This document shows, piece by piece, positions 1 to 64,000 of a stretch of 64,000 nt of DNA; position 1 is the first letter of the stretch; every line of letters starts with the position of its first letter. Below the pieces are notes generated by a model that had not been told where the DNA came from, made no database searches, and saw only the letters and a program-made list of their open reading frames with translations. The DNA comes from Bacillus sp. 103mf (GTDB taxonomy: Bacteria > Bacillota > Bacilli > Bacillales > Bacillaceae_G): assembly GCF_900116295.1 (NCBI RefSeq), contig NZ_FPAF01000001.1, forward strand, positions 1 to 64,000. The letters run 5' to 3'. The position numbers and the translations under genes are program-made.

Positions 1-2838
1 TGAACCACCATCCTCAGTAACCAATTCATTCTTATAGTTTTTATTCATGTTATAAAAATAAATTGCATTTGACGTTATCTTTACAAGTTCTGCGCTTTGA
101 GGGTTATCAATGGTGAATGTTGGTTTCCATCCCATAGATTCATCGTATGACTTAGCTGTAATAGATTTACGTTGACCTTTATCCAATATAGTAAATGTCT
201 GCGATCCATATGTTGCTCCGTCATTACCTGTATTAAACGAAGCGCCCCATGCTGCAATTTCTACATAATTTGCTTGCGAACCGTCTTCTTTATAACCTCT
301 ACTATAAAAAAGCCCCTTTTCTAAACCTGTAACAACTTTCTTTGACCACTGATTCCATTGAGCTGGAGTTTGAAAACCTTGTGTAAAGATTCTGCCATTC
401 GACATCTCTGTAAAGTTATTATTATCGTTTGGATCCCTTGCTCTAATAGTGATACCTTCGAGCAATTTACCAGCAATACTATCGGCTGTAACAGCACCTT
501 TTAAATTGATTTTTTTGGCTTCAATTTGAATTGCTTCAGCTGTTTGATTAATACTTGAGATAACATTACCAACTTTAACAGTTTGCAAAATACTTTGTTC
601 ATTCACACTGATACGCGCTTCCATTTCTTTCACATACGCATCAGCTGCATATTTACCATCAGATTCTACCCTTGTGTATACTTCTGTTTTTTTGGCCGCA
701 AGGGTGATACCTTCTTTATTAGCTGTTATGTCGCGGTCAATTTGTTCTATTTTCTTGTTATAATCAGCTGTTGCTACCTTTTCAGCAATTTGACTTAGTA
801 ACTCATCTTTTCCAGCTATATCAGCTGCATTCTCAGTAAATTCAGATGGTTTTGTTCCACGCTGCAGCATCATTTTAGATGCCCAAAGTCGACCATTTCT
901 AATTACATAGAAACGTGCATCAACAAATACCGTTCCTACTGGTGCCTTAAATGTTCCAAACACAAATTTCCAAACATTATTTTCTAAAGGGAGAAAATCC
1001 ACATTAGGAGCTGCTATTCTTGTACCAGAAGCATTAAAAAACTCTACTTCTAATCTTAATCCTTTATCAATTTTACTTTTGTCATCAGTCATAAACCAAC
1101 CAGATACAACAAAATCTTCACCGGCTACAGCTGGAACCTTTTCACTAATGGCGCCACGCCAACTATCAGCAGTTAAACCGATTTGATCTGTTTTAATCGT
1201 ATAAGCACCGTTATACGTAACAAATGTATCTCGTGAAACATTAGGAGCTAAAGACCAATGACTTGAATCAGTTTTTAATAATGAGTTTCTAATTAAGTTA
1301 CTCATACCAATACTACTCACATAGTTGCCTACTTCGGTGATAGTTACTTTAGCTTTAATAGCTTCCGCCTGGGTTTCAAGTGTAGACTGTGCCTGTTTGA
1401 GTTGCTCCCCCTGTGCAGTCTGTGTTTTTTCTACAGTTTCAACACTTTGTTTAATGCTGTTCATTGTTTCTTCAAAATTAACTTTCGTAACAGCACCAAT
1501 TTCCTCTGGTGCATTCACACCAATCTTAGACCATTCTGTCCCAGTCCATAGATAGAGCATATTGGGTTCTTCACTTGTATTGAGCCATAAAGATTTTCCA
1601 GGCTCTAGGTTTTGAGTCGGTTCTGTATCACTCTCGATAATAGCAGTTTGGAAATTCTTTTGGTTTTCTTTCACAAGTTCAGCAAGTTTCTTTGCCGCTT
1701 CACTTTCTTCCTTTGCTTTAACAGCTTTTTCTTCTGTTATTGCATTGATTCGGTCCGTATAGTTATTAGATTCATCCAATAATCTTTGATCCAATTCTTT
1801 TACAATAGAAAGTATATCAGCAGTCCATTTCTTTTGTTCCTCTGTTCTATCAACAAGTTCATCACGTTTATTACTAAACTCATATACATTTGGTGTTTGC
1901 TCAAATGGATAACGAGTCCGTTTTACAACACGTACATCAAAATCCATATTGTATTTATGATGTTGTAGAATCGCTTTATCTCCAACCTTTGGCTCGTTTG
2001 AATCATCAAAATTGGCTTCTTTATGATCCACAGTGATAGAAATAACAGGAATATCATTCACTTCTGCTTTACAACGTTCTAATGCGGTTCCGTTATCTTT
2101 AATTTTGTCATCTTCGATATTGTCAGCTTGCCGGTGGCGAAGAAATTCTGGAACTTTATATTTTAATGGTGATTCATAGTAATACGTAAATTGTGGTCCA
2201 CCACCTTCCTCTTCAGAAGGAGTATGGCCCAGCAATAAAACAGAGAAGGAACAATTATTATCGTCAGTCGTTTTCTTAATGGCATTTACGTTATAGCCGA
2301 ACTTATACAACTTGTCTGTTGTTTTGCCAATTCTATCTGCAAAGATAACAGTCATATTATCGAAAATACATTCAATATCAAACCGATCTAGTATTTTACG
2401 AATCATCTTCATTCGGCCTTCGCCACCAAAGTTTTCAAAATGCAATTGATTTTGTTCGGAACAACGATTGATAAACTTAAAATTACTTCCATCAAATGTA
2501 TGAGAAAGAGCCTCATCAATTGATAAATACTCTGTAATCTTTCTAGATTGTATTTGTCTTGTTAACTCCGCAGAAATTTGAATTGCATCACAATCTTTAA
2601 ATCCTAATTCATCTTGATGAGTAACTAGAATAATGTAATATTGCCCCTCAAAGATCAATAAATTTCTATCTTCCACATACGGATAAACACGCTTATTCAT
2701 CTCTGTGTCGGGAACAACAAAGCGAATAGAGGACGGTTCATTCTTGCCCTCTATTACTTCAAATTGTTGCATATCAACTAAATGAAATTGGTCACCCGTT
2801 GATAACTGTTCAATTTTCGCTCTTTCTACTCGCTTCAT
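1..2838 (-). CDS. Phage tail endopeptidase/baseplate protein (partial)
   Basis: The frame is open from the ATG at 2838 to the window edge (946 codons, no stop), so the 3' end is missing. The first ~330 residues resemble the prophage-tail/endopeptidase hub proteins that follow Dit in siphoviruses. A Lys/Glu/Ala-rich coiled coil follows (about 340-400), then a short segment with the pattern LWLNTSEEPNMLYLW and a beta-rich, CBM-like stretch starting NLIRNSLL (about 500-640), then more helical fibre. This architecture fits a tip protein that contacts the cell wall. It starts 1 nt after the tail-spike stop, so it belongs to the late operon. Family assignment rests on reading the protein and on synteny. 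Catalytic residues were not identified. Confidence 0.8.
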   Translation of the reverse strand, partial: MKRVERAKIEQLSTGDQFHLVDMQQFEVIEGKNEPSSIRFVVPDTEMNKRVYPYVEDRNLLIFEGQYYIILVTHQDELGFKDCDAIQISAELTRQIQSRKITEYLSIDEALSHTFDGSNFKFINRCSEQNQLHFENFGGEGRMKMIRKILDRFDIECIFDNMTVIFADRIGKTTDKLYKFGYNVNAIKKTTDDNNCSFSVLLLGHTPSEEEGGGPQFTYYYESPLKYKVPEFLRHRQADNIEDDKIKDNGTALERCKAEVNDIPVISITVDHKEANFDDSNEPKVGDKAILQHHKYNMDFDVRVVKRTRYPFEQTPNVYEFSNKRDELVDRTEEQKKWTADILSIVKELDQRLLDESNNYTDRINAITEEKAVKAKEESEAAKKLAELVKENQKNFQTAIIESDTEPTQNLEPGKSLWLNTSEEPNMLYLWTGTEWSKIGVNAPEEIGAVTKVNFEETMNSIKQSVETVEKTQTAQGEQLKQAQSTLETQAEAIKAKVTITEVGNYVSSIGMSNLIRNSLLKTDSSHWSLAPNVSRDTFVTYNGAYTIKTDQIGLTADSWRGAISEKVPAVAGEDFVVSGWFMTDDKSKIDKGLRLEVEFFNASGTRIAAPNVDFLPLENNVWKFVFGTFKAPVGTVFVDARFYVIRNGRLWASKMMLQRGTKPSEFTENAADIAGKDELLSQIAEKVATADYNKKIEQIDRDITANKEGITLAAKKTEVYTRVESDGKYAADAYVKEMEARISVNEQSILQTVKVGNVISSINQTAEAIQIEAKKINLKGAVTADSIAGKLLEGITIRARDPNDNNNFTEMSNGRIFTQGFQTPAQWNQWSKKVVTGLEKGLFYSRGYKEDGSQANYVEIAAWGASFNTGNDGATYGSQTFTILDKGQRKSITAKSYDESMGWKPTFTIDNPQSAELVKITSNAIYFYNMNKNYKNELVTEDGGS

Positions 2839-2839
2839 A

Positions 2840-4804
2840 TTACCAACCTACTTCTAAATAATCGATTTTATTATTAAAGTCAGAACCAACTTTAGAAAAC
2901 CCTCCACCTTTAATGATCACATTATTAATAATGCTATCTTGTAAATTTTCTACTCGTACAGTTCGAGCTTGTACATTTGCAAGAATGGATCTAAATACTT
3001 TTTTGTTACCATTTTCAATAGCTAACTCCCCGATATGAATATCCGCACGAGATCCCCAACCATTTTTGTTGTTATATTTGACCATTCCACCAATTAGGGC
3101 CCAATCAAGAGTGAAGTAATTCCAAACCCCATCTTCCCAGCATTCTTGAATATCTGGATTGTTGATTTTAGCACCAAATCCATAATCAGTTGTAATTCCT
3201 TTAGAAAACGCTCGAATAACAGGATTAGAGATTCTTACATTCTGATATTGTGGAGCATTATCTCCCTCTTTTGATTTGAACCAAACACCACGGGATGTTT
3301 CTTTGCTTTTACCATTACGTATATTTACTCCTTCAATCGTGAAATCTCCACATGTGTCATTCATGATTTGAAATACCAAACCGTGACCAATATCATTTCC
3401 AACTACTTTTTCTGTTCTGAAGTAAGACATATTATTAAACAATCCAAGTTCTTCTAATACATTTTCAGCTTGTACGTTATAAGTGATATTTTTATGAATT
3501 ACTTTGTCAACGGGCGCAATTTCTACTAAGCCTTTTTTAACATTTTTCAATTTAAGAGTAATTGATACATTGTCACATGGCGTAAGGTCATAGGGCTTCG
3601 TATTTTGATTTGTGAGCGTGTTTTTATCATTGAATACATAAATACCTACCATAGCTCCTGTGGACGTTGTAGCGGTGCAATCTAAAGCTTCTATGTCTAT
3701 CTCTGAATCTTTTACAGCATTCAAAGCGACATATGTTTGTGACTCACCGCCATTAATAATTTTTGTATCAATCACAACGTTCTGGCAATGCGATAATACA
3801 AATGCTTTTGCATCTTTTAGATTTTTTATGTCAAATACTCCACCTCTAAAAACAATTCCACTCGTTTTATCATATCCGCCAATGTTAACAACATCTTTAT
3901 TAGTAAAGAACGTTGTACTTCCTGTTTTTAAAACAAAAACAGCATTTGGATCAGCGCGGATATTAATATTACTTGGAATTTCTATATCACCAATTGTGTA
4001 CGTACCTGCTGGAATATCTAACGTTTTTCCTGCCGATTCACTTAACGCTTTTTGAAAATCCGAGTAATAATTAACACTGTTATAAGGAATCATGGCGCGA
4101 ATTGCAGCATTTAATGACGGATGGGCTGCTTTTACATTTAAAACTTCTTGTTTGATATCGTCATAGGCACCAAATAAAGCTAATTGCTTCCAATCCGCCC
4201 AAACACCAACGGCCTTTTTTCTAATATACAAACTGTTTTCAGATGTGCTATTCAAACTATATGCAATTTGCATACAAGCATAATTACTATCATCGTGAGA
4301 ATAGACTTGAATATACCACCATCCTTGCTCTTTAGGAGCGTTTTTGAGATTGGACCCTTTATAAAATCCACCTTTAGTTATTGTATTAAGATCACTTGCA
4401 TCTGGAAGTGCAATATTGTTACCTGTATCAGCAGTTAACTTTACTTGTTGAAACTTATCTGTATTATCAAGTTTCACTTTGGTTTTCTGATTAAAATCAT
4501 ATAAAGTATTTTCTCCTAAACGCGCTGCAACTACTTCATCAAAATTAGAAGGATTTGCAATCAGGAAATCCGATATCATATTTTTGACAACAGTTAAAAC
4601 GTTCGCATCACCATTTTGAATTGCTTTTTCTAATGTTGATTTATCGATACCGTATTTATTTAAGAAACTATTAAAATCATCCACTAACTTGCTATGATTA
4701 ATTTCATTTTGAGTTATCCCGCCATAAATTAAATCTACTTCTTCATTCAGTAGCATTCGTTCGTCGGCGTTTATAGGACTATTAATATAGTGTTTTCTTT
4801 GCAT
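2840..4804 (-). CDS. Tail spike / receptor-binding protein with beta-helix
   Basis: 654 aa. Residues ~1-120 form a helical, acidic virion-attachment region. About residues 140-215 contain a pyocin-knob-like segment (KGGFYKGSNL, GWWYIQVYSHDD, WADWKQL). About residues 245-654 look like a right-handed beta-helix of the pectate-lyase superfamily: a YYSDFQKAL start, TLDIPAGTYTIGDIEIPSNI, then many short beta-strand repeats with N/V/I ladders. The likely role is host-surface polysaccharide binding or degradation at the tail tip. It lies between Dit and the tail endopeptidase in the order used by gram-positive siphoviruses. Enzymatic activity cannot be confirmed by eye. Confidence 0.78.
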   Translation of the reverse strand: MQRKHYINSPINADERMLLNEEVDLIYGGITQNEINHSKLVDDFNSFLNKYGIDKSTLEKAIQNGDANVLTVVKNMISDFLIANPSNFDEVVAARLGENTLYDFNQKTKVKLDNTDKFQQVKLTADTGNNIALPDASDLNTITKGGFYKGSNLKNAPKEQGWWYIQVYSHDDSNYACMQIAYSLNSTSENSLYIRKKAVGVWADWKQLALFGAYDDIKQEVLNVKAAHPSLNAAIRAMIPYNSVNYYSDFQKALSESAGKTLDIPAGTYTIGDIEIPSNINIRADPNAVFVLKTGSTTFFTNKDVVNIGGYDKTSGIVFRGGVFDIKNLKDAKAFVLSHCQNVVIDTKIINGGESQTYVALNAVKDSEIDIEALDCTATTSTGAMVGIYVFNDKNTLTNQNTKPYDLTPCDNVSITLKLKNVKKGLVEIAPVDKVIHKNITYNVQAENVLEELGLFNNMSYFRTEKVVGNDIGHGLVFQIMNDTCGDFTIEGVNIRNGKSKETSRGVWFKSKEGDNAPQYQNVRISNPVIRAFSKGITTDYGFGAKINNPDIQECWEDGVWNYFTLDWALIGGMVKYNNKNGWGSRADIHIGELAIENGNKKVFRSILANVQARTVRVENLQDSIINNVIIKGGGFSKVGSDFNNKIDYLEVGW

Positions 4805-4815
4805 TTTTTCACCCC

Positions 4816-5652
4816 TTACAAGTAATAGAATCTTGTATTCACTTCACACCAATTAAATGTAGAAGATTCGATTTTAATTTGGTTTATACCAGGTACAAGG
4901 TGTATCTCACCAGCATCAGCATGACGTACCAAATTACGGCCATATTCGTCTTCTATGTGTAGGCCCTTTATCACAATGATTCCCTGTGAAACAGATGATG
5001 GATTATATATTGTTAATGAATCATTAGTAGTAAAATTAGTAATCTTTAAATAACGTGGATCGCATTTAATTCGCCATGTTATATCATGCTGTGATGGATT
5101 AATTTCCATAGATCCAATGTTTTTGAAATTAAATATTTTATCTTTGAAGGTATAGTTATAATCATCATCCCATTCCAAACCCATTCCCCATGCAAATTTA
5201 TTTGTATCCCACTCTTTTGCATCCAATGATCTAAAGATACTTTCGCCAAAACCATCAGGGATTGAAAAACCAATAATGATTTCAAATAATAAAGAACCAG
5301 GTGGACGGTTGATTTTCATGTCTTGATACTCAACACGTCTTCTTATAGCTGGTTCTCTTGAATAAATAATATAGAAATCTTCTAATCTACCAAATAGGGC
5401 GTACAGCTCATTTCTCTTTTCATATACACCCTCAATATCTCCTGTATTCACAAGAACTCTTAATTGGCAGCCTCGTTCTGTATAGCTTTTATTGTAATAA
5501 CGAACACCGAACTGCCCTTTCATTTTCATCTTGTCCGACTCTATTCGAGGTGGATCTACTGTTAATTCTAAAGTTTCTACATTATAATTTTTTTTAAGGG
5601 AGCAAGTTTGCCCATTTTTAAATAAAAGAATTGTATCTGGCATACTTATCAT
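4816..5652 (-). CDS. Distal tail protein (Dit, siphovirus tail family)
   Basis: 278 aa, the usual Dit length. It has the N-terminal half typical of the sipho_tail family (GVRYYNKSYTERG, then the RRVEYQDMKINRPPGS segment near residue 105) and a C-terminal galectin-like half (SLTIYNPSSVSQG, LVPGINQIKI). Dit forms the hexameric ring joining the tail tube to the tip. The ATG overlaps the tape-measure stop by 4 nt (ATGA), which supports translational coupling. A second in-frame ATG three codons later has a more usual distance from the GAGGGGG ribosome site, so the true start may be residue 4. Confidence 0.82.
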   Translation of the reverse strand: MISMPDTILLFKNGQTCSLKKNYNVETLELTVDPPRIESDKMKMKGQFGVRYYNKSYTERGCQLRVLVNTGDIEGVYEKRNELYALFGRLEDFYIIYSREPAIRRRVEYQDMKINRPPGSLLFEIIIGFSIPDGFGESIFRSLDAKEWDTNKFAWGMGLEWDDDYNYTFKDKIFNFKNIGSMEINPSQHDITWRIKCDPRYLKITNFTTNDSLTIYNPSSVSQGIIVIKGLHIEDEYGRNLVRHADAGEIHLVPGINQIKIESSTFNWCEVNTRFYYL

Positions 5653-8483
5653 TGCCCCCTCTTTAGAAAGTTAATGTTATCTTCTCTTAAATTTTCTTTT
5701 CGGACTACGCGTTGTACTGTACGTCCATCAACAACAATAGGTTGATCGACAGTAAGTTGTATAACTACATCTTTTGTAATTGAATCCATACTGTTCATTC
5801 CTGCATTGGCATATGAAACATTAAGTGTTGCGTTTTCATTAAGTGACTTTATATTATCATCCATAATACGTCTCATATCACTGATTAATTTAGTAATTTG
5901 ACCTGTTATTCCAAGTGATTTCTCCCTTGAAGAAAGAGGAGTTACTTTCACAGATGAACCGGATTTTGTAAATAATTCCGGTCCTGCTTCACCAACAATG
6001 AACGATCCATCTCCAGATACAGAACCACCTGTAGCAAGCATTGGAACCGTTGGAATACTTGCTGATTTCCCACCAATTCCAGGAATCCAATCTGGAACAG
6101 ATATATTGTTAATTCCTTTAATCATTCCGTTTATCATAGAAATCACAGCATTAATTGGAGCTTTCGCAGCTGCTTTTAAACCATTAAAAACACCTTCAAA
6201 AATCGATACAATACCATTCCATGCTTTACTCCAATTACCACTAAATACCCCACTTATAAAATCAATAATTCCATTTAAAATTGGTTTCAAAACGCTATTC
6301 CACACAGAACCAATTCCTCTAAATATATCAGATACAACACTACCAATTGCTCCAAAAACAAATTGGAAAGTTGGTAAAAGTTGTGATTTAATTACAGTCA
6401 TCATAAAAGAAAATACAGGAGATAGTATTTCATTCCAAAGTCGTTGTATAATTTGGAATGCATCTTGTACGATACCTTTTATTACTGTAAAACCTTGCTC
6501 AAATGCTGGACCTAATGCATCCACAACTATTGATATAATCTGATCAATTGTTGGTTTAAAATATTCATTGTAAATACGCTTTATTTCATCACCAAATAAT
6601 ACAAATATTGCTATAAGAGCAGCTACTGCGGCAATAACTATTGTTATAGGACTTGTCAAAACAGCCATTATACCAGCGAATGTTAACAGTTCTGCTGTTA
6701 TTAATGCTAAGAAAGGAGCCATTGCCATAAATAAACCAGAAATAATTCCAATTAATGTGACTATAACTAAAAGAGATGATGCTAATATTGGATTATTTGC
6801 TGCCCATGTAGAAAAAGCAGATATAACATTTGTTATTAATGTTAATACCGGTTCTAAAGCAATTTTCATATTAGCAGCAGCTTGTTCCATTTGAACAGCA
6901 GGAGACGAATCCATTTTTTTGACAGACTCATTCAACTGATCTTGATTCTTCTTAAAATCTACTACCTTACTTTGTGCCCCAAGTAATGCGTATGTTATGT
7001 TCATTCCTTGGTCTTCCCACATTGTACCAAAGAGTTTTACGCCTAACTCATTTCGTTTCGTCTCATCTCCAACGTTAGATAATGCTTTAGCAATCTCTGC
7101 CATAGCTGCCGAACCTTCTTTTCCACCTTTAGCTACAGATTGCCCCCATTTTTGTAATTGTTCAGCTGAAATATTAGTTCCTTGAAGAGCTTCTTGCATA
7201 GCTTTATCGACACCTTGACCGAATTCAGCTGCTTTAATTCGACCTTCTTTAAGTCCGTCCAAAAGATTATCTATATTCCAAGTTCCGGTTTCAACACCAG
7301 CTTCCATAATAGCTTGAACCTCTTCGGCATTGTAGCCAGCTCGTGTAAGTTGTGCTCCATATTCAGAGATAATATCAAGTTGTTCTGGTGGGAAACCTAC
7401 TCTTAAAAGAGCATCAGTTAATCCCATTGCCCCTTCTTGTGAAATTCCTAATTCACTAGCAATCTCGTTTGTTTCTTGAATTAATTCATTGAAGTCGATT
7501 CCAGCATATGAATTAGCAATAGTAGCAGCTTGTTTAACAATAGCTGTGTTTGCTTCATCAGAAGCCGTTTTGTTTAATGCCCATTGTCGTCTTACACCCT
7601 CAAGTGCCGCTTCACCATCTACTCCGTACGCTTCAATACCTCTTACAGCCTCTTCTACCGATTTTTTAGATTCCTCTGGAACGTTGAAGGATATATCTAT
7701 TTTAGTTTTTAGTTTAGATGTATCTAATGCTGTTTCAATAGCTCCGGAAATACCTCCACCAGCAACTGCTGCACCAAGCATATTCTCTAAATCAACGTCT
7801 AAATCTTTTAGAGACTTTTGAGTATTTTCAGCTTCATTTGCTAAACTTTGTAACTCTTTTTTTACATTAGCAATTGAATTACCATCATCAATTGATGCTA
7901 ATGCCTGTTTCATTTTTTCTAAATCAGTTGTTGTCCCTAATGCTTCCACACCGATTTTATTAATTGCATCGTCAAGCTGTTTAGATGATGCTGTTCCGCT
8001 TTTAATCGCGTTAACTAGTCTACCACCTAAAACACTAGAAAAGTTATCTACGCTCGTTCCTGTAGCTTGAAATAATGTTTCTAGTTGTCTTGTGGAAGTA
8101 GCTATACGACCTTCTTCAGCTTCCATCTCTTTCATAGAGTTTTGTAAGCCTTTTAGATGATTTTCAGTTGCAATTATTTCACGGTTGAACGCACGATATT
8201 GTTCGCCAGATATCTTTCCTTCTGCAAATTTCTGATTGATCTGTGTTTGCGCTTCTTTTAGTTTGTCTAACTTTTCAGTAGTTACAGTAACTTGTTCAGC
8301 TAATATTTGCTGCTTTTGTGCAAGTAATTCAGTGTTACCAGGATTAAACTTCAATCCTCTCTCAACTTGCTTTAACTCTTGAGATAAAGAAACAGATTGT
8401 TTTGTCACATCTTTAAGGGCATTTCCTAGCTTTGTGGTATCAGCTCCTAGAGAAATTGTAATCCCACGAATTGATTTATCCAT
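5649..8483 (-). CDS. Tail tape-measure protein
   Basis: 944 aa, the longest gene in the window. The N-terminal ~140 residues are coiled-coil, rich in Gln, Lys and Glu. The middle (about 290-490) matches the phage-tail TP901 core (short helices with AYGVDGEAALEGVRRQW and EYGAQLTRAGYNAEEV). Hydrophobic segments lie at about 560-635, and the C-terminal part carries the Gly-rich FIVGEAGPELF signature common in tape measures of gram-positive phages. It sets tail length and helps DNA enter the cell. It starts 51 nt after the end of the frameshifted GT chaperone and is preceded by a terminator-like hairpin at 8506-8536. Confidence 0.93.
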   Translation of the reverse strand: MDKSIRGITISLGADTTKLGNALKDVTKQSVSLSQELKQVERGLKFNPGNTELLAQKQQILAEQVTVTTEKLDKLKEAQTQINQKFAEGKISGEQYRAFNREIIATENHLKGLQNSMKEMEAEEGRIATSTRQLETLFQATGTSVDNFSSVLGGRLVNAIKSGTASSKQLDDAINKIGVEALGTTTDLEKMKQALASIDDGNSIANVKKELQSLANEAENTQKSLKDLDVDLENMLGAAVAGGGISGAIETALDTSKLKTKIDISFNVPEESKKSVEEAVRGIEAYGVDGEAALEGVRRQWALNKTASDEANTAIVKQAATIANSYAGIDFNELIQETNEIASELGISQEGAMGLTDALLRVGFPPEQLDIISEYGAQLTRAGYNAEEVQAIMEAGVETGTWNIDNLLDGLKEGRIKAAEFGQGVDKAMQEALQGTNISAEQLQKWGQSVAKGGKEGSAAMAEIAKALSNVGDETKRNELGVKLFGTMWEDQGMNITYALLGAQSKVVDFKKNQDQLNESVKKMDSSPAVQMEQAAANMKIALEPVLTLITNVISAFSTWAANNPILASSLLVIVTLIGIISGLFMAMAPFLALITAELLTFAGIMAVLTSPITIVIAAVAALIAIFVLFGDEIKRIYNEYFKPTIDQIISIVVDALGPAFEQGFTVIKGIVQDAFQIIQRLWNEILSPVFSFMMTVIKSQLLPTFQFVFGAIGSVVSDIFRGIGSVWNSVLKPILNGIIDFISGVFSGNWSKAWNGIVSIFEGVFNGLKAAAKAPINAVISMINGMIKGINNISVPDWIPGIGGKSASIPTVPMLATGGSVSGDGSFIVGEAGPELFTKSGSSVKVTPLSSREKSLGITGQITKLISDMRRIMDDNIKSLNENATLNVSYANAGMNSMDSITKDVVIQLTVDQPIVVDGRTVQRVVRKENLREDNINFLKRGQ

Positions 8484-8505
8484 TTATCCACCACCTTTTA
8501 CATAA

Positions 8506-8536
8506 AAAAGAACGCTACACATAAGTGCAACGCTCT
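8506..8536 (-). terminator. Hairpin plus T-tract before tape-measure gene
   Basis: On the minus strand AGCGTTGCAC pairs with GTGTAGCGT across a TTAT loop (9 pairs, three of them G-U) and is followed by TTCTTTTTT. It begins within the last codons of the GT extension, so it could act as a partial terminator or stabilise the upstream message. Confidence 0.55.
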
Positions 8537-9085
8537 AAAATGAATCGAAATCACTTTGAGAAGCCTTCTTAACATTTCCTTTTTTCGGATTCTTCAATGC
8601 CATGTATTCTGAAATGTAATCTAAACACATTCCAATAGTGAAATCATTCAAATCTTGCCTTGTCAGTTTGCAAGAATAACATAAAGCAAGAAATGTTTCG
8701 GTCGTAAATTCTTCACCACTATCACTTTCTTGATTATCATTTACATCTTTTTTTTAGATTGCATAGAAGACATTAATATATCTTGAATTTCTGGAATGAT
8801 TTCTAAAATAGGAAACTCATCAAACGAATCCAACCAACTAATCGGATCTGGAAGTGTACGATCTACTGTTTTTGCTAACACGTACACGAAGTTGTAGAAG
8901 ATATCCATTTCCAACATACTAAAATCAGAAGCTTCTAGATTTTCTGTATCGATTTTTGTTAAATGATTCAATTTCATAATTTCAGAGAAAAAGTCCTTAC
9001 CAAATTGGGACTTATATCGAATTGGTGTAGCACCCGTACTTTTCAATCTAACTTCTTTATTATCAATAATAATTGTTTTTTCCAT
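8535..9085 (-). CDS. Tail assembly chaperone GT (-1 frameshift product)
   Basis: Reading the 114-codon G frame from 9085 and slipping back one base on the run of eight A residues (minus strand, 8748-8755) continues through KKKDVNDNQES and a further ~55 residues to a TAG at 8535-8537. The extension (about 72 residues, motifs LCYSCKLTRQDLNDF and YISEYMALKNPKK) resembles T-domain proteins, and the slip lies at the very end of G, as in lambda G/GT. This explains the otherwise empty 260-bp gap before the tape measure. The frameshift itself is inferred, but position, direction and sequence all agree. Confidence 0.75.
8741..9085 (-). CDS. Tail assembly chaperone G
   Basis: 114 aa, located between the major tail protein and the tape measure, as expected for gpG-type chaperones that coat the tape measure during tail assembly. 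The sequence is acidic and helical (MEKTIIIDNKEVRLKS start, then a YKSQFGKDFF segment) and ends in SKKKM over an A8 run that is the probable slippery site. The in-frame TAA lies two codons past the slip site. Confidence 0.8.
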   Translation of the reverse strand: MEKTIIIDNKEVRLKSTGATPIRYKSQFGKDFFSEIMKLNHLTKIDTENLEASDFSMLEMDIFYNFVYVLAKTVDRTLPDPISWLDSFDEFPILEIIPEIQDILMSSMQSKKKM

Positions 9086-9090
9086 CTAAA

Positions 9091-9666
9091 TTACGCTCCT
9101 TGTGCTACTTTTTCATAAACTTTTGTATACCAAGCATCATAAACAGCAGATGGTGTACCAACAGTTGTTGATCTTTTAACATCACCAGAAATCGGATGAG
9201 GAGCTGCTACAAATGATAATTCTTGTGTACCTGGTTCAGTTTTATCACTCTTTGTAGATGATGCATGACCAGGACGAGATACTGCTACATTGTACAGAAC
9301 ATGACGTGTTGCTTTTACATCACCATCAAATTCAAACATAAGAGCAATTTTCTTAATTTTAGCATTGGCATTTTCCGTAATTACTTTATCTGTTTCATCT
9401 AACGTTTCTCCTAACACATCTGTACGAAACGCTTCAGTAAGATTAGCAATTGTTAAAGTTCCATCATATCCAAGGTTACTAGATTCTGTGTAATAGATGA
9501 TATCATCAGCATAGAAGTCTGATTGGTCACCCTTTTTATCTAATTTCAACTCTGTCGCACCTGGTAGTTTAGCAGGTGTTCCATATGAATACTTACCTGC
9601 ATTATCCTCTGTAATAACTGCATAATGTACATTTTTTAAGCCAAACGCTACTTTATTTTCAGCCAT
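9091..9666 (-). CDS. Major tail tube protein (phi13-type)
   Basis: 191 aa. The start MAENKVAFGLKNVHYAV, the internal GATELKLDKKGDQSDFYADD segment and the YNVAVSRPGH motif are characteristic of phi13-family major tail proteins. It polymerises into the siphovirus tail tube around the tape measure. It is flanked by a tail-terminator-like gene upstream (1-nt gap) and the G chaperone downstream (5-nt gap), the canonical order. Confidence 0.88.
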   Translation of the reverse strand: MAENKVAFGLKNVHYAVITEDNAGKYSYGTPAKLPGATELKLDKKGDQSDFYADDIIYYTESSNLGYDGTLTIANLTEAFRTDVLGETLDETDKVITENANAKIKKIALMFEFDGDVKATRHVLYNVAVSRPGHASSTKSDKTEPGTQELSFVAAPHPISGDVKRSTTVGTPSAVYDAWYTKVYEKVAQGA

Positions 9667-9996
9667 TTATATCAACCTCACTTCATATATTTTCTGGAAT
9701 AAATTTTCACTTTCGATAAATGCTTCCGTTGACTGCCAAGCAATCTCATTTTGTTCTAAAACAGTTTCAAGTTTACTTTCAGCTGTTAAGTCTTTTTTGA
9801 CTGTATTTAGTTCAACTTGAACATTATCTATTTTCTTGTATACATTGTTATCAGCGATAATGTTAGATGAATAAGAAACTAAATAAGTAATATAAGGCGG
9901 TTTAGGAACAGGGTTTGTTTTTGTATCTTCAAAATGCGAATATTCAATAGGATATCCAACAGTATTAAGTATCTTTTTTAATTCAGCTAGTGTCAT
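9667..9996 (-). CDS. Tail terminator / tail-completion-like protein
   Basis: 109 aa. No diagnostic motif is visible, but length, alpha/beta character (MTLAELKKILNTVGYPIEY; PYITYLVSYSSNIIADN) and position between an HK97 gp10-type protein and the major tail protein match the tail terminators of gram-positive siphoviruses, which cap the tail tube at the neck. It overlaps the upstream gene by 4 nt. The function is inferred mainly from synteny. Confidence 0.65.
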   Translation of the reverse strand: MTLAELKKILNTVGYPIEYSHFEDTKTNPVPKPPYITYLVSYSSNIIADNNVYKKIDNVQVELNTVKKDLTAESKLETVLEQNEIAWQSTEAFIESENLFQKIYEVRLI

Positions 9997-10349
9997 ACTC
10001 TTATTGCTCCTTCTACCTTCGTTGTAAATTCTTCTATCGCTGCCTGCTCAACTGGTCTTATATGAGGTTTACCAGAAACACGGCCACCATTCTTTTTAAC
10101 ATGCCCATATTCAAGTAAATGAGTAAGTTGATAGTCAGTTGCATTATGAACAACAACATCATTGCTAACTTTCTTAACTCGCCACCCTTTACGATACTTT
10201 CCCGACAACTTAGGACTTTTTTCTTTCAACTCATTAACAGCGTTTTTCGCAACTTCAACCTTTATTTCATCGACTTTTTCAGCTACATCACGTGTATATA
10301 ACTCTACTTGTCTAGCAATTTCATTAGCTAAATTACTAATATCGGTCAC
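9993..10349 (-). CDS. HK97 gp10-type head-tail protein
   Basis: 118 aa. It has the N-terminal helix with repeated Val/Lys/Glu (VAEKVDEIKVEVAKNAVNEL), the SPKLSGKYRKGW core and the C-terminal HIRPVEQAA segment typical of the HK97 gp10/putative tail-component family found between head closure and tail terminator. The start overlaps the end of the upstream adaptor by 14 nt, in line with the tightly packed late operon. Confidence 0.82.
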   Translation of the reverse strand: MTDISNLANEIARQVELYTRDVAEKVDEIKVEVAKNAVNELKEKSPKLSGKYRKGWRVKKVSNDVVVHNATDYQLTHLLEYGHVKKNGGRVSGKPHIRPVEQAAIEEFTTKVEGAIRV

Positions 10350-10641
10350 TAGCCTTCACCTCACAATAAAGTTCGATTTTTTCATCATCTCGCTCATAAA
10401 TTCGGTAAATGCTATATGTTTTATTACCATATTTCACTTTAGTTTCTTCTTGATAATCCAAATAATGAACAATTAATATACAACTGGCTTTAATACCGCT
10501 TTGTCCAGCTTGAAAGAATTCTGATTGAGGAATAGATTTTTTTCTGCAAAATACCTGTCTACTGAATGTTGCAATTTCCTCTTTTTGACCTAATTCATCT
10601 TCAATAGTAGTTACAATAGGAAACCATAAAATATCGTTCAC
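10336..10641 (-). CDS. Phage head closure / head-tail adaptor
   Basis: 101 aa. It has the small SPP1 gp16-like pattern: an early DELGQKEEIA segment, a FCRKKSIPQSEFFQAGQSGIK core and a YSIYRIYERDDEKIELYCE C-terminal beta-hairpin. Proteins of this kind plug the connector after DNA packaging. It sits directly after the gp6-like connector, with a 4-nt overlap. Start and stop are unambiguous. Confidence 0.82.
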   Translation of the reverse strand: MNDILWFPIVTTIEDELGQKEEIATFSRQVFCRKKSIPQSEFFQAGQSGIKASCILIVHYLDYQEETKVKYGNKTYSIYRIYERDDEKIELYCEVKASDRY

Positions 10642-10907
10642 TTGTAATCACCTGCTAGAGTGAGGTGGTTTTTAAGCATGTTATAAGATAATTGGAAGCG
10701 TTCCGCTTCTTTTGCATCTGGAATAAAATTAGCTTTTACATAGGTAATAATCACCCGCTTAATAAGTGGATCAGTGTCTACATTCACTTTTATAGAAGAA
10801 ACGCCCGACAACATTAAGTCGTGCCGGGCCGCTTCAATTAAATCCAAAATTTCATCATCAAGAGCATTATGCGAAATACGCAACGCCTTTTTCACAGCTT
10901 CAAGCAT
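10638..10907 (-). CDS. Head-tail connector protein (gp6-like)
   Basis: 89 aa, almost all helical. The LRISHNALDDEILDLIEAARHDLMLSG pattern (here written in parts: LRISHNALDDEIL, DLIEAARHDL) is typical of the QLRG/gp6-like DNA-packaging connectors that bind under the portal. The ATG shares bases with the upstream stop (1-nt overlap). It lies between a capsid-proximal small protein and head closure, as expected. Confidence 0.85.
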   Translation of the reverse strand: MLEAVKKALRISHNALDDEILDLIEAARHDLMLSGVSSIKVNVDTDPLIKRVIITYVKANFIPDAKEAERFQLSYNMLKNHLTLAGDYK

Positions 10908-11164
10908 TATGATTTCTCACCTCTTAGTGATTCCTCAGTTTCCAGTGCTTCATCTTTCCCTTGTACTTTTTTACCATTGGATAACTCATACCAACCGCCA
11001 CCAATATGTTTAGGAAAAACTGTTTTGTATTCTTCTTGTTTCAAAAAACCATTTTCAATTAAAAAGGCGATACGTTTAGAATCAGTAGATTCATACATAT
11101 CACCTTTTGAATACCCTATTTGTGTATCTTTATCAATAAACGGTTTAATCACTAAATTCCTCAT
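10907..11164 (-). CDS. Small hypothetical phage protein after capsid gene
   Basis: 85 aa. The first half is beta-like (LVIKPFIDKDTQIGYSKGD), followed by a helix with IAFLIENGF and a basic-to-acidic tail (KVQGKDEALETEES). The pattern resembles short proteins found between major capsid and connector genes, some of which look like Rho N-terminal or decoration/packaging accessory domains. I do not recognise a specific family. It is translationally coupled to the connector gene by a 1-nt overlap. Confidence 0.6.
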   Translation of the reverse strand: MRNLVIKPFIDKDTQIGYSKGDMYESTDSKRIAFLIENGFLKQEEYKTVFPKHIGGGWYELSNGKKVQGKDEALETEESLRGEKS

Positions 11165-11178
11165 TTACTATCAGCTCC

Positions 11179-12354
11179 TTAAGCTGAGGCTGCTTTCTTA
11201 AGAACAACTAATGAGTTAACATTAACCGCTTTACCATCCACAACCATAATTGCTTTTGTGACCATGTCATCAGTTTCGTTGTCCTCATACTTCTTAACAC
11301 CCATTTGGTAGTTCGTGTTAAGAAGGTAATCGCTGAAATTGAATAAGAAAGCAAACGGTTTTCCAGTTGCTGCTGTGGAAAAGCTATCAATATAGTTGCA
11401 AAGTACAACTGAACGGCCTAATAGAAATCGTTCTGGTTTTCCATTAATACCATAGTTTACTCTTGCGATAGGTTGACCGTTTGAATCTACCATCCCAGCA
11501 TACGCCATAAACGTTTTCTTTGTCATACACCAAACGGCACCGTCTTCATATTCAAGTGGTAATGCTGCTTCTGCGTCAACCAATGTTTTATACTCAACTT
11601 TAGCAATGTCTAGCGCTTGCCCTGCAACAGGCGTTTCAGTCAAGATACCTTTTGGTTGTCCTACCCCAGTACCATTAATAATTGATTGTTCAATTGCTTT
11701 TGTCATTGCTTCCACAACATTATTAATTAAAGTAGATTCAAAGATAGGTAACGCCATAGTATCAACTTCTAATGATACTGCTACTGCACAACGAAGTTTA
11801 TTATAGCTAAATGTAATAGCACCTGTTGTTTTCTTTTGCTTATCACTTCCTGCACTTTCAGCTACCCATGTCGCTACTGGTTTAACAGAAGAAATCGGAA
11901 CGCTTACGCCACCTTTAATCGCCGTGCGAGTAACGAGTGGCAAAATCATACCAACAGCTTCAATTTTTTCAATAATTTGATTCAGCACTGTTTGTGGAAT
12001 AACAGAACCTACATCACCAGTTTTAGTAACTGCATTGGCACGGAGCTCAGCAGGGATTGCTTCTCCACGTAAAACATAATTCATGAAAGCATTACGATAT
12101 TCAAGAGAATCTGTTCCTGCTTCGCGTTCTTCACCTTCATTACCGTTAAAAGTTTCAATTGTACGAGTTCCAGTTGCTGTTCCATCATTAATAGAACGAG
12201 CTTCTTCTAAAAGTCGTTGACGTGTTTCAATTTGACTCTTTTTATCATTCAATTCACGAATCTCTGTATCTAATGCTACCATATCTACTTCTTGATCGCT
12301 TTCTAATAAACTACGAATTTCTGTCATACGTGCTAAAATTTGTTCTAAATTCAT
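11179..12354 (-). CDS. Major capsid protein, HK97 family
   Basis: 391 aa. It has an N-terminal coiled-coil delta/scaffold domain (about 1-100, MNLEQILARMTEIRSLLESD, Glu-rich), then the HK97 fold: VIPQTVLNQIIEKIEA (about 118-135), the SYNKLRCAVAVSLEVD segment, INGTGVGQPKGIL (about 225-240) and the C-terminal KAIMVVDGKAV strand. The delta domain is normally removed by the protease encoded just upstream. RANAVTKTGDVG near residue 105 is a plausible cleavage region. It assembles the icosahedral head. Confidence 0.95.
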   Translation of the reverse strand: MNLEQILARMTEIRSLLESDQEVDMVALDTEIRELNDKKSQIETRQRLLEEARSINDGTATGTRTIETFNGNEGEEREAGTDSLEYRNAFMNYVLRGEAIPAELRANAVTKTGDVGSVIPQTVLNQIIEKIEAVGMILPLVTRTAIKGGVSVPISSVKPVATWVAESAGSDKQKKTTGAITFSYNKLRCAVAVSLEVDTMALPIFESTLINNVVEAMTKAIEQSIINGTGVGQPKGILTETPVAGQALDIAKVEYKTLVDAEAALPLEYEDGAVWCMTKKTFMAYAGMVDSNGQPIARVNYGINGKPERFLLGRSVVLCNYIDSFSTAATGKPFAFLFNFSDYLLNTNYQMGVKKYEDNETDDMVTKAIMVVDGKAVNVNSLVVLKKAASA

Positions 12355-12366
12355 TCAAATCTCTCC

Positions 12367-12933
12367 TTATAAGTAGGTTTTTAAAATTAATTTTTTTCTT
12401 AGTTCTTGCTGTTTTGCATATTCATCAAAAGGACTATATCCCCTTGTTGATACTTGGCTATCTGGATATGCAGGACGTCCAACAAGGCTGATTTCCGTCA
12501 ATTTAGCTTTGGTTACATTTCTTATAATGTTGTCGGTGTTTCTATTTTCCCAATCTTGTTGTTCTGCTCTAAAGCCAAAAGATACACCGTCAATGTCAGA
12601 CCTTTTTACACTTTCATATGTGTCATTACCTAATGTTGTATTAGGTAAATCCAATTCAAAGCGTAATCCAATGTCATCTTCTTCAAGTCTTAAAGTATTG
12701 TTCTTTGTGCGACCTAATACTTTGGAAATATCGTGACTCCACAAGGCTAATTGGTCATCAGAACGTAACGAATCAGCAAATGCACCTTTTTGAAATCGTT
12801 CTGTAAATCTACCGCCAATTTTGTGAGAGTTTTTCCCCCATTTCACAGCATACCCTTGAAGTGTACGTGTATTGTTTTCTTCCCTTATCTCTATTGCATC
12901 ACTTTCCAACTCCCGCGTTTCCATCTTGTTCAT
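12367..12933 (-). CDS. Prohead maturation protease (HK97/U35 type)
   Basis: 188 aa from the ATG at 12933, chosen because AAGGGGGTG lies six bases upstream. The longer frame from 12963 lacks such a site. Diagnostic motifs are LQGYAVKWG near the N-terminus, LWSHDISKVLGR (catalytic His region) and VSFGFRA followed by LTEISLVGRPAYPD (catalytic Ser region), as in caudoviral HK97-type serine proteases. It cleaves the capsid delta domain during maturation. The chosen start overlaps the portal gene by 35 nt. Confidence 0.9.
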   Translation of the reverse strand: MNKMETRELESDAIEIREENNTRTLQGYAVKWGKNSHKIGGRFTERFQKGAFADSLRSDDQLALWSHDISKVLGRTKNNTLRLEEDDIGLRFELDLPNTTLGNDTYESVKRSDIDGVSFGFRAEQQDWENRNTDNIIRNVTKAKLTEISLVGRPAYPDSQVSTRGYSPFDEYAKQQELRKKLILKTYL

Positions 12934-14113
12934 TGTTATCACCCCCTTTTGTTGTATTCCCATCTTTAACTAGCGCTGTATCTAGTCTCCGAATTGGTTT
13001 ATCCCCACCTTCAATCGGGCCCAATGAAAGAATCGAGCGCCATTCATTCGGTGTCATTGCTCCTCTATCAACCATTTGAACTAAATTCATCTTAGTTGAC
13101 ATAGAAGCGTATTGAAGACTTGATGCTTCAAAGATAATCTTGTTACCAAATCCCCTTTCACGACGTGAAAAAAGCTTCCTGGTGTATTCTCCAGCAAGCT
13201 GCATCGCTAATGGTTCTATTTCAGATTCATAGTAAGCGTTCCATTCATCCTCTGTGTACTTACTCTGAATAATCTTGTCGTTTGTATTAAAGAAGTTATA
13301 AATTCTTTGGATAGTTTCTTGCATTTGTTTTGAATCTGGTACAAACGCTTCCGGTTTTACTTGTTCTAAGTCATAACGTGGATCAGAAGAAGCCGCTCCG
13401 CCATTTACATTATCTATACTTAAGTAGTTTTTAACGAAATTTTGAACTTGCGTATCAATATCTTCTTGCTTTAATACTGATTTAAATTTCAAAATCCATT
13501 TAACTACAGCACTATTCTTTATTGCTTTCACAATACCTTGATCTGTTGTATTAACAATCTCCATTAATGATGATAAAGATTTACCAGGATGATCTCCAAA
13601 GAAATCATCATCATTAAAATCTTTTCTGAGATGAATAATATCTGTATAAGGAATTGTCATACGTTTCCCTGTTTTAAAATAAAACTTTAAAAATATATCT
13701 CCTAAACTGTTTTCCACAACTTCAATCGATACACATGGAATAGGATATATTTCTGATGCGAATCCTAATTCATCGCGTTTAATATAAGCAAATGCATTGT
13801 TATTTAACTCTAATTGAGTTGCTAATTTTTCTTGCATTACTTGTCCAGTCATTAAAGGATTTGGTTCTTCTAAAATAAATCGTAAATATGGGTCCGGATT
13901 AACTTTAAACTCAATTGAATTATCCCTAATATGCTTTGCAATTAATTTTCCAACCGCTTTTGATTTTGGTCGAATACACGAACGAACAATATCACTTTGA
14001 TATAGGTTTCCATTCCAAGAGTAAAACCCTCCACCTTCATCGTTTACCATTTCAAAGCGTGTTGTCATGTTTTCTGATTTCTTTCTGCCAAACATCTTAT
14101 CAAATAATCCCAA
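12899..14113 (-). CDS. Portal protein, HK97 family
   Basis: 404 aa. It has the N-terminal FDKMFGRKKSE, VRSCIRPKSKAVGKL (wing/stem), the PNPLMTGQVMQEKL segment typical of HK97-type portals, IHLRKDFNDDDFFGD, and the C-terminal RGAMTPNEWR crown/clip motif. The protein forms the dodecameric DNA channel at one capsid vertex and docks the terminase. It lies 15 nt downstream of the large terminase, the usual order. Confidence 0.94.
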   Translation of the reverse strand: MGLFDKMFGRKKSENMTTRFEMVNDEGGGFYSWNGNLYQSDIVRSCIRPKSKAVGKLIAKHIRDNSIEFKVNPDPYLRFILEEPNPLMTGQVMQEKLATQLELNNNAFAYIKRDELGFASEIYPIPCVSIEVVENSLGDIFLKFYFKTGKRMTIPYTDIIHLRKDFNDDDFFGDHPGKSLSSLMEIVNTTDQGIVKAIKNSAVVKWILKFKSVLKQEDIDTQVQNFVKNYLSIDNVNGGAASSDPRYDLEQVKPEAFVPDSKQMQETIQRIYNFFNTNDKIIQSKYTEDEWNAYYESEIEPLAMQLAGEYTRKLFSRRERGFGNKIIFEASSLQYASMSTKMNLVQMVDRGAMTPNEWRSILSLGPIEGGDKPIRRLDTALVKDGNTTKGGDNNEQDGNAGVGK

Positions 14114-14128
14114 ATTCTCACCTCCCTC

Positions 14129-15829
14129 TTAAATCATGTTAAGATAATCATTACGTTTTTCTTGAAGAACAACATAAGCATTAAGAAGTGCTGCTGTACC
14201 ATCAATACGTCTTCGCTGATTATTTGTTTTGTTTGGTTGTATATTCAAATTCTTATCAATATCAATCGCTGTATTAGAAAGACACCATTTATCTATTGGA
14301 TTGTTATTATAGTTCACTAGTTTTGCTTCTAAATCAGCACCTAACAGCTTCATAGGGCTAGATAAAGTTTGTTTTCCTTGTGCAACTGGAACCATCGCTT
14401 CTTTACCAAAATATCCTTCCATTTCCTCAACCCAATATTTTGCGGACCATCTATCATAACCAATCCAAGGTATATAGATACCAAATTCATCTCGGATTTC
14501 TAAGAACCATTCTGTCACGAATTTATAATGAACAGAATTTCCTGGTGTTGTTCTTAATAATCCTTGTTCACACCATAAATCATAAGGTATTTTATCCTCT
14601 TTACTTCTTTGTTCAAGCAAATCTTCTGGGAGCCAATACATTTGTTTAACATAAATATGCGGATCGTTTTGAATCATAAAAATAACCTTCGCTGCGGTTA
14701 AATCGGTTGTTGAAGATAAGTCACAACCACCAATACCATAAGAAGGTTTTAATTTCGCTATATCAAAAATGGCTTTATTATTTAATTGTTCAAACGTTAA
14801 CCAGGCTTCTGTACTTGTCTCACGTATATTAAAATCTTTAGTTAATAAGTTTTTAACAAGTAGTGGATTAGCTTTTGCTTTATTAACTTTGGTTTCTAAT
14901 TGGTCAACTTTTTTAATGGTTCCAAGACCTGGATTAGCTTTCTTCCAAGCCTTTTCATCTGTCCACTCTTCTCGCTTGTCTAACTCATAAATGATAGGTA
15001 AAAATCTATCGTCTTTATAGCCATCTGGATCATCAAAACCATTCAAAAGCATTTCAGCTTCTTCATATTTCATATCATACACAGATTCACGAATGGTCCC
15101 AGCTGTTGTAATCATAAAAATCATTGGCTGTTCCCTTGCTGATGTACCATCTACTATAACATCGTATAAATTTTTGTCTTTCCAAGCATGAATTTCATCC
15201 ATCATCGCTCCGTGAACGTTAAGACCATCAAGGGTTTCTGAATCGCTCCCTAATGGTTTAAATGTACTATCATTAAAGTCTGCATTTAACTCACGAACAA
15301 GTGGTTTAATTCGTTTCAATAACACTGGTGATTTTTTAACCATTCTTTTTGCATCTAACCACACTAATTTCGCTTGGTCTAACTTAGTAGCTACAGCATA
15401 AATTTCTGCCCCAGGTTCTCCATCAGCTACTTGTAAATACAAACCAATACCAGAAGCAATTGTTGACTTTCCATTTTTCCGAGCCACAATTAATAGTACT
15501 TCTCTATACTTTCTTGTACCGTCAATTTTATGAACAAAACCAAATGATGCTGCTAAAAATGCTTTTTGCCATAACTCTAATTCAATCGGTTTACCACCCC
15601 ATTTACCTTTCGAATGTTTGCAAAAATTCTCAATGAATTCAATAACATGGTTAGCTTTTTTAGAATCATACTCATACACTGAAGAAGTATCATAAACATC
15701 ATCAATAAGTTTCTTATATACACGTCTAACCTTGTTAGATACAACCTCTTCATCAGATTCGATTTTATTGTAATACTCAATAATTGGATTATAAGTTAAA
15801 GGGTACTGCTTCTTTGTTTGCTTACTCAT
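14129..15829 (-). CDS. Terminase large subunit
   Basis: 566 aa. N-terminal ATPase: KPIELELWQKAFLAA adenine-binding region near residue 85, a deviant Walker A ARKNGKST (about 117-124), Walker B GAMMDEIHAW (about 210-219), and the motif III region MITTAGTIRES. The C-terminal nuclease domain (about 370-520) has GGCDLSSTTDLTA and WIGYDRWSA acidic patches. It powers DNA packaging and cuts concatemers. The start overlaps the small subunit by 4 nt. With the nearby HNH gene it suggests cos-type packaging. Confidence 0.95.
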   Translation of the reverse strand: MSKQTKKQYPLTYNPIIEYYNKIESDEEVVSNKVRRVYKKLIDDVYDTSSVYEYDSKKANHVIEFIENFCKHSKGKWGGKPIELELWQKAFLAASFGFVHKIDGTRKYREVLLIVARKNGKSTIASGIGLYLQVADGEPGAEIYAVATKLDQAKLVWLDAKRMVKKSPVLLKRIKPLVRELNADFNDSTFKPLGSDSETLDGLNVHGAMMDEIHAWKDKNLYDVIVDGTSAREQPMIFMITTAGTIRESVYDMKYEEAEMLLNGFDDPDGYKDDRFLPIIYELDKREEWTDEKAWKKANPGLGTIKKVDQLETKVNKAKANPLLVKNLLTKDFNIRETSTEAWLTFEQLNNKAIFDIAKLKPSYGIGGCDLSSTTDLTAAKVIFMIQNDPHIYVKQMYWLPEDLLEQRSKEDKIPYDLWCEQGLLRTTPGNSVHYKFVTEWFLEIRDEFGIYIPWIGYDRWSAKYWVEEMEGYFGKEAMVPVAQGKQTLSSPMKLLGADLEAKLVNYNNNPIDKWCLSNTAIDIDKNLNIQPNKTNNQRRRIDGTAALLNAYVVLQEKRNDYLNMI

Positions 15830-16188
15830 TTATCAGCCACAAAATCATCGAATCCGTCATCATCATCTTTAATAACATCTTTCGGTAGGGCATCTAACAA
15901 TATTTTAACTTGCGATTGATAGCTTTTATCCATTGAGTTATATACTTGGACATTCGATGATACTTTCCGGCCACTTTGGTTGCTTCCGTTTTGATATTCT
16001 TCCACAACTCCCTCTGCTTCAATAACAGCATGCAAATCTTCAAGCTGAACCGATTTGAACGCTGCATCAATTACTGTTTTCTCAACGACCTTTTTCTTAT
16101 TGTCGCTAAGTTCGGCTAAAGCTTCCCATAACTTCTGTTCTTCCTGCTTTCTTCTTTCATCGAAGGACATTTTCTTCTCTTTCGCCAT
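15826..16188 (-). CDS. Terminase small subunit, P27-like
   Basis: 120 aa from the ATG at 16188, chosen because the AGAGGTGA ribosome site ends six bases upstream; the GTG at 16197 lies inside that site. The sequence has Lys/Glu-rich N-terminal helices, then the pattern LEDLHAVIEAEGVVEEYQNG and a conserved-looking MDKSYQSQVKILLDALP helix, as in P27-family (Terminase_4) small subunits. The C-terminus is very acidic (DDDDGFDDF). It recognises phage DNA ends and regulates the large subunit. Confidence 0.85.
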   Translation of the reverse strand: MAKEKKMSFDERRKQEEQKLWEALAELSDNKKKVVEKTVIDAAFKSVQLEDLHAVIEAEGVVEEYQNGSNQSGRKVSSNVQVYNSMDKSYQSQVKILLDALPKDVIKDDDDGFDDFVADK

Positions 16189-16273
16189 AAATATCACCTC
16201 TTTTTCTGACTACACCCCTCACGCGTGCGACCCATGCGTTACGTGAAACTCCCTCCTCGGTCCCTATCAGACT

Positions 16274-16630
16274 TTAAATTTTATTTTTTATAGGGGGGAT
16301 TCCTTTCTGATAATTATTCCTTAGCTTCTTTACCCAGCGTTTGAATTTCCACTTAAAATATTTATCTTTTAATCGCATAAAAAAAGAAGGACAGAATTGT
16401 TTATAATTCTCTTTATCCCTCTTTAATAGTTGTTCAATTGGTGTTCTAATTAGATATTCTTTTGAGTAAGGCATGAATTGTTTGCCATACATTTTGTAAT
16501 ACTCATAATGTATATCGCCAATTCCTATATTCCCCCAAGCATTAAGATACTTGTCATAGATTGAATCATCCACAGGATGAAGAGCAAGCACATCTATCTT
16601 CCTTTGTAAATCTATATCAATGCTATCCAT
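16274..16630 (-). CDS. Hypothetical phage protein near HNH gene
   Basis: 118 aa, not recognised. The N-terminal half contains LALHPVDDSIYDKYLNAWG and a Tyr-rich YEYYKMYGKQFMPYSKEY segment. The C-terminal third is strongly basic (FKWKFKRWVKKLRNNYQKG), which suggests nucleic-acid contact. It lies between the HNH nuclease and the small terminase subunit, with a 1-nt gap from the HNH stop, so it is probably co-transcribed with the packaging genes. A packaging or DNA-binding role is inference only. Confidence 0.6.
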   Translation of the reverse strand: MDSIDIDLQRKIDVLALHPVDDSIYDKYLNAWGNIGIGDIHYEYYKMYGKQFMPYSKEYLIRTPIEQLLKRDKENYKQFCPSFFMRLKDKYFKWKFKRWVKKLRNNYQKGIPPIKNKI

Positions 16631-16631
16631 C

Positions 16632-16928
16632 TTAATCCCTCCTAATCAAGTCTCCATTACTATCAAACATTACACCTTCAACAACAGGACTATTCTTCTC
16701 ATGATGCTCACGGTTATGACAATCTTGGCACAATAGTTCTAGATTACTAAAGCTTAGTGTTACATCTGGATCATTAATAGTCTCTGGTGTTATGTACTCT
16801 TTATGGTGAACTATCTTACCAGGATTAGAACAACGCTCACATAATCCATGTCGATAAGCAAAGTATGAATCCCTACACTTCTTCCATGTTGACGACTTAT
16901 AAAACTTCTTTGCATATTCCTTTGCCAT
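16632..16928 (-). CDS. HNH endonuclease (packaging-associated)
   Basis: 98 aa. The ββα-metal core is clear: CERCSNPGKIVHHKEYITP (zinc Cys pair plus His-His), then SNLELLCQDCHNREHH with the second Cys pair and catalytic HNH residues. Small HNH proteins next to terminase genes, as in HK97 gp74, assist terminase cleavage at cos sites. The position just upstream of TerS/TerL matches that role. Confidence 0.92.
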   Translation of the reverse strand: MAKEYAKKFYKSSTWKKCRDSYFAYRHGLCERCSNPGKIVHHKEYITPETINDPDVTLSFSNLELLCQDCHNREHHEKNSPVVEGVMFDSNGDLIRRD

Positions 16929-16945
16929 ATCTACTCACCCAGCAT

Positions 16946-17059
16946 CTAAAAGTTTATATCCTGTCTGTCTACTTCTTTTGCCTTAAGAAACTGAATCATA
17001 ATAATTAAACAAGTAATCGTACCTATACTATAACCAATGAAGAAGCTTAACCACGTCAT
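16946..17059 (-). CDS. Small membrane protein (DUF3789-like)
   Basis: 37 aa beginning MTWLSFFIGYSIGTITC, one transmembrane helix with a short polar tail. A GGAAGTGATGG ribosome site lies directly upstream of the ATG. Peptides of this size and pattern are common just before HNH/terminase genes in Bacillus and Clostridium phages (DUF3789). The role is unknown. It is the first gene of the late leftward operon. Confidence 0.7.
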   Translation of the reverse strand: MTWLSFFIGYSIGTITCLIIMIQFLKAKEVDRQDINF

Positions 17060-17161
17060 CCCATCACTTCCTTCTCTAAAATAAAAAGCATCCACTATGT
17101 GAATACTTCATGTTATTATGATTAAGTTACATTAATTCAGATTGATATGTAGGTGAAACAA

Positions 17162-17341
17162 ATGGAAAATAAAGAACCTAAACAAGAATACGATCTAAGC
17201 AAAATATACGAATACAAAGAGTTCCCTGATAAAGTTAGCGGTCGCTGTGATAATTGCGGCAACACTTTATTCAAGAGTTCCGTTAAAGATTTCATCTTCA
17301 TAAGAGAATGTCGTCAATGTGGTATGAAGAAAAGCATATAG
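17162..17341 (+). CDS. Zinc-knuckle small protein, opposite to its neighbours
   Basis: 59 aa starting at the ATG at 17162 (AGGTG site 5 bp upstream; the GTG at 17153 lies within that site). Two CxxC pairs (CDNCG and CRQCG) separated by ~23 residues make a zinc ribbon, after a Lys/Glu/Asp-rich N-terminal arm. It is the only rightward gene between the immunity region and the late genes and has its own hairpin terminator at its stop codon. This is typical of a moron or autonomously expressed accessory gene. Function unknown. Confidence 0.7.
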   Translation: MENKEPKQEYDLSKIYEYKEFPDKVSGRCDNCGNTLFKSSVKDFIFIRECRQCGMKKSI

Positions 17342-17360
17342 TCCTATTCAGGGCTTTTTT
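17340..17360 (+). terminator. Rho-independent terminator of zinc-knuckle gene
   Basis: AGTCCT pairs with AGGGCT around ATTC, followed by TTTTTT. It begins at the stop codon of the rightward gene. Confidence 0.7.
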
Positions 17361-17371
17361 CTTTGCATAAT

Positions 17372-17400
17372 AAAAAGCACCCGAATGGATGCTTTCATTT
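17372..17400 (-). terminator. Terminator of secreted protein gene
   Basis: On the minus strand AAAGCA and TGCTTT pair around an inner GG/CC and a short loop, ending in GCTTTTTATT, just past the stop of the gene at 17401-17868. Confidence 0.65.
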
Positions 17401-17868
17401 TTATTTCATATAACCATTACTATCGAAGTAATATGTTACCCCGTTAATTACCTTTGATTCATTTGTCGCAAGTCCATAATTTCCTGGAATCCAGTATATC
17501 CATTTTCCGCTAGAAGTTTTTTCCCAACCTTCTTTTCGAACTAGTTTTCCATCTGCAGCAAATAAATACCATCTTCCATCTATAACCAACCAAGGAGAGT
17601 TACCAAAACATCCATTCCCTGCAAACATCATACCACCATAAACATAATACCAATCTACTTCATTTTCACTTTGCACCCAAGCATCGTGTACTAACTTCCC
17701 ATCACCAAGCCTAAAATTCCAATATCCTCCACAAGATCCACCAGTCGGTTCAAACTCCCAATAACCGTGATGACCGGCTACATATTTCGGAGTTGCCGCA
17801 AAGGCGTTTGTACTAAAAGCTGAGAAAAAAATAAAAATAGACAATAACGATACAACAATTTTTTTCAT
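17401..17868 (-). CDS. Secreted protein with cell-wall/glucan-binding-like repeats
   Basis: 155 aa. A clear Sec signal peptide (MKKIVVSLLSIFIFFSAF, cleavage after ANAFA-type residues about 23-25) precedes an aromatic, Gly-rich mature part. Repeated units (WYYVYGGMMF, RWYLFAADGKLVRKEGW, KWIYWIPGNYGLATNES, VTYYFDSNGYM) resemble choline/glucan-binding CW repeats. Three Cys residues may form disulfides. It lies in the accessory zone between ArpU and the packaging genes and has its own terminator. It may alter the lysogen's surface or the host wall. No catalytic domain is visible. Confidence 0.7.
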   Translation of the reverse strand: MKKIVVSLLSIFIFFSAFSTNAFAATPKYVAGHHGYWEFEPTGGSCGGYWNFRLGDGKLVHDAWVQSENEVDWYYVYGGMMFAGNGCFGNSPWLVIDGRWYLFAADGKLVRKEGWEKTSSGKWIYWIPGNYGLATNESKVINGVTYYFDSNGYMK

Positions 17869-18021
17869 AATAACTAAATCCTCTCCCCAAAATAAATTAT
17901 ATGTCCTAAATATTATACTATCCAGAATTACGATTGTATACTAAAATTTAGTAATTTTTAAAAAAAGAACCACACCCCCTACTAATATCTCAAATGACAC
18001 TTAAACCTTCAGAGTAACTAA

Positions 18022-18052
18022 GAAAAAACCGCTACACAAAGTAACGGCCTAC
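18022..18052 (-). terminator. Leftward terminator
   Basis: CCGTTAC pairs with GTAGCGG (one G-U) around TTTGT and is followed by TTTTTTC on the minus strand. Confidence 0.65.
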
Positions 18053-18234
18053 GTTTCACAAACTATCCCATTTATATATTAAAACCCTTCTATCAGAAAC
18101 GTTGCAGGGCATTTCTCTTTGAATGATTCCAATTTCTATTAAGAAAGAGCAACCATGCATCAGTTGCCCTTTCATCAAAACTCTACTATTACTATAAATA
18201 CGGTAAATGAAGTTTTTACTCTCAATCAAATAAA

Positions 18235-18270
18235 GTAAAAAACCGCTACCTCGATTGGATAACGGTCTTT
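18235..18270 (-). terminator. Leftward terminator, related to that at 18022
   Basis: CCGTTATC pairs with GGTAGCGG (two G-U) and is followed by TTTTTTAC. Stem and tract resemble the copy 210 bp downstream. Confidence 0.65.
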
Positions 18271-18622
18271 CAAAAATAGACAAGTCATGTGTGCTTCATA
18301 TTTCATTAATTTTGGTTAAGGAGTTTTCACGCCTCTTTCAACTGATGATATATGATATACAGCACTGCTGCCATCAGTTCAAAGAAGAGCAAAAGCTCTT
18401 CAATACTTCAATGTTCATTCAATCTGCAACATCGAAGCTGTCGGAAACCAAATTCAAAACCGTAATACAAAAGGGCCGTTTAATTTATAAAAGAAACCTT
18501 GTGAGTCATGTTATTTCCGCCATTTCTCACAATACAAATATATCACGTTGAATCAAAAACAACCGGCACATTTACGGTCAAAAAACTGCCACGATTCTGC
18601 CACTTTTAACTCTCTCTGATTA

Positions 18623-19465
18623 TTATGGTGTAAATTCCTGTATATTTGGTAATATCAAATATACAAATCCATTTACAAAAACAAAAGAAAACAATAATAT
18701 AAAAATAATTTGAAAAATATATCCGGTAACATTATAGATAAATGTTCTTCTATAAAACCACATTATAAAACTATTAACTTGTCCCCTATTTTTTATATTA
18801 ACAACCCAATTTAATATAAAAAATAATTGAAACCTAATCATGTACACCCAACTTATATAGAGCAATCCAAGTCCCAAAAACTTAAGAATGATTGTAAGAA
18901 ATTCTTTATTAGCAGTACTCGAAATATTAAAAAATCTAATACCTAAGCCATCCCATCCTCCATTTACAATAACCTGTTCTACATTTTTAATATTAGAATC
19001 ACTTATTATTGGAGAGCCTAAATTAATATTAATAACAAGGAAAATACACCAATAAATAACTGGAAAGAACAATCCTATTTTATCTTTTATAGGTAATTCA
19101 GGTATTTTTACTACTTTTTGTACCCCATAAATTATTAAGATTGATATTATAACGCCGAAGGAGAATGTTATATAACCAAAATTTATTATCTGGCTTTTAT
19201 AAACCAAAGATAAGTAGGTTAAAAGCATAAAAGCTATTATAAGGAGAATTCCCCATTCACTCGGTGTTCCATTACTACTTGTTCTTATATGTGTGTGTTT
19301 TTGTGGTGGAAAATTAATGATTTGAATATACTGAGTAGGATTAACTGTGGAAGCGGCTACTTCATTCTTGTTTTGGCGTGTTTGAAAAATCCATGCTACA
19401 AGAAAGCATAGTAAAGTATAAATTGCACTTGCAACAAGATTTCCCATAATTCCATTAAAGTCCAA
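18623..19465 (-). CDS. Multi-span membrane protein of unknown function
   Basis: 280 aa with about seven hydrophobic stretches: residues 8-26 (VASAIYTLLCFLVAWIF), ~72-90 (WGILLIIAFMLLTYLSLV), ~95-115, ~130-148, ~190-210, ~215-235 and ~247-270. A polar loop with HTHIRTSSNGTPSEWG links the first two. I recognise no family. It is a single gene in the prophage accessory zone, separated by 325 bp from ArpU and by 750 bp from the next gene, so it is probably expressed on its own. Superinfection exclusion or another lysogen trait is a reasonable but unproven guess. Confidence 0.6.
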   Translation of the reverse strand: MDFNGIMGNLVASAIYTLLCFLVAWIFQTRQNKNEVAASTVNPTQYIQIINFPPQKHTHIRTSSNGTPSEWGILLIIAFMLLTYLSLVYKSQIINFGYITFSFGVIISILIIYGVQKVVKIPELPIKDKIGLFFPVIYWCIFLVININLGSPIISDSNIKNVEQVIVNGGWDGLGIRFFNISSTANKEFLTIILKFLGLGLLYISWVYMIRFQLFFILNWVVNIKNRGQVNSFIMWFYRRTFIYNVTGYIFQIIFILLFSFVFVNGFVYLILPNIQEFTP

Positions 19466-19765
19466 TTAAATTCCTCCTTTTTTTACAAAATCATAATAAT
19501 ATTCCCCAAAAATATCCATCAACCTTCATTTTTTTACACATTTCTTGTTGAGAAACTTTTTTACAATCACACTACACTCTCCAAGAAATTTCTATAACCT
19601 TTTAAGAGAATAATTAAAAACGCTATTTCTCTTAACTTACCCATATCTTATATTTTGTGTAACTGACCTAATAGCTATATCCCTTGATATTCATAGCTTT
19701 ATAACACTTTCTATTTTGAGTTACACAACACAATAAAAATGGTTAACTATTAAAAATAAAAAAGA
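19466..19765. other. AT-rich gap with a 10-bp inverted repeat
   Basis: No gene is visible. It contains a perfect inverted repeat (TTGTGTAACT at 19655-19664, AGTTACACAA at 19719-19728), possibly a pair of protein-binding sites for the leftward gene below it, and ends in the ArpU terminator. Confidence 0.5.
19655..19728. promoter_or_regulatory. Paired 10-bp inverted repeat (operator candidate)
   Basis: TTGTGTAACT and its exact reverse complement lie 64 bp apart, six turns of the helix, in the non-coding gap between ArpU and the membrane-protein gene. The spacing suits cooperative binding with looping. The binding protein is unknown. Confidence 0.4.
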
Positions 19766-19806
19766 AAAAAGTGATGACTAGATTTTAAACCTAGTCATCA
19801 CTTTTT
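19766..19806. terminator. Strong bidirectional terminator after arpU
   Basis: GTGATGACTAG (19771-19781) pairs perfectly with CTAGTCATCAC (19791-19801). There are A/T runs on both sides. It overlaps the end of the ArpU gene. Confidence 0.85.
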
Positions 19807-20288
19807 CCATCACTTCCAGCTCGCTCTCTTTGCTTATACACTTCTACCCCAAGAGCAAAAGCAAGCTTATAAAATGCTCTAGATTTCCAACGACGATAAG
19901 TACGTTCAGACATACCAATTTCGTTAAAAACCATATAATCACATACATCTTCTTCCTCTAAGTAACGTTTATTAATAATATCTCTTTGAATATTTCCTGC
20001 ACGACTATTACCAAAACGACATAACGCTTGGTCGATACGAAAAGAGATATTTTCAATATATTTTTCACGTTTTTCAAGTTCTAGATTATTTATAACTACA
20101 TCTTCTAAGGGTTTGCCAACCTCATTAGTATAACTATGGTACTTAACTTCATAAGAAGGAGTGACTTTCATTTCTTTACGAATCATTCCAAATTGTCTAT
20201 ATATACGTACGCTTTCAAGAATACCTTCAAGTTTTTCCTGCGTTGCTCCACGATCAATTTCTGGTAAGAAAGTTAATTGTCTAGTCAT
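19791..20288 (-). CDS. ArpU-family late transcription regulator
   Basis: 165 aa. It starts MTRQLTFLPEIDRGATQEKLEGI and has a C-terminal sigma-like/helix-turn-helix region (IGMSERTYRRWKSRAFYKLAFALG) that is the hallmark of ArpU-type phage regulators (RinA-like), which switch on packaging and structural genes. It lies upstream of the late block in the leftward direction, as expected. Conserved features include ISFRIDQALCRFGNSRAG. Its likely targets are promoters ahead of the HNH/terminase genes. Confidence 0.88.
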   Translation of the reverse strand: MTRQLTFLPEIDRGATQEKLEGILESVRIYRQFGMIRKEMKVTPSYEVKYHSYTNEVGKPLEDVVINNLELEKREKYIENISFRIDQALCRFGNSRAGNIQRDIINKRYLEEEDVCDYMVFNEIGMSERTYRRWKSRAFYKLAFALGVEVYKQRERAGSDGKSDD

Positions 20289-20439
20289 GTAAGATCTCTC
20301 CTCTTTATTGCTTTTGTCTTAATACACCGTGTCTGTTAAGATTCTCTTTTCATTTATGCTTTTACGTACTTTAATTACTTTTTTCATTCACGTAATGAAT
20401 ATTTTAAAACATCCATTCCTTGTACTCCCTTTTACAAAA

Positions 20440-20485
20440 CAAAAAGGACACCAAACAAACGCTTAATACGTTCACTCAGTGTCCT
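20440..20485 (-). terminator. Terminator of gene 20506-21117
   Basis: AGGACAC pairs with GTGTCCT and is followed by TTTTTG on the minus strand, 20 bp past the stop codon of the membrane-anchored gene. It separates early genes from arpU. Confidence 0.7.
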
Positions 20486-20505
20486 CCAGTTGACTGGTAG
20501 AACTT

Positions 20506-21117
20506 CTATTTATTTTTTTCAGAAATTTTTTGTGCGATTGTATGATAATGAGTTTTTAAAGTGTTTATTTGGTCAATGTATTCATTTAAATTTTTGTATA
20601 ATCTTAAGTCATATTCATTCTTTAAATCTTTTTTTGCCTGTTCAACTTCTTTATCAAGAAGTTCCTGTGCATCCCTATTTATGCCATGAGATATTTGAAA
20701 TTGTATGTTAGCTACAAATTGCTTGACCCTAATGTTATTGCTTTGAAACAAAGATATATCAAAAATTATTTCCTGCAAAAATTCTCTTATTCTATATACT
20801 GCAAACACTTGATCTGTTGAAATAGTTCCCAAAGGAAATTCACTTAATAAATTTTCAATAACTTTTAATCCACTAACACGTGCCTCTAAGTTTGCTAGAA
20901 ATTCTTCATATTCTTCCATTACCATATGAGACAGATATACATTCGCTCTATCCAATGTCTCTTTAGATATGGACTCAACTTGACAATTATATTTTTTATC
21001 TTTATCTTTATTGATTTTTCTTGTTCCAAAAATAGTTAATGATGCACCAAGCATTGCACCAAAGAGAGTTCCTAAAACTGGTATTACAGCACTTAATAAC
21101 GTCAAATTAGCTTTCAA
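20506..21117 (-). CDS. Membrane-anchored helical protein of unknown function
   Basis: 203 aa starting at a TTG that overlaps the upstream stop by 4 nt (TTGA), with GAGGGGGAAG before it. One hydrophobic segment (about 5-32, VIPVLGTLFGAMLGASLTIFG) is followed by a basic stretch (RKINKDKDKK) and a ~160-residue, mostly helical cytoplasmic domain ending in KKDLKNEYDLRLYKNL. Family not recognised. It is the last gene of the early operon before a terminator, a place where phages often keep exclusion or host-takeover genes. Confidence 0.6.
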   Translation of the reverse strand: MKANLTLLSAVIPVLGTLFGAMLGASLTIFGTRKINKDKDKKYNCQVESISKETLDRANVYLSHMVMEEYEEFLANLEARVSGLKVIENLLSEFPLGTISTDQVFAVYRIREFLQEIIFDISLFQSNNIRVKQFVANIQFQISHGINRDAQELLDKEVEQAKKDLKNEYDLRLYKNLNEYIDQINTLKTHYHTIAQKISEKNK

Positions 21118-21314
21118 AATTCTTCCCCCTCATCAAACTTAACCCTTTTTACTTTGCCTTGATGAGTCACAATTTTAGTTTCACCATAATCAGGCAACTC
21201 TGTAATCTTAGCTCTTCCGTCACACACCACAATAGCAAAGATTCCCTTTTTACCAATTATATCAACTTCTAGTTTCATTGTACTAGGATTTATTTCTACA
21301 TCTTGTAGTCTCAA
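21114..21314 (-). CDS. Small phage protein (DUF3954-like)
   Basis: 66 aa, beta-rich: KLEVDIIGKKGIFAIVVCDG, then AKITELPDYGETKIVTHQGKV. The pattern of a short strand pair followed by a PDYGET-type turn and HQGK resembles DUF3954 proteins encoded in early operons of Bacillus phages. It is coupled to the downstream membrane-anchored gene by a TTGA overlap. Function unknown. Confidence 0.55.
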   Translation of the reverse strand: MRLQDVEINPSTMKLEVDIIGKKGIFAIVVCDGRAKITELPDYGETKIVTHQGKVKRVKFDEGEEF

Positions 21315-21340
21315 AAATATCCCTCCAATTACATATTATT

Positions 21341-21805
21341 TTAAAAGAATGCTAGCTGCCCACCGAACCTTTCTATTAACACAATATGATTCTCTTTTAC
21401 CTCTTCTTGCTGTTCCACAATTGGCTCAAAATTAGCGAACCAATGTAATGGAAAACAACCACAAAACTGTTCTCTTTTCCGATCATGCCAGAAAAAGCAA
21501 TGGGTCTTTTTAGGTTTAATCACATAATCTTTAAGTGGCTTACTTCTATGTCCCTTTGCCCTCCAAATAAGCTGCGCTCTGTAAAATGTGTCTTGATCTA
21601 AATCAGGAACTTGTACATCGGGTTCTGATGACCAAACATCTTTTTCTATTAATTGAAATCTCTCTTTTGGATAACAACCAAAATGAGCGTCTATATTATT
21701 AAATTGACTAACATAATAGTGATTCCATTTAACTGGAAAGACGAAATACTCTTTTTCTAATTGCAACTCTGTAGAAGCATCAGCATTTATACATACCGCT
21801 TTCAC
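21341..21805 (-). CDS. Hypothetical early phage protein
   Basis: About 154 aa from the GTG at 21805, chosen because AGGTGA precedes it by five bases; an ATG two codons earlier is also possible. The protein has an N-terminal ~50-residue beta-rich SH3-like part (LEKEYFVFPVKWNHYYVSQF), a middle YRAQLIWRAKGHRSKPLKDY segment and a C/H/W-rich motif (HCFFWHDRKREQFCGCFPLHWF) that could bind metal. Not recognised. It is co-oriented with the replication genes. Confidence 0.55.
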   Translation of the reverse strand: MKAVCINADASTELQLEKEYFVFPVKWNHYYVSQFNNIDAHFGCYPKERFQLIEKDVWSSEPDVQVPDLDQDTFYRAQLIWRAKGHRSKPLKDYVIKPKKTHCFFWHDRKREQFCGCFPLHWFANFEPIVEQQEEVKENHIVLIERFGGQLAFF

Positions 21806-21838
21806 TGTCATCACCTACCATCTACTTTTTAATAACCG

Positions 21839-22012
21839 CTATCCCGTCGCTTTCGTTTCCGCCTTTCTTAACTGTTCCTCAATCCACTTACCGGTTGTAT
21901 TTACATAATCCTCACGTGTACGAGCATTTTGTGAAGGGGATGGTGTAAATACCATGCCCCAACTACTAACGCTTGTTACGTGAACGTTTGAACTTTCTAA
22001 AGTTACATTCAT
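21839..22012 (-). CDS. Small hypothetical early phage protein
   Basis: 57 aa from the ATG at 22012, preceded by GAGGTG that overlaps the stop region of the helicase-loader gene. N-terminal beta strands (NVTLESSNVHVTSVSSWG) and a C-terminal amphipathic helix (WIEEQLRKAETKA). Proteins with a WGMVFTP-type core follow dnaC in several Bacillus phages, but I cannot assign a function. Confidence 0.5.
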   Translation of the reverse strand: MNVTLESSNVHVTSVSSWGMVFTPSPSQNARTREDYVNTTGKWIEEQLRKAETKATG

Positions 22013-22022
22013 CTGTTTCACC

Positions 22023-22946
22023 TCATGCCGTTCTATAACTTGCTCCCTTAACTTGATACAAATAATTCTTACTCATTCCGAACAATCGATCAGCTGCCGC
22101 AAATCCAATCTTGTCTTCAAGCGTGTCTAAATCTTCATTGCTGGTGTACCAGATGGGTAGATTCCGCAAATAACGCTCATTTATAATCTTGTAGTACATA
22201 TCCTCTTTAAACTCGCTGTACTTCGATTTCGCTATGTCATCCCATATAAGAATGTCGCATGTACATAAATCATGAAGTATTTCATTCAGCCGTTTCTTAT
22301 TGTCATTTAAGAACGATGCATTTTGAATCTCAGCCATGATATTTACATCTTGGATACATAACACTCGGATGCCACGCAAACGCCCTGTATGCTTGTCTAC
22401 GACCTTAAAATGTTTTAATGCATATTTAGCTGCTGCTACTTGTAAATGTGTCTTACCTAATCCATATGAATTATTCGCCTGTCGAACCCTGTTTCGTTCT
22501 CCTGGTGGTAGACCCTTTAATTTCGCCTCACCAACCTCAGCTATAAATCCAATACTATTTACCTTTGAATCTTGTATATCATTAAAGGTTTTTAAATATT
22601 CAATCATTGCACCGTACAAGGTTTTCTGTACTGCTGTTTCTCTTATATAGTTATCAAACCGAGCGTTCTCAAACTCTGATGGAATCATCGCATTTTTAAA
22701 ACGAGCCATTAAGCTTTTACGCTCCAAACATTCACACTCAATAGCAACATCAACGTGTTTACCTTTCAAAAATTCTGATGGCTGTTTTTCGAATGTATAA
22801 CCTCTGTCTTCACACTTTTCACACTCAACCGATTGTTTTTGCGAATCCTCTGTTATCGGTTGGTTGGATTCCTCTTCTAGCTTCTTCTGGTACATAGCTT
22901 CCGCTTTCTTCATAAGGCCTTTCATTACGTCCCCGAGTTTTTCCAT
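22023..22946 (-). CDS. DnaC-type helicase loader ATPase
   Basis: About 307 aa from the ATG at 22946 (MEKLGDVMKGL), preceded by GGGAG; a longer frame to 22982 exists. The N-terminal part has a Cys cluster (CEKCEDRGY and CECLERK, about 50-85), typical of zinc-bearing DnaC/DnaI proteins. The AAA+ core shows Walker A NSYGLGKTHL, Walker B CDILIWDDIAK and sensor-1 YTSNED. The first Gly of the P-loop is Asn here. It loads the replicative helicase onto phage origins. It overlaps the upstream replication gene by 122 nt. Confidence 0.88.
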   Translation of the reverse strand: MEKLGDVMKGLMKKAEAMYQKKLEEESNQPITEDSQKQSVECEKCEDRGYTFEKQPSEFLKGKHVDVAIECECLERKSLMARFKNAMIPSEFENARFDNYIRETAVQKTLYGAMIEYLKTFNDIQDSKVNSIGFIAEVGEAKLKGLPPGERNRVRQANNSYGLGKTHLQVAAAKYALKHFKVVDKHTGRLRGIRVLCIQDVNIMAEIQNASFLNDNKKRLNEILHDLCTCDILIWDDIAKSKYSEFKEDMYYKIINERYLRNLPIWYTSNEDLDTLEDKIGFAAADRLFGMSKNYLYQVKGASYRTA

Positions 22947-23712
22947 TCTTCCACAACTCCCATTGCTGTAAATAACCTTCAAACTTAGTACCGAATAATG
23001 TTTCAGGTCTTAAGTATTTAGCTTGTGACGTTCCAGTCCATTCAGCGTGTTTTACATCAATAACCTTTTTAAAATCATCTATAGTAAACTTTTCATTTAA
23101 TCTAGTTTTAATAAATGATTGAGTCTTCTTTGTTGATGATCTGTAACTACTACCGCACGTATCGTTGAGATAGTTTACTATCTCGACAATATATTCTTTT
23201 TCTTCTTTTTTTTCTTTTTCTTCTTTTTCTTTTTCTTTTTCTTCTTCTTTTTGTCCACGTGACGTACCACGTATCGTCGACGTATCGTCAAACCCCGCAT
23301 AAAAACTGATTTTCTCAACTAATTTTTCATTTTCCGTTCTCTCTAGAATAAACTTAACAAGTGTCAAGTCTTTTACCTTATCAATCTCTTTTTTCAAACA
23401 ATCCTCAATCGGTTTTCCGCCTCTTGTTAGGTTGTATTTCCCCCAATTTTTAATAGCTATTTCACGTGTTTCCTTGTTGTACTTGATTAATTTATGATGG
23501 TTTTCAAAGCGATCAAGTAATGCCCTTGCTGATTCAACCGAAAAACCAATCTCAAAAGCTATTATTTTAGGAGTAATTTCATATACACCTAACTGTGTAG
23601 TGTGAGGATTGGTCAGAAGATAAACCATAAATAACTTATCTTCTGGCGTCATATCCTCCGAAACTTTCACGTCTGTCCAAAATTCTGTCTGTACAGGTCT
23701 AAAAATAGCCAT
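22825..23712 (-). CDS. Replisome organizer-like protein with phage_2220 C-domain
   Basis: 295 aa. The N-terminal winged-helix region (FWTDVKVSEDMTPEDKLFMVYLL, about 10-115) is followed by a Lys/Glu-only low-complexity linker (about 153-172) and the conserved phage C-terminal domain (VNYLNDTCGSSYRSSTKKT to LRPETLFGTKFEGYL, about 176-258). Proteins of this design bind the phage origin and recruit the DnaC-type loader encoded next. The linker is written in a purine tract at about 23199-23252. Confidence 0.88.
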   Translation of the reverse strand: MAIFRPVQTEFWTDVKVSEDMTPEDKLFMVYLLTNPHTTQLGVYEITPKIIAFEIGFSVESARALLDRFENHHKLIKYNKETREIAIKNWGKYNLTRGGKPIEDCLKKEIDKVKDLTLVKFILERTENEKLVEKISFYAGFDDTSTIRGTSRGQKEEEKEKEKEEKEKKEEKEYIVEIVNYLNDTCGSSYRSSTKKTQSFIKTRLNEKFTIDDFKKVIDVKHAEWTGTSQAKYLRPETLFGTKFEGYLQQWELWKNGKTRGRNERPYEESGSYVPEEARRGIQPTDNRGFAKTIG

Positions 23713-23729
23713 TTCTATCTATCACCTAC

Positions 23730-24401
23730 CTATTGTGCTTTTTGCTGGTTTGCTTTGGCATCATTCAGCCATGATGTAATTGTTCTTTGGACATTTGATG
23801 CTTGCTGCACTGTAATTCCTTTAAATGTTTGGATACCTAATGACTGTTTTACAGTTGCTTTCGTTTCTTCAAACGGCATATCGTATACTTCAGATAATTC
23901 CCTAATTTGTGCATGAATCGCTTGTATTCGTTGCTCATTAGCAACTTGTGCCTGTCTTTCTTGCTCCTTTTCTGGAACAATACTTTGTTGTTTGCTAGTT
24001 TGTTTCGGCTCATCATCTTGTGGAATATCTTCACCAGAATAGATGTATAATCCTAACCCATGTAATGCAATCGCCTTTGCTAAACATCTCTGAATAGATG
24101 TATTAATTTGAAATGAAGTAGGCGTTGCAATTGGTTTATTATAGTTATCTAATACTGGATGAATCTGCGAACGTGTAATGTTATTAACCGTCACTTCAAC
24201 TTCTACAAAGTAGCCGACCTCTGTTTTTAGATAAGGTAACCCATCAAATCTAACAACTTGCCAAGTCGCATTAGGACATTTTTTTAACAGTTGATCTACT
24301 GCCCAGGACCAACTCAAATAACTGAAACGCCCTTTCTTTTCAACATGTTTGCTGACATCAATAGATGCTAATTCTGCAAAATAATTTTTTTGTTCACTCA
24401 T
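23730..24401 (-). CDS. DUF1071-type single-strand annealing protein
   Basis: 223 aa. The N-terminus matches the DUF1071/Sak-like family: FAELASIDVSKHVEKKGRFSYLSWSWA, WQVVRFDGLPYLKTEVGYFVEV and SIQRCLAKAIALHGLGLYIY. The ~100-residue C-terminal tail is Gln-rich and probably flexible. These proteins anneal complementary single strands in phage recombination. The start (ATGA) overlaps the Gp157 stop. The gene sits in the recombination/replication block. Confidence 0.85.
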   Translation of the reverse strand: MSEQKNYFAELASIDVSKHVEKKGRFSYLSWSWAVDQLLKKCPNATWQVVRFDGLPYLKTEVGYFVEVEVTVNNITRSQIHPVLDNYNKPIATPTSFQINTSIQRCLAKAIALHGLGLYIYSGEDIPQDDEPKQTSKQQSIVPEKEQERQAQVANEQRIQAIHAQIRELSEVYDMPFEETKATVKQSLGIQTFKGITVQQASNVQRTITSWLNDAKANQQKAQ

Positions 24402-24880
24402 CGGATTCTCACGCTCTCACTCTGTTTTAACGTGATACCATCCCATTGCATCCCATCTTTAACCGCTGCAAGTAATGCTTTTTTATCAACTTTTGGTTCT
24501 TGCGGAATCATGTATTCCGGTGGGATAACTGCATCAGCTGCAATATCTAAACTTACTGGATTCTTTTGAATACCTACTGTTACCAATGCCCCCTTAATTC
24601 GTCTTTTATCCACAGTAACCATTTGTTGATACAGGTAATCCTTAATACTTTTACAGTTGTTCTCAAAAAATTTACGACGATCAGCCAAACGCTTTTCTTC
24701 TACCTTAATAGCTTCCGCTTGTGCTTCGATGTTGCGAATTAATAACGCTGCGCCTTGTACCTTATCATCGATTGCTTCATCAATTGCCTGCAATGTATCG
24801 TGAATGGCTTCTTGGCCTGCTCCATCCTCAATTATTTGTTGCAACTGGTTAAAGTTGCTTGTCAGTTCGTAAAGTTTCAT
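24398..24880 (-). CDS. Siphovirus Gp157-family protein
   Basis: 160 aa. It has the full pattern: MKLYELTSNFNQLQQIIEDG, a long coiled-coil (IRNIEAQAEAIKVEEKRLADRRKFFENN), KSIKDYLYQQMV, and a beta-rich end IPPEYMIPQEPKVDKKAL. Gp157 proteins precede annealing or recombination proteins in many siphophages, and one member confers phage resistance in Streptococcus. A TAGGAGG site lies nine bases from the ATG. Confidence 0.9.
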   Translation of the reverse strand: MKLYELTSNFNQLQQIIEDGAGQEAIHDTLQAIDEAIDDKVQGAALLIRNIEAQAEAIKVEEKRLADRRKFFENNCKSIKDYLYQQMVTVDKRRIKGALVTVGIQKNPVSLDIAADAVIPPEYMIPQEPKVDKKALLAAVKDGMQWDGITLKQSESVRIR

Positions 24881-24894
24881 AGTTTTATATCCTC

Positions 24895-25059
24895 CTAAAA
24901 TGGCATGCTGCCATATGGTTTATCTGTTAGTACGGTAATGACATAATCGATATCTAGCTTTTTTGACTGATCTGTTTCATTGCTAGACATGCGTTTTAAG
25001 TTGTTTACCGCGATTTCTACTTGCTTTTTGAACACTTGATTTTCATATGACTCTTTCAC
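24895..25059 (-). CDS. Small early phage protein (54 aa)
   Basis: The frame starts at a GTG (25059) with GAGGTGATT just upstream and reads MKESYENQVFKKQVEIAV, then a helical, charged body, ending GSMPF before a TAG that overlaps the next ribosome site. The start and tight packing against the Gp157 gene support a real gene. Function unknown. Confidence 0.65.
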   Translation of the reverse strand: MKESYENQVFKKQVEIAVNNLKRMSSNETDQSKKLDIDYVITVLTDKPYGSMPF

Positions 25060-25106
25060 ATAATCACCTCATATGGTATACTGACTGCGAAAATGTTTTT
25101 ACAAGC

Positions 25107-25134
25107 GACTCCTGCTGCAACAGGGGTCTTTTTA
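25107..25134 (+). terminator. Rightward terminator inside the leftward operon
   Basis: GACTCCTG pairs with CAGGGGTC (one G-U) around CTGCAA and is followed by TTTTT on the plus strand. It would block antisense transcripts entering the early operon, or act as a processing hairpin in the leftward RNA. Confidence 0.5.
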
Positions 25135-25464
25135 TGCATTTAACACATACTCAATAATGTGGGATGGAATGTTTACTTCACGCATTCGATTTGCAACCAT
25201 TTCCACGCGGTCACGTTCTTTCTTCTTGAAAAAAAGCTTTGCTAGTTGCCCATCGCATTCTTTCGCTTTGTTTCCCCACTCTTCATACTCTTTACAAGCT
25301 TCATAGAATTCTTTTGTATTACCCTCTGCATTTTTCTGACTTGCGATACGAGATAACAAAAACTGATTTTTTATGTAGCTCTCTTTCTTGTTGCGTAATG
25401 ATTTTGCTACCTCTACATCTTCTGGTAAAACAAGGTTTTCAATTGCTATGTTGTTCACCACCAT
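25132..25464 (-). CDS. Hypothetical early phage protein
   Basis: About 110 aa from the ATG at 25464 (MVVNNIAIENLVLPEDVE); the frame reaches 25503 but that part lies wholly inside the preceding mini-gene. Strongly charged and helical, with paired Lys/Glu (KNKKESYIKNQFLLSRI, CKEYEEWGNKAKEC) and KKKERDRVEMVANRMREVNIP near the end. Not recognised. It overlaps the upstream mini-gene by 26 nt, so it is probably translationally coupled. Confidence 0.55.
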   Translation of the reverse strand: MVVNNIAIENLVLPEDVEVAKSLRNKKESYIKNQFLLSRIASQKNAEGNTKEFYEACKEYEEWGNKAKECDGQLAKLFFKKKERDRVEMVANRMREVNIPSHIIEYVLNA

Positions 25465-25600
25465 TCTTAACAAGAGCATTGATACACACAAAACGATTTT
25501 CAATAAGACGGTGCTGCTTCTTGTTCGGTAGCTTGTAATGAGCCAATAACTTAAGATAGTCAGCTACTTTTACGTTGTTGTAGTTGATTGAGAGTTTCAT
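25439..25600 (-). CDS. Mini-gene, 53 aa, early phage operon
   Basis: MKLSINYNNVKVADYLKLL start with a very good AAGGAGGCGAAG ribosome site, ending GGEQHSN before TGA. Basic centre (LPNKKQHRLIENRF). It overlaps the upstream mini-gene by 41 nt and the downstream gene by 26 nt, each in another frame. Function unknown. Confidence 0.65.
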   Translation of the reverse strand: MKLSINYNNVKVADYLKLLAHYKLPNKKQHRLIENRFVCINALVKNGGEQHSN

Positions 25601-25721
25601 TGTGCTTCGCCTCCTTGCGCTCAGCTGCTAATTTCTTGAATTTAGCTGGATTCGCTAATATTTCTTTAATAATAGGTGCACAAAATCTTTTTGTTTGCTC
25701 TGCATTTAATACAATTTTCAA
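25560..25721 (-). CDS. Mini-gene, 53 aa, early phage operon
   Basis: TTG start at 25721 preceded by AGGGGGAGAG. The protein (MKIVLNAEQTKRFCAPIIKE..., ending QLQQRKSS) is basic and helical. Its last third overlaps the next mini-gene in another frame. It sits 13 bp after the Rha gene's stop. Function unknown. Confidence 0.6.
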   Translation of the reverse strand: MKIVLNAEQTKRFCAPIIKEILANPAKFKKLAAERKEAKHNETLNQLQQRKSS

Positions 25722-25734
25722 GATTACTCTCCCC

Positions 25735-26445
25735 CTAAATCATCGGTCTCCAGCCGTTAATAAAGTTTAATGCTTCATTGAAATCTTTCTTCAAAATGTC
25801 CCGATAACTATTTACATTGAATGCATCTTTTAAGTTACGCCCTAACAATCCGAATAATTTACGTGTTGAATCATGTACAGCTTCATTTACATGACCGTTT
25901 TCCAAAAGGAAATAAATTCGTCTTGCCTTCGCTTTATCAATTACTCGTTGCTGACCATAATCAATTGTTAATTGTTTTTCAACAACTTGCTCTAATGTAG
26001 AAACTCGTTTGTTTAAATTACTTGTACCAGCTGCAAGAAGTTCAATTTGTCCAAATGGATCATTAGGTACTTTTGATTGCTTTTGAATGTACTCTTTCAT
26101 ACGCTTGAACTCTTGCAAGAACTTTATTTTCATCTTCATCGCCTCTGGAGTTACATAAGACATAGCGACAATTGTAAATGCATCTTCTGTTAAGAGATAT
26201 TTTTTATACCACTGTTTGTTTTGAAAATGTTGGTATTGGGTCTGCCCAAAGTTGGACTCACCCCAAATTAGCTCTCCAGCTTCCTTTAATTTTTCTAACT
26301 GTACTTCTATATCACGTACAACATGTTTATGCTCTTTGCCAAACATTTCAGCGACTGTTAAACTGTCTGTTACTACATCACCGTTATTTTCAAAAACCAA
26401 AACTTGCTGCGTAACTTCATTTACTACTGTTAACTGACCTGTCAT
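25735..26445 (-). CDS. Rha-type antirepressor/regulator with ORF6C domain
   Basis: 236 aa. The N-terminal ~110 residues carry the Rha signature: VTDSLTVAEMFGKEHKHVVRDIE, YLLTEDAFTIVAMSYVTPEAM and KIKFLQEFKRMKEYI. The C-terminal ORF6C-like part has KARRIYFLLENGHVNEAVHD and LFGLLGRNLKDAFNVNSYRDI. Proteins of this design antagonise phage repressors or regulate early genes. It is the second gene after the Cro-like protein in the leftward early operon. Confidence 0.9.
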   Translation of the reverse strand: MTGQLTVVNEVTQQVLVFENNGDVVTDSLTVAEMFGKEHKHVVRDIEVQLEKLKEAGELIWGESNFGQTQYQHFQNKQWYKKYLLTEDAFTIVAMSYVTPEAMKMKIKFLQEFKRMKEYIQKQSKVPNDPFGQIELLAAGTSNLNKRVSTLEQVVEKQLTIDYGQQRVIDKAKARRIYFLLENGHVNEAVHDSTRKLFGLLGRNLKDAFNVNSYRDILKKDFNEALNFINGWRPMI

Positions 26446-26476
26446 TTCATTTCCTCCTTATAATTAATTGATGTCG

Positions 26477-26662
26477 TTACGAAACTTCCTTAACATCTAA
26501 TATTTTCTCGATCTTCTCTCTTACTTTCTTACCTTTCCTTTTTCCTAAAAGGATATCGGATAGGTAAGCATTGGAAATATCTAGCATTTCCGCTAATTCC
26601 TTTTGTCTCATATCGTTGATAATTAACCATGTTTTTACTTTTTTACCGAATAATGTATCCAT
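26477..26662 (-). CDS. Cro-like HTH protein
   Basis: 61 aa, essentially one helix-turn-helix: RQKELAEMLDISNAYLSDILLGKRKG. It is the first gene of the leftward early operon, divergent from the rightward CI-type repressor, the position of Cro in lambdoid-style switches. It probably binds operators in the 26663-26933 region. Confidence 0.85.
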   Translation of the reverse strand: MDTLFGKKVKTWLIINDMRQKELAEMLDISNAYLSDILLGKRKGKKVREKIEKILDVKEVS

Positions 26663-26855
26663 ACACTACACTCCTTAATTTATTAAATAAGCTAATTTTT
26701 CAGCTTTTTGTTGACGCGTTCTAACATATAAGATAGAATAAAAACATAGCTAAATAAACCTACACTTATAGCCTATATACGTTGGGGAACGTGGTCTTTA
26801 GGTTTTAATTTGTATTGGTTTAAAAGCTAAATAAGTAGCTTATGAACATATAATA

Positions 26856-26871
26856 CTACCACATATGATAG
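26856..26871. promoter_or_regulatory. Repressor operator candidate 1
   Basis: CTACCA-N4-TGATAG, five of six positions symmetric, upstream of the CI-like gene. A second copy lies exactly 30 bp downstream. Confidence 0.6.
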
Positions 26872-26885
26872 AAGTCAACATATTT

Positions 26886-26901
26886 CTACCATATCTGATA
26901 G
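26886..26901. promoter_or_regulatory. Repressor operator candidate 2
   Basis: CTACCA-N4-TGATAG again. With copy 1 the centres are three helical turns apart on the same DNA face, which suits cooperative repressor binding and autoregulation. It lies 32 bp before the repressor ATG. Confidence 0.6.
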
Positions 26902-26933
26902 AGTTTGTTTTAAGCGTTAAAAAAGGTGATCAA

Positions 26934-27341
26934 ATGACTATATTGGATAGAATCAAAGAACTTTGCCAAAGTAGAGGTATATCAATATCTAAGTTAGAAG
27001 AAGATTTGAATTTCGGTAAAAACTCATTATACAGATGGAAAACACTGAGCCCTTCAGCTGACAAGATACAAAAAGTAGCTGACTATTTCGATGTTTCAAT
27101 AGACTTCCTATTAGGAAGAACATCTCAAATGCTTTCAACTCCTAAAGATGAAAAAGATATCGAAAAACGAATGGAAGAAATAAAACGTGATCTAAAGGAT
27201 TCACAAGGACTTATGTTCTCTGGTGAACCAATGAGTGAAGAAGCTGTAGATTCTTTATTAGATGCAATGGAGTACATTGTTCGACAAACAAAGATTATCA
27301 ATAAAAAATACATTCCTAAAAAACATCGTAAAGATAATTAA
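26934..27341 (+). CDS. CI-like HTH phage repressor
   Basis: 135 aa from the ATG at 26934, chosen for AAAAAAGGTGATCAA in front; the upstream extension to 26865 runs through the operators. The N-terminal XRE domain (LCQSRGISISKLEEDLNFGKNSLYRW, then ADKIQKVADYFDVSIDFLLGR) is followed by a ~60-residue acidic linker and tail, with no peptidase domain. Clearance probably depends on the ImmA-type protease encoded next. It maintains lysogeny and likely represses cro. Confidence 0.88.
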   Translation: MTILDRIKELCQSRGISISKLEEDLNFGKNSLYRWKTLSPSADKIQKVADYFDVSIDFLLGRTSQMLSTPKDEKDIEKRMEEIKRDLKDSQGLMFSGEPMSEEAVDSLLDAMEYIVRQTKIINKKYIPKKHRKDN

Positions 27342-27363
27342 TGTAAGTTCAGGAGTGATCATA

Positions 27364-27792
27364 TTGAAATTCGTAATAAACAACACAGTCAATCAACTTT
27401 GCAAAAAATATAACACCAAAGACCCTTTTGAACTTGCTAATTCTCTAAATATAAATGTTTTTCACCATGACTTACATGAAGAAATTAATGGATTCTACAA
27501 GTATGAAAAAAGAAATAAATTTATTGCTATTAATAGTAACTTATCTTCAACTATGCAAAGGGCGGTTTGCGCACATGAATTAGGACATGCTATTTTGCAT
27601 CCTCAAGCAAATACCCCTTTCTTACGAAAAAACACGTTTTTATCTGTTGATAAATTAGAAATTGAAGCAAATATCTTTGCTGCGCTTTTGTTAATAGACG
27701 AAAAAACTATTACTCCGGGAGATACAAAAGCATGTATAGCATATAAAAATAACATCCCAGTGGAATTATTAGAGTTTTATAAGTTTTATTAG
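27364..27792 (+). CDS. ImmA/IrrE-type metallopeptidase
   Basis: 142 aa from a TTG at 27364 with AGGAGTGATC just upstream; the longer frame to 27262 overlaps the repressor. It carries the gluzincin motif HELGHAILH (about residue 74) and the second motif EIEANIFAALLL. In ICEBs1 and related prophages ImmA-like proteases cut the repressor to induce the element. The placement directly after the repressor gene fits this. Confidence 0.9.
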   Translation: MKFVINNTVNQLCKKYNTKDPFELANSLNINVFHHDLHEEINGFYKYEKRNKFIAINSNLSSTMQRAVCAHELGHAILHPQANTPFLRKNTFLSVDKLEIEANIFAALLLIDEKTITPGDTKACIAYKNNIPVELLEFYKFY

Positions 27793-27808
27793 AAGGAGGT
27801 GATGATTT

Positions 27809-27964
27809 TTGATTATTGACTTAGCTATTGAAAGAGAAAAAAGGAAACAAAAAGAAATGATAAAAATACCTATCGTTACACGTATTTACGAGGAAGATGG
27901 CGAAACGAAATACGAAATCGATGGTTATATCGATACTCCAAAAGAGTGGATTAAGGGGGAATAA
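27809..27964 (+). CDS. 51-aa mini-gene between immA-like and integrase genes
   Basis: TTG start at 27809 with a near-perfect AAGGAGGTGATGA site; stop four bases before the integrase ATG. The basic N-terminal helix (LAIEREKRKQKEMIK) precedes an acidic beta-hairpin (RIYEEDGETKYEIDGYID). Not recognised. Small genes beside serine integrases sometimes encode recombination directionality factors, but nothing in the sequence proves this. Confidence 0.65.
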   Translation: MIIDLAIEREKRKQKEMIKIPIVTRIYEEDGETKYEIDGYIDTPKEWIKGE

Positions 27965-27967
27965 ATA

Positions 27968-29386
27968 ATGAAATGTGCAATTTATAGACGTGTATCAACG
28001 GATATACAAGCTGAAAAAGGCTTCTCTTTAGAAGCTCAAAAAATGCGATTAGAAGCATATGCACAATCACAAGGATGGGATATTATTGGTGATTACATGG
28101 ATGATGGTTACAGCGCTAAAGACATGAACCGCCCCGAGCTCCAACGATTATTAACTGATATGAAAGAACAACGATTCGATGTAATACTCGTTTATAAATT
28201 AGATCGTCTGTGTCGTTCAGTACGTGATCTGAACGATATGATTGAGGATTTCGAAAAATATCACATAAAATTTAAGAGTTCAACCGAGGCATTAGATACA
28301 ACAACCGCAACAGGTCGTATGATGATTAATATGATTGGAACATTAGCACAATGGGAACGGGAACAGACTGCCGAGCGAGTTACAGAAAATATGTACAAAC
28401 GCGCTGAACTTGGTTTATTTAATGGTGGAGTAATTCCATTCGGTTATACTAAAAATAATGATAGTATCATCGTTAATGAAGATGAGAGTGTGATTATCAA
28501 AGAAATGTTTGAACTAGCTCTTTCAAATGGTTTTTTAGCTGTCTCTTTAAAGTTAAACGAGAGAGGTTACAAGACGAAAAGTGGTCATAAATGGCATAAG
28601 GAAGCTGTTAAACGTATCTTAACAAACCCTATTTATTGTGGTTATAGACGTTATGGAGTTCAAGGTAATGATTCTAAAGAAGTTGTTATATCAAAATTCA
28701 ATGCAAAAGATTTTAAACCAATAATATCTAAAGAAATGTTTGATGAATGTCAAAAGATATTTGAAAATAGAAAGACTAATGCACCAAAACCACGATATGG
28801 TGAATATAATTATTTTTCTGGAATTTTCGTTTGTCCTAACTGTGGTCAAAGACTATCAGCCGTTACATACATGATTAAAGGTAAAAAATACAAGTATTAC
28901 AAGTGTGCTAAAAAAGCACAAGGATTTTGTATGGGTTATAACGTCAGCTTAGAAACACTGGAAACAGCATTTTTAAAAACTCTTAACCTAACGTTAGATA
29001 ACATAGAAATTAATATTTCCGATAAAATAGACCTTGATTCAATAAAAAAAGAATTAGATAATTTAGCAAAAAAGAAAGAAAGAGTAAAAAATCTATATCT
29101 CGATAATGTTATAGATCGTGATGAAATGAAAGAAAAAATAGACATTATAAATGAAAAAGAAAAGGAATTGTACACTCTTCTATCACAAGAAGAAGAAACC
29201 ATTTCTGTAGAAGTTGTAAAAGAAACACTTGAAAACTTAATCTATAATTGGAAGATCATTTCTGATGAAACAAAAATGTATGCTATTCGAAGTATTTTTG
29301 ACAGCATAGAATTTAAAGAAATTAACAAGGCAAACGGAAGATGGAAGAAAGCTGCAATTGAGATAACTGGGTATAAATTGAGATAG
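27968..29386 (+). CDS. Large serine recombinase (phage integrase)
   Basis: 472 aa. The N-terminal resolvase domain has the catalytic Ser10 in YRRVSTD, the YKLDRLCRS arginines and the EREQTAERV helix E. A recombinase domain follows (about 155-260, PFGYTKNND, GHKWHKEAVKRIL), then a zinc ribbon (CPNCG near residue 281, with a later CAKKAQGFC pair) and a C-terminal coiled coil (about 345-440, very Lys/Glu-rich). It is the integrase for this prophage. It points to the phage end and lies 18 bp from the broken livK gene. Confidence 0.96.
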   Translation: MKCAIYRRVSTDIQAEKGFSLEAQKMRLEAYAQSQGWDIIGDYMDDGYSAKDMNRPELQRLLTDMKEQRFDVILVYKLDRLCRSVRDLNDMIEDFEKYHIKFKSSTEALDTTTATGRMMINMIGTLAQWEREQTAERVTENMYKRAELGLFNGGVIPFGYTKNNDSIIVNEDESVIIKEMFELALSNGFLAVSLKLNERGYKTKSGHKWHKEAVKRILTNPIYCGYRRYGVQGNDSKEVVISKFNAKDFKPIISKEMFDECQKIFENRKTNAPKPRYGEYNYFSGIFVCPNCGQRLSAVTYMIKGKKYKYYKCAKKAQGFCMGYNVSLETLETAFLKTLNLTLDNIEINISDKIDLDSIKKELDNLAKKKERVKNLYLDNVIDRDEMKEKIDIINEKEKELYTLLSQEEETISVEVVKETLENLIYNWKIISDETKMYAIRSIFDSIEFKEINKANGRWKKAAIEITGYKLR

Positions 29387-29435
29387 TTTCATACTATCTT
29401 TATTTCAATGTATAGGTACATTACCATCTGAATAC
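29387..29435. other. Prophage right attachment junction
   Basis: Just past the integrase stop, phage-like DNA meets a livK-type gene that loses similarity to its intact paralogue after the FGGMYSDG codons (about 29423-29440). The crossover must lie near GTACATTACC. The paired attachment half lies beyond the left edge of the window, so the core cannot be fixed. A short GATAGT/ACTATC hairpin (29383-29399) may terminate the integrase transcript. Confidence 0.6.
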
Positions 29436-30160
29436 ATACCACCAAAATACACAAGGTCTGGCTTTTTCGCGATAACTTGGTTTAACACACCACTAAAATC
29501 TTTCTCACCAACTGTAATCCCTTCATAGCCAACAATTTTTGCGCCTAGCTTTTCTGCTTCTTTTTTAAATGCGTCGGCTAACCCTGTACCATATGCGGTT
29601 TTATCTTGAATTACAAAAATATTTTTTGCCTTTACTGTTTCAAGCGCATATTTCGCCGCTGCTGGACCTTGGAAATCATCTCTTGCAACAAGGCGTGCAA
29701 CAGTTTTTAATCCACGTTCTGTTAATTCAACTGCCGTACTTGATGGTGATACCATAACAAGATTTGCTTTCTCATATGTTTCAGAAGCGGCAATAGATAC
29801 ACCGGACATTAAATGTCCGACAACGCCTAATACCTCTTTATCAGCTGCGACAGACTGAGCATTAGCAACCCCTTTTTTCGGGTCACCTTGATCATCTTGC
29901 GGCACAAATTGCAATTCAAAACCTAGTTTTTTAAACTCTTCTTTTTGTTTATCTACTGCAATTTGCGTTCCAAGCTTAATGGATTCTCCAAACGCAGCTG
30001 ATCCACCAGAAAGAGGCGATTCAGAAGCAATTTTAATTACTTTATTTGTCCTTGCTTCATTTTTCGTAGTAGCTGAATTATCATTTCCTTTACTCGTACA
30101 TCCTGCCATCATTCCCGCTAATAAAACACCCGATAACAAAAGCGATATCTTTTTCTTCAC
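29405..30160 (-). pseudogene. Branched-chain amino acid binding lipoprotein, 3' end cut off by prophage
   Basis: 251 aa against 402 aa in the paralogue at 35569-36777. The lipobox LLAGMMAGC marks the mature N-terminal Cys. The SPLSGGSAAFGESIKLG and VAARLVARDDFQGPAAAKYAL segments match Leu/Ile/Val-binding proteins. Similarity holds through KKPDLVYFGGMYSDG and then the reading frame runs into phage DNA (NVPIH, stop), so the C-terminal lobe is missing. Excision of the prophage should restore the gene. As it stands the protein cannot close around a ligand. It has its own ribosome site (AGGGGGAG) and an AT-rich upstream region. Confidence 0.88.
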
Positions 30161-30474
30161 CGTACTCCCCCTAAATTCGCAATATTTTTAATATTTAAAA
30201 TATTAATCTATACATAAGGGTTGCACAATAAAAATCGTTAGCGTTTTCTCGTAAAATTCTGACATGATTTGCTATATAAATTCATTTTAATTTTTCTACA
30301 TATAGATTGCTGCTATGCAGAAAAAAAGAAGCTTCACTCGTTTGCTATCTCTGGTTTTCACTACGCATGTGGCAGGAAAGGGCACTGACCGCTTCTATGC
30401 TTGGCCAGATGCTCTCGTCCACCGAAAAAGAATGGTTTTATGTCGGTTTTTTAATTTAGATTTATATAACATAC
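30161..30474. other. Intergenic region, promoter of broken livK plus repeat copy A
   Basis: The first ~120 bp is AT-rich upstream DNA for the leftward livK fragment. The rest is copy A of the three-copy 160-bp repeat. A 74-codon plus-strand frame here lies inside the repeat and is not credible. Confidence 0.6.
30283..30458 (+). repeat. Dispersed repeat, copy A
   Basis: Shared blocks with copies B (51534-51692) and C (56158-56326, inverted): TTGCTGCTATGCAGAA, GCATGTGGCAGGAAA, CTGACCGCTTCTATGC, CCAGATGCTCTCGTCC, and a 3' GTTTTATGTC. Copies vary in the middle. No coding potential is shared. It fits the intergenic bcr-type repeats of the B. cereus group, but the subfamily cannot be named here. 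Confidence 0.75.
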
Positions 30475-30502
30475 AAAAAGAGTCAGCGTATACACTGACT
30501 CT
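30475..30502 (-). terminator. Terminator of oxidoreductase gene
   Basis: AGAGTCAG pairs with CTGACTCT, followed by TTTTTG on the minus strand. Confidence 0.8.
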
Positions 30503-31529
30503 ACCATTTTACTATCATTCCTTGCTGACTACTTTGTAAACAAGCTGTAATAACACGAATCACATTTAGAGCTTCCTCAGCTGTAACAGGTGGCATTTCT
30601 CGTTTCATTATCGCGTCTCGGACACCTTTATAATAATTCTCATAACACCCTATTTCTGTTGGAGTATGAATTTCTTGTTCCTCTGTAGAAAGAACAGTAT
30701 ACATATGCATAGCATCTTCTCCATATCCTTCATCACCAGGTTTCTTTCCTGCCTTCAGCTGTTCTTCTTGAGAATCCATTCCATATTTAACAATCGATCC
30801 TTTTTCACCATGAATGCTAAAATGTGGCCCTGCATATTTAACGTGACTACCGCTATGAAGAATAACACGCATTTCTTCATAATGAAGAATAATATGAAAA
30901 TAATCATCTATTTGCGACCCTGGACGTTGATTGACAACATCTGCATAAACAGCTTCCGGCATCCCAAATAAATGTAACGCTTGATCAATGAGATGCGAAC
31001 CTAAATCAAACAACATTCCTGATCCTGGCAATTTATGCTCTCGCCAACGATCACGAACATGCGGACGAAATCTATCAAAATGAGCTTCATACGTATAAAT
31101 TTTACCAATTTTATTATCTTGTAATAGTTTTTGAATCGTTCTGAAATCGTTATCAAAGCGGCGGTTATGATATACACTTAACACAACGCCATGCTGCTTC
31201 GCTAATTCTATCAATTCTTCTCCTTCTTCAACAGAAACAACAAAAGGTTTTTCAACGACAACATGTTTACCATGCAATATTGCGTTTTTTGTAAATTCAA
31301 AATGCGTTGTGTTAGGTGATGTAATGATGATAAGATCAATGTTTTCTTGCATAACAAGCTCATCGATTGTTGTCACAACTTCTACATGTGGAAATGATGC
31401 TTTTACTTTCTCTTCTTGTGAAGATACAATCGCACGGACTTCGTAGTCTTCGATTGTTTGCAACAGAGGAATATGGAAGGTTGTACTAGAAAACCCGTAA
31501 CCTACAATCCCAACACCTATTTTGTTCAT
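30501..31529 (-). CDS. Gfo/Idh/MocA-family oxidoreductase
   Basis: 342 aa. N-terminal Rossmann fold with GIVGYGFSSTTFHIP (about 6-20), TSPNTTHFEF and the EKPFVVSVEEGEEL motif containing the conserved Lys (about 94). The C-terminal catalytic/dimer domain has GSGMLFDLGSHLIDQALHLFG (about 166-186). It uses NAD(P) to oxidise or reduce sugar-like or inositol-like substrates, which the sequence does not define. It stands alone between the broken livK gene and the liv operon, with its own terminator. Confidence 0.9.
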   Translation of the reverse strand: MNKIGVGIVGYGFSSTTFHIPLLQTIEDYEVRAIVSSQEEKVKASFPHVEVVTTIDELVMQENIDLIIITSPNTTHFEFTKNAILHGKHVVVEKPFVVSVEEGEELIELAKQHGVVLSVYHNRRFDNDFRTIQKLLQDNKIGKIYTYEAHFDRFRPHVRDRWREHKLPGSGMLFDLGSHLIDQALHLFGMPEAVYADVVNQRPGSQIDDYFHIILHYEEMRVILHSGSHVKYAGPHFSIHGEKGSIVKYGMDSQEEQLKAGKKPGDEGYGEDAMHMYTVLSTEEQEIHTPTEIGCYENYYKGVRDAIMKREMPPVTAEEALNVIRVITACLQSSQQGMIVKW

Positions 31530-31637
31530 AAAACCCCTCCAAATTATGTATAGACTATAATGAATTTTTATTATATCAACTTATCTTATTTCTACATAAT
31601 GTTTTGCTTTTTAAAATGGCAACATAGATGAACATGC

Positions 31638-31665
31638 CAAAAAGCTACCCTACCTAGGGTAGCCC
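31638..31665 (-). terminator. Terminator of liv operon
   Basis: GGCTACCCTA pairs with TAGGGTAGC and is followed by TTTTTGG on the minus strand, directly after the livF stop. Confidence 0.8.
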
Positions 31666-31670
31666 TCATA

Positions 31671-32372
31671 TTACGCTAAATACGCTTCTTTCACAAATTC
31701 ATTATGCAGCAATGATTTCCCTTCTCCTACCATTTTAATTTCTCCTGTCTGAATCACATAGCCACGATGTGCAATTTGCAATGCTTGATACGCATTTTGT
31801 TCAACAAGTAGAATCGTCATTCCTTCTTTATTCAGCTCTGAAATAATTTCAAAGATTTGCTCAACAATAATTGGCGCCAGCCCCATTGAAGGCTCATCTA
31901 ACATAAGTAAATGCGGCCCGCTCATGAGCGCACGTCCAATTGCAAGCATTTGCTGTTCACCACCACTCATCGTACCGCCCTTTTGCTCTAGTCGTTCTTT
32001 TAACTTTGGAAAATAGTGAAAGGTACGCTCCATCCGTTCCTTCACTATTCTCTTATCCTTTACTGAAAATGCTCCCATCTCCAAATTCTCTTTTACTGTT
32101 AGGCGTGAAAAAATACGTCTTCCCTCTGGTACATGAGCAATTCCGGATAAAGCTGTTACGTGCGGAGATTGTTTCGTAATTTGTTTACCCTCAAACGAAA
32201 TTTCTCCTGACTTCGGTATAACAAGGCCACTAATCGACTTTAATGTTGTTGATTTTCCAGCTCCATTGCATCCGATAAGTGTTACAATTTCGCCTTTTCC
32301 TACAGAAATATTAACGCCTTTTAACGCGTGAATCCCACCATAATACGCATTTATATTAGTAAGCTCTAGCAA
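31671..32372 (-). CDS. livF: Branched-chain amino acid ABC transporter ATPase LivF
   Basis: 233 aa, the usual LivF length. Walker A GCNGAGKST (about 35-43), signature MSGGEQQ (about 135), Walker B LLMLDEPSMGLAP (about 155-167) and the switch His replaced by the LLVEQNAYQAL pattern normal for LivF. Cytoplasmic ATPase of the liv permease. Last gene of the operon, 63 bp after livG. The operon order livK-H-M-G-F is standard. Confidence 0.95.
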   Translation of the reverse strand: MLELTNINAYYGGIHALKGVNISVGKGEIVTLIGCNGAGKSTTLKSISGLVIPKSGEISFEGKQITKQSPHVTALSGIAHVPEGRRIFSRLTVKENLEMGAFSVKDKRIVKERMERTFHYFPKLKERLEQKGGTMSGGEQQMLAIGRALMSGPHLLMLDEPSMGLAPIIVEQIFEIISELNKEGMTILLVEQNAYQALQIAHRGYVIQTGEIKMVGEGKSLLHNEFVKEAYLA

Positions 32373-32435
32373 TATACTCCCCCCTTTTTTATCTTTTTCG
32401 AACGATTTTTTATCAATTTTTTATTTTATTCCGTA

Positions 32436-33212
32436 TTACTTCTCTAACACGGCACTTTTCCCTAAATACGCTTCAATAACTTTTGGATTGTTACGAATAT
32501 CTTCCGGGCTTCCTTCTGCAATTTTTTCACCGTGATCTAATACAATGATATGCTCAGAAATCTCCATGACAAGTTTCATATCATGTTCAATTAATACAAT
32601 TGTTATGTCTAGCTCTTCGCGCATTCGATAAATAAGAGCTGTTAATTCCTTCGTTTCTTTTGGATTCATTCCGGCTGCTGGCTCATCCAATAATAATACT
32701 TGCGGTTTCGCCGCGAGCGCTCTAGCAATTTCAAGGCGACGCTGTGCCCCGTACGATAAATTTTGCGCTTCTTCATTTAATAAGTGAGCTAAACCAACAT
32801 ATTCTAGAAGCCCATATGCTTTTTGCTGCGCTCGTTCTTCTTCTCTCTTTACCCCTGGAAAATGTAACAAAATCCCCAAAAGATTACTTTTTAAATGATT
32901 GTGAAGTCCTACCATTACATTTTCAAGTACCGTCATATTGTTAAAAAGACGAATATTTTGAAACGTACGAGCAATGCCATGCTTTGAAATATCATGCGGC
33001 TTCAAACCAGTTATCTTTTCTTCTCCAAGCAGAATGTCACCTTCATCTGGCTTATATACACCTGTTACCATATTAAAAAACGTCGTTTTTCCTGCTCCGT
33101 TCGGTCCAATTACAGCTGTAATGGATCCTTTTTTTACTTTCATATCAACACTTTTTACTGCAACGAGTCCATCAAACCGCTTCGTAATATTTTGAACTGT
33201 TAAAATCGCCAT
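32436..33212 (-). CDS. livG: Branched-chain amino acid ABC transporter ATPase LivG
   Basis: 258 aa from the ATG at 33212, preceded by AGGGGGAAG; a frame starting seven codons earlier lacks a site. Walker A GPNGAGKTT (about 35-43), signature LSYGAQRRL (about 152), Walker B VLLLDEPAAGMNP (about 172-184), His-switch EHDMKLVM. The AFQNIRLF-type stretch (ARTFQNIRLFNNM) is typical of LivG. Pairs with LivF to energise uptake of Leu/Ile/Val. Confidence 0.95.
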   Translation of the reverse strand: MAILTVQNITKRFDGLVAVKSVDMKVKKGSITAVIGPNGAGKTTFFNMVTGVYKPDEGDILLGEEKITGLKPHDISKHGIARTFQNIRLFNNMTVLENVMVGLHNHLKSNLLGILLHFPGVKREEERAQQKAYGLLEYVGLAHLLNEEAQNLSYGAQRRLEIARALAAKPQVLLLDEPAAGMNPKETKELTALIYRMREELDITIVLIEHDMKLVMEISEHIIVLDHGEKIAEGSPEDIRNNPKVIEAYLGKSAVLEK

Positions 33213-33222
33213 ATTCTTCCCC

Positions 33223-34506
33223 CTAGGCTTCAAATACTTTCTCTTTTTGTGTTTGTGACTCGATTTGTTTTATCCTATCTTTTTTCAACTGCTCTTCATT
33301 AAATTTTCGATTTTTCGCAGGTATGAGTCCTTGTGGTCGATACAAGGCAAATAAAATTAGAATTCCTCCAAAGATGAAACGTTGCATTTTAGCTGGAGAA
33401 AGTGCATCTGGGATCGTAACCGTTCCACTTAAATTTAATTGGTTTAGCCAGTTTGTTAATTCAGTAAGTACTTGTAAATTTAAAATGGTCATAACAGCTG
33501 CTCCTAAAATAACCCCAGGCACACTCCCCATACCACCAAGCAATACCATAACAAGAATGGTAATTGACTCTAGTAATGTAAAACTTGTTGGATCGACAAA
33601 AGTTTGTTTTGCAGCAAAGACAACGCCCATCATTCCAGAAAATGAAGCACCAATTGCAAACGCTAGCAACTTTGTTTTCACAAGCGGAATTCCCATCGCT
33701 TGGGCTGCAATTTCATTTTCACGAACTGCCTTCCAAGAACGGCCTATTTTCGAAAATTCTAGTCGTTTTACAATAAAAATTACGAGTAATAAAATACCGA
33801 GTACAATGTAATACACTTGACTCGATTGCAAAAATGTAAACCCAAATAGGGAAGGTGGTTTTACGGAAGATAAGCCCATTGCACCGTTCGTAATATTAAC
33901 CGGTTTATCTAGATTATTAAAAATAATACGGATAATCTCCCCAAATCCAAGTGTCACAATCGCTAAGTAATCACCTTTCACACGCAACACCGGGATGCCA
34001 AGCAAAACTCCAAATACCGCTGTAATCAAACCACCTAGTAAAATAAACATCCAAAAGCTTTCTCCTGACAATGGGTAGTGACCAAATGGCATAAAGTTAT
34101 TTGCTTGAGCTGTTGCAAAAATACCGTATGTGTAAGCTCCTATTGCAAAAAAAGCGACAAATCCTAAATCTAGCAATCCTGCAAACCCAACAACGATATT
34201 TAACCCTAGCGCCATTGCTATATAAATTCCAACTAATGTCGCCACTTCCATATAAGACTGATAAGCAGGACCACCGCTTGCTGTGAATGGGAGTAATATA
34301 ACTAACACAAATAACCCTACTAACCATTTCCATTTACTGTGTAAATTTGTATAACACAATAATAAAAGAGACAATAATAGTAGTAGAAATGCCGTTACTG
34401 ACTTTTGTGCAAAATATAAACTTGCAGCAGTTATCCCCATATAAAGGACTAATAGTATAAGTTGCATCTTCGTGTTTTTCCTTATCATTTCTAACCATTT
34501 TTTCAT
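33223..34506 (-). CDS. livM: Branched-chain amino acid ABC permease LivM
   Basis: 427 aa from the ATG at 34506, with TAGGTGATGATA in front (the site overlaps the livH stop). About ten transmembrane segments. The LivM signatures ALGLNIVVGFAGLLDLGFVAFF and GDYLAIVTLGFGEIIRII (about residues 95-190) are present, with GGMGSVPGVILGA near the end. The N-terminal ~85 residues add two or three extra helices, as in longer LivM proteins. The C-terminal tail is strongly charged. Confidence 0.94.
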   Translation of the reverse strand: MKKWLEMIRKNTKMQLILLVLYMGITAASLYFAQKSVTAFLLLLLSLLLLCYTNLHSKWKWLVGLFVLVILLPFTASGGPAYQSYMEVATLVGIYIAMALGLNIVVGFAGLLDLGFVAFFAIGAYTYGIFATAQANNFMPFGHYPLSGESFWMFILLGGLITAVFGVLLGIPVLRVKGDYLAIVTLGFGEIIRIIFNNLDKPVNITNGAMGLSSVKPPSLFGFTFLQSSQVYYIVLGILLLVIFIVKRLEFSKIGRSWKAVRENEIAAQAMGIPLVKTKLLAFAIGASFSGMMGVVFAAKQTFVDPTSFTLLESITILVMVLLGGMGSVPGVILGAAVMTILNLQVLTELTNWLNQLNLSGTVTIPDALSPAKMQRFIFGGILILFALYRPQGLIPAKNRKFNEEQLKKDRIKQIESQTQKEKVFEA

Positions 34507-34515
34507 TATCATCAC

Positions 34516-35502
34516 CTACACTTTCTCGGCAACTGCTTTGCCGAAAATGCCTTCTGGTTTAAAAATTAAAACGAGAATTAAAATTCCAAAGGCAAAAACA
34601 TCCTTATATTCAGCTCCCAATATTCCAGAAGATAAAATGGATAAATTTGCAGCGGCGAACATTTCTAATAATCCAAGCAATATACCGCCAACCATCGCAC
34701 CTCGAATATTCCCAATTCCCCCCAAAACAGCTGCCGTAAAAGCTTTTAATCCTAAAATAAAGCCAATGTACGGATCTATTGTTCCATATTGCACAGCAAA
34801 CAGTACGCCTGTTGCTCCGCCAAGTGCGGAACCGATAAAAAACGTAAGAGAAATCACCTTATTCACATTTACTGACATTAATGAAGCAGTATCACGATCT
34901 TGTGCAACAGCACGCATTGCCATACCCCACTTTGTTTTATTGATGAAAAAGTCTAAAGAGAACATCATAATAACCGCAAGAACGAGTAGAATAAGTGAAG
35001 ATGTTTTAAGCTTAGCGTTATTAAAAGAAGAGATGATTGCTGAAGCCTGTACCGTAATTTGATCATTGAATAAAGTAGGACCTGTTATAATGTAATTTCC
35101 TTTTTTTAATTCAGCGATAAAGCGAACGATATCTTGCAGTAGAAAAGAAACACCAATTGCTGTGATTAACGTAATAAGTTTCGGTGCTTTCCGAAGCGGT
35201 CGATACGCAACCCTTTCAATGCCCATCCCAAGAAAACCTGTTATAAGAGATGTTGCAACTAAAACAAGTAACAATGCTAGCAAAGCCGGCATAGCTGTCA
35301 TTAGGCCAAACCCCATAAAAACAAGGAAAATTGTTGTACCAATAAAAGCACCCGTCATAAAAATTTCTCCATGAGCAAAATTGATAAGTTCTAATATTCC
35401 ATATACCATCGTATATCCTAATGCGACAACCGCATACACTGCACCAAGTGTTAATCCGTCAATTAGCACTTGAGGAAGTGTATGCATTATTTCTCCGAAC
35501 AT
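34516..35502 (-). CDS. livH: Branched-chain amino acid ABC permease LivH
   Basis: 328 aa with eight or nine hydrophobic spans. The LivH signature LTLGAVYAVVALGYTMVYGILELINFAHGEI (shown in parts: LGYTMVYGILELINF, AHGEIFM) lies at about 16-46, and GLKAFTAAVLGGIGNIRGAMVGG at about 250-270. It forms the membrane channel with LivM. A terminator-like hairpin between livK and livH probably lowers permease expression relative to the binding protein. Confidence 0.95.
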   Translation of the reverse strand: MFGEIMHTLPQVLIDGLTLGAVYAVVALGYTMVYGILELINFAHGEIFMTGAFIGTTIFLVFMGFGLMTAMPALLALLLVLVATSLITGFLGMGIERVAYRPLRKAPKLITLITAIGVSFLLQDIVRFIAELKKGNYIITGPTLFNDQITVQASAIISSFNNAKLKTSSLILLVLAVIMMFSLDFFINKTKWGMAMRAVAQDRDTASLMSVNVNKVISLTFFIGSALGGATGVLFAVQYGTIDPYIGFILGLKAFTAAVLGGIGNIRGAMVGGILLGLLEMFAAANLSILSSGILGAEYKDVFAFGILILVLIFKPEGIFGKAVAEKV

Positions 35503-35529
35503 AGAAATTCCTCCCCTTTATTTTTCTCT

Positions 35530-35560
35530 AAAAAAGGTACGGAACATAAGCACCGTACCC
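35530..35560 (-). terminator. Intra-operon hairpin between livK and livH
   Basis: GGTACGG pairs with CCGTACC around a 10-nt loop and is followed by TTTTTT. Probably an attenuating terminator giving excess binding protein. Confidence 0.7.
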
Positions 35561-35568
35561 CTATCACC

Positions 35569-36777
35569 TTACTTTTTCTCTACTTCTCCTTCTTGTCTTC
35601 CTGGATATTTTTGCTCTGCAAATTTATAAATATATACTTTTGCAAATTTATTATCACCCTTGCTATCAAAACCTACGTTTGTTACCGCTCCTCCAAAATT
35701 ATTTGTTTTCCGAACAGTGTCACGCACTTGTTCCCTTGTTGGCATTTTATTGTTATTTGCTTTAATTGCATCTTTCACTCCTTGCAGTAGTACACCCGCA
35801 GCGTCATATCCATAAGCCGAATATCCTTCTACCTCTTTATTAAATTTGCTCTTATAATCACCTGCAAACTTCTTTCCTTTTTCCGTTGTTTTCGGATCAG
35901 CAGCGATAGAAGTGTAATACGTATTCTCAATAGAATTACCTGCAATTTCTACCATCGTTGCTGAATCCATGCCATCACCGCCCATAAACGGAATCGTAAG
36001 GCCTTTTTCACGCGCTTGCTTTACTAGCAGTCCACCTTCTGCATATAGACCACCAAAATAAATTAAATCCGGTTTTTTCGCGAGTACTTTATTTAACACA
36101 CCATTAAAATCTTTCTCCCCGACCGTAATAGATTCATAACCTGCAATTGTTCCACCTAATTCTTCAACTTCTGTTTTAAATGCTTTAGCTAAACCTGTTC
36201 CATAAGCTGTTTTATCATCAATAATAAAAACGCTTTTTGCCTTCAGTGTTTTCAATGCAAACTCGGCCCCGGCAGGACCTTGAAAATCATCTCTTGTGCA
36301 TATACGATTTACTACTTTTAAATTACGATCCGTTACTTCAACAGCAGTATTTGTAGGTGATACCATAACAACATTGTTTTTTTCATACACTTCAGAAGAT
36401 GGAATTGCAACTCCTGAATTCATATGTCCAACGACACCGAGTATTTCTTTATCAGCACCAATAATCTGCGCGTTCGCAACACCTTTTTTCGGATCAGCTT
36501 GATCATCATATGGCACAAGCTTTAATTCATACCCTAATTTTTTAAACTCTTCTTTTTGTTCTTCTATTTTCAATTGTGCACCAAGTTTAATTGCTTCTCC
36601 TTGCGTTGCAGAACCACCAGAGAGCGGTGATTGCGTCGCAATTTTTATGACCTTTCCACCACCACCTCCCGTACTTGCTGTATCGGCATTACCATTTGTT
36701 TTACCACTGCATCCTGTTAATAAACCAAACATACACACTGCCGAAAGAACAAAAGCAAGATTCTTCTGTTTTATCAC
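35569..36777 (-). CDS. livK: Branched-chain amino acid binding lipoprotein
   Basis: 402 aa, GTG start after a GGGGG site. Signal peptide with lipobox FGLLTGC, a Gly-rich linker, then the two-lobed periplasmic-binding fold: TQSPLSGGSATQGEAIKLGAQ, VVGHMNSGVAIPSSEVYE, DFQGPAGAEFAL, DLIYFGGLYAEGGLL and GYSAYGYDAAGVLLQGV. It captures Leu/Ile/Val outside the membrane for LivHM. It is the intact paralogue of the prophage-broken gene at 29405-30160 (long near-identical stretches). A CodY-like box sits at 36797-36811. Confidence 0.95.
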   Translation of the reverse strand: MIKQKNLAFVLSAVCMFGLLTGCSGKTNGNADTASTGGGGGKVIKIATQSPLSGGSATQGEAIKLGAQLKIEEQKEEFKKLGYELKLVPYDDQADPKKGVANAQIIGADKEILGVVGHMNSGVAIPSSEVYEKNNVVMVSPTNTAVEVTDRNLKVVNRICTRDDFQGPAGAEFALKTLKAKSVFIIDDKTAYGTGLAKAFKTEVEELGGTIAGYESITVGEKDFNGVLNKVLAKKPDLIYFGGLYAEGGLLVKQAREKGLTIPFMGGDGMDSATMVEIAGNSIENTYYTSIAADPKTTEKGKKFAGDYKSKFNKEVEGYSAYGYDAAGVLLQGVKDAIKANNNKMPTREQVRDTVRKTNNFGGAVTNVGFDSKGDNKFAKVYIYKFAEQKYPGRQEGEVEKK

Positions 36778-36796
36778 CCATATACCCCCATTTTAT

Positions 36797-36811
36797 TTTT
36801 TTCTGAACATT
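36797..36811 (-). promoter_or_regulatory. CodY-box candidate upstream of livK
   Basis: On the minus strand AATGTTCAGAAAAAA matches 12 of 15 positions of the CodY consensus AATTTTCWGAAAATT, 20 bp before the livK start. Repression by CodY with branched-chain amino acids is known for such operons in Bacillus. Confidence 0.5.
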
Positions 36812-36881
36812 TAAAATATTTAGTTAAATGATAATGGAAGTGTCTTATTTATACAACTACTATTCCTCAGACAAATTTAGA

Positions 36882-36916
36882 CAAAAACGCCCGACTCAAA
36901 TGAATCGGGCGTTTTC
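36882..36916 (-). terminator. Terminator of parE-parC
   Basis: ACGCCCGA pairs with TCGGGCGT, T-tract on the minus strand, directly after the parC stop. T residues on both sides make it bidirectional. Confidence 0.85.
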
Positions 36917-39340
36917 TTATTGTTCTTTTTTCTGCGGCCACGTTTCCACAACAAGACCAACATCGCTTACATCTATTAATAAACTTCCGTTACTATAACG
37001 ATCTTTATTCCGAAGTGTTTGCGGATTAATTTCTTCTATCATTTGTTTTTCTGTCCGCATACAAACTATTTCATCATCTCGAACGACTTCCACACCGACA
37101 ATGCGATATGGATTCTTTTTCAATTCTTTAAAGATAACAAGACCTCGTTTTGCTCTTGTCGATTTTTCAATTTCTGCTGCTTTTAATCGTTTTACTGCGC
37201 CTCGTTGTGTAACAAGAACGAGCTGATCTTTCTCATGATTTATAGGAAGACTGCATACAACATAGTCATCTTCTTTCACATTCATTCCTTTTACACCAGC
37301 TGCCCGTACACCAACTGGACTCACTTCTTCTTCATTGAAAACAAGTGCATATGCACCGTACGTAGCAAGAAGAATATCTTGCGTTCCATCTGTAACAAAA
37401 ACATCGACGACTTCATCATCTTTCTTTACATTAACCGCAACAAATGCACGTGAATAACGCTGCACTTTATATTGATTCAATTCTGTTTTCTTAATCATGC
37501 CATTTCTAGTGACAAACGTAATAAATCGCTTCTCTTCCTCAAAATTTGGAACAACAGTTGCAAAGACGAGCGTTTCATCACGGTCAAGCGAGACAATATT
37601 CGCAACGTGCTGTCCTAAGTCTTTCCAACGAATATCTGGCATTTCGTAAACTGGAAGATAAATATAATTCCCTTTGTTTGTAAATAAGAGAATTGTTTCC
37701 GTCGTATTCGTATCAAAGCGATCTAATAATAAATCGCCTTCTTTCATACCAAAATCTTTTCCATTGGAAGCATTATGAGAACGCCAACTTGTGCGCTTTA
37801 CATACCCTTCCTTCGTTACTGTCACAATCACATCTTCTTGTGGAATCATGACTTCAACGTCAATTTTAATCTCTTCAATTTCTTCTTCAATAACAGAACG
37901 GCGATCGTTACTATACGTTTTCTTAACCCTCTTCAAATCTGTTTTAATGACCTGAAGAAGCTTCTTCTCACTTTGTAGAATGGCTTGCAATTCTGTAATT
38001 TTTTTCTGTAATTCATCAGCTTCTTTTTCCAGAGCTGTAATATCTGTATTTGTTAAACGGTACAATTGAAGCGACACAATTGCTTCTGCTTGTACTTCTG
38101 TAAATGAGAATTTTGCAATTAAGTTATCTTTCGCATCACGCTTATCTTTTGAAGCACGAATTGTCGCAATGACTTCATCTAAAATAGAGAGAGCTTTCAT
38201 TAAACCTTCAACAACGTGTTGACGTGTCTCTGCTTTTCTTAATTCGTACTGTGAGCGTCGTGTTACGACTTCCTTCTGATGTCCAATATAAGAATCTAAA
38301 ATTTTAGGAAGTGTCATCAAGGTTGGACGGCGAGTATAAATCGCTACCATATTGAAATTGTATGGTATTTGTAGTTCTGTATTTTTATATAAATAATTTA
38401 AAATACCTTCTGCATTTGCATCTTTTTTCAATTCAATGACAATTCGAAGACCTGTACGATCTGTTTCATCACGTACTTCAGCAATTCCATCCAATTTCTT
38501 ATCTAAACGAAGTTCATCCATCTTCTTGACAAGATTCGCTTTATTTACTTCATAAGGAATTTCTGTAATAACAATTTGCTGTTTTCCACCGCGAATTGTT
38601 TCCACTTCTGCTTTTCCGCGAATGATGATTTTTCCTTTTCCTGTTTCATACGCCTTCTTAATACCATCAAGGCCTTGAATAATTCCGCCTGTTGGAAAAT
38701 CTGGCCCTTTGATGACTGTTAATAAATCATCAACATTACAGTTTGGTTTATCAATGCGCAGCATCGTCGCATCAATAACTTCTCCAAGATGATGCGGTGG
38801 AATTTCAGTTGCATAACCAGCTGAAATTCCCGTAGATCCGTTCACTAAAAGGTTGGGAAACATAGCTGGTAATACAACTGGCTCTTCACTTGTATCATCA
38901 AAGTTTGAAACAAATTCCACTGTTTCTTTATCAATATCACGCAATAACTCAGAAGCAATCGGTGATAAACGAGCCTCTGTATAACGCATTGCTGCTGCCG
39001 GATCACCGTCGACACTACCATTATTTCCATGCATTTCAACTAATACGTTTCGTACTTTCCAATCTTGGCTTAAACGTACCATTGCTTCATACACGGAAGA
39101 ATCACCGTGAGGATGATAATTACCAATTACGTTACCAACTGTTTTTGCAGATTTACGAAATGGTTTATCGTGCACGTTTCCTTCCACATACATGGAATAT
39201 AAAATACGGCGTTGTACTGGTTTTAAACCGTCGCGCGCATCTGGAAGCGCACGATCTTGAATAATATATTTGCTATAACGTGCAAAGCGGTCGCCGAGCA
39301 CATCTTCAAGCGGGAGGTCATGAAACTTCTCTGCCTGCAT
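36917..39340 (-). CDS. parC: DNA topoisomerase IV subunit A
   Basis: 807 aa, ParC/GrlA length. The N-terminal winged-helix domain has [15 protein letters not shown] and the active-site region [12 protein letters not shown] (catalytic Tyr near 121). Then the tower and coiled coil (about 350-490), and C-terminal six-bladed beta-pinwheel repeats ([35 protein letters not shown]). Decatenates daughter chromosomes. The start lies 1 nt after the parE stop. ParC rather than GyrA is indicated by the parE partner and the conserved neighbours. Confidence 0.95.
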
Positions 39341-39341
39341 G

Positions 39342-41306
39342 TTATTCCACCTCCGTTGCCATAATCATTTCATTTTCTAGAATATTACCTTCTTCTTGCA
39401 TACCAAACTGAACATTGCGTTCAATCCATTTGCGGCGGGGCTCTACTTTATCCCCCATCAATGTTGTCACGCGGCGTTCCGCTCTCGCAGCATCATCAAT
39501 TTTCACGCGGATTAATGTGCGCGTCTCTGGATTCATCGTTGTTTCCCATAATTGATCTGCATTCATTTCACCAAGACCTTTATAACGCTGAATTGTATAA
39601 CCTTTACCAACCTTCTTTATAACGCCATCTAACTCTTCATCTGACCAAGCATATTCAATGACTTCTTTCTTTCCTGTTCCTTTACTTACTTTATATAAAG
39701 GAGGAAGTGCAATGAATACTTTCCCAGCTTCAATAAGTGGTTTCATATAACGATAGAAGAATGTTAATAGCAGCACTTGAATGTGTGCTCCATCTGTATC
39801 AGCATCGGTCATAATAACAATTTTGTCATAATTGATATCTTCAACTGAAAATTCTGATCCAACACCGCCGCCAATCGCATAAATAATCGTGTTAATCTCT
39901 TCATTTTTGAAAATATCCGCTAGTTTTGCTTTCTCTGTATTAATTACTTTACCGCGAAGTGGCAGAACAGCTTGGAAACGACGATCACGACCTTGCTTTG
40001 CAGAACCACCTGCAGAATCGCCCTCTACTAAATATAGCTCGTTCTTTTGCGGATTACGTGATTGTGCTGGTGTCAGCTTACCACTTAATGTGCCTTCTGA
40101 ACGTTTTTTCTTCTTACCGCTTCGTGCTTCTTCACGCGCCTTTCGTGCTGCCTCGCGTGCTTGCGCTGCTTTGATTGCTTTTTTCACAAGAAGCGTTGCC
40201 ACATCTGGATTTTCTTCTAAAAAATACGCTAAGTGCTCTGATACAACAGCATCAACTGCTGAACGGCCTTCACTTGTTCCAAGTTTTCCTTTCGTTTGCC
40301 CTTCAAATTGAAGCAATTCTTCTGGAACACGAATAGAAACAATTGCAGCTAATCCTTCACGAATATCTGTTCCTTCTAAATTTTTATCTTTTTCTTTTAA
40401 CAAAGAAACTTTACGTGCATATTCGTTAAAGACACGAGTCATCGCTGTTTTAAACCCGGCTTCGTGCGTACCGCCATCTTTCGTACGCACATTATTCACA
40501 AAGGAAAGAATGTTTTCAGAATACCCATCATTAAATTGAAAAGCTAATTCTGCTTCTATTCCGTTTTGCTCTCCAGTAAAATATACAACTGGGTGTAAAG
40601 AGTCTTTCTCTTCATTTAAATATGAAACAAACGCTTCTATTCCCGTTTCATAATGAAAAACATCTTCCAAATCGTTACGTTTGTCCTGAAGTACAATTTT
40701 CATACCTTTTAATAAAAATGCTGATTCACGTAATCTTTCACATAACGTTTCATAGTTATAATTCGTTGTGCTAAAAATTGTTCGATCTGGTTTAAAATGA
40801 ATTGTTGTTCCGGTATCTTTCGCTTTTCCAATTTTCTCAAGCGTTGTAACTGGAACACCTCCATTTTCAAAGCGTTGTTCATATACGTAGCCATCTCGTT
40901 TAATTGTAACAATAAGCCATTCAGACAGTGCATTTACAACTGAGGCACCAACACCGTGCAAGCCACCGCTCGTTTTATAACCGCCTTGCCCAAATTTACC
41001 CCCAGCATGAAGTACAGTTAAAATAACTTCTGGTGTTGGTTTTCCAAGCTTATGCATTCCTGTCGGCATACCGCGCCCTTTATCTACTACACTTATACTA
41101 TTATCTTTATGTATGATCACTTTAATTTCATCGCCAAATCCCGCTAATGCTTCATCAACGGAATTATCTACGATCTCATATACTAAATGATGTAATCCAC
41201 GGCTATCCGTACTCCCGATATACATACCCGGGCGTTTCCGAACGGCTTCAAGCCCCTCTAGCACTTGAATTGCATCTTCATCATATTGAAACTGACGCTT
41301 AGCCAA
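39342..41306 (-). CDS. parE: DNA topoisomerase IV subunit B
   Basis: 654 aa. GHKL ATPase domain: [17 protein letters not shown] (Asn/Glu), [26 protein letters not shown]; transducer with [21 protein letters not shown] with [16 protein letters not shown] and [11 protein letters not shown] Lys/Arg-rich patch ([19 protein letters not shown]) precedes TOPRIM, as in ParE. Start after CCTT/AGGAAGG-type site. A LexA-type palindrome 30 bp upstream puts it under SOS control. Confidence 0.95.
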
Positions 41307-41335
41307 ACTCCTTGCCCCTTCCTATCTAAAAATCA

Positions 41336-41347
41336 GAACATATGTTC
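41336..41347. promoter_or_regulatory. LexA (SOS) box upstream of parE
   Basis: GAACATATGTTC, a perfect 12-bp palindrome matching the Bacillus LexA consensus GAAC-N4-GTTC, 30 bp before the parE start. parE-parC are known members of the B. subtilis LexA regulon. Confidence 0.85.
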
Positions 41348-41420
41348 TTTATTATAGAATAACGCCTTTCCCTTACTTTTGGCAAGTCACGTTATGTCTT
41401 TTATATACTATTTTCATAAG

Positions 41421-41447
41421 AAAAATCCTTGTTTGTCACAAGGATTC
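41421..41447 (-). terminator. Terminator of small membrane peptide gene
   Basis: AATCCTTG pairs with CAAGGATT around a short loop, followed by TTTTTC on the minus strand. It separates the 31-aa peptide gene from parE. Confidence 0.75.
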
Positions 41448-41513
41448 CTCTACGCTACTATTTCAGAAAAGTAATCGTTTGTCAACGAAACATGGATATG
41501 TATTCCAAAATAA

Positions 41514-41609
41514 CTACATACTCCACCATTTTATAATCAACAAAATGATAATTATCCAAAATGGAGTGACAAGCAGCAATCCCCACAAACAACCTTTAAA
41601 AAACTTCAT
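41514..41609 (-). CDS. 31-aa membrane peptide
   Basis: A single hydrophobic helix flanked by MKFFKGCLWG and KWWSM, with a GAGGTGTTCATC ribosome site and its own downstream terminator. The combination supports expression. Function unknown. Confidence 0.55.
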   Translation of the reverse strand: MKFFKGCLWGLLLVTPFWIIIILLIIKWWSM

Positions 41610-41680
41610 GATGAACACCTCGTTCATCTGCTTTTCCCTATTATTATGAATAGGAATTCAATACACTTCACAAATAAACC

Positions 41681-41835
41681 TTATCCCGCTATTCGTGGGC
41701 AGTAATACTCCCACCTCAAGATTCAGCGAAAGCAAAAAAAGTTAGGTGGGAGATAAACTGCCCGTAAAAGCCCGATTGGTTCAACTAATAATCAGCGGGG
41801 GATAAAGCCCCCCCACTGATTAAAGTTTCACTTTA
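41681..41835 (+). repeat. Hairpin-rich dispersed repeat, copy 1
   Basis: Runs from TTATCCCGCTATTCG to GTTTCACTTTA. It contains a stem-loop CTCCCACCT...AGGTGGGAG, a GGGCAGT...ACTGCCC pair, and AATCAG-GGGGG pairing CCCCC-CTGATT. Copy 2 (61953-62048, inverted) shares both ends but lacks the middle arm. Its edge reaches the last bases of the CoA-binding protein gene, for which it can serve as terminator. Confidence 0.75.
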
Positions 41836-42246
41836 TCTTGTCATTGCATGTTCAACTTTAATGCAGCGATCCATAATGACAGTATAGCCTTTTTCTTTCA
41901 AAAAATAATATGTTTCTTCGTCTTGTAAATCTAATTGTGCCCAAAATGTGCGCGCTTCAATCTGCACAAACTCTTTTGCAACATCCATTAAAAATTCAGA
42001 ACGACGAAATACATTGACGATATCAACACGTTCTTTTATTTCCGTTAGCGATTTAACCGCCTTTTCTCCCAATACAGTATCTACCGTTGGGTTAACAGGA
42101 ATAATCCGGTATCCTGCATCTTGCATCGCTTTTGACACCATATAAGAAGTACGTTCTGGATTATCGGATAATCCGACAACTGCAATCGTCTTACTATTTT
42201 TTAAAATCTCTCTAATTTCCGTACGAGTTGGATTTTCAATTGTCAT
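41833..42246 (-). CDS. yneT: CoA-binding protein, YneT-like
   Basis: 137 aa with the CoA-binding Rossmann fold: KNSKTIAVVGLSDNPERTSYMVSKAM (about 16-42), RIIPVNPTV, VDIVNVFRRSEF, ARTFWAQLDLQDEE and VIMDRCIKVEH. Its position directly upstream of parE-parC is the same as B. subtilis yneT. Role unknown, possibly CoA-dependent regulation. Gene start at ATG with AGGAGGG upstream. Confidence 0.88.
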   Translation of the reverse strand: MTIENPTRTEIREILKNSKTIAVVGLSDNPERTSYMVSKAMQDAGYRIIPVNPTVDTVLGEKAVKSLTEIKERVDIVNVFRRSEFLMDVAKEFVQIEARTFWAQLDLQDEETYYFLKEKGYTVIMDRCIKVEHAMTR

Positions 42247-42280
42247 ATGTAATCCCTCCTGTTCATTTAGTATAGCCGAT

Positions 42281-42318
42281 AAAGAAAGTCTCTTTCAACA
42301 TGAAAGAGACTTTCTTTA
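42281..42318. terminator. Terminator of htrA-like gene
   Basis: AAAGAAAGTCTCTTTCA pairs perfectly (17 bp) with TGAAAGAGACTTTCTTT around ACA. T-rich on both strands. Confidence 0.85.
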
Positions 42319-43527
42319 TTAATTCTTATTAGCATTATCAGCTAATGTAACTGTTTTCTTTATTTTCTCACCATTTCGGTACGCTGTTACTTCGATTTTA
42401 TCGCCAACTTTTTTCTTCTCATATAAGTATTTACGGAATTGTACTGCATTTTCTATTTTTTGATCATCAAAGCCAACAACAATATCATATTTTTGCAATC
42501 CTGCTTTTTCTGCTGGTGATGCTGGATCAACCTGTGCTAACAGAACCCCACCTGTTACATCTTTCGGTAATTTTAATTGACTTAATGCATAGCTTGGAAT
42601 TTCCTCAAGACCCCTTACTCCAACACCCATTACAGGTCGTTTTACTTCACCAAATTTTTCAAGGGAATCAATAACTGGTTTTGCCACATTGATTGGAATT
42701 GCAAAGCCAATTCCTTCTACTTCTTGCTGTGCAATTTTACTAGAGTTAATACCGATTACTTCACCATTTTGATTAAATAGTGCACCGCCGCTATTCCCTG
42801 GGTTAATCGCTGCATCCGTTTGAATTACTTGCGCTTGCCAATCAGGACGTTTGTCCCCGTTAATATCAACTGGAATTTCACGGTCTTTACTACTGATAAT
42901 CCCTTCTGTTACACTTCCATCGAAGCCAAGCGGATTACCAATCGCAATTGCAGATTCTCCCGCACGGATTTTATCTGAATTTCCTAAAGTTGCAACTTTA
43001 TTAATATTTTTTCCATCAATCTCAACGACAGCTAGATCTAACCATGGATCTTTCCCTACTAACTTCGCTTCAACCTTTGTTCCATTGCTTAACTTTACTT
43101 CTAATTTATTCGCACCATCTACAACATGGTTATTCGTTACAATCAGTGCTTTATTTCCAACTTTTTTATAAATCACACCTGATCCTGATCCAGCCTCAGA
43201 TTCTTGCCCTTGTGGATCAGCAGAAAATGGATCTACACTTTTTTGAAAGTTAATTACACCGACAACTACTTCTTTTGCTCCTTCAATCATACCAGGAAGG
43301 TCCGTTTCACCTTTTGTTTTATTCACAACTGGAACCGCTGTTCCCTCTATTTTAGATTGTGAAACGACACTGTTATTTGTCCAAGGCATATATGGAGCTG
43401 CAACGCTGATTGTAACAGCACCGATCACAGCACCAACAACCCCTGTGAAAAAATATCCTTTTTTACTGCGTGATTTTCCAATTTCCGTACGAGTTTCATT
43501 CGTTTCTGTTTGATCATAGTATCCCAT
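42319..43527 (-). CDS. htrA: HtrA/DegP-type membrane serine protease
   Basis: 402 aa from the ATG at 43527, chosen for AGAGGGGATAAGG before it; an upstream in-frame start would add 30 residues with no site. Cytoplasmic N-terminus, transmembrane helix about 25-47 (GYFFTGVVGAVIGAVTISVA), trypsin-like domain with His in TNNHVVDG, Asp in DPWLDLAVVEID and Ser in NPGNSGGALF, then one PDZ domain (about 295-395, GGVLLAQVDPASPAEKAGL). Quality control of secreted proteins at the membrane. It lies downstream of an orphan response regulator. Confidence 0.93.
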   Translation of the reverse strand: MGYYDQTETNETRTEIGKSRSKKGYFFTGVVGAVIGAVTISVAAPYMPWTNNSVVSQSKIEGTAVPVVNKTKGETDLPGMIEGAKEVVVGVINFQKSVDPFSADPQGQESEAGSGSGVIYKKVGNKALIVTNNHVVDGANKLEVKLSNGTKVEAKLVGKDPWLDLAVVEIDGKNINKVATLGNSDKIRAGESAIAIGNPLGFDGSVTEGIISSKDREIPVDINGDKRPDWQAQVIQTDAAINPGNSGGALFNQNGEVIGINSSKIAQQEVEGIGFAIPINVAKPVIDSLEKFGEVKRPVMGVGVRGLEEIPSYALSQLKLPKDVTGGVLLAQVDPASPAEKAGLQKYDIVVGFDDQKIENAVQFRKYLYEKKKVGDKIEVTAYRNGEKIKKTVTLADNANKN

Positions 43528-43629
43528 AATTTCCTTATCCCCTCTCTGCTGAAATCGTATTTTTAGTATAAACACGATGTGTGTCCTTTCTGTGAACTCA
43601 TCGTGAAATCCAAACAAAAAAATACTACC

Positions 43630-43677
43630 ATATTCATTGTAGACACATATACAAAAAATTGTACATGCAATGAATAT
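43630..43677. promoter_or_regulatory. 10-bp inverted repeat between regulator and htrA
   Basis: ATATTCATTG (43630-43639) and CAATGAATAT (43668-43677) are exact reverse complements separated by 28 bp. Possible operator for the response regulator, or a weak terminator. Confidence 0.4.
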
Positions 43678-43704
43678 AAAGTTGCTTACATGGGAACCGA
43701 TATT

Positions 43705-44382
43705 TTACTCTTCGAATTTATATCCTACACGGATAACTGTACTAATATGTGTTGCCTTATCGCCTAACTTATTACGAAGTTTTTTAATATGTGTGTCTAC
43801 TGTACGATCATCTCCGAAATAATCATATCCCCAAAGTTGATCTAATAAATGCTGGCGAGATAATACAATTCCTTTATTCTCCATCAAATAAACAAGTAGC
43901 TCAAATTCTTTATGTGTTAATATTACTTCTTCTCCATCTACCGTTACCGTACGCGACAAACGATTCACATCGATACCAGCAAGCGAGAGCATGTTTTCTT
44001 CCGCTTGGCCTACTGCACCGTCTGCACGTTTTAGCAATGTCTTGGCACGAGCAACTAAAATCTTCGGACTAAACGGTTTTGTTACATATTCATCTGCTCC
44101 TAATTCAAAACCAAGTAAAGTATCATCTTCATCTGAACGAGCTGTCAGCATAATGATTGGTACAGCTGATTCTTTTCTTACACGTCTACATACAGACCAA
44201 CCGTCAATTTCTGGTAGCATTATATCTAATATAATTAAATCCACAGTGTGGTCTGCAAACAGTTCTAATGCTTGCTTGCCATCTTCCGCTTCGATCACTT
44301 CAAAGCCTTCATTACGAAAATAATCACAAACAATTTCTCGTAATCTTCTTTCATCTTCAACAAGTAAAACTGTTTTATTCAA
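43705..44382 (-). CDS. OmpR/PhoB-family response regulator (no adjacent kinase)
   Basis: 225 aa, TTG start with GGACGGGATAGGA upstream. Receiver domain: acidic pair LLVEDERRLRE, phospho-acceptor Asp in LIILDIMLPEIDGW (about 53), MLTARSDEDD and KPFSPK Lys. The C-terminal winged helix ends VDTHIKKLRNKLGDKATHISTVIRVGYKFEE (shown in full only in part: HIKKLRNKLG, IRVGYKFE). No histidine kinase gene lies on either side: htrA is downstream and nrdG upstream. Confidence 0.93.
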   Translation of the reverse strand: MNKTVLLVEDERRLREIVCDYFRNEGFEVIEAEDGKQALELFADHTVDLIILDIMLPEIDGWSVCRRVRKESAVPIIMLTARSDEDDTLLGFELGADEYVTKPFSPKILVARAKTLLKRADGAVGQAEENMLSLAGIDVNRLSRTVTVDGEEVILTHKEFELLVYLMENKGIVLSRQHLLDQLWGYDYFGDDRTVDTHIKKLRNKLGDKATHISTVIRVGYKFEE

Positions 44383-44397
44383 TCCTATCCCGTCCTT

Positions 44398-44850
44398 TTA
44401 CTCTTTCAATCGAATAATACGTTGATTCGAGCTCCCACGAAACGGCAGGGTGAGATCTCGCATCTCTAGCTCAAACCTTCCATCTACTAGCACATCAGCA
44501 TAGTGCAACAACTCTATCATATCATTATTTTGTGAATTCTGTATCTCTTCAAACGTATAACCTGTGTAAATCCATAAATTTTTTTGTAAATCTTTCACGT
44601 TTTTTGCTAACTCTTTTATTTCACTGGCTTGAAAAAAGGGATCCCCACCTGAAAATGTTACATCTGTAAGGGGATTTTTTTCAATCTCTTTTATTATTTC
44701 CTCTTTTGTCATCTCAGTTCCATTACCAATATTCCAAGACTGTGGATTATGACAGCCAAAACAACGATGCGGACAGCCTGCAAAAAATACGACTGTCCGC
44801 AATCCTTCTCCATCTACCACACTATCATGAATGATGTTCATTACTCTCAT
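44398..44850 (-). CDS. nrdG: Anaerobic ribonucleotide reductase activating protein
   Basis: 150 aa. The radical-SAM motif CPHRCFGCHN (CxxxCxxC) lies near residue 26, with SGGDPFFQ and WIYTGYTFEE downstream. It makes the glycyl radical on NrdD. The ATG overlaps the nrdD stop by 4 nt, so the pair is translationally coupled. Confidence 0.95.
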   Translation of the reverse strand: MRVMNIIHDSVVDGEGLRTVVFFAGCPHRCFGCHNPQSWNIGNGTEMTKEEIIKEIEKNPLTDVTFSGGDPFFQASEIKELAKNVKDLQKNLWIYTGYTFEEIQNSQNNDMIELLHYADVLVDGRFELEMRDLTLPFRGSSNQRIIRLKE

Positions 44851-46715
44851 GAATGTTTCACCCGTTCCTTTTCTTCACTACGCTTCGCACTGTTCCACTT
44901 TGACATATCTCCTACAAGGTATCCTGTAATGCGGCGAATTCTTTCAAAATCATATTCATTTTCATTCCCACAGCTTGGACATTCATTACTAATTATCCCG
45001 TGATAACCGCAACATTTACAGCGATCAACCGGGTGATTAATAGATCCATATCCTACGCCATACTGGGCCATTGCCTTCACAATTTGCTGTAATGCTTTTT
45101 GATTATGAATAGCCGCTCCGTCCAATTCAATATACGTAATATGACCACCATTACAAAGCGCGTGAAACGGTCCTTCTAAACGAATTTTATCAATTGCTTG
45201 AATAGGATAATAAACAGGAATATGGAATGAATTTGTATAATAATTATGATCTGTTACACCTGTAACTGTTCCAAATTCAGCTCGATCTTTTTTGACAAAT
45301 TTCCCAGATAATCCTTCTGCCGGAGTTGCAATTAATGAGAAATTCAATTGATGTTCCTCTGTTGCTTGATCCATTTTCTTTCTCATATATTCGATAATTT
45401 CATAACCAAGCTTCCATGATTCTACGTCTTCTCCATGATGTTTTCCTGTTAAAGCAACTAAACATTCCGCAAGGCCAATAAAACCTATACTTAATGTACC
45501 TTGTTTTAAAATTTCAGCAACAGTATCTTCCGATTGCAGTTTTTCACCGCCGCGCCATACTCCTTGGGAATATAAAAATTGAAAATCTCTTGATTTTTTC
45601 GTTGATTGATAGGAAAGTCTTTCCAATAATTGACAAATACCTAAATCAACATAATAATTTAAAGCTTCAAAAAAAGCTTCTTTTGATCCACTAATACATG
45701 CTAATTTCACTAAGTTAATAGATGTAAATGATAAATTCCCTCTTCCAATCGCAGTTTCTTCCCCATGAATATTAGACATTACACGCGTACGACACCCCAT
45801 GTAACACACTTCGCTTTGAGGACGCCCATCATAATATGCCGCATTAAATGGTGCATCTAAAAATGAAAAATTAGGGAACAATCGTTTCGCTGTCGTTTCT
45901 ACTGCCAATTGAAACAAGTCATAATTTGGATCTTTCTCTTCAAAATTGACTCCCTTTTTTAACTTAAAAATTTGAATCGGAAAAATTGGTGTTTCTCCTT
46001 TTCCTAATCCAGCTTGAGTCGCTCTTAATAATTGTTTAATTAGTAATCTTCCTTCTTTTGATGTATCTGTTCCGTAATTAATTGAAATAAACGGAACTTG
46101 CCCCCCACCTCTGCTATGCATGCTATTCGAATTATGAATAAACGCCTCACATGCTTGATACGTATCGTTTTCTGTTTCTTTCCACGCAAACTCTTCCATT
46201 TGCTCAGCAGTTAATGGATATGTTGCTAAACGCTTTTTATGCCGTTCAAACGTTTTTCTCACATATGGCGCCAAATCCACGTCAAACAGCGCAAATGATT
46301 GTCCGCCATGCTGCATATTTTGATTTGCTTGAAAAATAATTGAAGAAAGCGCCAAAGCACTTTTAATATCTTGCGGCTGTCGCATATGTCCATGACCTGT
46401 ATGAAACCCGTTTTGAAGCATCTGCGCTAACGGAATTTGCGAACAAGTTGTTGTACCCGTTGCATAAAAGTCTAAATCATGTGGATATAAAATATTTTGA
46501 TCAATTGCTTGTTTCACTGGCTCAGAAAGCAATTGTTCTATCGCATAATATCTTGCACTCTCAGAAGCAAATTTCCCCATCATTCCCATTGGAGATCGAC
46601 CATCAACATTCGCATTTTCTTGCATTAAATCTTGTTCATTTGCATGAACAATTTTCGCAAAAATCCCCTTTAGATTCTCATCATATTCACTGTTTTTTTT
46701 CATTTCTTGATTCAT
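44847..46715 (-). CDS. nrdD: Class III anaerobic ribonucleoside-triphosphate reductase
   Basis: 622 aa. Features: GTTTCSQIPLAQML near residue 88, ISINYGTDTSKEGRL, the C-terminal zinc site CKCCGYHG...CPSCG, and the glycyl-radical loop RRITGYLVGDMSKWN (about residue 600). Supplies deoxyribonucleotides without oxygen. Upstream sequence has FNR- and NrdR-like motifs. Shorter than the ~700-residue E. coli enzyme because it lacks an N-terminal ATP-cone, consistent with the low-mass class III form. Confidence 0.95.
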   Translation of the reverse strand: MNQEMKKNSEYDENLKGIFAKIVHANEQDLMQENANVDGRSPMGMMGKFASESARYYAIEQLLSEPVKQAIDQNILYPHDLDFYATGTTTCSQIPLAQMLQNGFHTGHGHMRQPQDIKSALALSSIIFQANQNMQHGGQSFALFDVDLAPYVRKTFERHKKRLATYPLTAEQMEEFAWKETENDTYQACEAFIHNSNSMHSRGGGQVPFISINYGTDTSKEGRLLIKQLLRATQAGLGKGETPIFPIQIFKLKKGVNFEEKDPNYDLFQLAVETTAKRLFPNFSFLDAPFNAAYYDGRPQSEVCYMGCRTRVMSNIHGEETAIGRGNLSFTSINLVKLACISGSKEAFFEALNYYVDLGICQLLERLSYQSTKKSRDFQFLYSQGVWRGGEKLQSEDTVAEILKQGTLSIGFIGLAECLVALTGKHHGEDVESWKLGYEIIEYMRKKMDQATEEHQLNFSLIATPAEGLSGKFVKKDRAEFGTVTGVTDHNYYTNSFHIPVYYPIQAIDKIRLEGPFHALCNGGHITYIELDGAAIHNQKALQQIVKAMAQYGVGYGSINHPVDRCKCCGYHGIISNECPSCGNENEYDFERIRRITGYLVGDMSKWNSAKRSEEKERVKHS

Positions 46716-46759
46716 TCCTTAACCCCCAACAACATCTAGTTCATTTACCATCAAAATGA

Positions 46760-46799
46760 TACAACATATAGTAAGAGTAAATCTGTGATAAATGTAACA
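46760..46799 (-). promoter_or_regulatory. NrdR-like and FNR-like sites upstream of nrdD
   Basis: ACAACATATAGTA (about 46761-46773) resembles an NrdR box, and TGTGA-N6-TAACA (46784-46799) matches the FNR/CRP half-site pattern in nine of ten fixed positions. Both lie 45-85 bp before the nrdD start. Confidence 0.4.
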
Positions 46800-46967
46800 T
46801 TCTTGTGAAAGTTTTTTTAAGATCTATTGAATCTTTTTTCTCATATTTCCAAATCGAAATTTCATCTTACAAAAAATAAATGTGATCTTTACAAATGTGT
46901 GGTACAATATACGGGAAAAACTCTTTTTACCCTTTATCAACACATTTGAATAAAGGAGACTGAACTT

Positions 46968-47561
46968 ATGCTTACATATCTTTTATTTATCGTTGCCTAT
47001 TTACTTGGCTCGATTCCATCTGCACTTGTTGTTGGAAAAATTGGTTATGGAATCGATATTCGGGAACACGGCAGCGGAAATTTAGGAGGAACGAATACAT
47101 TTCGTACGCTAGGGAAAAAAGCAGGTTTTATTGTTACAATTGCTGATATTTTAAAAGGGACATTGGCTACAGCGCTACCGATCATTTTCGGATTAAATAT
47201 CCATCCCTTATGGTTTGGATTAGCTGCGGTACTAGGGCATGTATACCCAATCTTCGCGAAGTTCCGCGGCGGAAAAGCAGTTGCTACTTCTGCTGGTGTA
47301 CTATTATGCTACGCACCACTTACCTTTTTAATATTAGCTGTGGTCTTTTTCACCCTACTATTTACAACGAGATACGTTTCACTTTCTTCTATGATAACAG
47401 CTATCGCCGCTGTTATTGCATCAATTATAAACGGGGATAAAATCTTCATTGTTGCCATGTGTTTATTAGCTGGTATGGTTATTTATAGACACCGTGCAAA
47501 TATTGGACGAATTATAAATAAAACAGAACCAAAAGCAAAATTAACAAAAAAACAAAAATAA
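46968..47561 (+). CDS. plsY: Acyl-phosphate glycerol-3-phosphate acyltransferase
   Basis: 197 aa, five hydrophobic spans. PlsY motifs: [17 protein letters not shown] (about 33-49), [21 protein letters not shown] (about 88-110) and the C-terminal [11 protein letters not shown]. It transfers acyl groups from acyl-phosphate to glycerol-3-phosphate at the membrane, the first step of phospholipid synthesis. AAAGGAGACTG upstream. It is divergent from nrdD and followed by a terminator; same neighbourhood as B. subtilis yneS. Confidence 0.96.
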
Positions 47562-47576
47562 GATTGTGACCCACAT

Positions 47577-47630
47577 AACGCAAAAAGGAAACGCAAAGCA
47601 TATAAATGGCGTCTTTTTGCGTTATTTTTT
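47577..47630 (+). terminator. Terminator of plsY
   Basis: AACGCAAAAAG pairs with CTTTTTGCGTT, with inner CGC/GCG pairing, followed by ATTTTTTAT. Confidence 0.75.
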
Positions 47631-47669
47631 ATACTAAAAGAAAAAGCGATTATGTTGGAGGAATACTAA

Positions 47670-47960
47670 ATGAACATTTCAGTATCAAAAGAAGCACTAA
47701 ACTGGTATAAAAACGAGCTTGGTTTACAAACAGGCGATACTCTTCGCTTTTTCGTACAATATGGTGGATGTAGTACTGTTCAAAAAGGTCTTTCATTAGG
47801 AATTCGTAAAGATGATCCAGCTACTCCTGTTGTACAATTTCAAGAAGATGGTATTACTTTCTTTATTGAAGGCGATGATGAATGGTTCTTTGATGGGCAT
47901 GATTTGTCTGTTACATTTAACGCTGATGACGAGTTCCCGCAATTTCATTATGTAAAATAA
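47670..47960 (+). CDS. yneR: HesB-like protein, YneR-like
   Basis: 96 aa. HesB/IscA-like beta fold (ALNWYKNELGLQTGDTLRFFVQYGG near the start; EDGITFFIEGDDEWFFDGHDL). Only one Cys is present (GCSTVQ, about residue 31), so it lacks the three-Cys set of A-type iron-sulfur carriers. AGGAGG ribosome site. Gene order plsY-yneR-yneP matches B. subtilis. Role unknown. Confidence 0.88.
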   Translation: MNISVSKEALNWYKNELGLQTGDTLRFFVQYGGCSTVQKGLSLGIRKDDPATPVVQFQEDGITFFIEGDDEWFFDGHDLSVTFNADDEFPQFHYVK

Positions 47961-47986
47961 AAAACGTGGCCTACGCCACGTTTTTT
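47960..47986. terminator. Shared convergent terminator
   Basis: AAAACGTGGC pairs perfectly with GCCACGTTTT around CTAC. A and T runs serve both convergent genes. Confidence 0.85.
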
Positions 47987-48407
47987 ATTGCTTTTTAATT
48001 TTCTCGTATGCCTCATACCATTCTGGGTACAATTTTTTAAATGACACCGGACGAAAGCCCTCTTTTTTGGCACAAATATTTGTTGTAAATGCTGTAATAC
48101 AACGCTCACCGTTTCCATTATAAATTTCATAGCCATATACAACACGTAGTGGGCTCACAGACTCCACCCATGTTTTCACAATAGCCTTTTCTCCGTAACG
48201 CATTGCTTTTCGGTATGTAATTTGCAAATCAAGTACAGGAGATATAATCCCATCATTCTCCATTTCAACATACGAAAACCCTAAATCTTGAATTAATTTC
48301 GTACGGCCAAGTTCTAACCATACTAAATAATTTGCGTGGTACACGACACCCATTTGATCTGTCTCTGCATAACGGATCTCAATCTCCTGTTCTGCTATAA
48401 ACATCAT
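47985..48407 (-). CDS. yneP: Hot-dog acyl-CoA thioesterase, YneP-like
   Basis: 140 aa, 4HBT family. Active-site motif RYAETDQMGVVYHANYLVWLE (about 12-32: YADTDxxGHVxxxxY-type, with Asp near 16 and His near 24), then the RYGEKAIVKTW strand. Hydrolyses acyl-CoA thioesters. Conserved neighbour of the tlp/sspN and yneR genes. Convergent with yneR. Confidence 0.9.
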   Translation of the reverse strand: MMFIAEQEIEIRYAETDQMGVVYHANYLVWLELGRTKLIQDLGFSYVEMENDGIISPVLDLQITYRKAMRYGEKAIVKTWVESVSPLRVVYGYEIYNGNGERCITAFTTNICAKKEGFRPVSFKKLYPEWYEAYEKIKKQ

Positions 48408-48513
48408 TTTAACTCCTTCTCGCTTGCATTTCTTTCTACACCTTTAATCATAATACAGAGAATCTGAAAATAAAATAGAAGCGGCGGATCTTTTTCCTTA
48501 AAGGAGTGAGCAT

Positions 48514-49803
48514 ATGCTACAAATCATAACTGTACGAAGCGGCGATAACGTGTATAAATTAGCTAAGCAGTACGGAACAACAGCTGAAACAATTGTGAAA
48601 GACAATGGGTTAAATCCAGCTGAAACACTCGTCGTCGGGCAAGCATTAATTGTGAATACACAGGGAAATACCTACTATGTACAACCTGGCGATAGCTTAT
48701 ATAAAATAGCCTTAACCTACAACGTACCTCTTGCCAGCCTAGCAAAAGTAAATCATTTATCATTAAAATCCGCACTCCAAGTCGGACAGCAACTATATGT
48801 ACCAAAAGGAACAAAAAAAATTATTGAATCCATTGCCTATTTACAACCATCTACAATTCCAATTAAAGAAAGCTTAATTGCTTCCACCAAAGCGATCAAT
48901 TCATATTTAACCTATTTGGCCTACTTTAGCTTTGAAGCAAAACGTGATGGAACACTGAAAGAACCTACCCAAACATCTGAAATCGTCTCAATTGCAAAAC
49001 AAGGGCAGACGATTCCAATGCTTGTTATTACAAATCTTGAAAATGGAAGTTTTAGCTCTGAATTAGCAAGCATTATTTTACGCAATGAAACCATTCAAAA
49101 TACGTTTATTACAAACATTTTACAAACCGCTCAAAAATACGGAATGCGTGATGTCCACTTCGATTTCGAGAACTTTGCACCGGCAGACCGCGAAGCATAT
49201 AATCAATTTTTACGCAAAGTAAAAACACGTCTACCAAAAGGATATACACTTAGTACAACTGTCGTTCCAAAAACAAGTTCAACTCAAAAAGGTCCAGCTG
49301 CAGCTCATGATTATAAAGCACAAGGTGAAATTGTTGATTTCGTTGTCATTATGACATACGACTGGGGATGGCAAGGTGGACCGCCTCTTGCAGTATCTCC
49401 AATTGGTCCTGTAAAACAAGTCATTCAATATGCAAAATCACAAATGCCGCCGCGGAAAATTATGATGGGGCAAAACTTATACGGATTTGATTGGATTGTT
49501 CCGTTTAAACAAGGGAATCCTCCTGCAAAAGCAGTTAGTTCTATTGCTGCCGTTGCGCTTGCCCGAAAACACAATGTCCCAATTCAATACGATTTCACTT
49601 CTCAAGCTCCTCATTTCAATTATTACGATGCAAATGGAGTAAAACATGAAGTATGGTTTGAAGATGCTAGGTCTGTTCAAAGTAAGTTTAATTTAATAAA
49701 GGAACAAGGAATTCGCGGTATCAGTTATTGGAAAATCGGCTTACCTTTCCCGCAAAATTGGCGTCTCCTTACTGAAAACTTTTCTATTACAAAAAAAGGC
49801 TGA
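48514..49803 (+). CDS. sleL: Spore cortex hydrolase, LysM-GH18 (SleL/YaaH type)
   Basis: 429 aa. Two LysM modules (about 2-47, RSGDNVYKLAKQYGTTAETI; about 50-95, VQPGDSLYKIALTYNVP), then a GH18 catalytic domain with the acid/base motif YGMRDVHFDFENFAP (Glu near 222), IMTYDWGWQGG and YWKIGLPFPQNW. SleL is an N-acetylglucosaminidase that acts on cortex fragments with muramic-delta-lactam during germination. No signal peptide, as usual for this spore protein. Own ribosome site AAAGGAGTGAG. Confidence 0.93.
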   Translation: MLQIITVRSGDNVYKLAKQYGTTAETIVKDNGLNPAETLVVGQALIVNTQGNTYYVQPGDSLYKIALTYNVPLASLAKVNHLSLKSALQVGQQLYVPKGTKKIIESIAYLQPSTIPIKESLIASTKAINSYLTYLAYFSFEAKRDGTLKEPTQTSEIVSIAKQGQTIPMLVITNLENGSFSSELASIILRNETIQNTFITNILQTAQKYGMRDVHFDFENFAPADREAYNQFLRKVKTRLPKGYTLSTTVVPKTSSTQKGPAAAHDYKAQGEIVDFVVIMTYDWGWQGGPPLAVSPIGPVKQVIQYAKSQMPPRKIMMGQNLYGFDWIVPFKQGNPPAKAVSSIAAVALARKHNVPIQYDFTSQAPHFNYYDANGVKHEVWFEDARSVQSKFNLIKEQGIRGISYWKIGLPFPQNWRLLTENFSITKKG

Positions 49804-49820
49804 CAATTGTCAGCCTTCTC
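49793..49820. terminator. Convergent terminator, sleL and tlp
   Basis: AAGGCTGACAATTGTCAGCCTT, a perfect 22-bp palindrome with A and T runs, serves both strands. Confidence 0.85.
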
Positions 49821-50048
49821 TTACTGATTGCGATATGCAGCTTCCTCTTTAATCTCTTTTCGCATTCCTTCGATACTTTCCATACGGCGCTCATTTTTCG
49901 CTTCAATTGCAGCACGGTCTTTCTCATTTGAAAACTCCGCAGCTTCCCTTGCTTCGTTCATATTTTCAATTGTGTTATATACCGCCTCTTGCAATTTCTC
50001 AACGTTATCACTACGATCATCCGGATTTGCTTTATATTGTTCGGGCAT
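49821..50048 (-). CDS. tlp: Small acid-soluble spore protein Tlp
   Basis: 75 aa from the ATG at 50048 ([20 protein letters not shown] is within the family start), with AGGAGGAAGAC upstream; a start 12 codons earlier lacks a site. Highly charged and helical, with [20 protein letters not shown] and the Ala/Glu-rich body normal for Tlp. Made in the forespore. In B. subtilis it forms an operon with sspN; here a terminator hairpin lies between them. Confidence 0.92.
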
Positions 50049-50117
50049 CCTGTCTTCCTCCTTTATTAAAAATACATACGACATTAGTTTGTAAAAAACG
50101 CATGTAATTATGTATGT

Positions 50118-50150
50118 AAAAAAAGAAGGAGAATGATTCCATTCTCCCTC
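50118..50150 (-). terminator. Terminator-like hairpin between sspN and tlp
   Basis: GGAGAATG pairs with CATTCTCC, followed by TTCTTTTTTT on the minus strand. Confidence 0.65.
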
Positions 50151-50153
50151 TTT

Positions 50154-50288
50154 CTAACCGTTATCAACAATCGGTTGTTTCCCTGATTTATCTTGCATTT
50201 GCTTTCCTTTATTACCGCCTGCTGTTCTTGATTGCATCCCAATCTGATTTGGTGCAAAATCTTGTGGTTTTTTCTTTGGATTACCCAT
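50154..50288 (-). CDS. sspN: Small acid-soluble spore protein SspN
   Basis: 44 aa, [20 protein letters not shown] start and KQPIVDNG end, matching the conserved SspN pattern (MGN, PxHxGT-like, NKGxxMxDxSGxxPxI). Too short for most ORF scans. GGAGGCGAT ribosome site. An ATG one codon earlier is also possible. Forespore-specific; followed by tlp as in B. subtilis. Confidence 0.9.
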
Positions 50289-50330
50289 CATATCGCCTCC
50301 TTACAACTAGTATCATTCTAGTTGCAAGAA

Positions 50331-50474
50331 TTATTCAGCCTGTTTAAAAATACGTATTTCATATCGTTTTTCTAATTTTTCTTCAATCCGTTCAATCGCA
50401 TCCCGATCATTAAGTAGTTGCCGTTTATTTTCTTTCACAAGCTCTTCAAACGATTTTCGCCGAGTTCTTCTCAT
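50331..50474 (-). CDS. fbpB: FbpB-family small basic protein
   Basis: 47 aa. RRTRRKSFEELVKENKRQLL, then IERIEEKLEKRYEIR: the small, basic, Fur-regulated FbpB pattern (RKSFEDLVxxNKxELLxxxxxLxKIExRxE). FbpB-type proteins act with the sRNA FsrA in iron sparing in B. subtilis. AGAGAGGGTG ribosome site. No clear Fur box was found upstream. Confidence 0.75.
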   Translation of the reverse strand: MRRTRRKSFEELVKENKRQLLNDRDAIERIEEKLEKRYEIRIFKQAE

Positions 50475-50582
50475 ACTGTTCACCCTCTCTTTCGTATTAC
50501 TAGTATGAACAGCAAAAAAACACTCTAATCAGATTTGTGAGAAAATTTTATTTTCCGGACATACAATTCAACTAACTTCACT

Positions 50583-51464
50583 TTAAGAATGCTGCAATAT
50601 TTGATTTACTTCCTCATACGCTTCAAGAATCATACCTTCAAAAGCAACTATATCTTCAGGTCCATCAATCCTCATTCTTGTAAGACCCCATTCACTTTTC
50701 GTAGCAGCTTCACATATAACGTTCGGATACAATGTTGCTATTTCATCTTGTCCTTTATTTGTTAATACATATTTTTTTCTGCCCTTTAGCTTAATTCTTA
50801 CAAATGAATGCATTGCTTTAATGTCCAAATAATTCCCAACACTGGCGGAACGAATGGCTGTTGTATCTTTATTATGCTTTTCCAATATTTCTTTTACAAT
50901 CTCATATGCTCTTTCTTCTTCCTTTGTTATACCTTTCTTTTTTTCTTCTCCAACCTTTATCTCTACACACTTTTGATATACAGCTGCACAAGTGAAACAG
51001 TCATCTAATGCATTATGAGAGGCTACCTCAATTTGTAACAATCGCTTGAGAGTTTCCAATTTATGGTTTGGTGTATGTTTTATATATCGTTTTGCTAAAC
51101 TAAGTGTATCAAGCACGACATTTTTCGGTGTACCAAGTCTTAATCGTTCCATATTACTCTTTAAAAATCTCATATCAAAAGAAGCATTATGAGCAATAAT
51201 TGTGTCTTCTCTAAGAAATGAAACGAACTCTGGTAATACAATATCAATTGTCGGCGCAGCTGCAACATCAAAATTTCGAATCCCCGTCAACATCGTAATG
51301 CGACTTGGAATCATTTTCTCTGGGTTCACATACGAAACAAATTGATCTGTACATATATGATTTCGATATCGAATCGCAGCCATTTGAATAATGCTATCTT
51401 GATAAGGATTGAACCCAGTTGTTTCAAAATCAATTACAACATAATCTCCTGTAAATGTTTCCAT
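50583..51464 (-). CDS. DnaQ-like 3'-5' exonuclease
   Basis: 293 aa. The exonuclease domain (about 1-170) has all three motifs: DFETTGF (Asp12, Glu14), HNASFDMRF and HNALDD with the final catalytic Asp. The ~110-residue C-terminal part (KKGITKEEERAYEIVKEIL, then YVLTNKGQDEIATLYP) is not a polymerase domain and looks like a winged/helical extension. Probable proofreading or RNA/DNA-trimming role. The family is common in Bacillus, but the exact substrate is unknown. Confidence 0.9.
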   Translation of the reverse strand: METFTGDYVVIDFETTGFNPYQDSIIQMAAIRYRNHICTDQFVSYVNPEKMIPSRITMLTGIRNFDVAAAPTIDIVLPEFVSFLREDTIIAHNASFDMRFLKSNMERLRLGTPKNVVLDTLSLAKRYIKHTPNHKLETLKRLLQIEVASHNALDDCFTCAAVYQKCVEIKVGEEKKKGITKEEERAYEIVKEILEKHNKDTTAIRSASVGNYLDIKAMHSFVRIKLKGRKKYVLTNKGQDEIATLYPNVICEAATKSEWGLTRMRIDGPEDIVAFEGMILEAYEEVNQILQHS

Positions 51465-51719
51465 AACCTTCTCCTCAGCTTTTTATTTATATTATAACTT
51501 AATATAAGAAACTCAATTATATATTTTTCTCCATCTAAGTCGCTGCTATGCAGAATACAATATGACCGCTACTGACTTACTCCTTTTGTTTTAAACCTTG
51601 CGTGTGGTAGAAAAAGGCCCTGACCGCTTCTATACACAGCCAGATGCTCTCGCCCATCTAAAAAGAAAGGAGCTTTTATGTCATTTTTTAACTCCCTTAT
51701 ATATAGCTTTTAAATAGAA
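51465..51719. other. Intergenic stretch occupied mostly by repeat copy B
   Basis: No gene. The first ~70 bp may hold the promoter of the leftward exonuclease gene. The rest is repeat copy B, up to the terminator of the thiol-disulfide oxidoreductase gene. Confidence 0.55.
51534..51692 (+). repeat. Dispersed repeat, copy B
   Basis: GTCGCTGCTATGCAGAATACA, GTGTGGTAGAAAAAGGCCC, TGACCGCTTCTAT, CCAGATGCTCTCG and TAAAAAGAAAGG blocks shared with copies A and C. Copy B and copy C agree best in the 5' half. Confidence 0.75.
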
Positions 51720-51748
51720 AATAGGAATGGTACACATCCCATTCCTAC
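51720..51748 (-). terminator. Terminator of thiol-disulfide oxidoreductase gene
   Basis: AGGAATGG pairs with CCATTCCT around an 8-nt loop, then ATTTTCT on the minus strand. Confidence 0.7.
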
Positions 51749-51757
51749 TCTCATCTT

Positions 51758-52333
51758 TTACTTTAAATTCGCAACTCTTTTCTCCATTTCCTTCACCGTC
51801 ATCGGTCCAATAAATTTATCCTGGATAACACCTTTTGTATCAACAAAATATGACGTTGGAATTGTAATAACTTTATAAGTAGTTGTTACCTTTATATCTG
51901 TATCAAGAAGAACCGGGAAGGTAATCCCTTTCGCTTCTGCAAATTTTCGAACCTTCTCTTTCCCTTCAGTTCCCTCTGACACTGTATAATTTACCGCTAA
52001 TATTTCTACATCCTTCTGATATTTACTATAAAACTCCTGCATATCTGGCATTTCTTGCTGACATGGACCGCACCATGTTGCCCAAAAGTTCACAATAACC
52101 TTCTTACCCTTTAAATCAGAGAGCTTTACCTTAGTACCGTCAAGCTTGGACAATTCAAAATCAGGTGCTATTTTTCCAATTTCAATGCCATTTTGCGCAA
52201 TTACTTCTTTTTCATCCTCTGTACTTTGCTTTTGATTATCTGCTACTTCTACTTTCTCTTTCCCAAACTGCTCATATATTGCATAACCAGCTAAACCTAA
52301 TAACACAACAACAATTGCTATTTTCCGCCACAT
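51758..52333 (-). CDS. Membrane-anchored thiol-disulfide oxidoreductase (TlpA/ResA type)
   Basis: About 191 aa from the ATG at 52333 (MWRKIAIVVVLLGLAG); an in-frame ATG three codons earlier overlaps the site. One uncleaved transmembrane anchor (about 4-20), a charged linker, then a thioredoxin fold with the WCGPC active site (about 85-90) and the cis-Pro ITIPTSYF region. Reduces disulfides on the outer side of the membrane. In B. subtilis the similar YneN also lies near sspN-tlp. ResA or StoA roles cannot be separated by eye. Confidence 0.88.
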   Translation of the reverse strand: MWRKIAIVVVLLGLAGYAIYEQFGKEKVEVADNQKQSTEDEKEVIAQNGIEIGKIAPDFELSKLDGTKVKLSDLKGKKVIVNFWATWCGPCQQEMPDMQEFYSKYQKDVEILAVNYTVSEGTEGKEKVRKFAEAKGITFPVLLDTDIKVTTTYKVITIPTSYFVDTKGVIQDKFIGPMTVKEMEKRVANLK

Positions 52334-52661
52334 ATACACCATTCCTTATGTTTTATCTTTGTCTCCTAGATTCTCAAAAATGAAAGTTTTACTTTATTTT
52401 AGCTTATACGGAGAAAGATGGAAATATTCTCTATAGAAAAGAAAGTATATAATAGAAAAAATTAAGATTACATACACCCCTCACAATAAGAGAAAATAGA
52501 TGTTTTCTAGTTCAGCTCAATCAAATACCACTTTTCAGTACATACGAATACTTATTTCTAAAACAATGTCATACACATTAATGAATGACATCTTTCATAC
52601 ACGGAATTACACATTAAATGGTATTTTTAATTCCCACCATTTTTAAAGTGAACATAACCCG
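52334..52661. other. Intergenic region, no gene seen
   Basis: About 330 bp of AT-rich DNA. A TGTCAT...ATGACA pair near 52567-52588 and TATAAT-like boxes near 52448 may be promoter elements. Nothing stronger is visible. Confidence 0.5.
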
Positions 52662-53090
52662 TTAATGACTCATATATGATAAAGCAAGTTTTCCAATCCA
52701 TATAAAAACAATTAGCCAAATACAAATGATAAAAAATGCTGTTATCCAATTCTTAGGTTTATTTATAAGCAATTTCTTTTCCATTTCCCTTTTACAATCC
52801 TCTAATACTTCTTTAGGGATAAGCTTTAACGCCAAGTAAACACCTAAAGGAACAAGAATAAGATCGTCAAGATACCCTAAGATTGGAATGAAATCTGGAA
52901 TTAGGTCAATAGGACTGAAAGCATAAGTAACAACAAGCATTGTAAATAACTTAGCATACCAAGGGACCCTTTCATCTCGATATGCTAAATACAGCACAAG
53001 AAGTTGTTTCTTTAAATCCCTAGCCCATTTTTTTATTTTCTGTATAATTGATAAACCTTTTTCCGTTTGTATCCGTTTATTTTGACTCAA
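52662..53090 (-). CDS. YkvA/DUF1232-family membrane protein
   Basis: 142 aa. Contains the DUF1232 core: RDERVPWYAKLFTMLVVTYAFSPIDLIPDFIPILGYLDDLIL (in parts: YAFSPIDLIPDFIP, LGYLDDL, about 38-80), then a C-terminal hydrophobic helix. A basic N-terminal helix precedes it. Function of the family is unknown; membrane location is likely. Stand-alone gene. Confidence 0.88.
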   Translation of the reverse strand: MSQNKRIQTEKGLSIIQKIKKWARDLKKQLLVLYLAYRDERVPWYAKLFTMLVVTYAFSPIDLIPDFIPILGYLDDLILVPLGVYLALKLIPKEVLEDCKREMEKKLLINKPKNWITAFFIICIWLIVFIWIGKLALSYMSH

Positions 53091-53157
53091 AACAGATCCC
53101 CTTCATTTTCTTGTAATTTTATATTCAATATTAAACTATTAAAAAATTGTTGTAGAC

Positions 53158-53192
53158 TGAAAAAGTGTTTCCTTATGTGAAAACACTTTTTG
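53158..53192. terminator. Terminator of MurF-like gene
   Basis: AAAAGTGTTT pairs with AAACACTTTT around a 10-nt loop, with A and T runs on the two sides. Confidence 0.75.
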
Positions 53193-53237
53193 TTCTCCTA
53201 ACTTGTGCCAGTGGAGTTAAATGATTACCTTGTATGG

Positions 53238-54611
53238 TTATATTAATTTTTGGACTACTTCTTCTAATGCCATTCCTCTCGAACCTTTTACCAAGACTAC
53301 ATCACCTGGATTACATACAGACAGAATTTCTATAATAGCTTCGTCTTTTGTAAGAAATGCTTTCACTTTACCTTTTTTATATTTAAGTTTTGCTTCTTGT
53401 GCAATCATTTTGGCACGTTCTCCAATTGTGAAAATGTAATCTATTATATTTGGATTTAATATTTGACCAATGTTCCGGTGATACTTTTCTTCTTCTTGCC
53501 CTAACTCCAACATGTCGCCTAACACAATAATTTTCTGTTTGTATCCTACGAGTTGTTCAAATGTTTCGATTGCTGCTTTAACGGAAGAAGGACTAGCATT
53601 CCACGCATCATTAATAATCGTAATTCCTGATTTTGCTTTTAACATTTCAAATCGCATTTCTGTTATTTCTACTTGTTTTAATCCTTGCTTCATTCTCTGT
53701 TGATTTAAATTGAAGTGTTGACCAACTTTTATAGCAATTATAGCGTTGTAAACATTATGTTTTCCATGGAGAGGTATAAAATAAGTTGATTCATCGTTTA
53801 ATGTAAAATCGATCCCTTCTGAATGTTCTTTAATGGACACAGGATATGCATCATTTAAAGAAGATTCACCAAATTTGATACATTTAATTTGATTAGTGTT
53901 AGGCAATGTTTGAACTTTTTCATTTAAGAGAGGTTCATCCCCATTGTAAATAAGTAAACTTTGTTCCTTTAAGTTCATTACTATTTCTAGCTTTGCATCT
54001 GCTATTGCTTCCCTTGAACCCAATGTTAATATGTGCGATTGTCCAATCATTGTGATGACAGCTACATTTGGCTCAGCAATTTCTGATAAACGTTGAATTT
54101 GCCCGTGTTCACTCATCCCCATTTCTAATACTGCTATTTCGCAATCCTCTTCAATCTCTAGGATTGTTAACGGTAAACCAATTTGACTATTCAAATTTCC
54201 TTTTGTTTTATGAACCTTGTAAGTTGTGCTGAGTACAGAGTTAATTAAATCTTTTGTTGTTGTCTTTCCGTTACTTCCTGTAACACCAATTACATTGACA
54301 GACAGTTGATTTCTGTAAGAACGTGCTAAGTGTTGCAAAGCTATCAACGTATCATCTACAAAAATTAATGGAATACCTTTAGGCGGGTTTGGCTGAGATT
54401 TCTCCCACAGAGAAGCAACAGCACCTTGCTGTATAGCCTCTTCCACATAATCATGACCGTTCTTTAACCTAACAATTGGGATAAATAAATTGCCAGGGCT
54501 TATCACTTTTGAATTAATAGAAACACCTGCAATAAGATGACTATGATACTTCGTCTGTAAACCTTCTCCGATTACCATTTGTTCTATTTCGAGCAATCTT
54601 CTTTGAATCAA
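53238..54611 (-). CDS. MurF-like UDP-MurNAc-tripeptide:D-Ala-D-Ala ligase
   Basis: About 457 aa from a TTG at 54611 with GGAGAGTG before it; the longer frame to 54659 has no site. All three MurF domains are present: N-terminal HSHLIAGVSINSKVISPGNLF, ATP-binding VIGVTGSNGKTTTKDLI (about 105), EMGMSEHGQI, NDAWNASPSSVKAAIE (about 335) and LGDMLELG. Not placed beside ddl or other mur genes, so it looks like a second MurF (the main one is expected elsewhere in the genome). Adds D-Ala-D-Ala or a variant dipeptide to the tripeptide precursor. Confidence 0.88.
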   Translation of the reverse strand: MIQRRLLEIEQMVIGEGLQTKYHSHLIAGVSINSKVISPGNLFIPIVRLKNGHDYVEEAIQQGAVASLWEKSQPNPPKGIPLIFVDDTLIALQHLARSYRNQLSVNVIGVTGSNGKTTTKDLINSVLSTTYKVHKTKGNLNSQIGLPLTILEIEEDCEIAVLEMGMSEHGQIQRLSEIAEPNVAVITMIGQSHILTLGSREAIADAKLEIVMNLKEQSLLIYNGDEPLLNEKVQTLPNTNQIKCIKFGESSLNDAYPVSIKEHSEGIDFTLNDESTYFIPLHGKHNVYNAIIAIKVGQHFNLNQQRMKQGLKQVEITEMRFEMLKAKSGITIINDAWNASPSSVKAAIETFEQLVGYKQKIIVLGDMLELGQEEEKYHRNIGQILNPNIIDYIFTIGERAKMIAQEAKLKYKKGKVKAFLTKDEAIIEILSVCNPGDVVLVKGSRGMALEEVVQKLI

Positions 54612-54818
54612 AATAGTCACTCTCCATTTATAATTATTCCTACTATCTCGTCTACTCATTTATTTCATTAAATTAAACAAATAAGAATAAAGAAATCTAA
54701 TTAGATTAAAGATGCTCAGTCTGAAATATTTTTTAATGAAACAACAAACTTTAGAATCATAGCTGTCTGAATCGTAAATAATACATAAAATCATATATTT
54801 CAAAATTATATCTTTGAG

Positions 54819-55328
54819 TTATTGCTGTATATGCAATGCCATCAGAACATTATCTGCATACCGTCCATCCTCAAATTTAATCTGTCCTCTCTCCCGACCT
54901 TCTTCTTTAAAACCGATTTTTTCATATACTTTTATCGCTCTTTCGTTTGTTGAGAAAACACCTAAACAAATTTTTTCTATGCCTTCTTGTGTTTTTGACC
55001 AGTCTATTAATTGTAAAAGCAATTTTGTTCCTACACCTTGATTACGATAGTCTTCTAAAATCCCCATTCCAAATAAGCCAGTATGATTTAAGCGCTTCAT
55101 TGAGTTTCTTGTAAACACTAAAAACCCAACAATCCGTTCACCGTCTTCTGCAACAAATGTTACACCGCCCTGCTGACTATTTGTAATTGTTTTCTCTCTC
55201 TGCGTTTCAACATCAACATGAAATTCTTCGTTTGTAGGAATAAAAAACTCATTTTGAGAAATAATGCTCTTTCGAATACATAAAATTTCCGCTGCATCAC
55301 TTTCTGTTGCCTCTCTTATATACAACAT
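54819..55328 (-). CDS. GNAT-family N-acetyltransferase
   Basis: 169 aa. Motif A (acetyl-CoA loop) MGILEDYRNQGVGTKLLLQLI (about 92-112), motif B AIKVYEKIGFKEEGRERG, and a C-terminal NVLMALHI. Substrate not predictable. Single gene with AAGGGGTG before the start. Confidence 0.9.
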   Translation of the reverse strand: MLYIREATESDAAEILCIRKSIISQNEFFIPTNEEFHVDVETQREKTITNSQQGGVTFVAEDGERIVGFLVFTRNSMKRLNHTGLFGMGILEDYRNQGVGTKLLLQLIDWSKTQEGIEKICLGVFSTNERAIKVYEKIGFKEEGRERGQIKFEDGRYADNVLMALHIQQ

Positions 55329-55413
55329 AAAACACCCCTTGTATGTAGTACATTAGCAATACTAATTTATAATTGAAACTTTTCTTGAATGAATTTAGCA
55401 ACCTCTTCTGCAC

Positions 55414-56085
55414 TTAAACTTTTTGAACTATATTCACTACATCCAACAATTCTTCTAAATCCTCAATAACATGTTCATCCATAAAAGGCTGTCCCCAAAA
55501 TGTATCCTTCTTCCATATTGCATGCATCCCCACATTCCTAGCTCCTATTACATCATTCTCTGGATGATCGCCTATGTATACACTTTCTTCAGGACTAACA
55601 CCTAATCTTTCTAAAGCTCTTAAGAAGATTTCAGCTTCTGGCTTTTTTATCCCCTCTTGCTCGGACACTAATATAGTATCCATATACTTCTCAATCCCAA
55701 GAGCACGAATATTCAGTAATTGAAATTCAGTAAATCCATTTGTAATCATGCCTAATAATAGCCCGCTATTTTTAAGCTCTTGTAAAACGTATTCCATATG
55801 AGGAAAAGGTGTACAGTGATGTTGAAAGTTGTTTATATAATCCTCTAATAATTGCCCCCAAGTTAAATTGGAAATAGCATATTCTCTAAGCAATTGCTCA
55901 TATACTTTATCCTTCCAAACATAACCCTTATTATCTAATTCAATGAACCTAGTTACATATTGCTCTTCGGGTATATGCTTAAATTCATTGATATACCTTT
56001 TATATTGGTCTCTAATAAAGAGTTTAAGAGAATGATCTCTGTCTAATAGCGTTCCATCTAAATCGAAAATAATAGCTTTAATCAT
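55414..56085 (-). CDS. HAD-superfamily hydrolase (YjjG-like)
   Basis: 223 aa. HAD motifs: I DLDGTLLD (Asp9, Asp11), II ITNGF (about 117), III KKPEAEIF (Lys near 148), IV IGDHPENDVIGA (about 171). The cap is all-helical, as in YjjG/5'-nucleotidase-type enzymes. The C-terminus is cut short by a TAA at 55414-55416, while the +1-shifted frame continues for about 20 plausible codons (EYSSKSLSAEEVAKF, ending FQL). A recent frameshift near the end is possible. Confidence 0.88.
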   Translation of the reverse strand: MIKAIIFDLDGTLLDRDHSLKLFIRDQYKRYINEFKHIPEEQYVTRFIELDNKGYVWKDKVYEQLLREYAISNLTWGQLLEDYINNFQHHCTPFPHMEYVLQELKNSGLLLGMITNGFTEFQLLNIRALGIEKYMDTILVSEQEGIKKPEAEIFLRALERLGVSPEESVYIGDHPENDVIGARNVGMHAIWKKDTFWGQPFMDEHVIEDLEELLDVVNIVQKV

Positions 56086-56157
56086 ATATTTTCCCCTTCT
56101 ATCAAAATTTTTGCGTTTATTTGAAGTTATATACTTTCCTACTATATAAATACAAAC

Positions 56158-56326
56158 AGAAAAACCCCTTTCTTTTTAGGAGAGGACGAGAGCATCTGGT
56201 CGTGCATAGAAGCGGCCAGGGCCTTTTCCTTCCACATGCGAGGTTTAAACAAAGGGAGCAAGCAAGTGCAGGTCATGCTGTATTCTACATAGCAGCGACT
56301 TATATGTCGGAAAATTAAAATATATT
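56158..56326 (-). repeat. Dispersed repeat, copy C (inverted)
   Basis: Reverse complement of the family: GACATATAAGTCGCTGCTATG, GTAGAATACA, GCATGTGGAAGGAAAAGGCCC, TGGCCGCTTCTATGCACGA, CCAGATGCTCTCGTCC, AAAAAGAAAGG. It fills the gap between the SH3-like gene and the HAD gene. Confidence 0.75.
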
Positions 56327-56679
56327 TATATGGTAAGCTTCACATTTTCTTTTGGTACCCATCCTTCTTCAAGAATAAGAACTCTTTGACACCAAATCCA
56401 TCCGTTAAGTTCTTTTAACCCCACTAGCTGTTCACCTTCATCAACATTCAACTCTTTTGCAGTATAATCTTCCTTCGCAATACCTTCTGTTCCTTTCCAT
56501 TGGATAAGTTGCGCTGGAACCCAACCTGAACTGTTTTTATCTACTGTTGTACAAAAGTACCAATTATCCCAATGCTCCGGCCCTTTATATTTTTCCCCAA
56601 TAATAAATGACTGTCCCTGAACTAAGCTAATAGGATTCGGATAATTCGTCCTATGACTTTTTATAACTACATAATTCAC
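56326..56679 (-). CDS. Two-domain SH3-like protein
   Basis: 117 aa. Two SH3-like units: about 1-58 (YPNPISLVQGQSFIIGEKY, ends GWVPAQLIQW) and about 65-117 (DYTAKELNVDEGEQLVGLKELNGW, ends EGWVPKENVKL). Both have the ALYDY-to-GWVP layout of bacterial SH3_2 domains. No signal peptide. Role unknown, probably protein or wall-fragment binding. Confidence 0.8.
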   Translation of the reverse strand: MNYVVIKSHRTNYPNPISLVQGQSFIIGEKYKGPEHWDNWYFCTTVDKNSSGWVPAQLIQWKGTEGIAKEDYTAKELNVDEGEQLVGLKELNGWIWCQRVLILEEGWVPKENVKLTI

Positions 56680-56805
56680 TACGAATCCCTTCTTTCTTAT
56701 CTACACTTTATTAGTAATCCTATAAATTCACCTATTCCCTGTAAATTCGACAAAAAGTCTAGTGAATCCTTTTGTATAAAAAGCAAAATGTACACACTTC
56801 AAAAA

Positions 56806-57366
56806 TCATTCTTGCACTTTCACTAACATGCTCCCAATTGTATCCACTCCATTTTTTAAGGTTACTTTTACATTTCCCGATTCTTTAAACGTGTAAGAAG
56901 ACATCTCATAAATTTCTTTAATTTTAAACTGCTTATTCACATTTTGTTTCATTGTATCCGTAAGCAAAGACATTTGCGGCTCCCAAACTTCCACTTTTCC
57001 AGATGGATAAGCGATAATCATTCGAGCATCCGTTTGACGAATCTCTTCCCAAAGTGTTATATACATGTGCGTTTCTTTTCCTTTTTTAATCAATTCATCG
57101 GAATAATAACCTAACTCCCCAATGTTTCCAAAGACAGTATATTTATCATTACTTACCGTAATATCCATATAGGGAAGTTTATATGTCATTTTATGATATA
57201 TACCGTAAGCAGTACAAAGAACACCAATTGCTGTTAATCCTAAAAGAAACTTTTTAAATTGTTTCCCTTGAAAACTTACCGTCATCGCTGAATTTGGAGT
57301 AATTTTTTCTGCTAATAAAAAGATAAGAACGACAATTAAAATTCCAATCCCAATCAAAATATACAT
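56806..57366 (-). CDS. Hypothetical membrane protein
   Basis: 186 aa. Two transmembrane helices near the N-terminus (about 2-19, ILIGIGILIVVLIFLLAE; about 40-60, FLLGLTAIGVLCTAYGIYH) and a ~120-residue beta-rich extracytoplasmic domain (KYTVFGNIGELGYYSDEL; YTFKESGNVKVTLK). Family not recognised. Preceded by AGGAGGG-type site; shares the strong terminator at 57387-57446 with nothing upstream. Confidence 0.65.
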   Translation of the reverse strand: MYILIGIGILIVVLIFLLAEKITPNSAMTVSFQGKQFKKFLLGLTAIGVLCTAYGIYHKMTYKLPYMDITVSNDKYTVFGNIGELGYYSDELIKKGKETHMYITLWEEIRQTDARMIIAYPSGKVEVWEPQMSLLTDTMKQNVNKQFKIKEIYEMSSYTFKESGNVKVTLKNGVDTIGSMLVKVQE

Positions 57367-57386
57367 ACGATTCCCTCCTTTGATAT

Positions 57387-57446
57387 AAAAAAGATGAACT
57401 GAAATCCCTTCGCCACTCAGATAAGTTATTTCAGTTCATCTTTTTT
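57387..57446. terminator. Strong bidirectional hairpin terminator
   Basis: AAGATGAACTGAAAT (57391-57405) pairs perfectly with ATTTCAGTTCATCTT (57428-57442) around a 22-nt loop, with A/T runs both sides. Ends the leftward 33-aa peptide transcript. Confidence 0.8.
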
Positions 57447-57515
57447 ATAAACGATACGACTTTCTTTAAAACGATGCATCTTTGTTTCAAACCGACAATG
57501 TAAGCATTTAAGTAT

Positions 57516-57617
57516 TCAAAATAATCCCCATAATGAATGAACCATGCCACCAACAAAAAATGCTAAACCTAAAGCAAAAACAATCAAAGCGAGTATTACA
57601 TTTTTATTATTTCCCAT
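57516..57617 (-). CDS. 33-aa membrane peptide
   Basis: MGNNKNVILALIVFALGLAF start, one transmembrane helix and a short tail ending WGLF. AAGGAGACAATTTT before the ATG and a strong terminator after it support a real gene. Function unknown. Confidence 0.6.
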   Translation of the reverse strand: MGNNKNVILALIVFALGLAFFVGGMVHSLWGLF

Positions 57618-57728
57618 AAAATTGTCTCCTTGTAATTTTATATTTGTTTCATTTTTTATACTAAACAAATCTTTAGTCGTAATTATGGCTAAAGGTTATT
57701 ATCATCATACTTCTCAGTTTATAAAAGT

Positions 57729-58454
57729 TTAAATTCTTCCTGTTTTCACTGCTCTAGCCCAATCTAAGCGACCGTTTATTTCACTTTTGTTAATTGCTCC
57801 ATCTCGATTATAAGGAATATGTAATTGCTCTATCATCCAATCATTTTCTTGTTTTGTAACAATTGTATAATTAGCAAATGGTGAACCTGATTCCATTTTA
57901 TGATAGATTGGTAATTCATCTTCATAAGCTGGTAGCCCAACACTTCCTGGATTAATAATTATTTTATCATTTGGAAGATAAATGACTCTTGGTATATGTG
58001 TATGCGCACAAAAAATAAGCCTTTGTGGAATACCACTTACTAATTTCATAATATCTTCTGTCTTTTTAAGTACTGATCCACTAGAGTTCATTTCCTCTAA
58101 CAAATATATTTCATCACTTGTCGGTGTTCCATGACAAAAATAAAAATCATCTGTTTGTAAGAAATTAGGTAAATTAGAAATCCACGTTTTATGCTCATCC
58201 TCTAATAAATTCTGTACATATTGAACCGTTAAATTAGACGTATTAGGCTCTAATAAAATTCGATCGCAATTCCCTTTAATACTTTGAATATTTTGGTTCA
58301 TTAAAAGATCATAGGTTTCCAGTGGAAATAAAGGACCATATAAGCTATCCCCTAAATTATAAATAGATTGAATCCCTCGGTTATTAATATCTGTTAGTAC
58401 AGCTTGTAAGGCATCTTTATTTCCATGAATGTCAGCCATTATAGCAATTTTCAT
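57729..58454 (-). CDS. Calcineurin-like metallophosphoesterase
   Basis: 241 aa. Metal-binding motifs ADIHGNKDAL (Asp8, His10), NLGDSLYGP, KGNCDR, CHGTP, CAHTHIPRV and NPGSVGLP, in the order of the YfcE/MJ0936-like family. Substrate unknown (phosphodiester). Single gene. Confidence 0.92.
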   Translation of the reverse strand: MKIAIMADIHGNKDALQAVLTDINNRGIQSIYNLGDSLYGPLFPLETYDLLMNQNIQSIKGNCDRILLEPNTSNLTVQYVQNLLEDEHKTWISNLPNFLQTDDFYFCHGTPTSDEIYLLEEMNSSGSVLKKTEDIMKLVSGIPQRLIFCAHTHIPRVIYLPNDKIIINPGSVGLPAYEDELPIYHKMESGSPFANYTIVTKQENDWMIEQLHIPYNRDGAINKSEINGRLDWARAVKTGRI

Positions 58455-58569
58455 ACCAATTACCCCTTCAGAATTTATAGTTTCACTTTTATTTCATCAT
58501 AAATATGAAAAGAATTTCGCCCTTAATTTATATAAAATGAATATTCACACTATTATTGCACATTAATCG

Positions 58570-58605
58570 AAAAAAGCCGACACTACATATTTTTAGGATC
58601 GGCTC
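58570..58605 (-). terminator. Terminator of MDR oxidoreductase gene
   Basis: GAGCCGATCC and GTCGGCTT stem (GCCGA/TCGGC core) followed by TTTTTTCG on the minus strand. Confidence 0.65.
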
Positions 58606-58651
58606 TTGCTATTAAACATTGTGACTCTACTTCAAATTCACATATATACTT

Positions 58652-59677
58652 TTAAAATGTTTCTAATACGACCTTTCCAATCGTACTTCCTGTTTCAATC
58701 ATCGCATGCGCTTTTCTAATATTAGCCGCATGAATTGGCGATAACGTCTTGTTTAAAGTCGTCTTAATCACTTTTTGATCCAACAACTCACTAACTTGAT
58801 TTAACAAAAGATGCTGGTTAATCATATCTTCAGTCTGGTACATAGATTTTGTAAACATGAATTCCCAAACAAATGTAGCACTTTTACTTTTTAATAATCC
58901 TAACTCTAATGGCTTCTCATTTTCTACAATAGAACAAATCTTTCCTTGTGGTTTGATTACTTCCGCCATGCTGTTCCAATGTTGATCTGTATTGTTTAAG
59001 CAGAAAATATAATCAACTTCATCTATTTCAATTTGCGATAATTGTTCTTTAAATGATTCATGGTGATTAATAACATAATCGGCGCCAAAACTTTCCACCC
59101 ATTCTCTCGTTTCCTTTCGAGAGGCAGTTGTAATAACGTTAAGACCAGCCCATTTTGCCAATTGTATAGCAATAGAACCTACACCACCTGCACCCCCAAT
59201 GATTAAAATATTTTTTAGTTCATTCTTTTCCTTATTATTAACTTCAATTGCTAAGCGTTCAAACAAACCTTCCCATGCTGTAATCGCAGTTAAAGGAATA
59301 GCAGCTGATTGTGCATGAGTCAAATTTTTCGGTTTCGCTCCAACAATTCTCTCATCCACTAGATGATACTCACTATATGTACCTGGTCTAATAATACTTC
59401 CTGCATAGAAAACTTCATCACCTGGTTGAAACAAAGTACACTCTTCTCCAACTTCTACAACAACGCCGCTAGCATCCCATCCGAGTATTTTGTACGCTTC
59501 TTCTTTCTTATCTTTTGGTGCTCGAACTTTTACATCAACAGGATTAACCGAAATAGCATAGATTTTCACAAGTAAATCTTTTCCCTTCGGTGTCGGACGT
59601 GGTAATTCAATATCGATTAGACTGTTCTCATTTTCGATAGGCAAATATTCTAATAAACCAACTGCTTTCATATTCAT
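58652..59677 (-). CDS. Zinc-type/quinone MDR oxidoreductase
   Basis: 341 aa, medium-chain reductase fold: ISVNPVDVKVRAP and GWDASGVVVEVGEEC in the N-terminal GroES domain, the NADPH-binding GGAGGVGSIAIQLAKWAG (about 158-175), and SIVENEKPLELGLLK. The zinc ligands of classical ADH are not present, so it fits the zinc-free quinone reductase side of the family. Often controlled by an HxlR/MarR regulator; a 34-bp nested dyad lies upstream. Confidence 0.9.
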   Translation of the reverse strand: MNMKAVGLLEYLPIENENSLIDIELPRPTPKGKDLLVKIYAISVNPVDVKVRAPKDKKEEAYKILGWDASGVVVEVGEECTLFQPGDEVFYAGSIIRPGTYSEYHLVDERIVGAKPKNLTHAQSAAIPLTAITAWEGLFERLAIEVNNKEKNELKNILIIGGAGGVGSIAIQLAKWAGLNVITTASRKETREWVESFGADYVINHHESFKEQLSQIEIDEVDYIFCLNNTDQHWNSMAEVIKPQGKICSIVENEKPLELGLLKSKSATFVWEFMFTKSMYQTEDMINQHLLLNQVSELLDQKVIKTTLNKTLSPIHAANIRKAHAMIETGSTIGKVVLETF

Positions 59678-60216
59678 TTCCTCCGCTTAATAAAAATTGT
59701 GCTTCTCTTTAAATTATAGATTGCAAAATCAAATTATGTAAGAAGGCACATTTATGTCACATAGTATCACTAATGTTACTATTAGTATTACTATATATTG
59801 CCACCTTTATAAGGAATAAAAAAGCAGTTTTAATGTCCGTATGTAAAGCTATGATCACTGAACTATTCCACCGTTGTACCTCAACTCATTCCATAGCTGA
59901 ATTGCACGCTAAGGACTGCAAAGCCTTAACGTGACAGTATTTCCAAAGGATATATCCATGTTCAAAAAGATAAAAACCAACGATTAATTGAACATTAAGC
60001 TATTTACACACTTTATAAACGTGAATATAGCTAGAAAACGTTGAATTTGTTAAGTTTTATCCTTTATTTATAAGTAAAGATTTCTGTACAAATATCTCTT
60101 AGCGTACAATAGAAGAGTTAATTTGGGTCCAAATCGCGCTTAAATGTACAATTTTCTAGAAATGTAATTATAACCCACACCCATTAACCTAAGAAAACAG
60201 ATTAAACCCCAAAACA
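59678..60216. other. 540-bp intergenic region with operator-like dyad
   Basis: No gene longer than 33 codons. Contains the nested dyad at 59761-59794 and AT-rich DNA. A 33-codon frame from about 59834 (MSVCKAMITE) has no ribosome site. The stretch may be a decayed regulator gene, but no homology can be shown by eye. Confidence 0.5.
59761..59794. promoter_or_regulatory. 34-bp nested palindrome upstream of MDR gene
   Basis: ATAGTA-TC-ACTAAT-GTTACT-ATTAGT-AT-TACTAT: both inner and outer hexamers are exact inverted repeats. This is a strong operator candidate 84-117 bp before the oxidoreductase start. Confidence 0.6.
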
Positions 60217-60256
60217 AAAAATGAGTCCGATGCCTCCGCATCGGACTCATTTCTCT
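60217..60256 (-). terminator. Terminator downstream of protease/inhibitor pair
   Basis: ATGAGTCCGATGC pairs perfectly with GCATCGGACTCAT around CTCC, followed by TTTTTTG on the minus strand. Confidence 0.8.
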
Positions 60257-60377
60257 AAACTTGATAGCTATATACCTGGAGGTATGCTTTTTTAGACAAC
60301 AAAAGTACTCAAATAATATAGTGAAGCAAGGTCATCGCTTTAGAATATACTAGCACTTTAAATATTATTTATTTTTG

Positions 60378-60695
60378 TTATTCCTTCATTTTTTCTGCAA
60401 CAGCAAGATTACGTAAGTAATCTAATAAAGGGCGCACTTCCTGTGGAGCTGTTACATCCGTAAATGAGAAGGACTTTTTCTTTTCACCATCTTCTATCCT
60501 AAGCTCGTAAGAAAAAGCATCCGCTCCTTGGATAGTAGCAATCTCCCCTTCACTTAATCTGAGGTTGAAAAGATTAGATTGCTTAATTAAATCTAGTAAT
60601 TTTTCAGCTTTTTCCTTTGGTAATTCACCCGTATCTGTCTGAAAGGTTAGGTCAAAGTTAGCAATTCCTCCTATACAGCTAAATTGGATGTACAT
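60378..60695 (-). CDS. Emfourin-like inhibitor of protealysin
   Basis: 105 aa. Beta strands at the start (MYIQFSCIGGIANFDLTFQTD), a GELPKEKAEKLLDLIKQSN helix, then SYELRIEDGEKKKSFSF strands and a C-terminal helix (VRPLLDYLRNLA). This matches the emfourin pattern known from the two-gene protealysin operon of Serratia, where it inhibits the M4 protease next door. The gene follows the protease by 39 bp on the same strand. Confidence 0.82.
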   Translation of the reverse strand: MYIQFSCIGGIANFDLTFQTDTGELPKEKAEKLLDLIKQSNLFNLRLSEGEIATIQGADAFSYELRIEDGEKKKSFSFTDVTAPQEVRPLLDYLRNLAVAEKMKE

Positions 60696-60734
60696 GTTAA
60701 TTATTGAGCCTCCAATTCATGATAAACAACCCCA

Positions 60735-61805
60735 TTAATAAGGGAGTCCAACAGTTTTAAAAGCAGATTCTACAGATTTGGCTGCTGTTTTAGGAACTTC
60801 TCCACTATCAACAAGTTTTTGTGCTGCTTTGATAACAATTTGTACAAATTGATTGAAATTTGCAGTTGCAAATAAGCTTTGAATTGCAGTATACCATATC
60901 AAGGCTGCTTTATCTGTTCCAATTTCCATGGATACAAGATAAAACACCTTATTTGGTATGCCACTATTAATATGGACACCGTGGTGATCACGATCTCCTT
61001 GATAATAGTTTTTCATATGATCAGGTTGCATATCCTTACCCATTAGTTTGTTGTCAAATGCAGTACCAGGTGCTTTCATTGAACGAAGGGCTTGTCCTTT
61101 TAGTGTTGGCCCCATTATATCAGCACCAATTAGCCAGTCTGCATCTTGTGCTGTTTGCTTTAAATACGCTTGTTTAATTGCAATACCAAATACATCCGAA
61201 ATATGTTCATTCAAAGCTCCAGACTGGCCTTCATACTCTAACCCGTTAGTGAACTGAGTAATGCCATGTGTAAGTTCGTGCCCAATGACATCGAGTGAAT
61301 TTGCAAAACTGGTAAAAATAATTCCATCGCCATCACCAAACACCATTTCATCACCGTCCCAATAGGCATTTTGGAAATTATGCCCATAGTGAACGTTCAG
61401 AATGAGATCCAAACCGTTGTCGTCAATAGAATTACGGTGGAACACATTCTTGAAATAGTCACGCACAATTCCAGCATAATCATACGCATGGTTAACCACA
61501 GTATCTCCACCTGATCGGTCTCCTTCTTTCCTAACCTCATTAACCCGAAGTTCTGTCCCTCCTTTACAATCGTATACATGGCGAGCAGATTCACCTCGTG
61601 GTCCTGCTCCTGCATCAGTTAAAGCAACAACACCATTAATATCATATTCCTTCAAGATTCTGCGTTTTCGAATGTGGTGACTTTTTGCTAAACTGATTCG
61701 TGCGGCTTCTACTTCGTTTTGAGCTAAATTCTCCAAAATATAGTTAGGTACAATAAAACATTGGCAATTTTTATGCGAACAACGTTTTGTATGCAAATTT
61801 AACAC
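60735..61805 (-). CDS. Protealysin-like M4 metallopeptidase
   Basis: 356 aa. No signal peptide: it begins with a short propeptide carrying the protealysin-type CQCFIVPNYILENLA segment (about 14-28). Zinc site HELTH (about 178-182) with the third ligand in SGALNEHISDVFG and an active-site His in DHHGVHINSGIPNKVFY. The C-terminal domain ends KTVGLPY, as in thermolysin-like enzymes. Likely cytoplasmic or released by non-classical routes. First gene of a two-gene operon with an inhibitor. Confidence 0.92.
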   Translation of the reverse strand: MLNLHTKRCSHKNCQCFIVPNYILENLAQNEVEAARISLAKSHHIRKRRILKEYDINGVVALTDAGAGPRGESARHVYDCKGGTELRVNEVRKEGDRSGGDTVVNHAYDYAGIVRDYFKNVFHRNSIDDNGLDLILNVHYGHNFQNAYWDGDEMVFGDGDGIIFTSFANSLDVIGHELTHGITQFTNGLEYEGQSGALNEHISDVFGIAIKQAYLKQTAQDADWLIGADIMGPTLKGQALRSMKAPGTAFDNKLMGKDMQPDHMKNYYQGDRDHHGVHINSGIPNKVFYLVSMEIGTDKAALIWYTAIQSLFATANFNQFVQIVIKAAQKLVDSGEVPKTAAKSVESAFKTVGLPY

Positions 61806-61952
61806 CCTTTCATGATAGTCATAAATAACTTCTCAATTATTCTGTGCTTATTGCATGAGGTTTAAACATTCTATTGAATGAATTCATTAGGGATGTAGAT
61901 ATATAATGCTAGTCTAAAAAGTGGACACGACAAACTGAGGTTTTTAGCATAA

Positions 61953-62048
61953 TAAAGTGAAACTTCCATCAGTGGGGGTTTTCTTCATCCCCCACTGATG
62001 GAAAGCCCACCCAATCGGGGTCTTACTGCCCTAAAGTAGCGGGATAAA
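61953..62048 (-). repeat. Hairpin-rich dispersed repeat, copy 2
   Basis: Ends TAAAGTGAAACTTC and GCGGGATAA as in copy 1 (41681-41835, opposite orientation). Core stem CCATCAGTGGGGG pairs perfectly with CCCCCACTGATGG. ATAA flanks both sides, a possible target duplication. Confidence 0.75.
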
Positions 62049-62075
62049 CTTACTAAAAAGAACGAGATGTCCATA

Positions 62076-62213
62076 ATGGCAAAAACATACGATAACGAGT
62101 TTAAACTATATGCAGTAAAGTTAGTGGTAGAAAAAGGAAGGAAAGGAGCGGAAGTAGTTTGGGAATTAGTATTATTTAACAATAGTGATTGGTTAGAAAA
62201 TCATTTATGCTAG
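62076..62213 (+). pseudogene. Transposase OrfA fragment
   Basis: 45 codons: MAKTYDNEFKLYAVKLVVEK, then GRKGAEVVWEL, the helix-turn-helix start of IS3-family OrfA (KxYxxEFKLxAVKLVxExG pattern), ending at a premature stop after unrelated residues (NHLC). No continuation found. A relic. Confidence 0.75.
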
Positions 62214-62266
62214 TATAGGAGAAAATAACATTTCTTTGGAAATAAACCTGTAGAGGTGTATATAAT

Positions 62267-63493
62267 ATGATGTCTTTTCTATCTGAATTTGTAATATGGT
62301 ATCCAATTTGTATGTCTATTATTTGGATGATGGGTGCTATTATATTTTATATTTGTATAGAATCTAAGCAAATACTATCTCGAGATGAAACACCATTTGT
62401 TTCAATTTTAATACCTTGTTACAATGAAGAACATACAATTCGAGAAACGATAGATTATGTAATGAAACAAAAATATCCCCATTATGAAGTTATTGTGATA
62501 AATGATGGAAGTACAGATCAAACCGTTTCTATTGTGAAACAACTCATTGATAAATATCCGAATTTGCGCTGTATCAATGTGAAAAAAAATTTCGGAAAAG
62601 CCAATGCATTACATGCCGGATTATTAGCTTCTAAAGGAGATTTTTTAGTTTGTATAGATGCAGATGCGATATTAGATGTACATGCGTTACAATATATGAT
62701 TCCACATTTTTCAACTGCTAATCAAGGAAACAATATAGGTGCAGTAACTGGAAATCCAAGAGTTAGAAATCGGAATAACTTATTAAGTAAAATCCAAATA
62801 TCTGAATTTTCAAGTATAGTAGGCATGATTAAAAGAACACAAAGTATATATGGAAGTATAATGACAGTTTCGGGTGTCGTTGTTGCTTTTCGAAAACAAG
62901 CATTATTAGATTGTCAATTATGGGATCGAGATATTTTAACGGAAGATATTGCGGTGACATGGAAATTACAGAAAAAAGGTTGGCAAATTAAATATGAACC
63001 CCGCGCTATTTGTTGGATGTTAGTTCCTGAAACCCTATATGGATTGTGGAAACAAAGAGTTCGATGGGCACAAGGCGGTTTAGAAGTTTTAATCAAACAT
63101 AGGGATATCTTTTTAAATTGGAAATATAAAAGTTTATATATCATTTATATAGAACAACTTGTAAGTATTGTATGGTCAATCGTATGGTTTCTCATGAGTG
63201 TCACTCTTTTCATAAATATTTCTTTTACATTTGATTTTTTGAAATTATTTACAGTATCATCAGGGATATTATCGATGATATGCGTGTTTCAATTTTTCAT
63301 TGCGATCATGATAGATAAAAAATATGATGTGAATTTAATAAGAGAATATTTATGGGCTGCTTGGTATCCCATATGTTATTGGTATATTAATGTTTTTGTG
63401 ATTTTAATGGCTATTATGAAAGTTTTAACAAAGCAGAAAGGAAAATTTGCAGTATGGGAAAGTCCAGACAGAGGTCTACAACAAACGAAATAA
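62267..63493 (+). CDS. pgaC: Poly-beta-1,6-N-acetylglucosamine synthase (PgaC/IcaA type)
   Basis: 408 aa. GT2 catalytic domain: ILIPCYNEEHTIRE (about 46), INDGSTD (about 78), DADA (about 130), TGNPRVR, the TEDIA motif (about 228) and QRVRWAQGG (QxxRW, about 262). Hydrophobic segments at the start (about 8-30) and end (about 295-395, four spans) form the membrane channel. It polymerises and exports PNAG, a biofilm polysaccharide. First gene of a cluster with the PgaD-like gene. Confidence 0.9.
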   Translation: MMSFLSEFVIWYPICMSIIWMMGAIIFYICIESKQILSRDETPFVSILIPCYNEEHTIRETIDYVMKQKYPHYEVIVINDGSTDQTVSIVKQLIDKYPNLRCINVKKNFGKANALHAGLLASKGDFLVCIDADAILDVHALQYMIPHFSTANQGNNIGAVTGNPRVRNRNNLLSKIQISEFSSIVGMIKRTQSIYGSIMTVSGVVVAFRKQALLDCQLWDRDILTEDIAVTWKLQKKGWQIKYEPRAICWMLVPETLYGLWKQRVRWAQGGLEVLIKHRDIFLNWKYKSLYIIYIEQLVSIVWSIVWFLMSVTLFINISFTFDFLKLFTVSSGILSMICVFQFFIAIMIDKKYDVNLIREYLWAAWYPICYWYINVFVILMAIMKVLTKQKGKFAVWESPDRGLQQTK

Positions 63494-63894
63494 TTGTATA
63501 TGATTTGAATTTAACGAAAATGAAATTTTTACAATATAGCATATCCTTCTCTTTATGGTTGTATATTATAATGTTTGGTATTTTTATTATCATGATTTGT
63601 CTCAAATGGAATATGGAGTATACGGAATTCCTATTATTTTTATTGAATACAAACCCATCACATATTCGAATAATGATGTTTATTATTTTGGCATGGGGTA
63701 TTCTCTCATTTTTTTTCATATTTCTGTGGAATACGTATAGGTCTTATAATTTTCAATCAAAAACAAAAAGACAGGTTTGGAATATGGAACAACATGCATA
63801 TATGACATCTCGTTTTTTCAATTTGACGAAAGAAGAGAATATATATTTCCAAACGGAAACATATATAGAAATAGAATACCCATTGGATGCCTAA
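63454..63894 (+). CDS. pgaD: PgaD-like accessory membrane protein
   Basis: 146 aa. Two transmembrane helices (about 27-50, SISFSLWLYIIMFGIFIIMIC; about 72-95, IMMFIILAWGILSFFFIFLW) with a long basic cytoplasmic tail (YNFQSKTKRQVWNMEQH). Same layout as PgaD, which binds cyclic di-GMP with PgaC. Low sequence conservation makes this partly positional. The start overlaps pgaC by 40 nt. Bases 63980-63996 (AAAAAAAGGTAAACTATG) look like the start of the next gene in the cluster. Confidence 0.7.
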   Translation: MGKSRQRSTTNEIIVYDLNLTKMKFLQYSISFSLWLYIIMFGIFIIMICLKWNMEYTEFLLFLLNTNPSHIRIMMFIILAWGILSFFFIFLWNTYRSYNFQSKTKRQVWNMEQHAYMTSRFFNLTKEENIYFQTETYIEIEYPLDA

Positions 63895-64000
63895 CATATA
63901 CTGCATGTTTCATGAAGTTGTATGGACCCAATTTTGTATCGCTTTCCAAGAAACATCATCAATTAATACTCTTTGAATAAAAAAAGGTAAACTATGTTGA

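Follow-up and report, generated by a model that had tools for sequence, protein, structure and literature searches.

Gene content of the locus

The window (the whole stretch of 64,000 nucleotides that was analysed) includes the right-hand part of a prophage that ends inside livK1, a gene for a LivK-type substrate-binding protein, beside an intact livK2-H-M-G-F operon (31671-36777) in which each gene carries the expected domain (Table 1). The gene order is livK2, livH, livM, livG, livF, the Gfo/Idh/MocA-type oxidoreductase gene and livK1. An earlier sequence-only reading had proposed that livK1, next to a complete liv operon, is split by a serine-integrase prophage, and the homology break and the Pfam domains agree with this. 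It had also described an intact, highly similar paralogue with the whole transport operon 5 kb away. The paralogue is intact and clear, but it is only 62.7% identical to livK1 over 249 aa; livK2 does lie 5.4 kb from livK1, but livF is just 1.5 kb away.

A dispersed intergenic repeat of ~170-185 bp was observed at 30274-30451 (in the livK1 leader), 51523-51691 and 56148-56331, with the latter two copies 73% and 76% identical, respectively, to the leader copy. That the livK1 leader might contain a regulatory RNA was considered and rejected: the fold z-score was -2.1, but the dispersed repeat fills more than half of the leader, and Rfam gave nothing at gathering score in the 64-kb window and chance-level matches only in the leader.

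Table 1. Coordinates of features in the window, and partial Pfam matches beside related integrases in other genomes (by locus)
Feature	Position or locus	Strand	Basis or remark
Right part of prophage	1 to about 29430		Left end beyond window position 1; bounded on the right by the estimated crossover zone
Large serine integrase, 472 aa	27968-29386	+	Pfam, PHROG 95 and PDB matches
Probable crossover zone, right attachment site	about 29423-29440		End of livK1 homology, inside livK1 frame
livK1, 5' part of LivK-type substrate-binding protein gene	29405-30160	-	251 aa; cut after about 241-246 codons
Gfo/Idh/MocA-type oxidoreductase, between liv operon and livK1	30501-31529	-	Pfam
livF, ATP-binding protein	31671-32372	-	Pfam ABC_tran
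livG, ATP-binding protein	32436-33233	-	Pfam ABC_tran and BCA_ABC_TP_C
livM, permease	33223-34515	-	Pfam BPD_transp_2
livH, permease	34516-35502	-	Pfam BPD_transp_2
livK2, intact paralogue, 402 aa	35569-36777	-	Peripla_BP_6 2-337 of 343
PrkA, partial match beside related integrase	L025, L027		Pfam
T2SSE, partial match beside related integrase	L038, L040, L047, L052; L051 (its other part)		Pfam
ComK, partial match beside related integrase	L042, L045		Pfam
MFS, partial match beside related integrase	L046		Pfam
NMT1, partial match beside related integrase	L049		Pfam

Right prophage junction

The livK1 ORF covers only positions 2-197 of 343 of Peripla_BP_6 (Pfam), so its binding domain is not full-length, and its C-terminal end reads YFGGMYSDGNVPIH. 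Eight proteins were aligned (livK1, three orthologues and four of the livK2 type). The last invariant livK1 residues are G241 (29438-29440) and Y243 (29432-29434); beyond G246 (29423-29425) livK1 is without any match and runs through five further codons to its stop. Similarity to the intact orthologues and to the paralogue livK2 stops at about 29423-29440, within the livK1 ORF, and because the invariant residues and the matches end there, the crossover probably took place in this zone and not at the livK1 stop codon. The abrupt end of the binding-protein gene at the prophage junction, as claimed earlier, was thus confirmed, since Peripla_BP_6 coverage and the orthologue match both stop there. 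The earlier placing of the integrase 18 bp from the junction holds for the gap between the end of the integrase ORF and the livK1 stop, but the homology break itself is inside livK1. The host gene is interrupted at the integrase-proximal end of the prophage. The short repeats present at the junction show no clear core, and a promoter and terminator scan gave no signal above the shuffled level.

Prophage and integrase

Positions 1-29386 of the window are identical to the IMG/VR provirus IMGVR_UViG_2636416174_000003 (32,415 bp), which continues for another 3,029 bp to the left and has the endolysin near that end. PHROG matches in the prophage comprise the integrase, repressor-type regulators, a metallo-protease, an antirepressor, a Sak-like annealing protein, a Gam-like protein, DnaD- and DnaC-like loaders, terminase and endolysin; apparent head and tail genes lying between these were also read by eye. 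The phage modules from integrase through endolysin are all present as open frames.

All three domains expected of a serine integrase were found by Pfam (Resolvase 2-142/145, Recombinase 1-102/102, Zn_ribbon_recom 2-57/58), together with a match to PHROG 95 (E 2.7e-129). The best PDB match was TP901-1 integrase (E 1.6e-31), with a weaker one to SPbeta YokA (E 5e-15). A 51-codon frame at 27809-27964, between an M78-type peptidase gene and the integrase, had no Pfam or PHROG match and is possibly a small partner of the integrase.

A pattern scan of viral contigs recovered the integrase at one locus, which is the same provirus as in the window, and the best match among GenBank phages had 39% identity. 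At E ≤ 1e-60 the integrase was found in 0 of 19 genomes of the family to which the nearest hosts belong; at genus level just weak serine-recombinase matches were obtained, in 4/4 genomes. The large terminase (14129-15829), by comparison, is up to 97% identical to those of other proviruses (among 80 of 411 confirmed loci). As close terminases occur in other proviruses, whereas the pattern scan turned up no second viral contig with the integrase, the modules appear to have different histories. GenBank phages gave no near DNA match to the junction or to the left end, and against window positions 1-25000 three records were returned with matches of 47-66 bp.

Search for the left end and the livK1 3' part

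The livK 3' part was not found by tblastn in the window or in the 32,415-bp provirus record, where the few remaining hits were no better than chance (E ≥ 1.6); the left prophage end lies outside the window and was not seen in the record. A LivK-profile scan of viral contigs returned 550 pattern-matching stretches, of which 0 were confirmed. Terminase relatives (79 compared, 80 of 411 kept) showed neither the integrase nor a left-end match; none of their loci extends beyond 10 kb from the terminase, so this comparison says little, because both phage ends lie farther out. Among endolysin relatives (79 of 80 kept, 157 confirmed), a 72-aa ORF at the left end of the record went unmatched in tblastn at E ≤ 1, and among the blastn matches listed none continued beyond the endolysin by more than 13 bp.

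livK1 in related genomes

The closest LivK1 sequences were those of Ectobacillus antri (77%) and E. panaciterrae (76%) in a scan of genome contigs (four loci confirmed), and by this similarity the host is placed close to Ectobacillus. A LivK1 match at E ≤ 1e-40 was obtained in 18 of 19 genomes of the same family, and four of the 19 (G002, G003, G005 and G019) have a livK1 orthologue besides a livK2-type gene. The orthologue is uninterrupted in 4/4, with open frames of 408-415 codons and no internal stop; these genomes belong to other species than the host, and among them the split arrangement is therefore not conserved. The livK2 of the window shares 75.6-78.8% identity with the livK2-type genes of five genomes (G002-G005 and G019) and 62.8-64.3% with the single LivK of thirteen other family genomes.

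The state of the livK1 fragment was assessed over the first 241-246 codons using only dN, because dS was large or saturated. Values were 0.145-0.175 for the fragment against its four orthologues and 0.137-0.176 for livK2 against five. With a dN like that of livK2, the fragment, a single open frame with no frameshift, shows no visible decay. This condition fits a recent insertion as well as it fits repeated restoration and does not separate the two.

Related integrases and their target genes

Across the order, 37 of 397 genomes carry a related integrase (E ≤ 1e-60), in no case more than 43% identical to that of the window. Thirty loci were fetched, 28 of which extend at least 1.39 kb past the integrase 3' end, and one ORF at or near the junction was scanned against Pfam from each of 20 of those 28. 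The match was cut in 11 of the 20 (Table 1) and whole or nearly whole in three (L028, L033, L036), and six had none; a LivK match was found at 0 of the 30 loci. The cut T2SSE genes are, by our own reading, comGA. As a side observation, the prkA, comK and T2SSE (comGA-like) loci (L025, L027, L038, L040, L042, L045, L047, L051, L052) are candidate gene-splitting prophages.

Where prkA or comK is split, both halves were present in 4/4 genomes checked, with complementary profile positions. The halves are 45.8 kb apart in G055, 26.3 kb in G080 and 41.4 kb in G160; in G356 they lie on different contigs and were paired by profile positions alone. Both comK genomes have further ComK-family genes of full length as well, two of them in G160 and four in G356. 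Because both halves persist in all four genomes, the rest of livK1 should, by analogy, lie at the left prophage end, and these relatives argue for a clean, reversible insertion. In a tree of 31 integrases, that of the window groups with three others, including both prkA-type ones, at a support of 89/92, below the mark for firm support. Its branch is long (1.15), and no relative exceeds 43% identity, so the insertions of these relatives are a distant analogy.

Interpretation

The explanation preferred here, with a probability of roughly 0.85, is ordinary lysogeny in a dispensable paralogue, livK1, with restoration of the gene as a by-product of excision. The repressor, antirepressor, replication, terminase and endolysin genes of the prophage support it. 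Against it, neither the left junction nor the livK1 3' part nor a directionality factor was seen in the window or the provirus record, and the integrases used for comparison are distant. A temperate phage attP would have recombined with an attB inside livK1, the second substrate-binding protein gene of the host, by means of the large serine integrase; the 5' part of the gene is observed at the right prophage end, and the 3' part would lie at the left end, beyond the window. In the lysogen livK1 would be off and livK2-HMGF would probably sustain uptake, and upon induction the integrase and a putative directionality factor would excise the phage and restore livK1. A regulatory use by the host is not required to explain the observations. 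Because the neighbouring operon is intact and the site is uninterrupted in four livK1 genomes, plain, low-cost lysogeny is the simpler account.

A defective prophage, in which excision has been lost and livK1 is permanently gone, is very unlikely. In its favour, the left end and its attachment site were not seen in the window or the provirus record, and no directionality factor was recognised, with no excisionase-type PHROG among 17 window proteins (the integrase aside) and two proteins of the left extension. Recombination directionality factors are, however, small, varied and poorly conserved, so the failure to recognise one says little; moreover, the integrase has all of its domains and the modules through to the endolysin are open frames.

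Active lysogeny, in which livK1 would be restored by conditional excision to the advantage of the host (the cases of Listeria comK, sigK-skin and SPbeta-spsM being the models), is judged very unlikely, even though the integrase is complete in its domains, the livK1 fragment is undecayed and free of frameshifts, related integrases lie in comK, the gene of the Listeria case, and SPbeta YokA is among the PDB matches. Set against these are the intact liv operon next door, the uninterrupted gene in 4/4 orthologue-bearing genomes and the equal fit of an undecayed fragment with recent insertion. No stage-specific function of livK1 is known to us for which timed restoration would be useful. Just as improbable is the more specific proposal that the prophage would act as a heritable, reversible off-switch for a second binding protein for branched-chain amino acids (or a similar ligand), with livK1 restored in some cells or growth phases to give mixed uptake specificity in the population. 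A regulated livK1 switch, as suggested in the earlier sequence-only reading, is, by analogy with the known cases, possible but unsupported, and a split gene beside an integrase does not by itself prove one. The two results that would have counted against that suggestion, a genome lacking the 3' part elsewhere and a prophage incapable of excision, were not obtained either.

Prior truncation of livK1 by another event, with later entry of the phage beside the remnant, could be proposed as long as the left junction is unseen and a clean split unproved, but it is highly improbable: the break is at the end next to the integrase, which is where the attachment site of a serine integrase would be expected, just ~five unrelated codons precede the stop, and the fragment is undecayed.

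A livK-type gene is added to the list of serine-integrase prophage sites. In a limited literature search, no report of a livK-type or ABC-transporter gene as a prophage target was found, nor one on comGA with a serine-integrase attB, nor a relevant one on prkA. The prophage is of a known kind, and livK seems to be a new addition to the targets of such prophages. The integrase is distinct, and its site pair could be recovered from one more stretch of contig.

Comparison with known systems

As a general rule, excision by a serine integrase needs both the integrase and a directionality factor (excerpts of PMC3783163 and PMC4191935). The SpST71A prophage in comGA of Staphylococcus pseudintermedius resembles the present case in that the gene is split in two retained parts, and differs in its target, comGA in place of livK1; in the accessible portion of that account the insertion is read as plain disruption (PMC7029219). 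The A118-type prophage in Listeria comK likewise involves a serine integrase and insertion inside a protein gene (available text of PMC4191935; integrase, PMC3783163), and distant relatives of the window's integrase also lie in comK genes. Here, by contrast, the target is livK1 and the case is known from sequence alone. SPbeta in Bacillus subtilis spsM is also a large-serine-recombinase prophage that splits a host gene; according to the available sections of PMC4191935, its excision restores the gene in sporulation and the factor SprB has been shown, whereas livK1 is a nutrient-uptake gene for which the evidence is genomic. If excision were regulated at livK1, the prophage would constitute a nutrient-uptake switch, and active lysogeny, so far a matter of developmental and competence genes, would take in nutrient transport as well.
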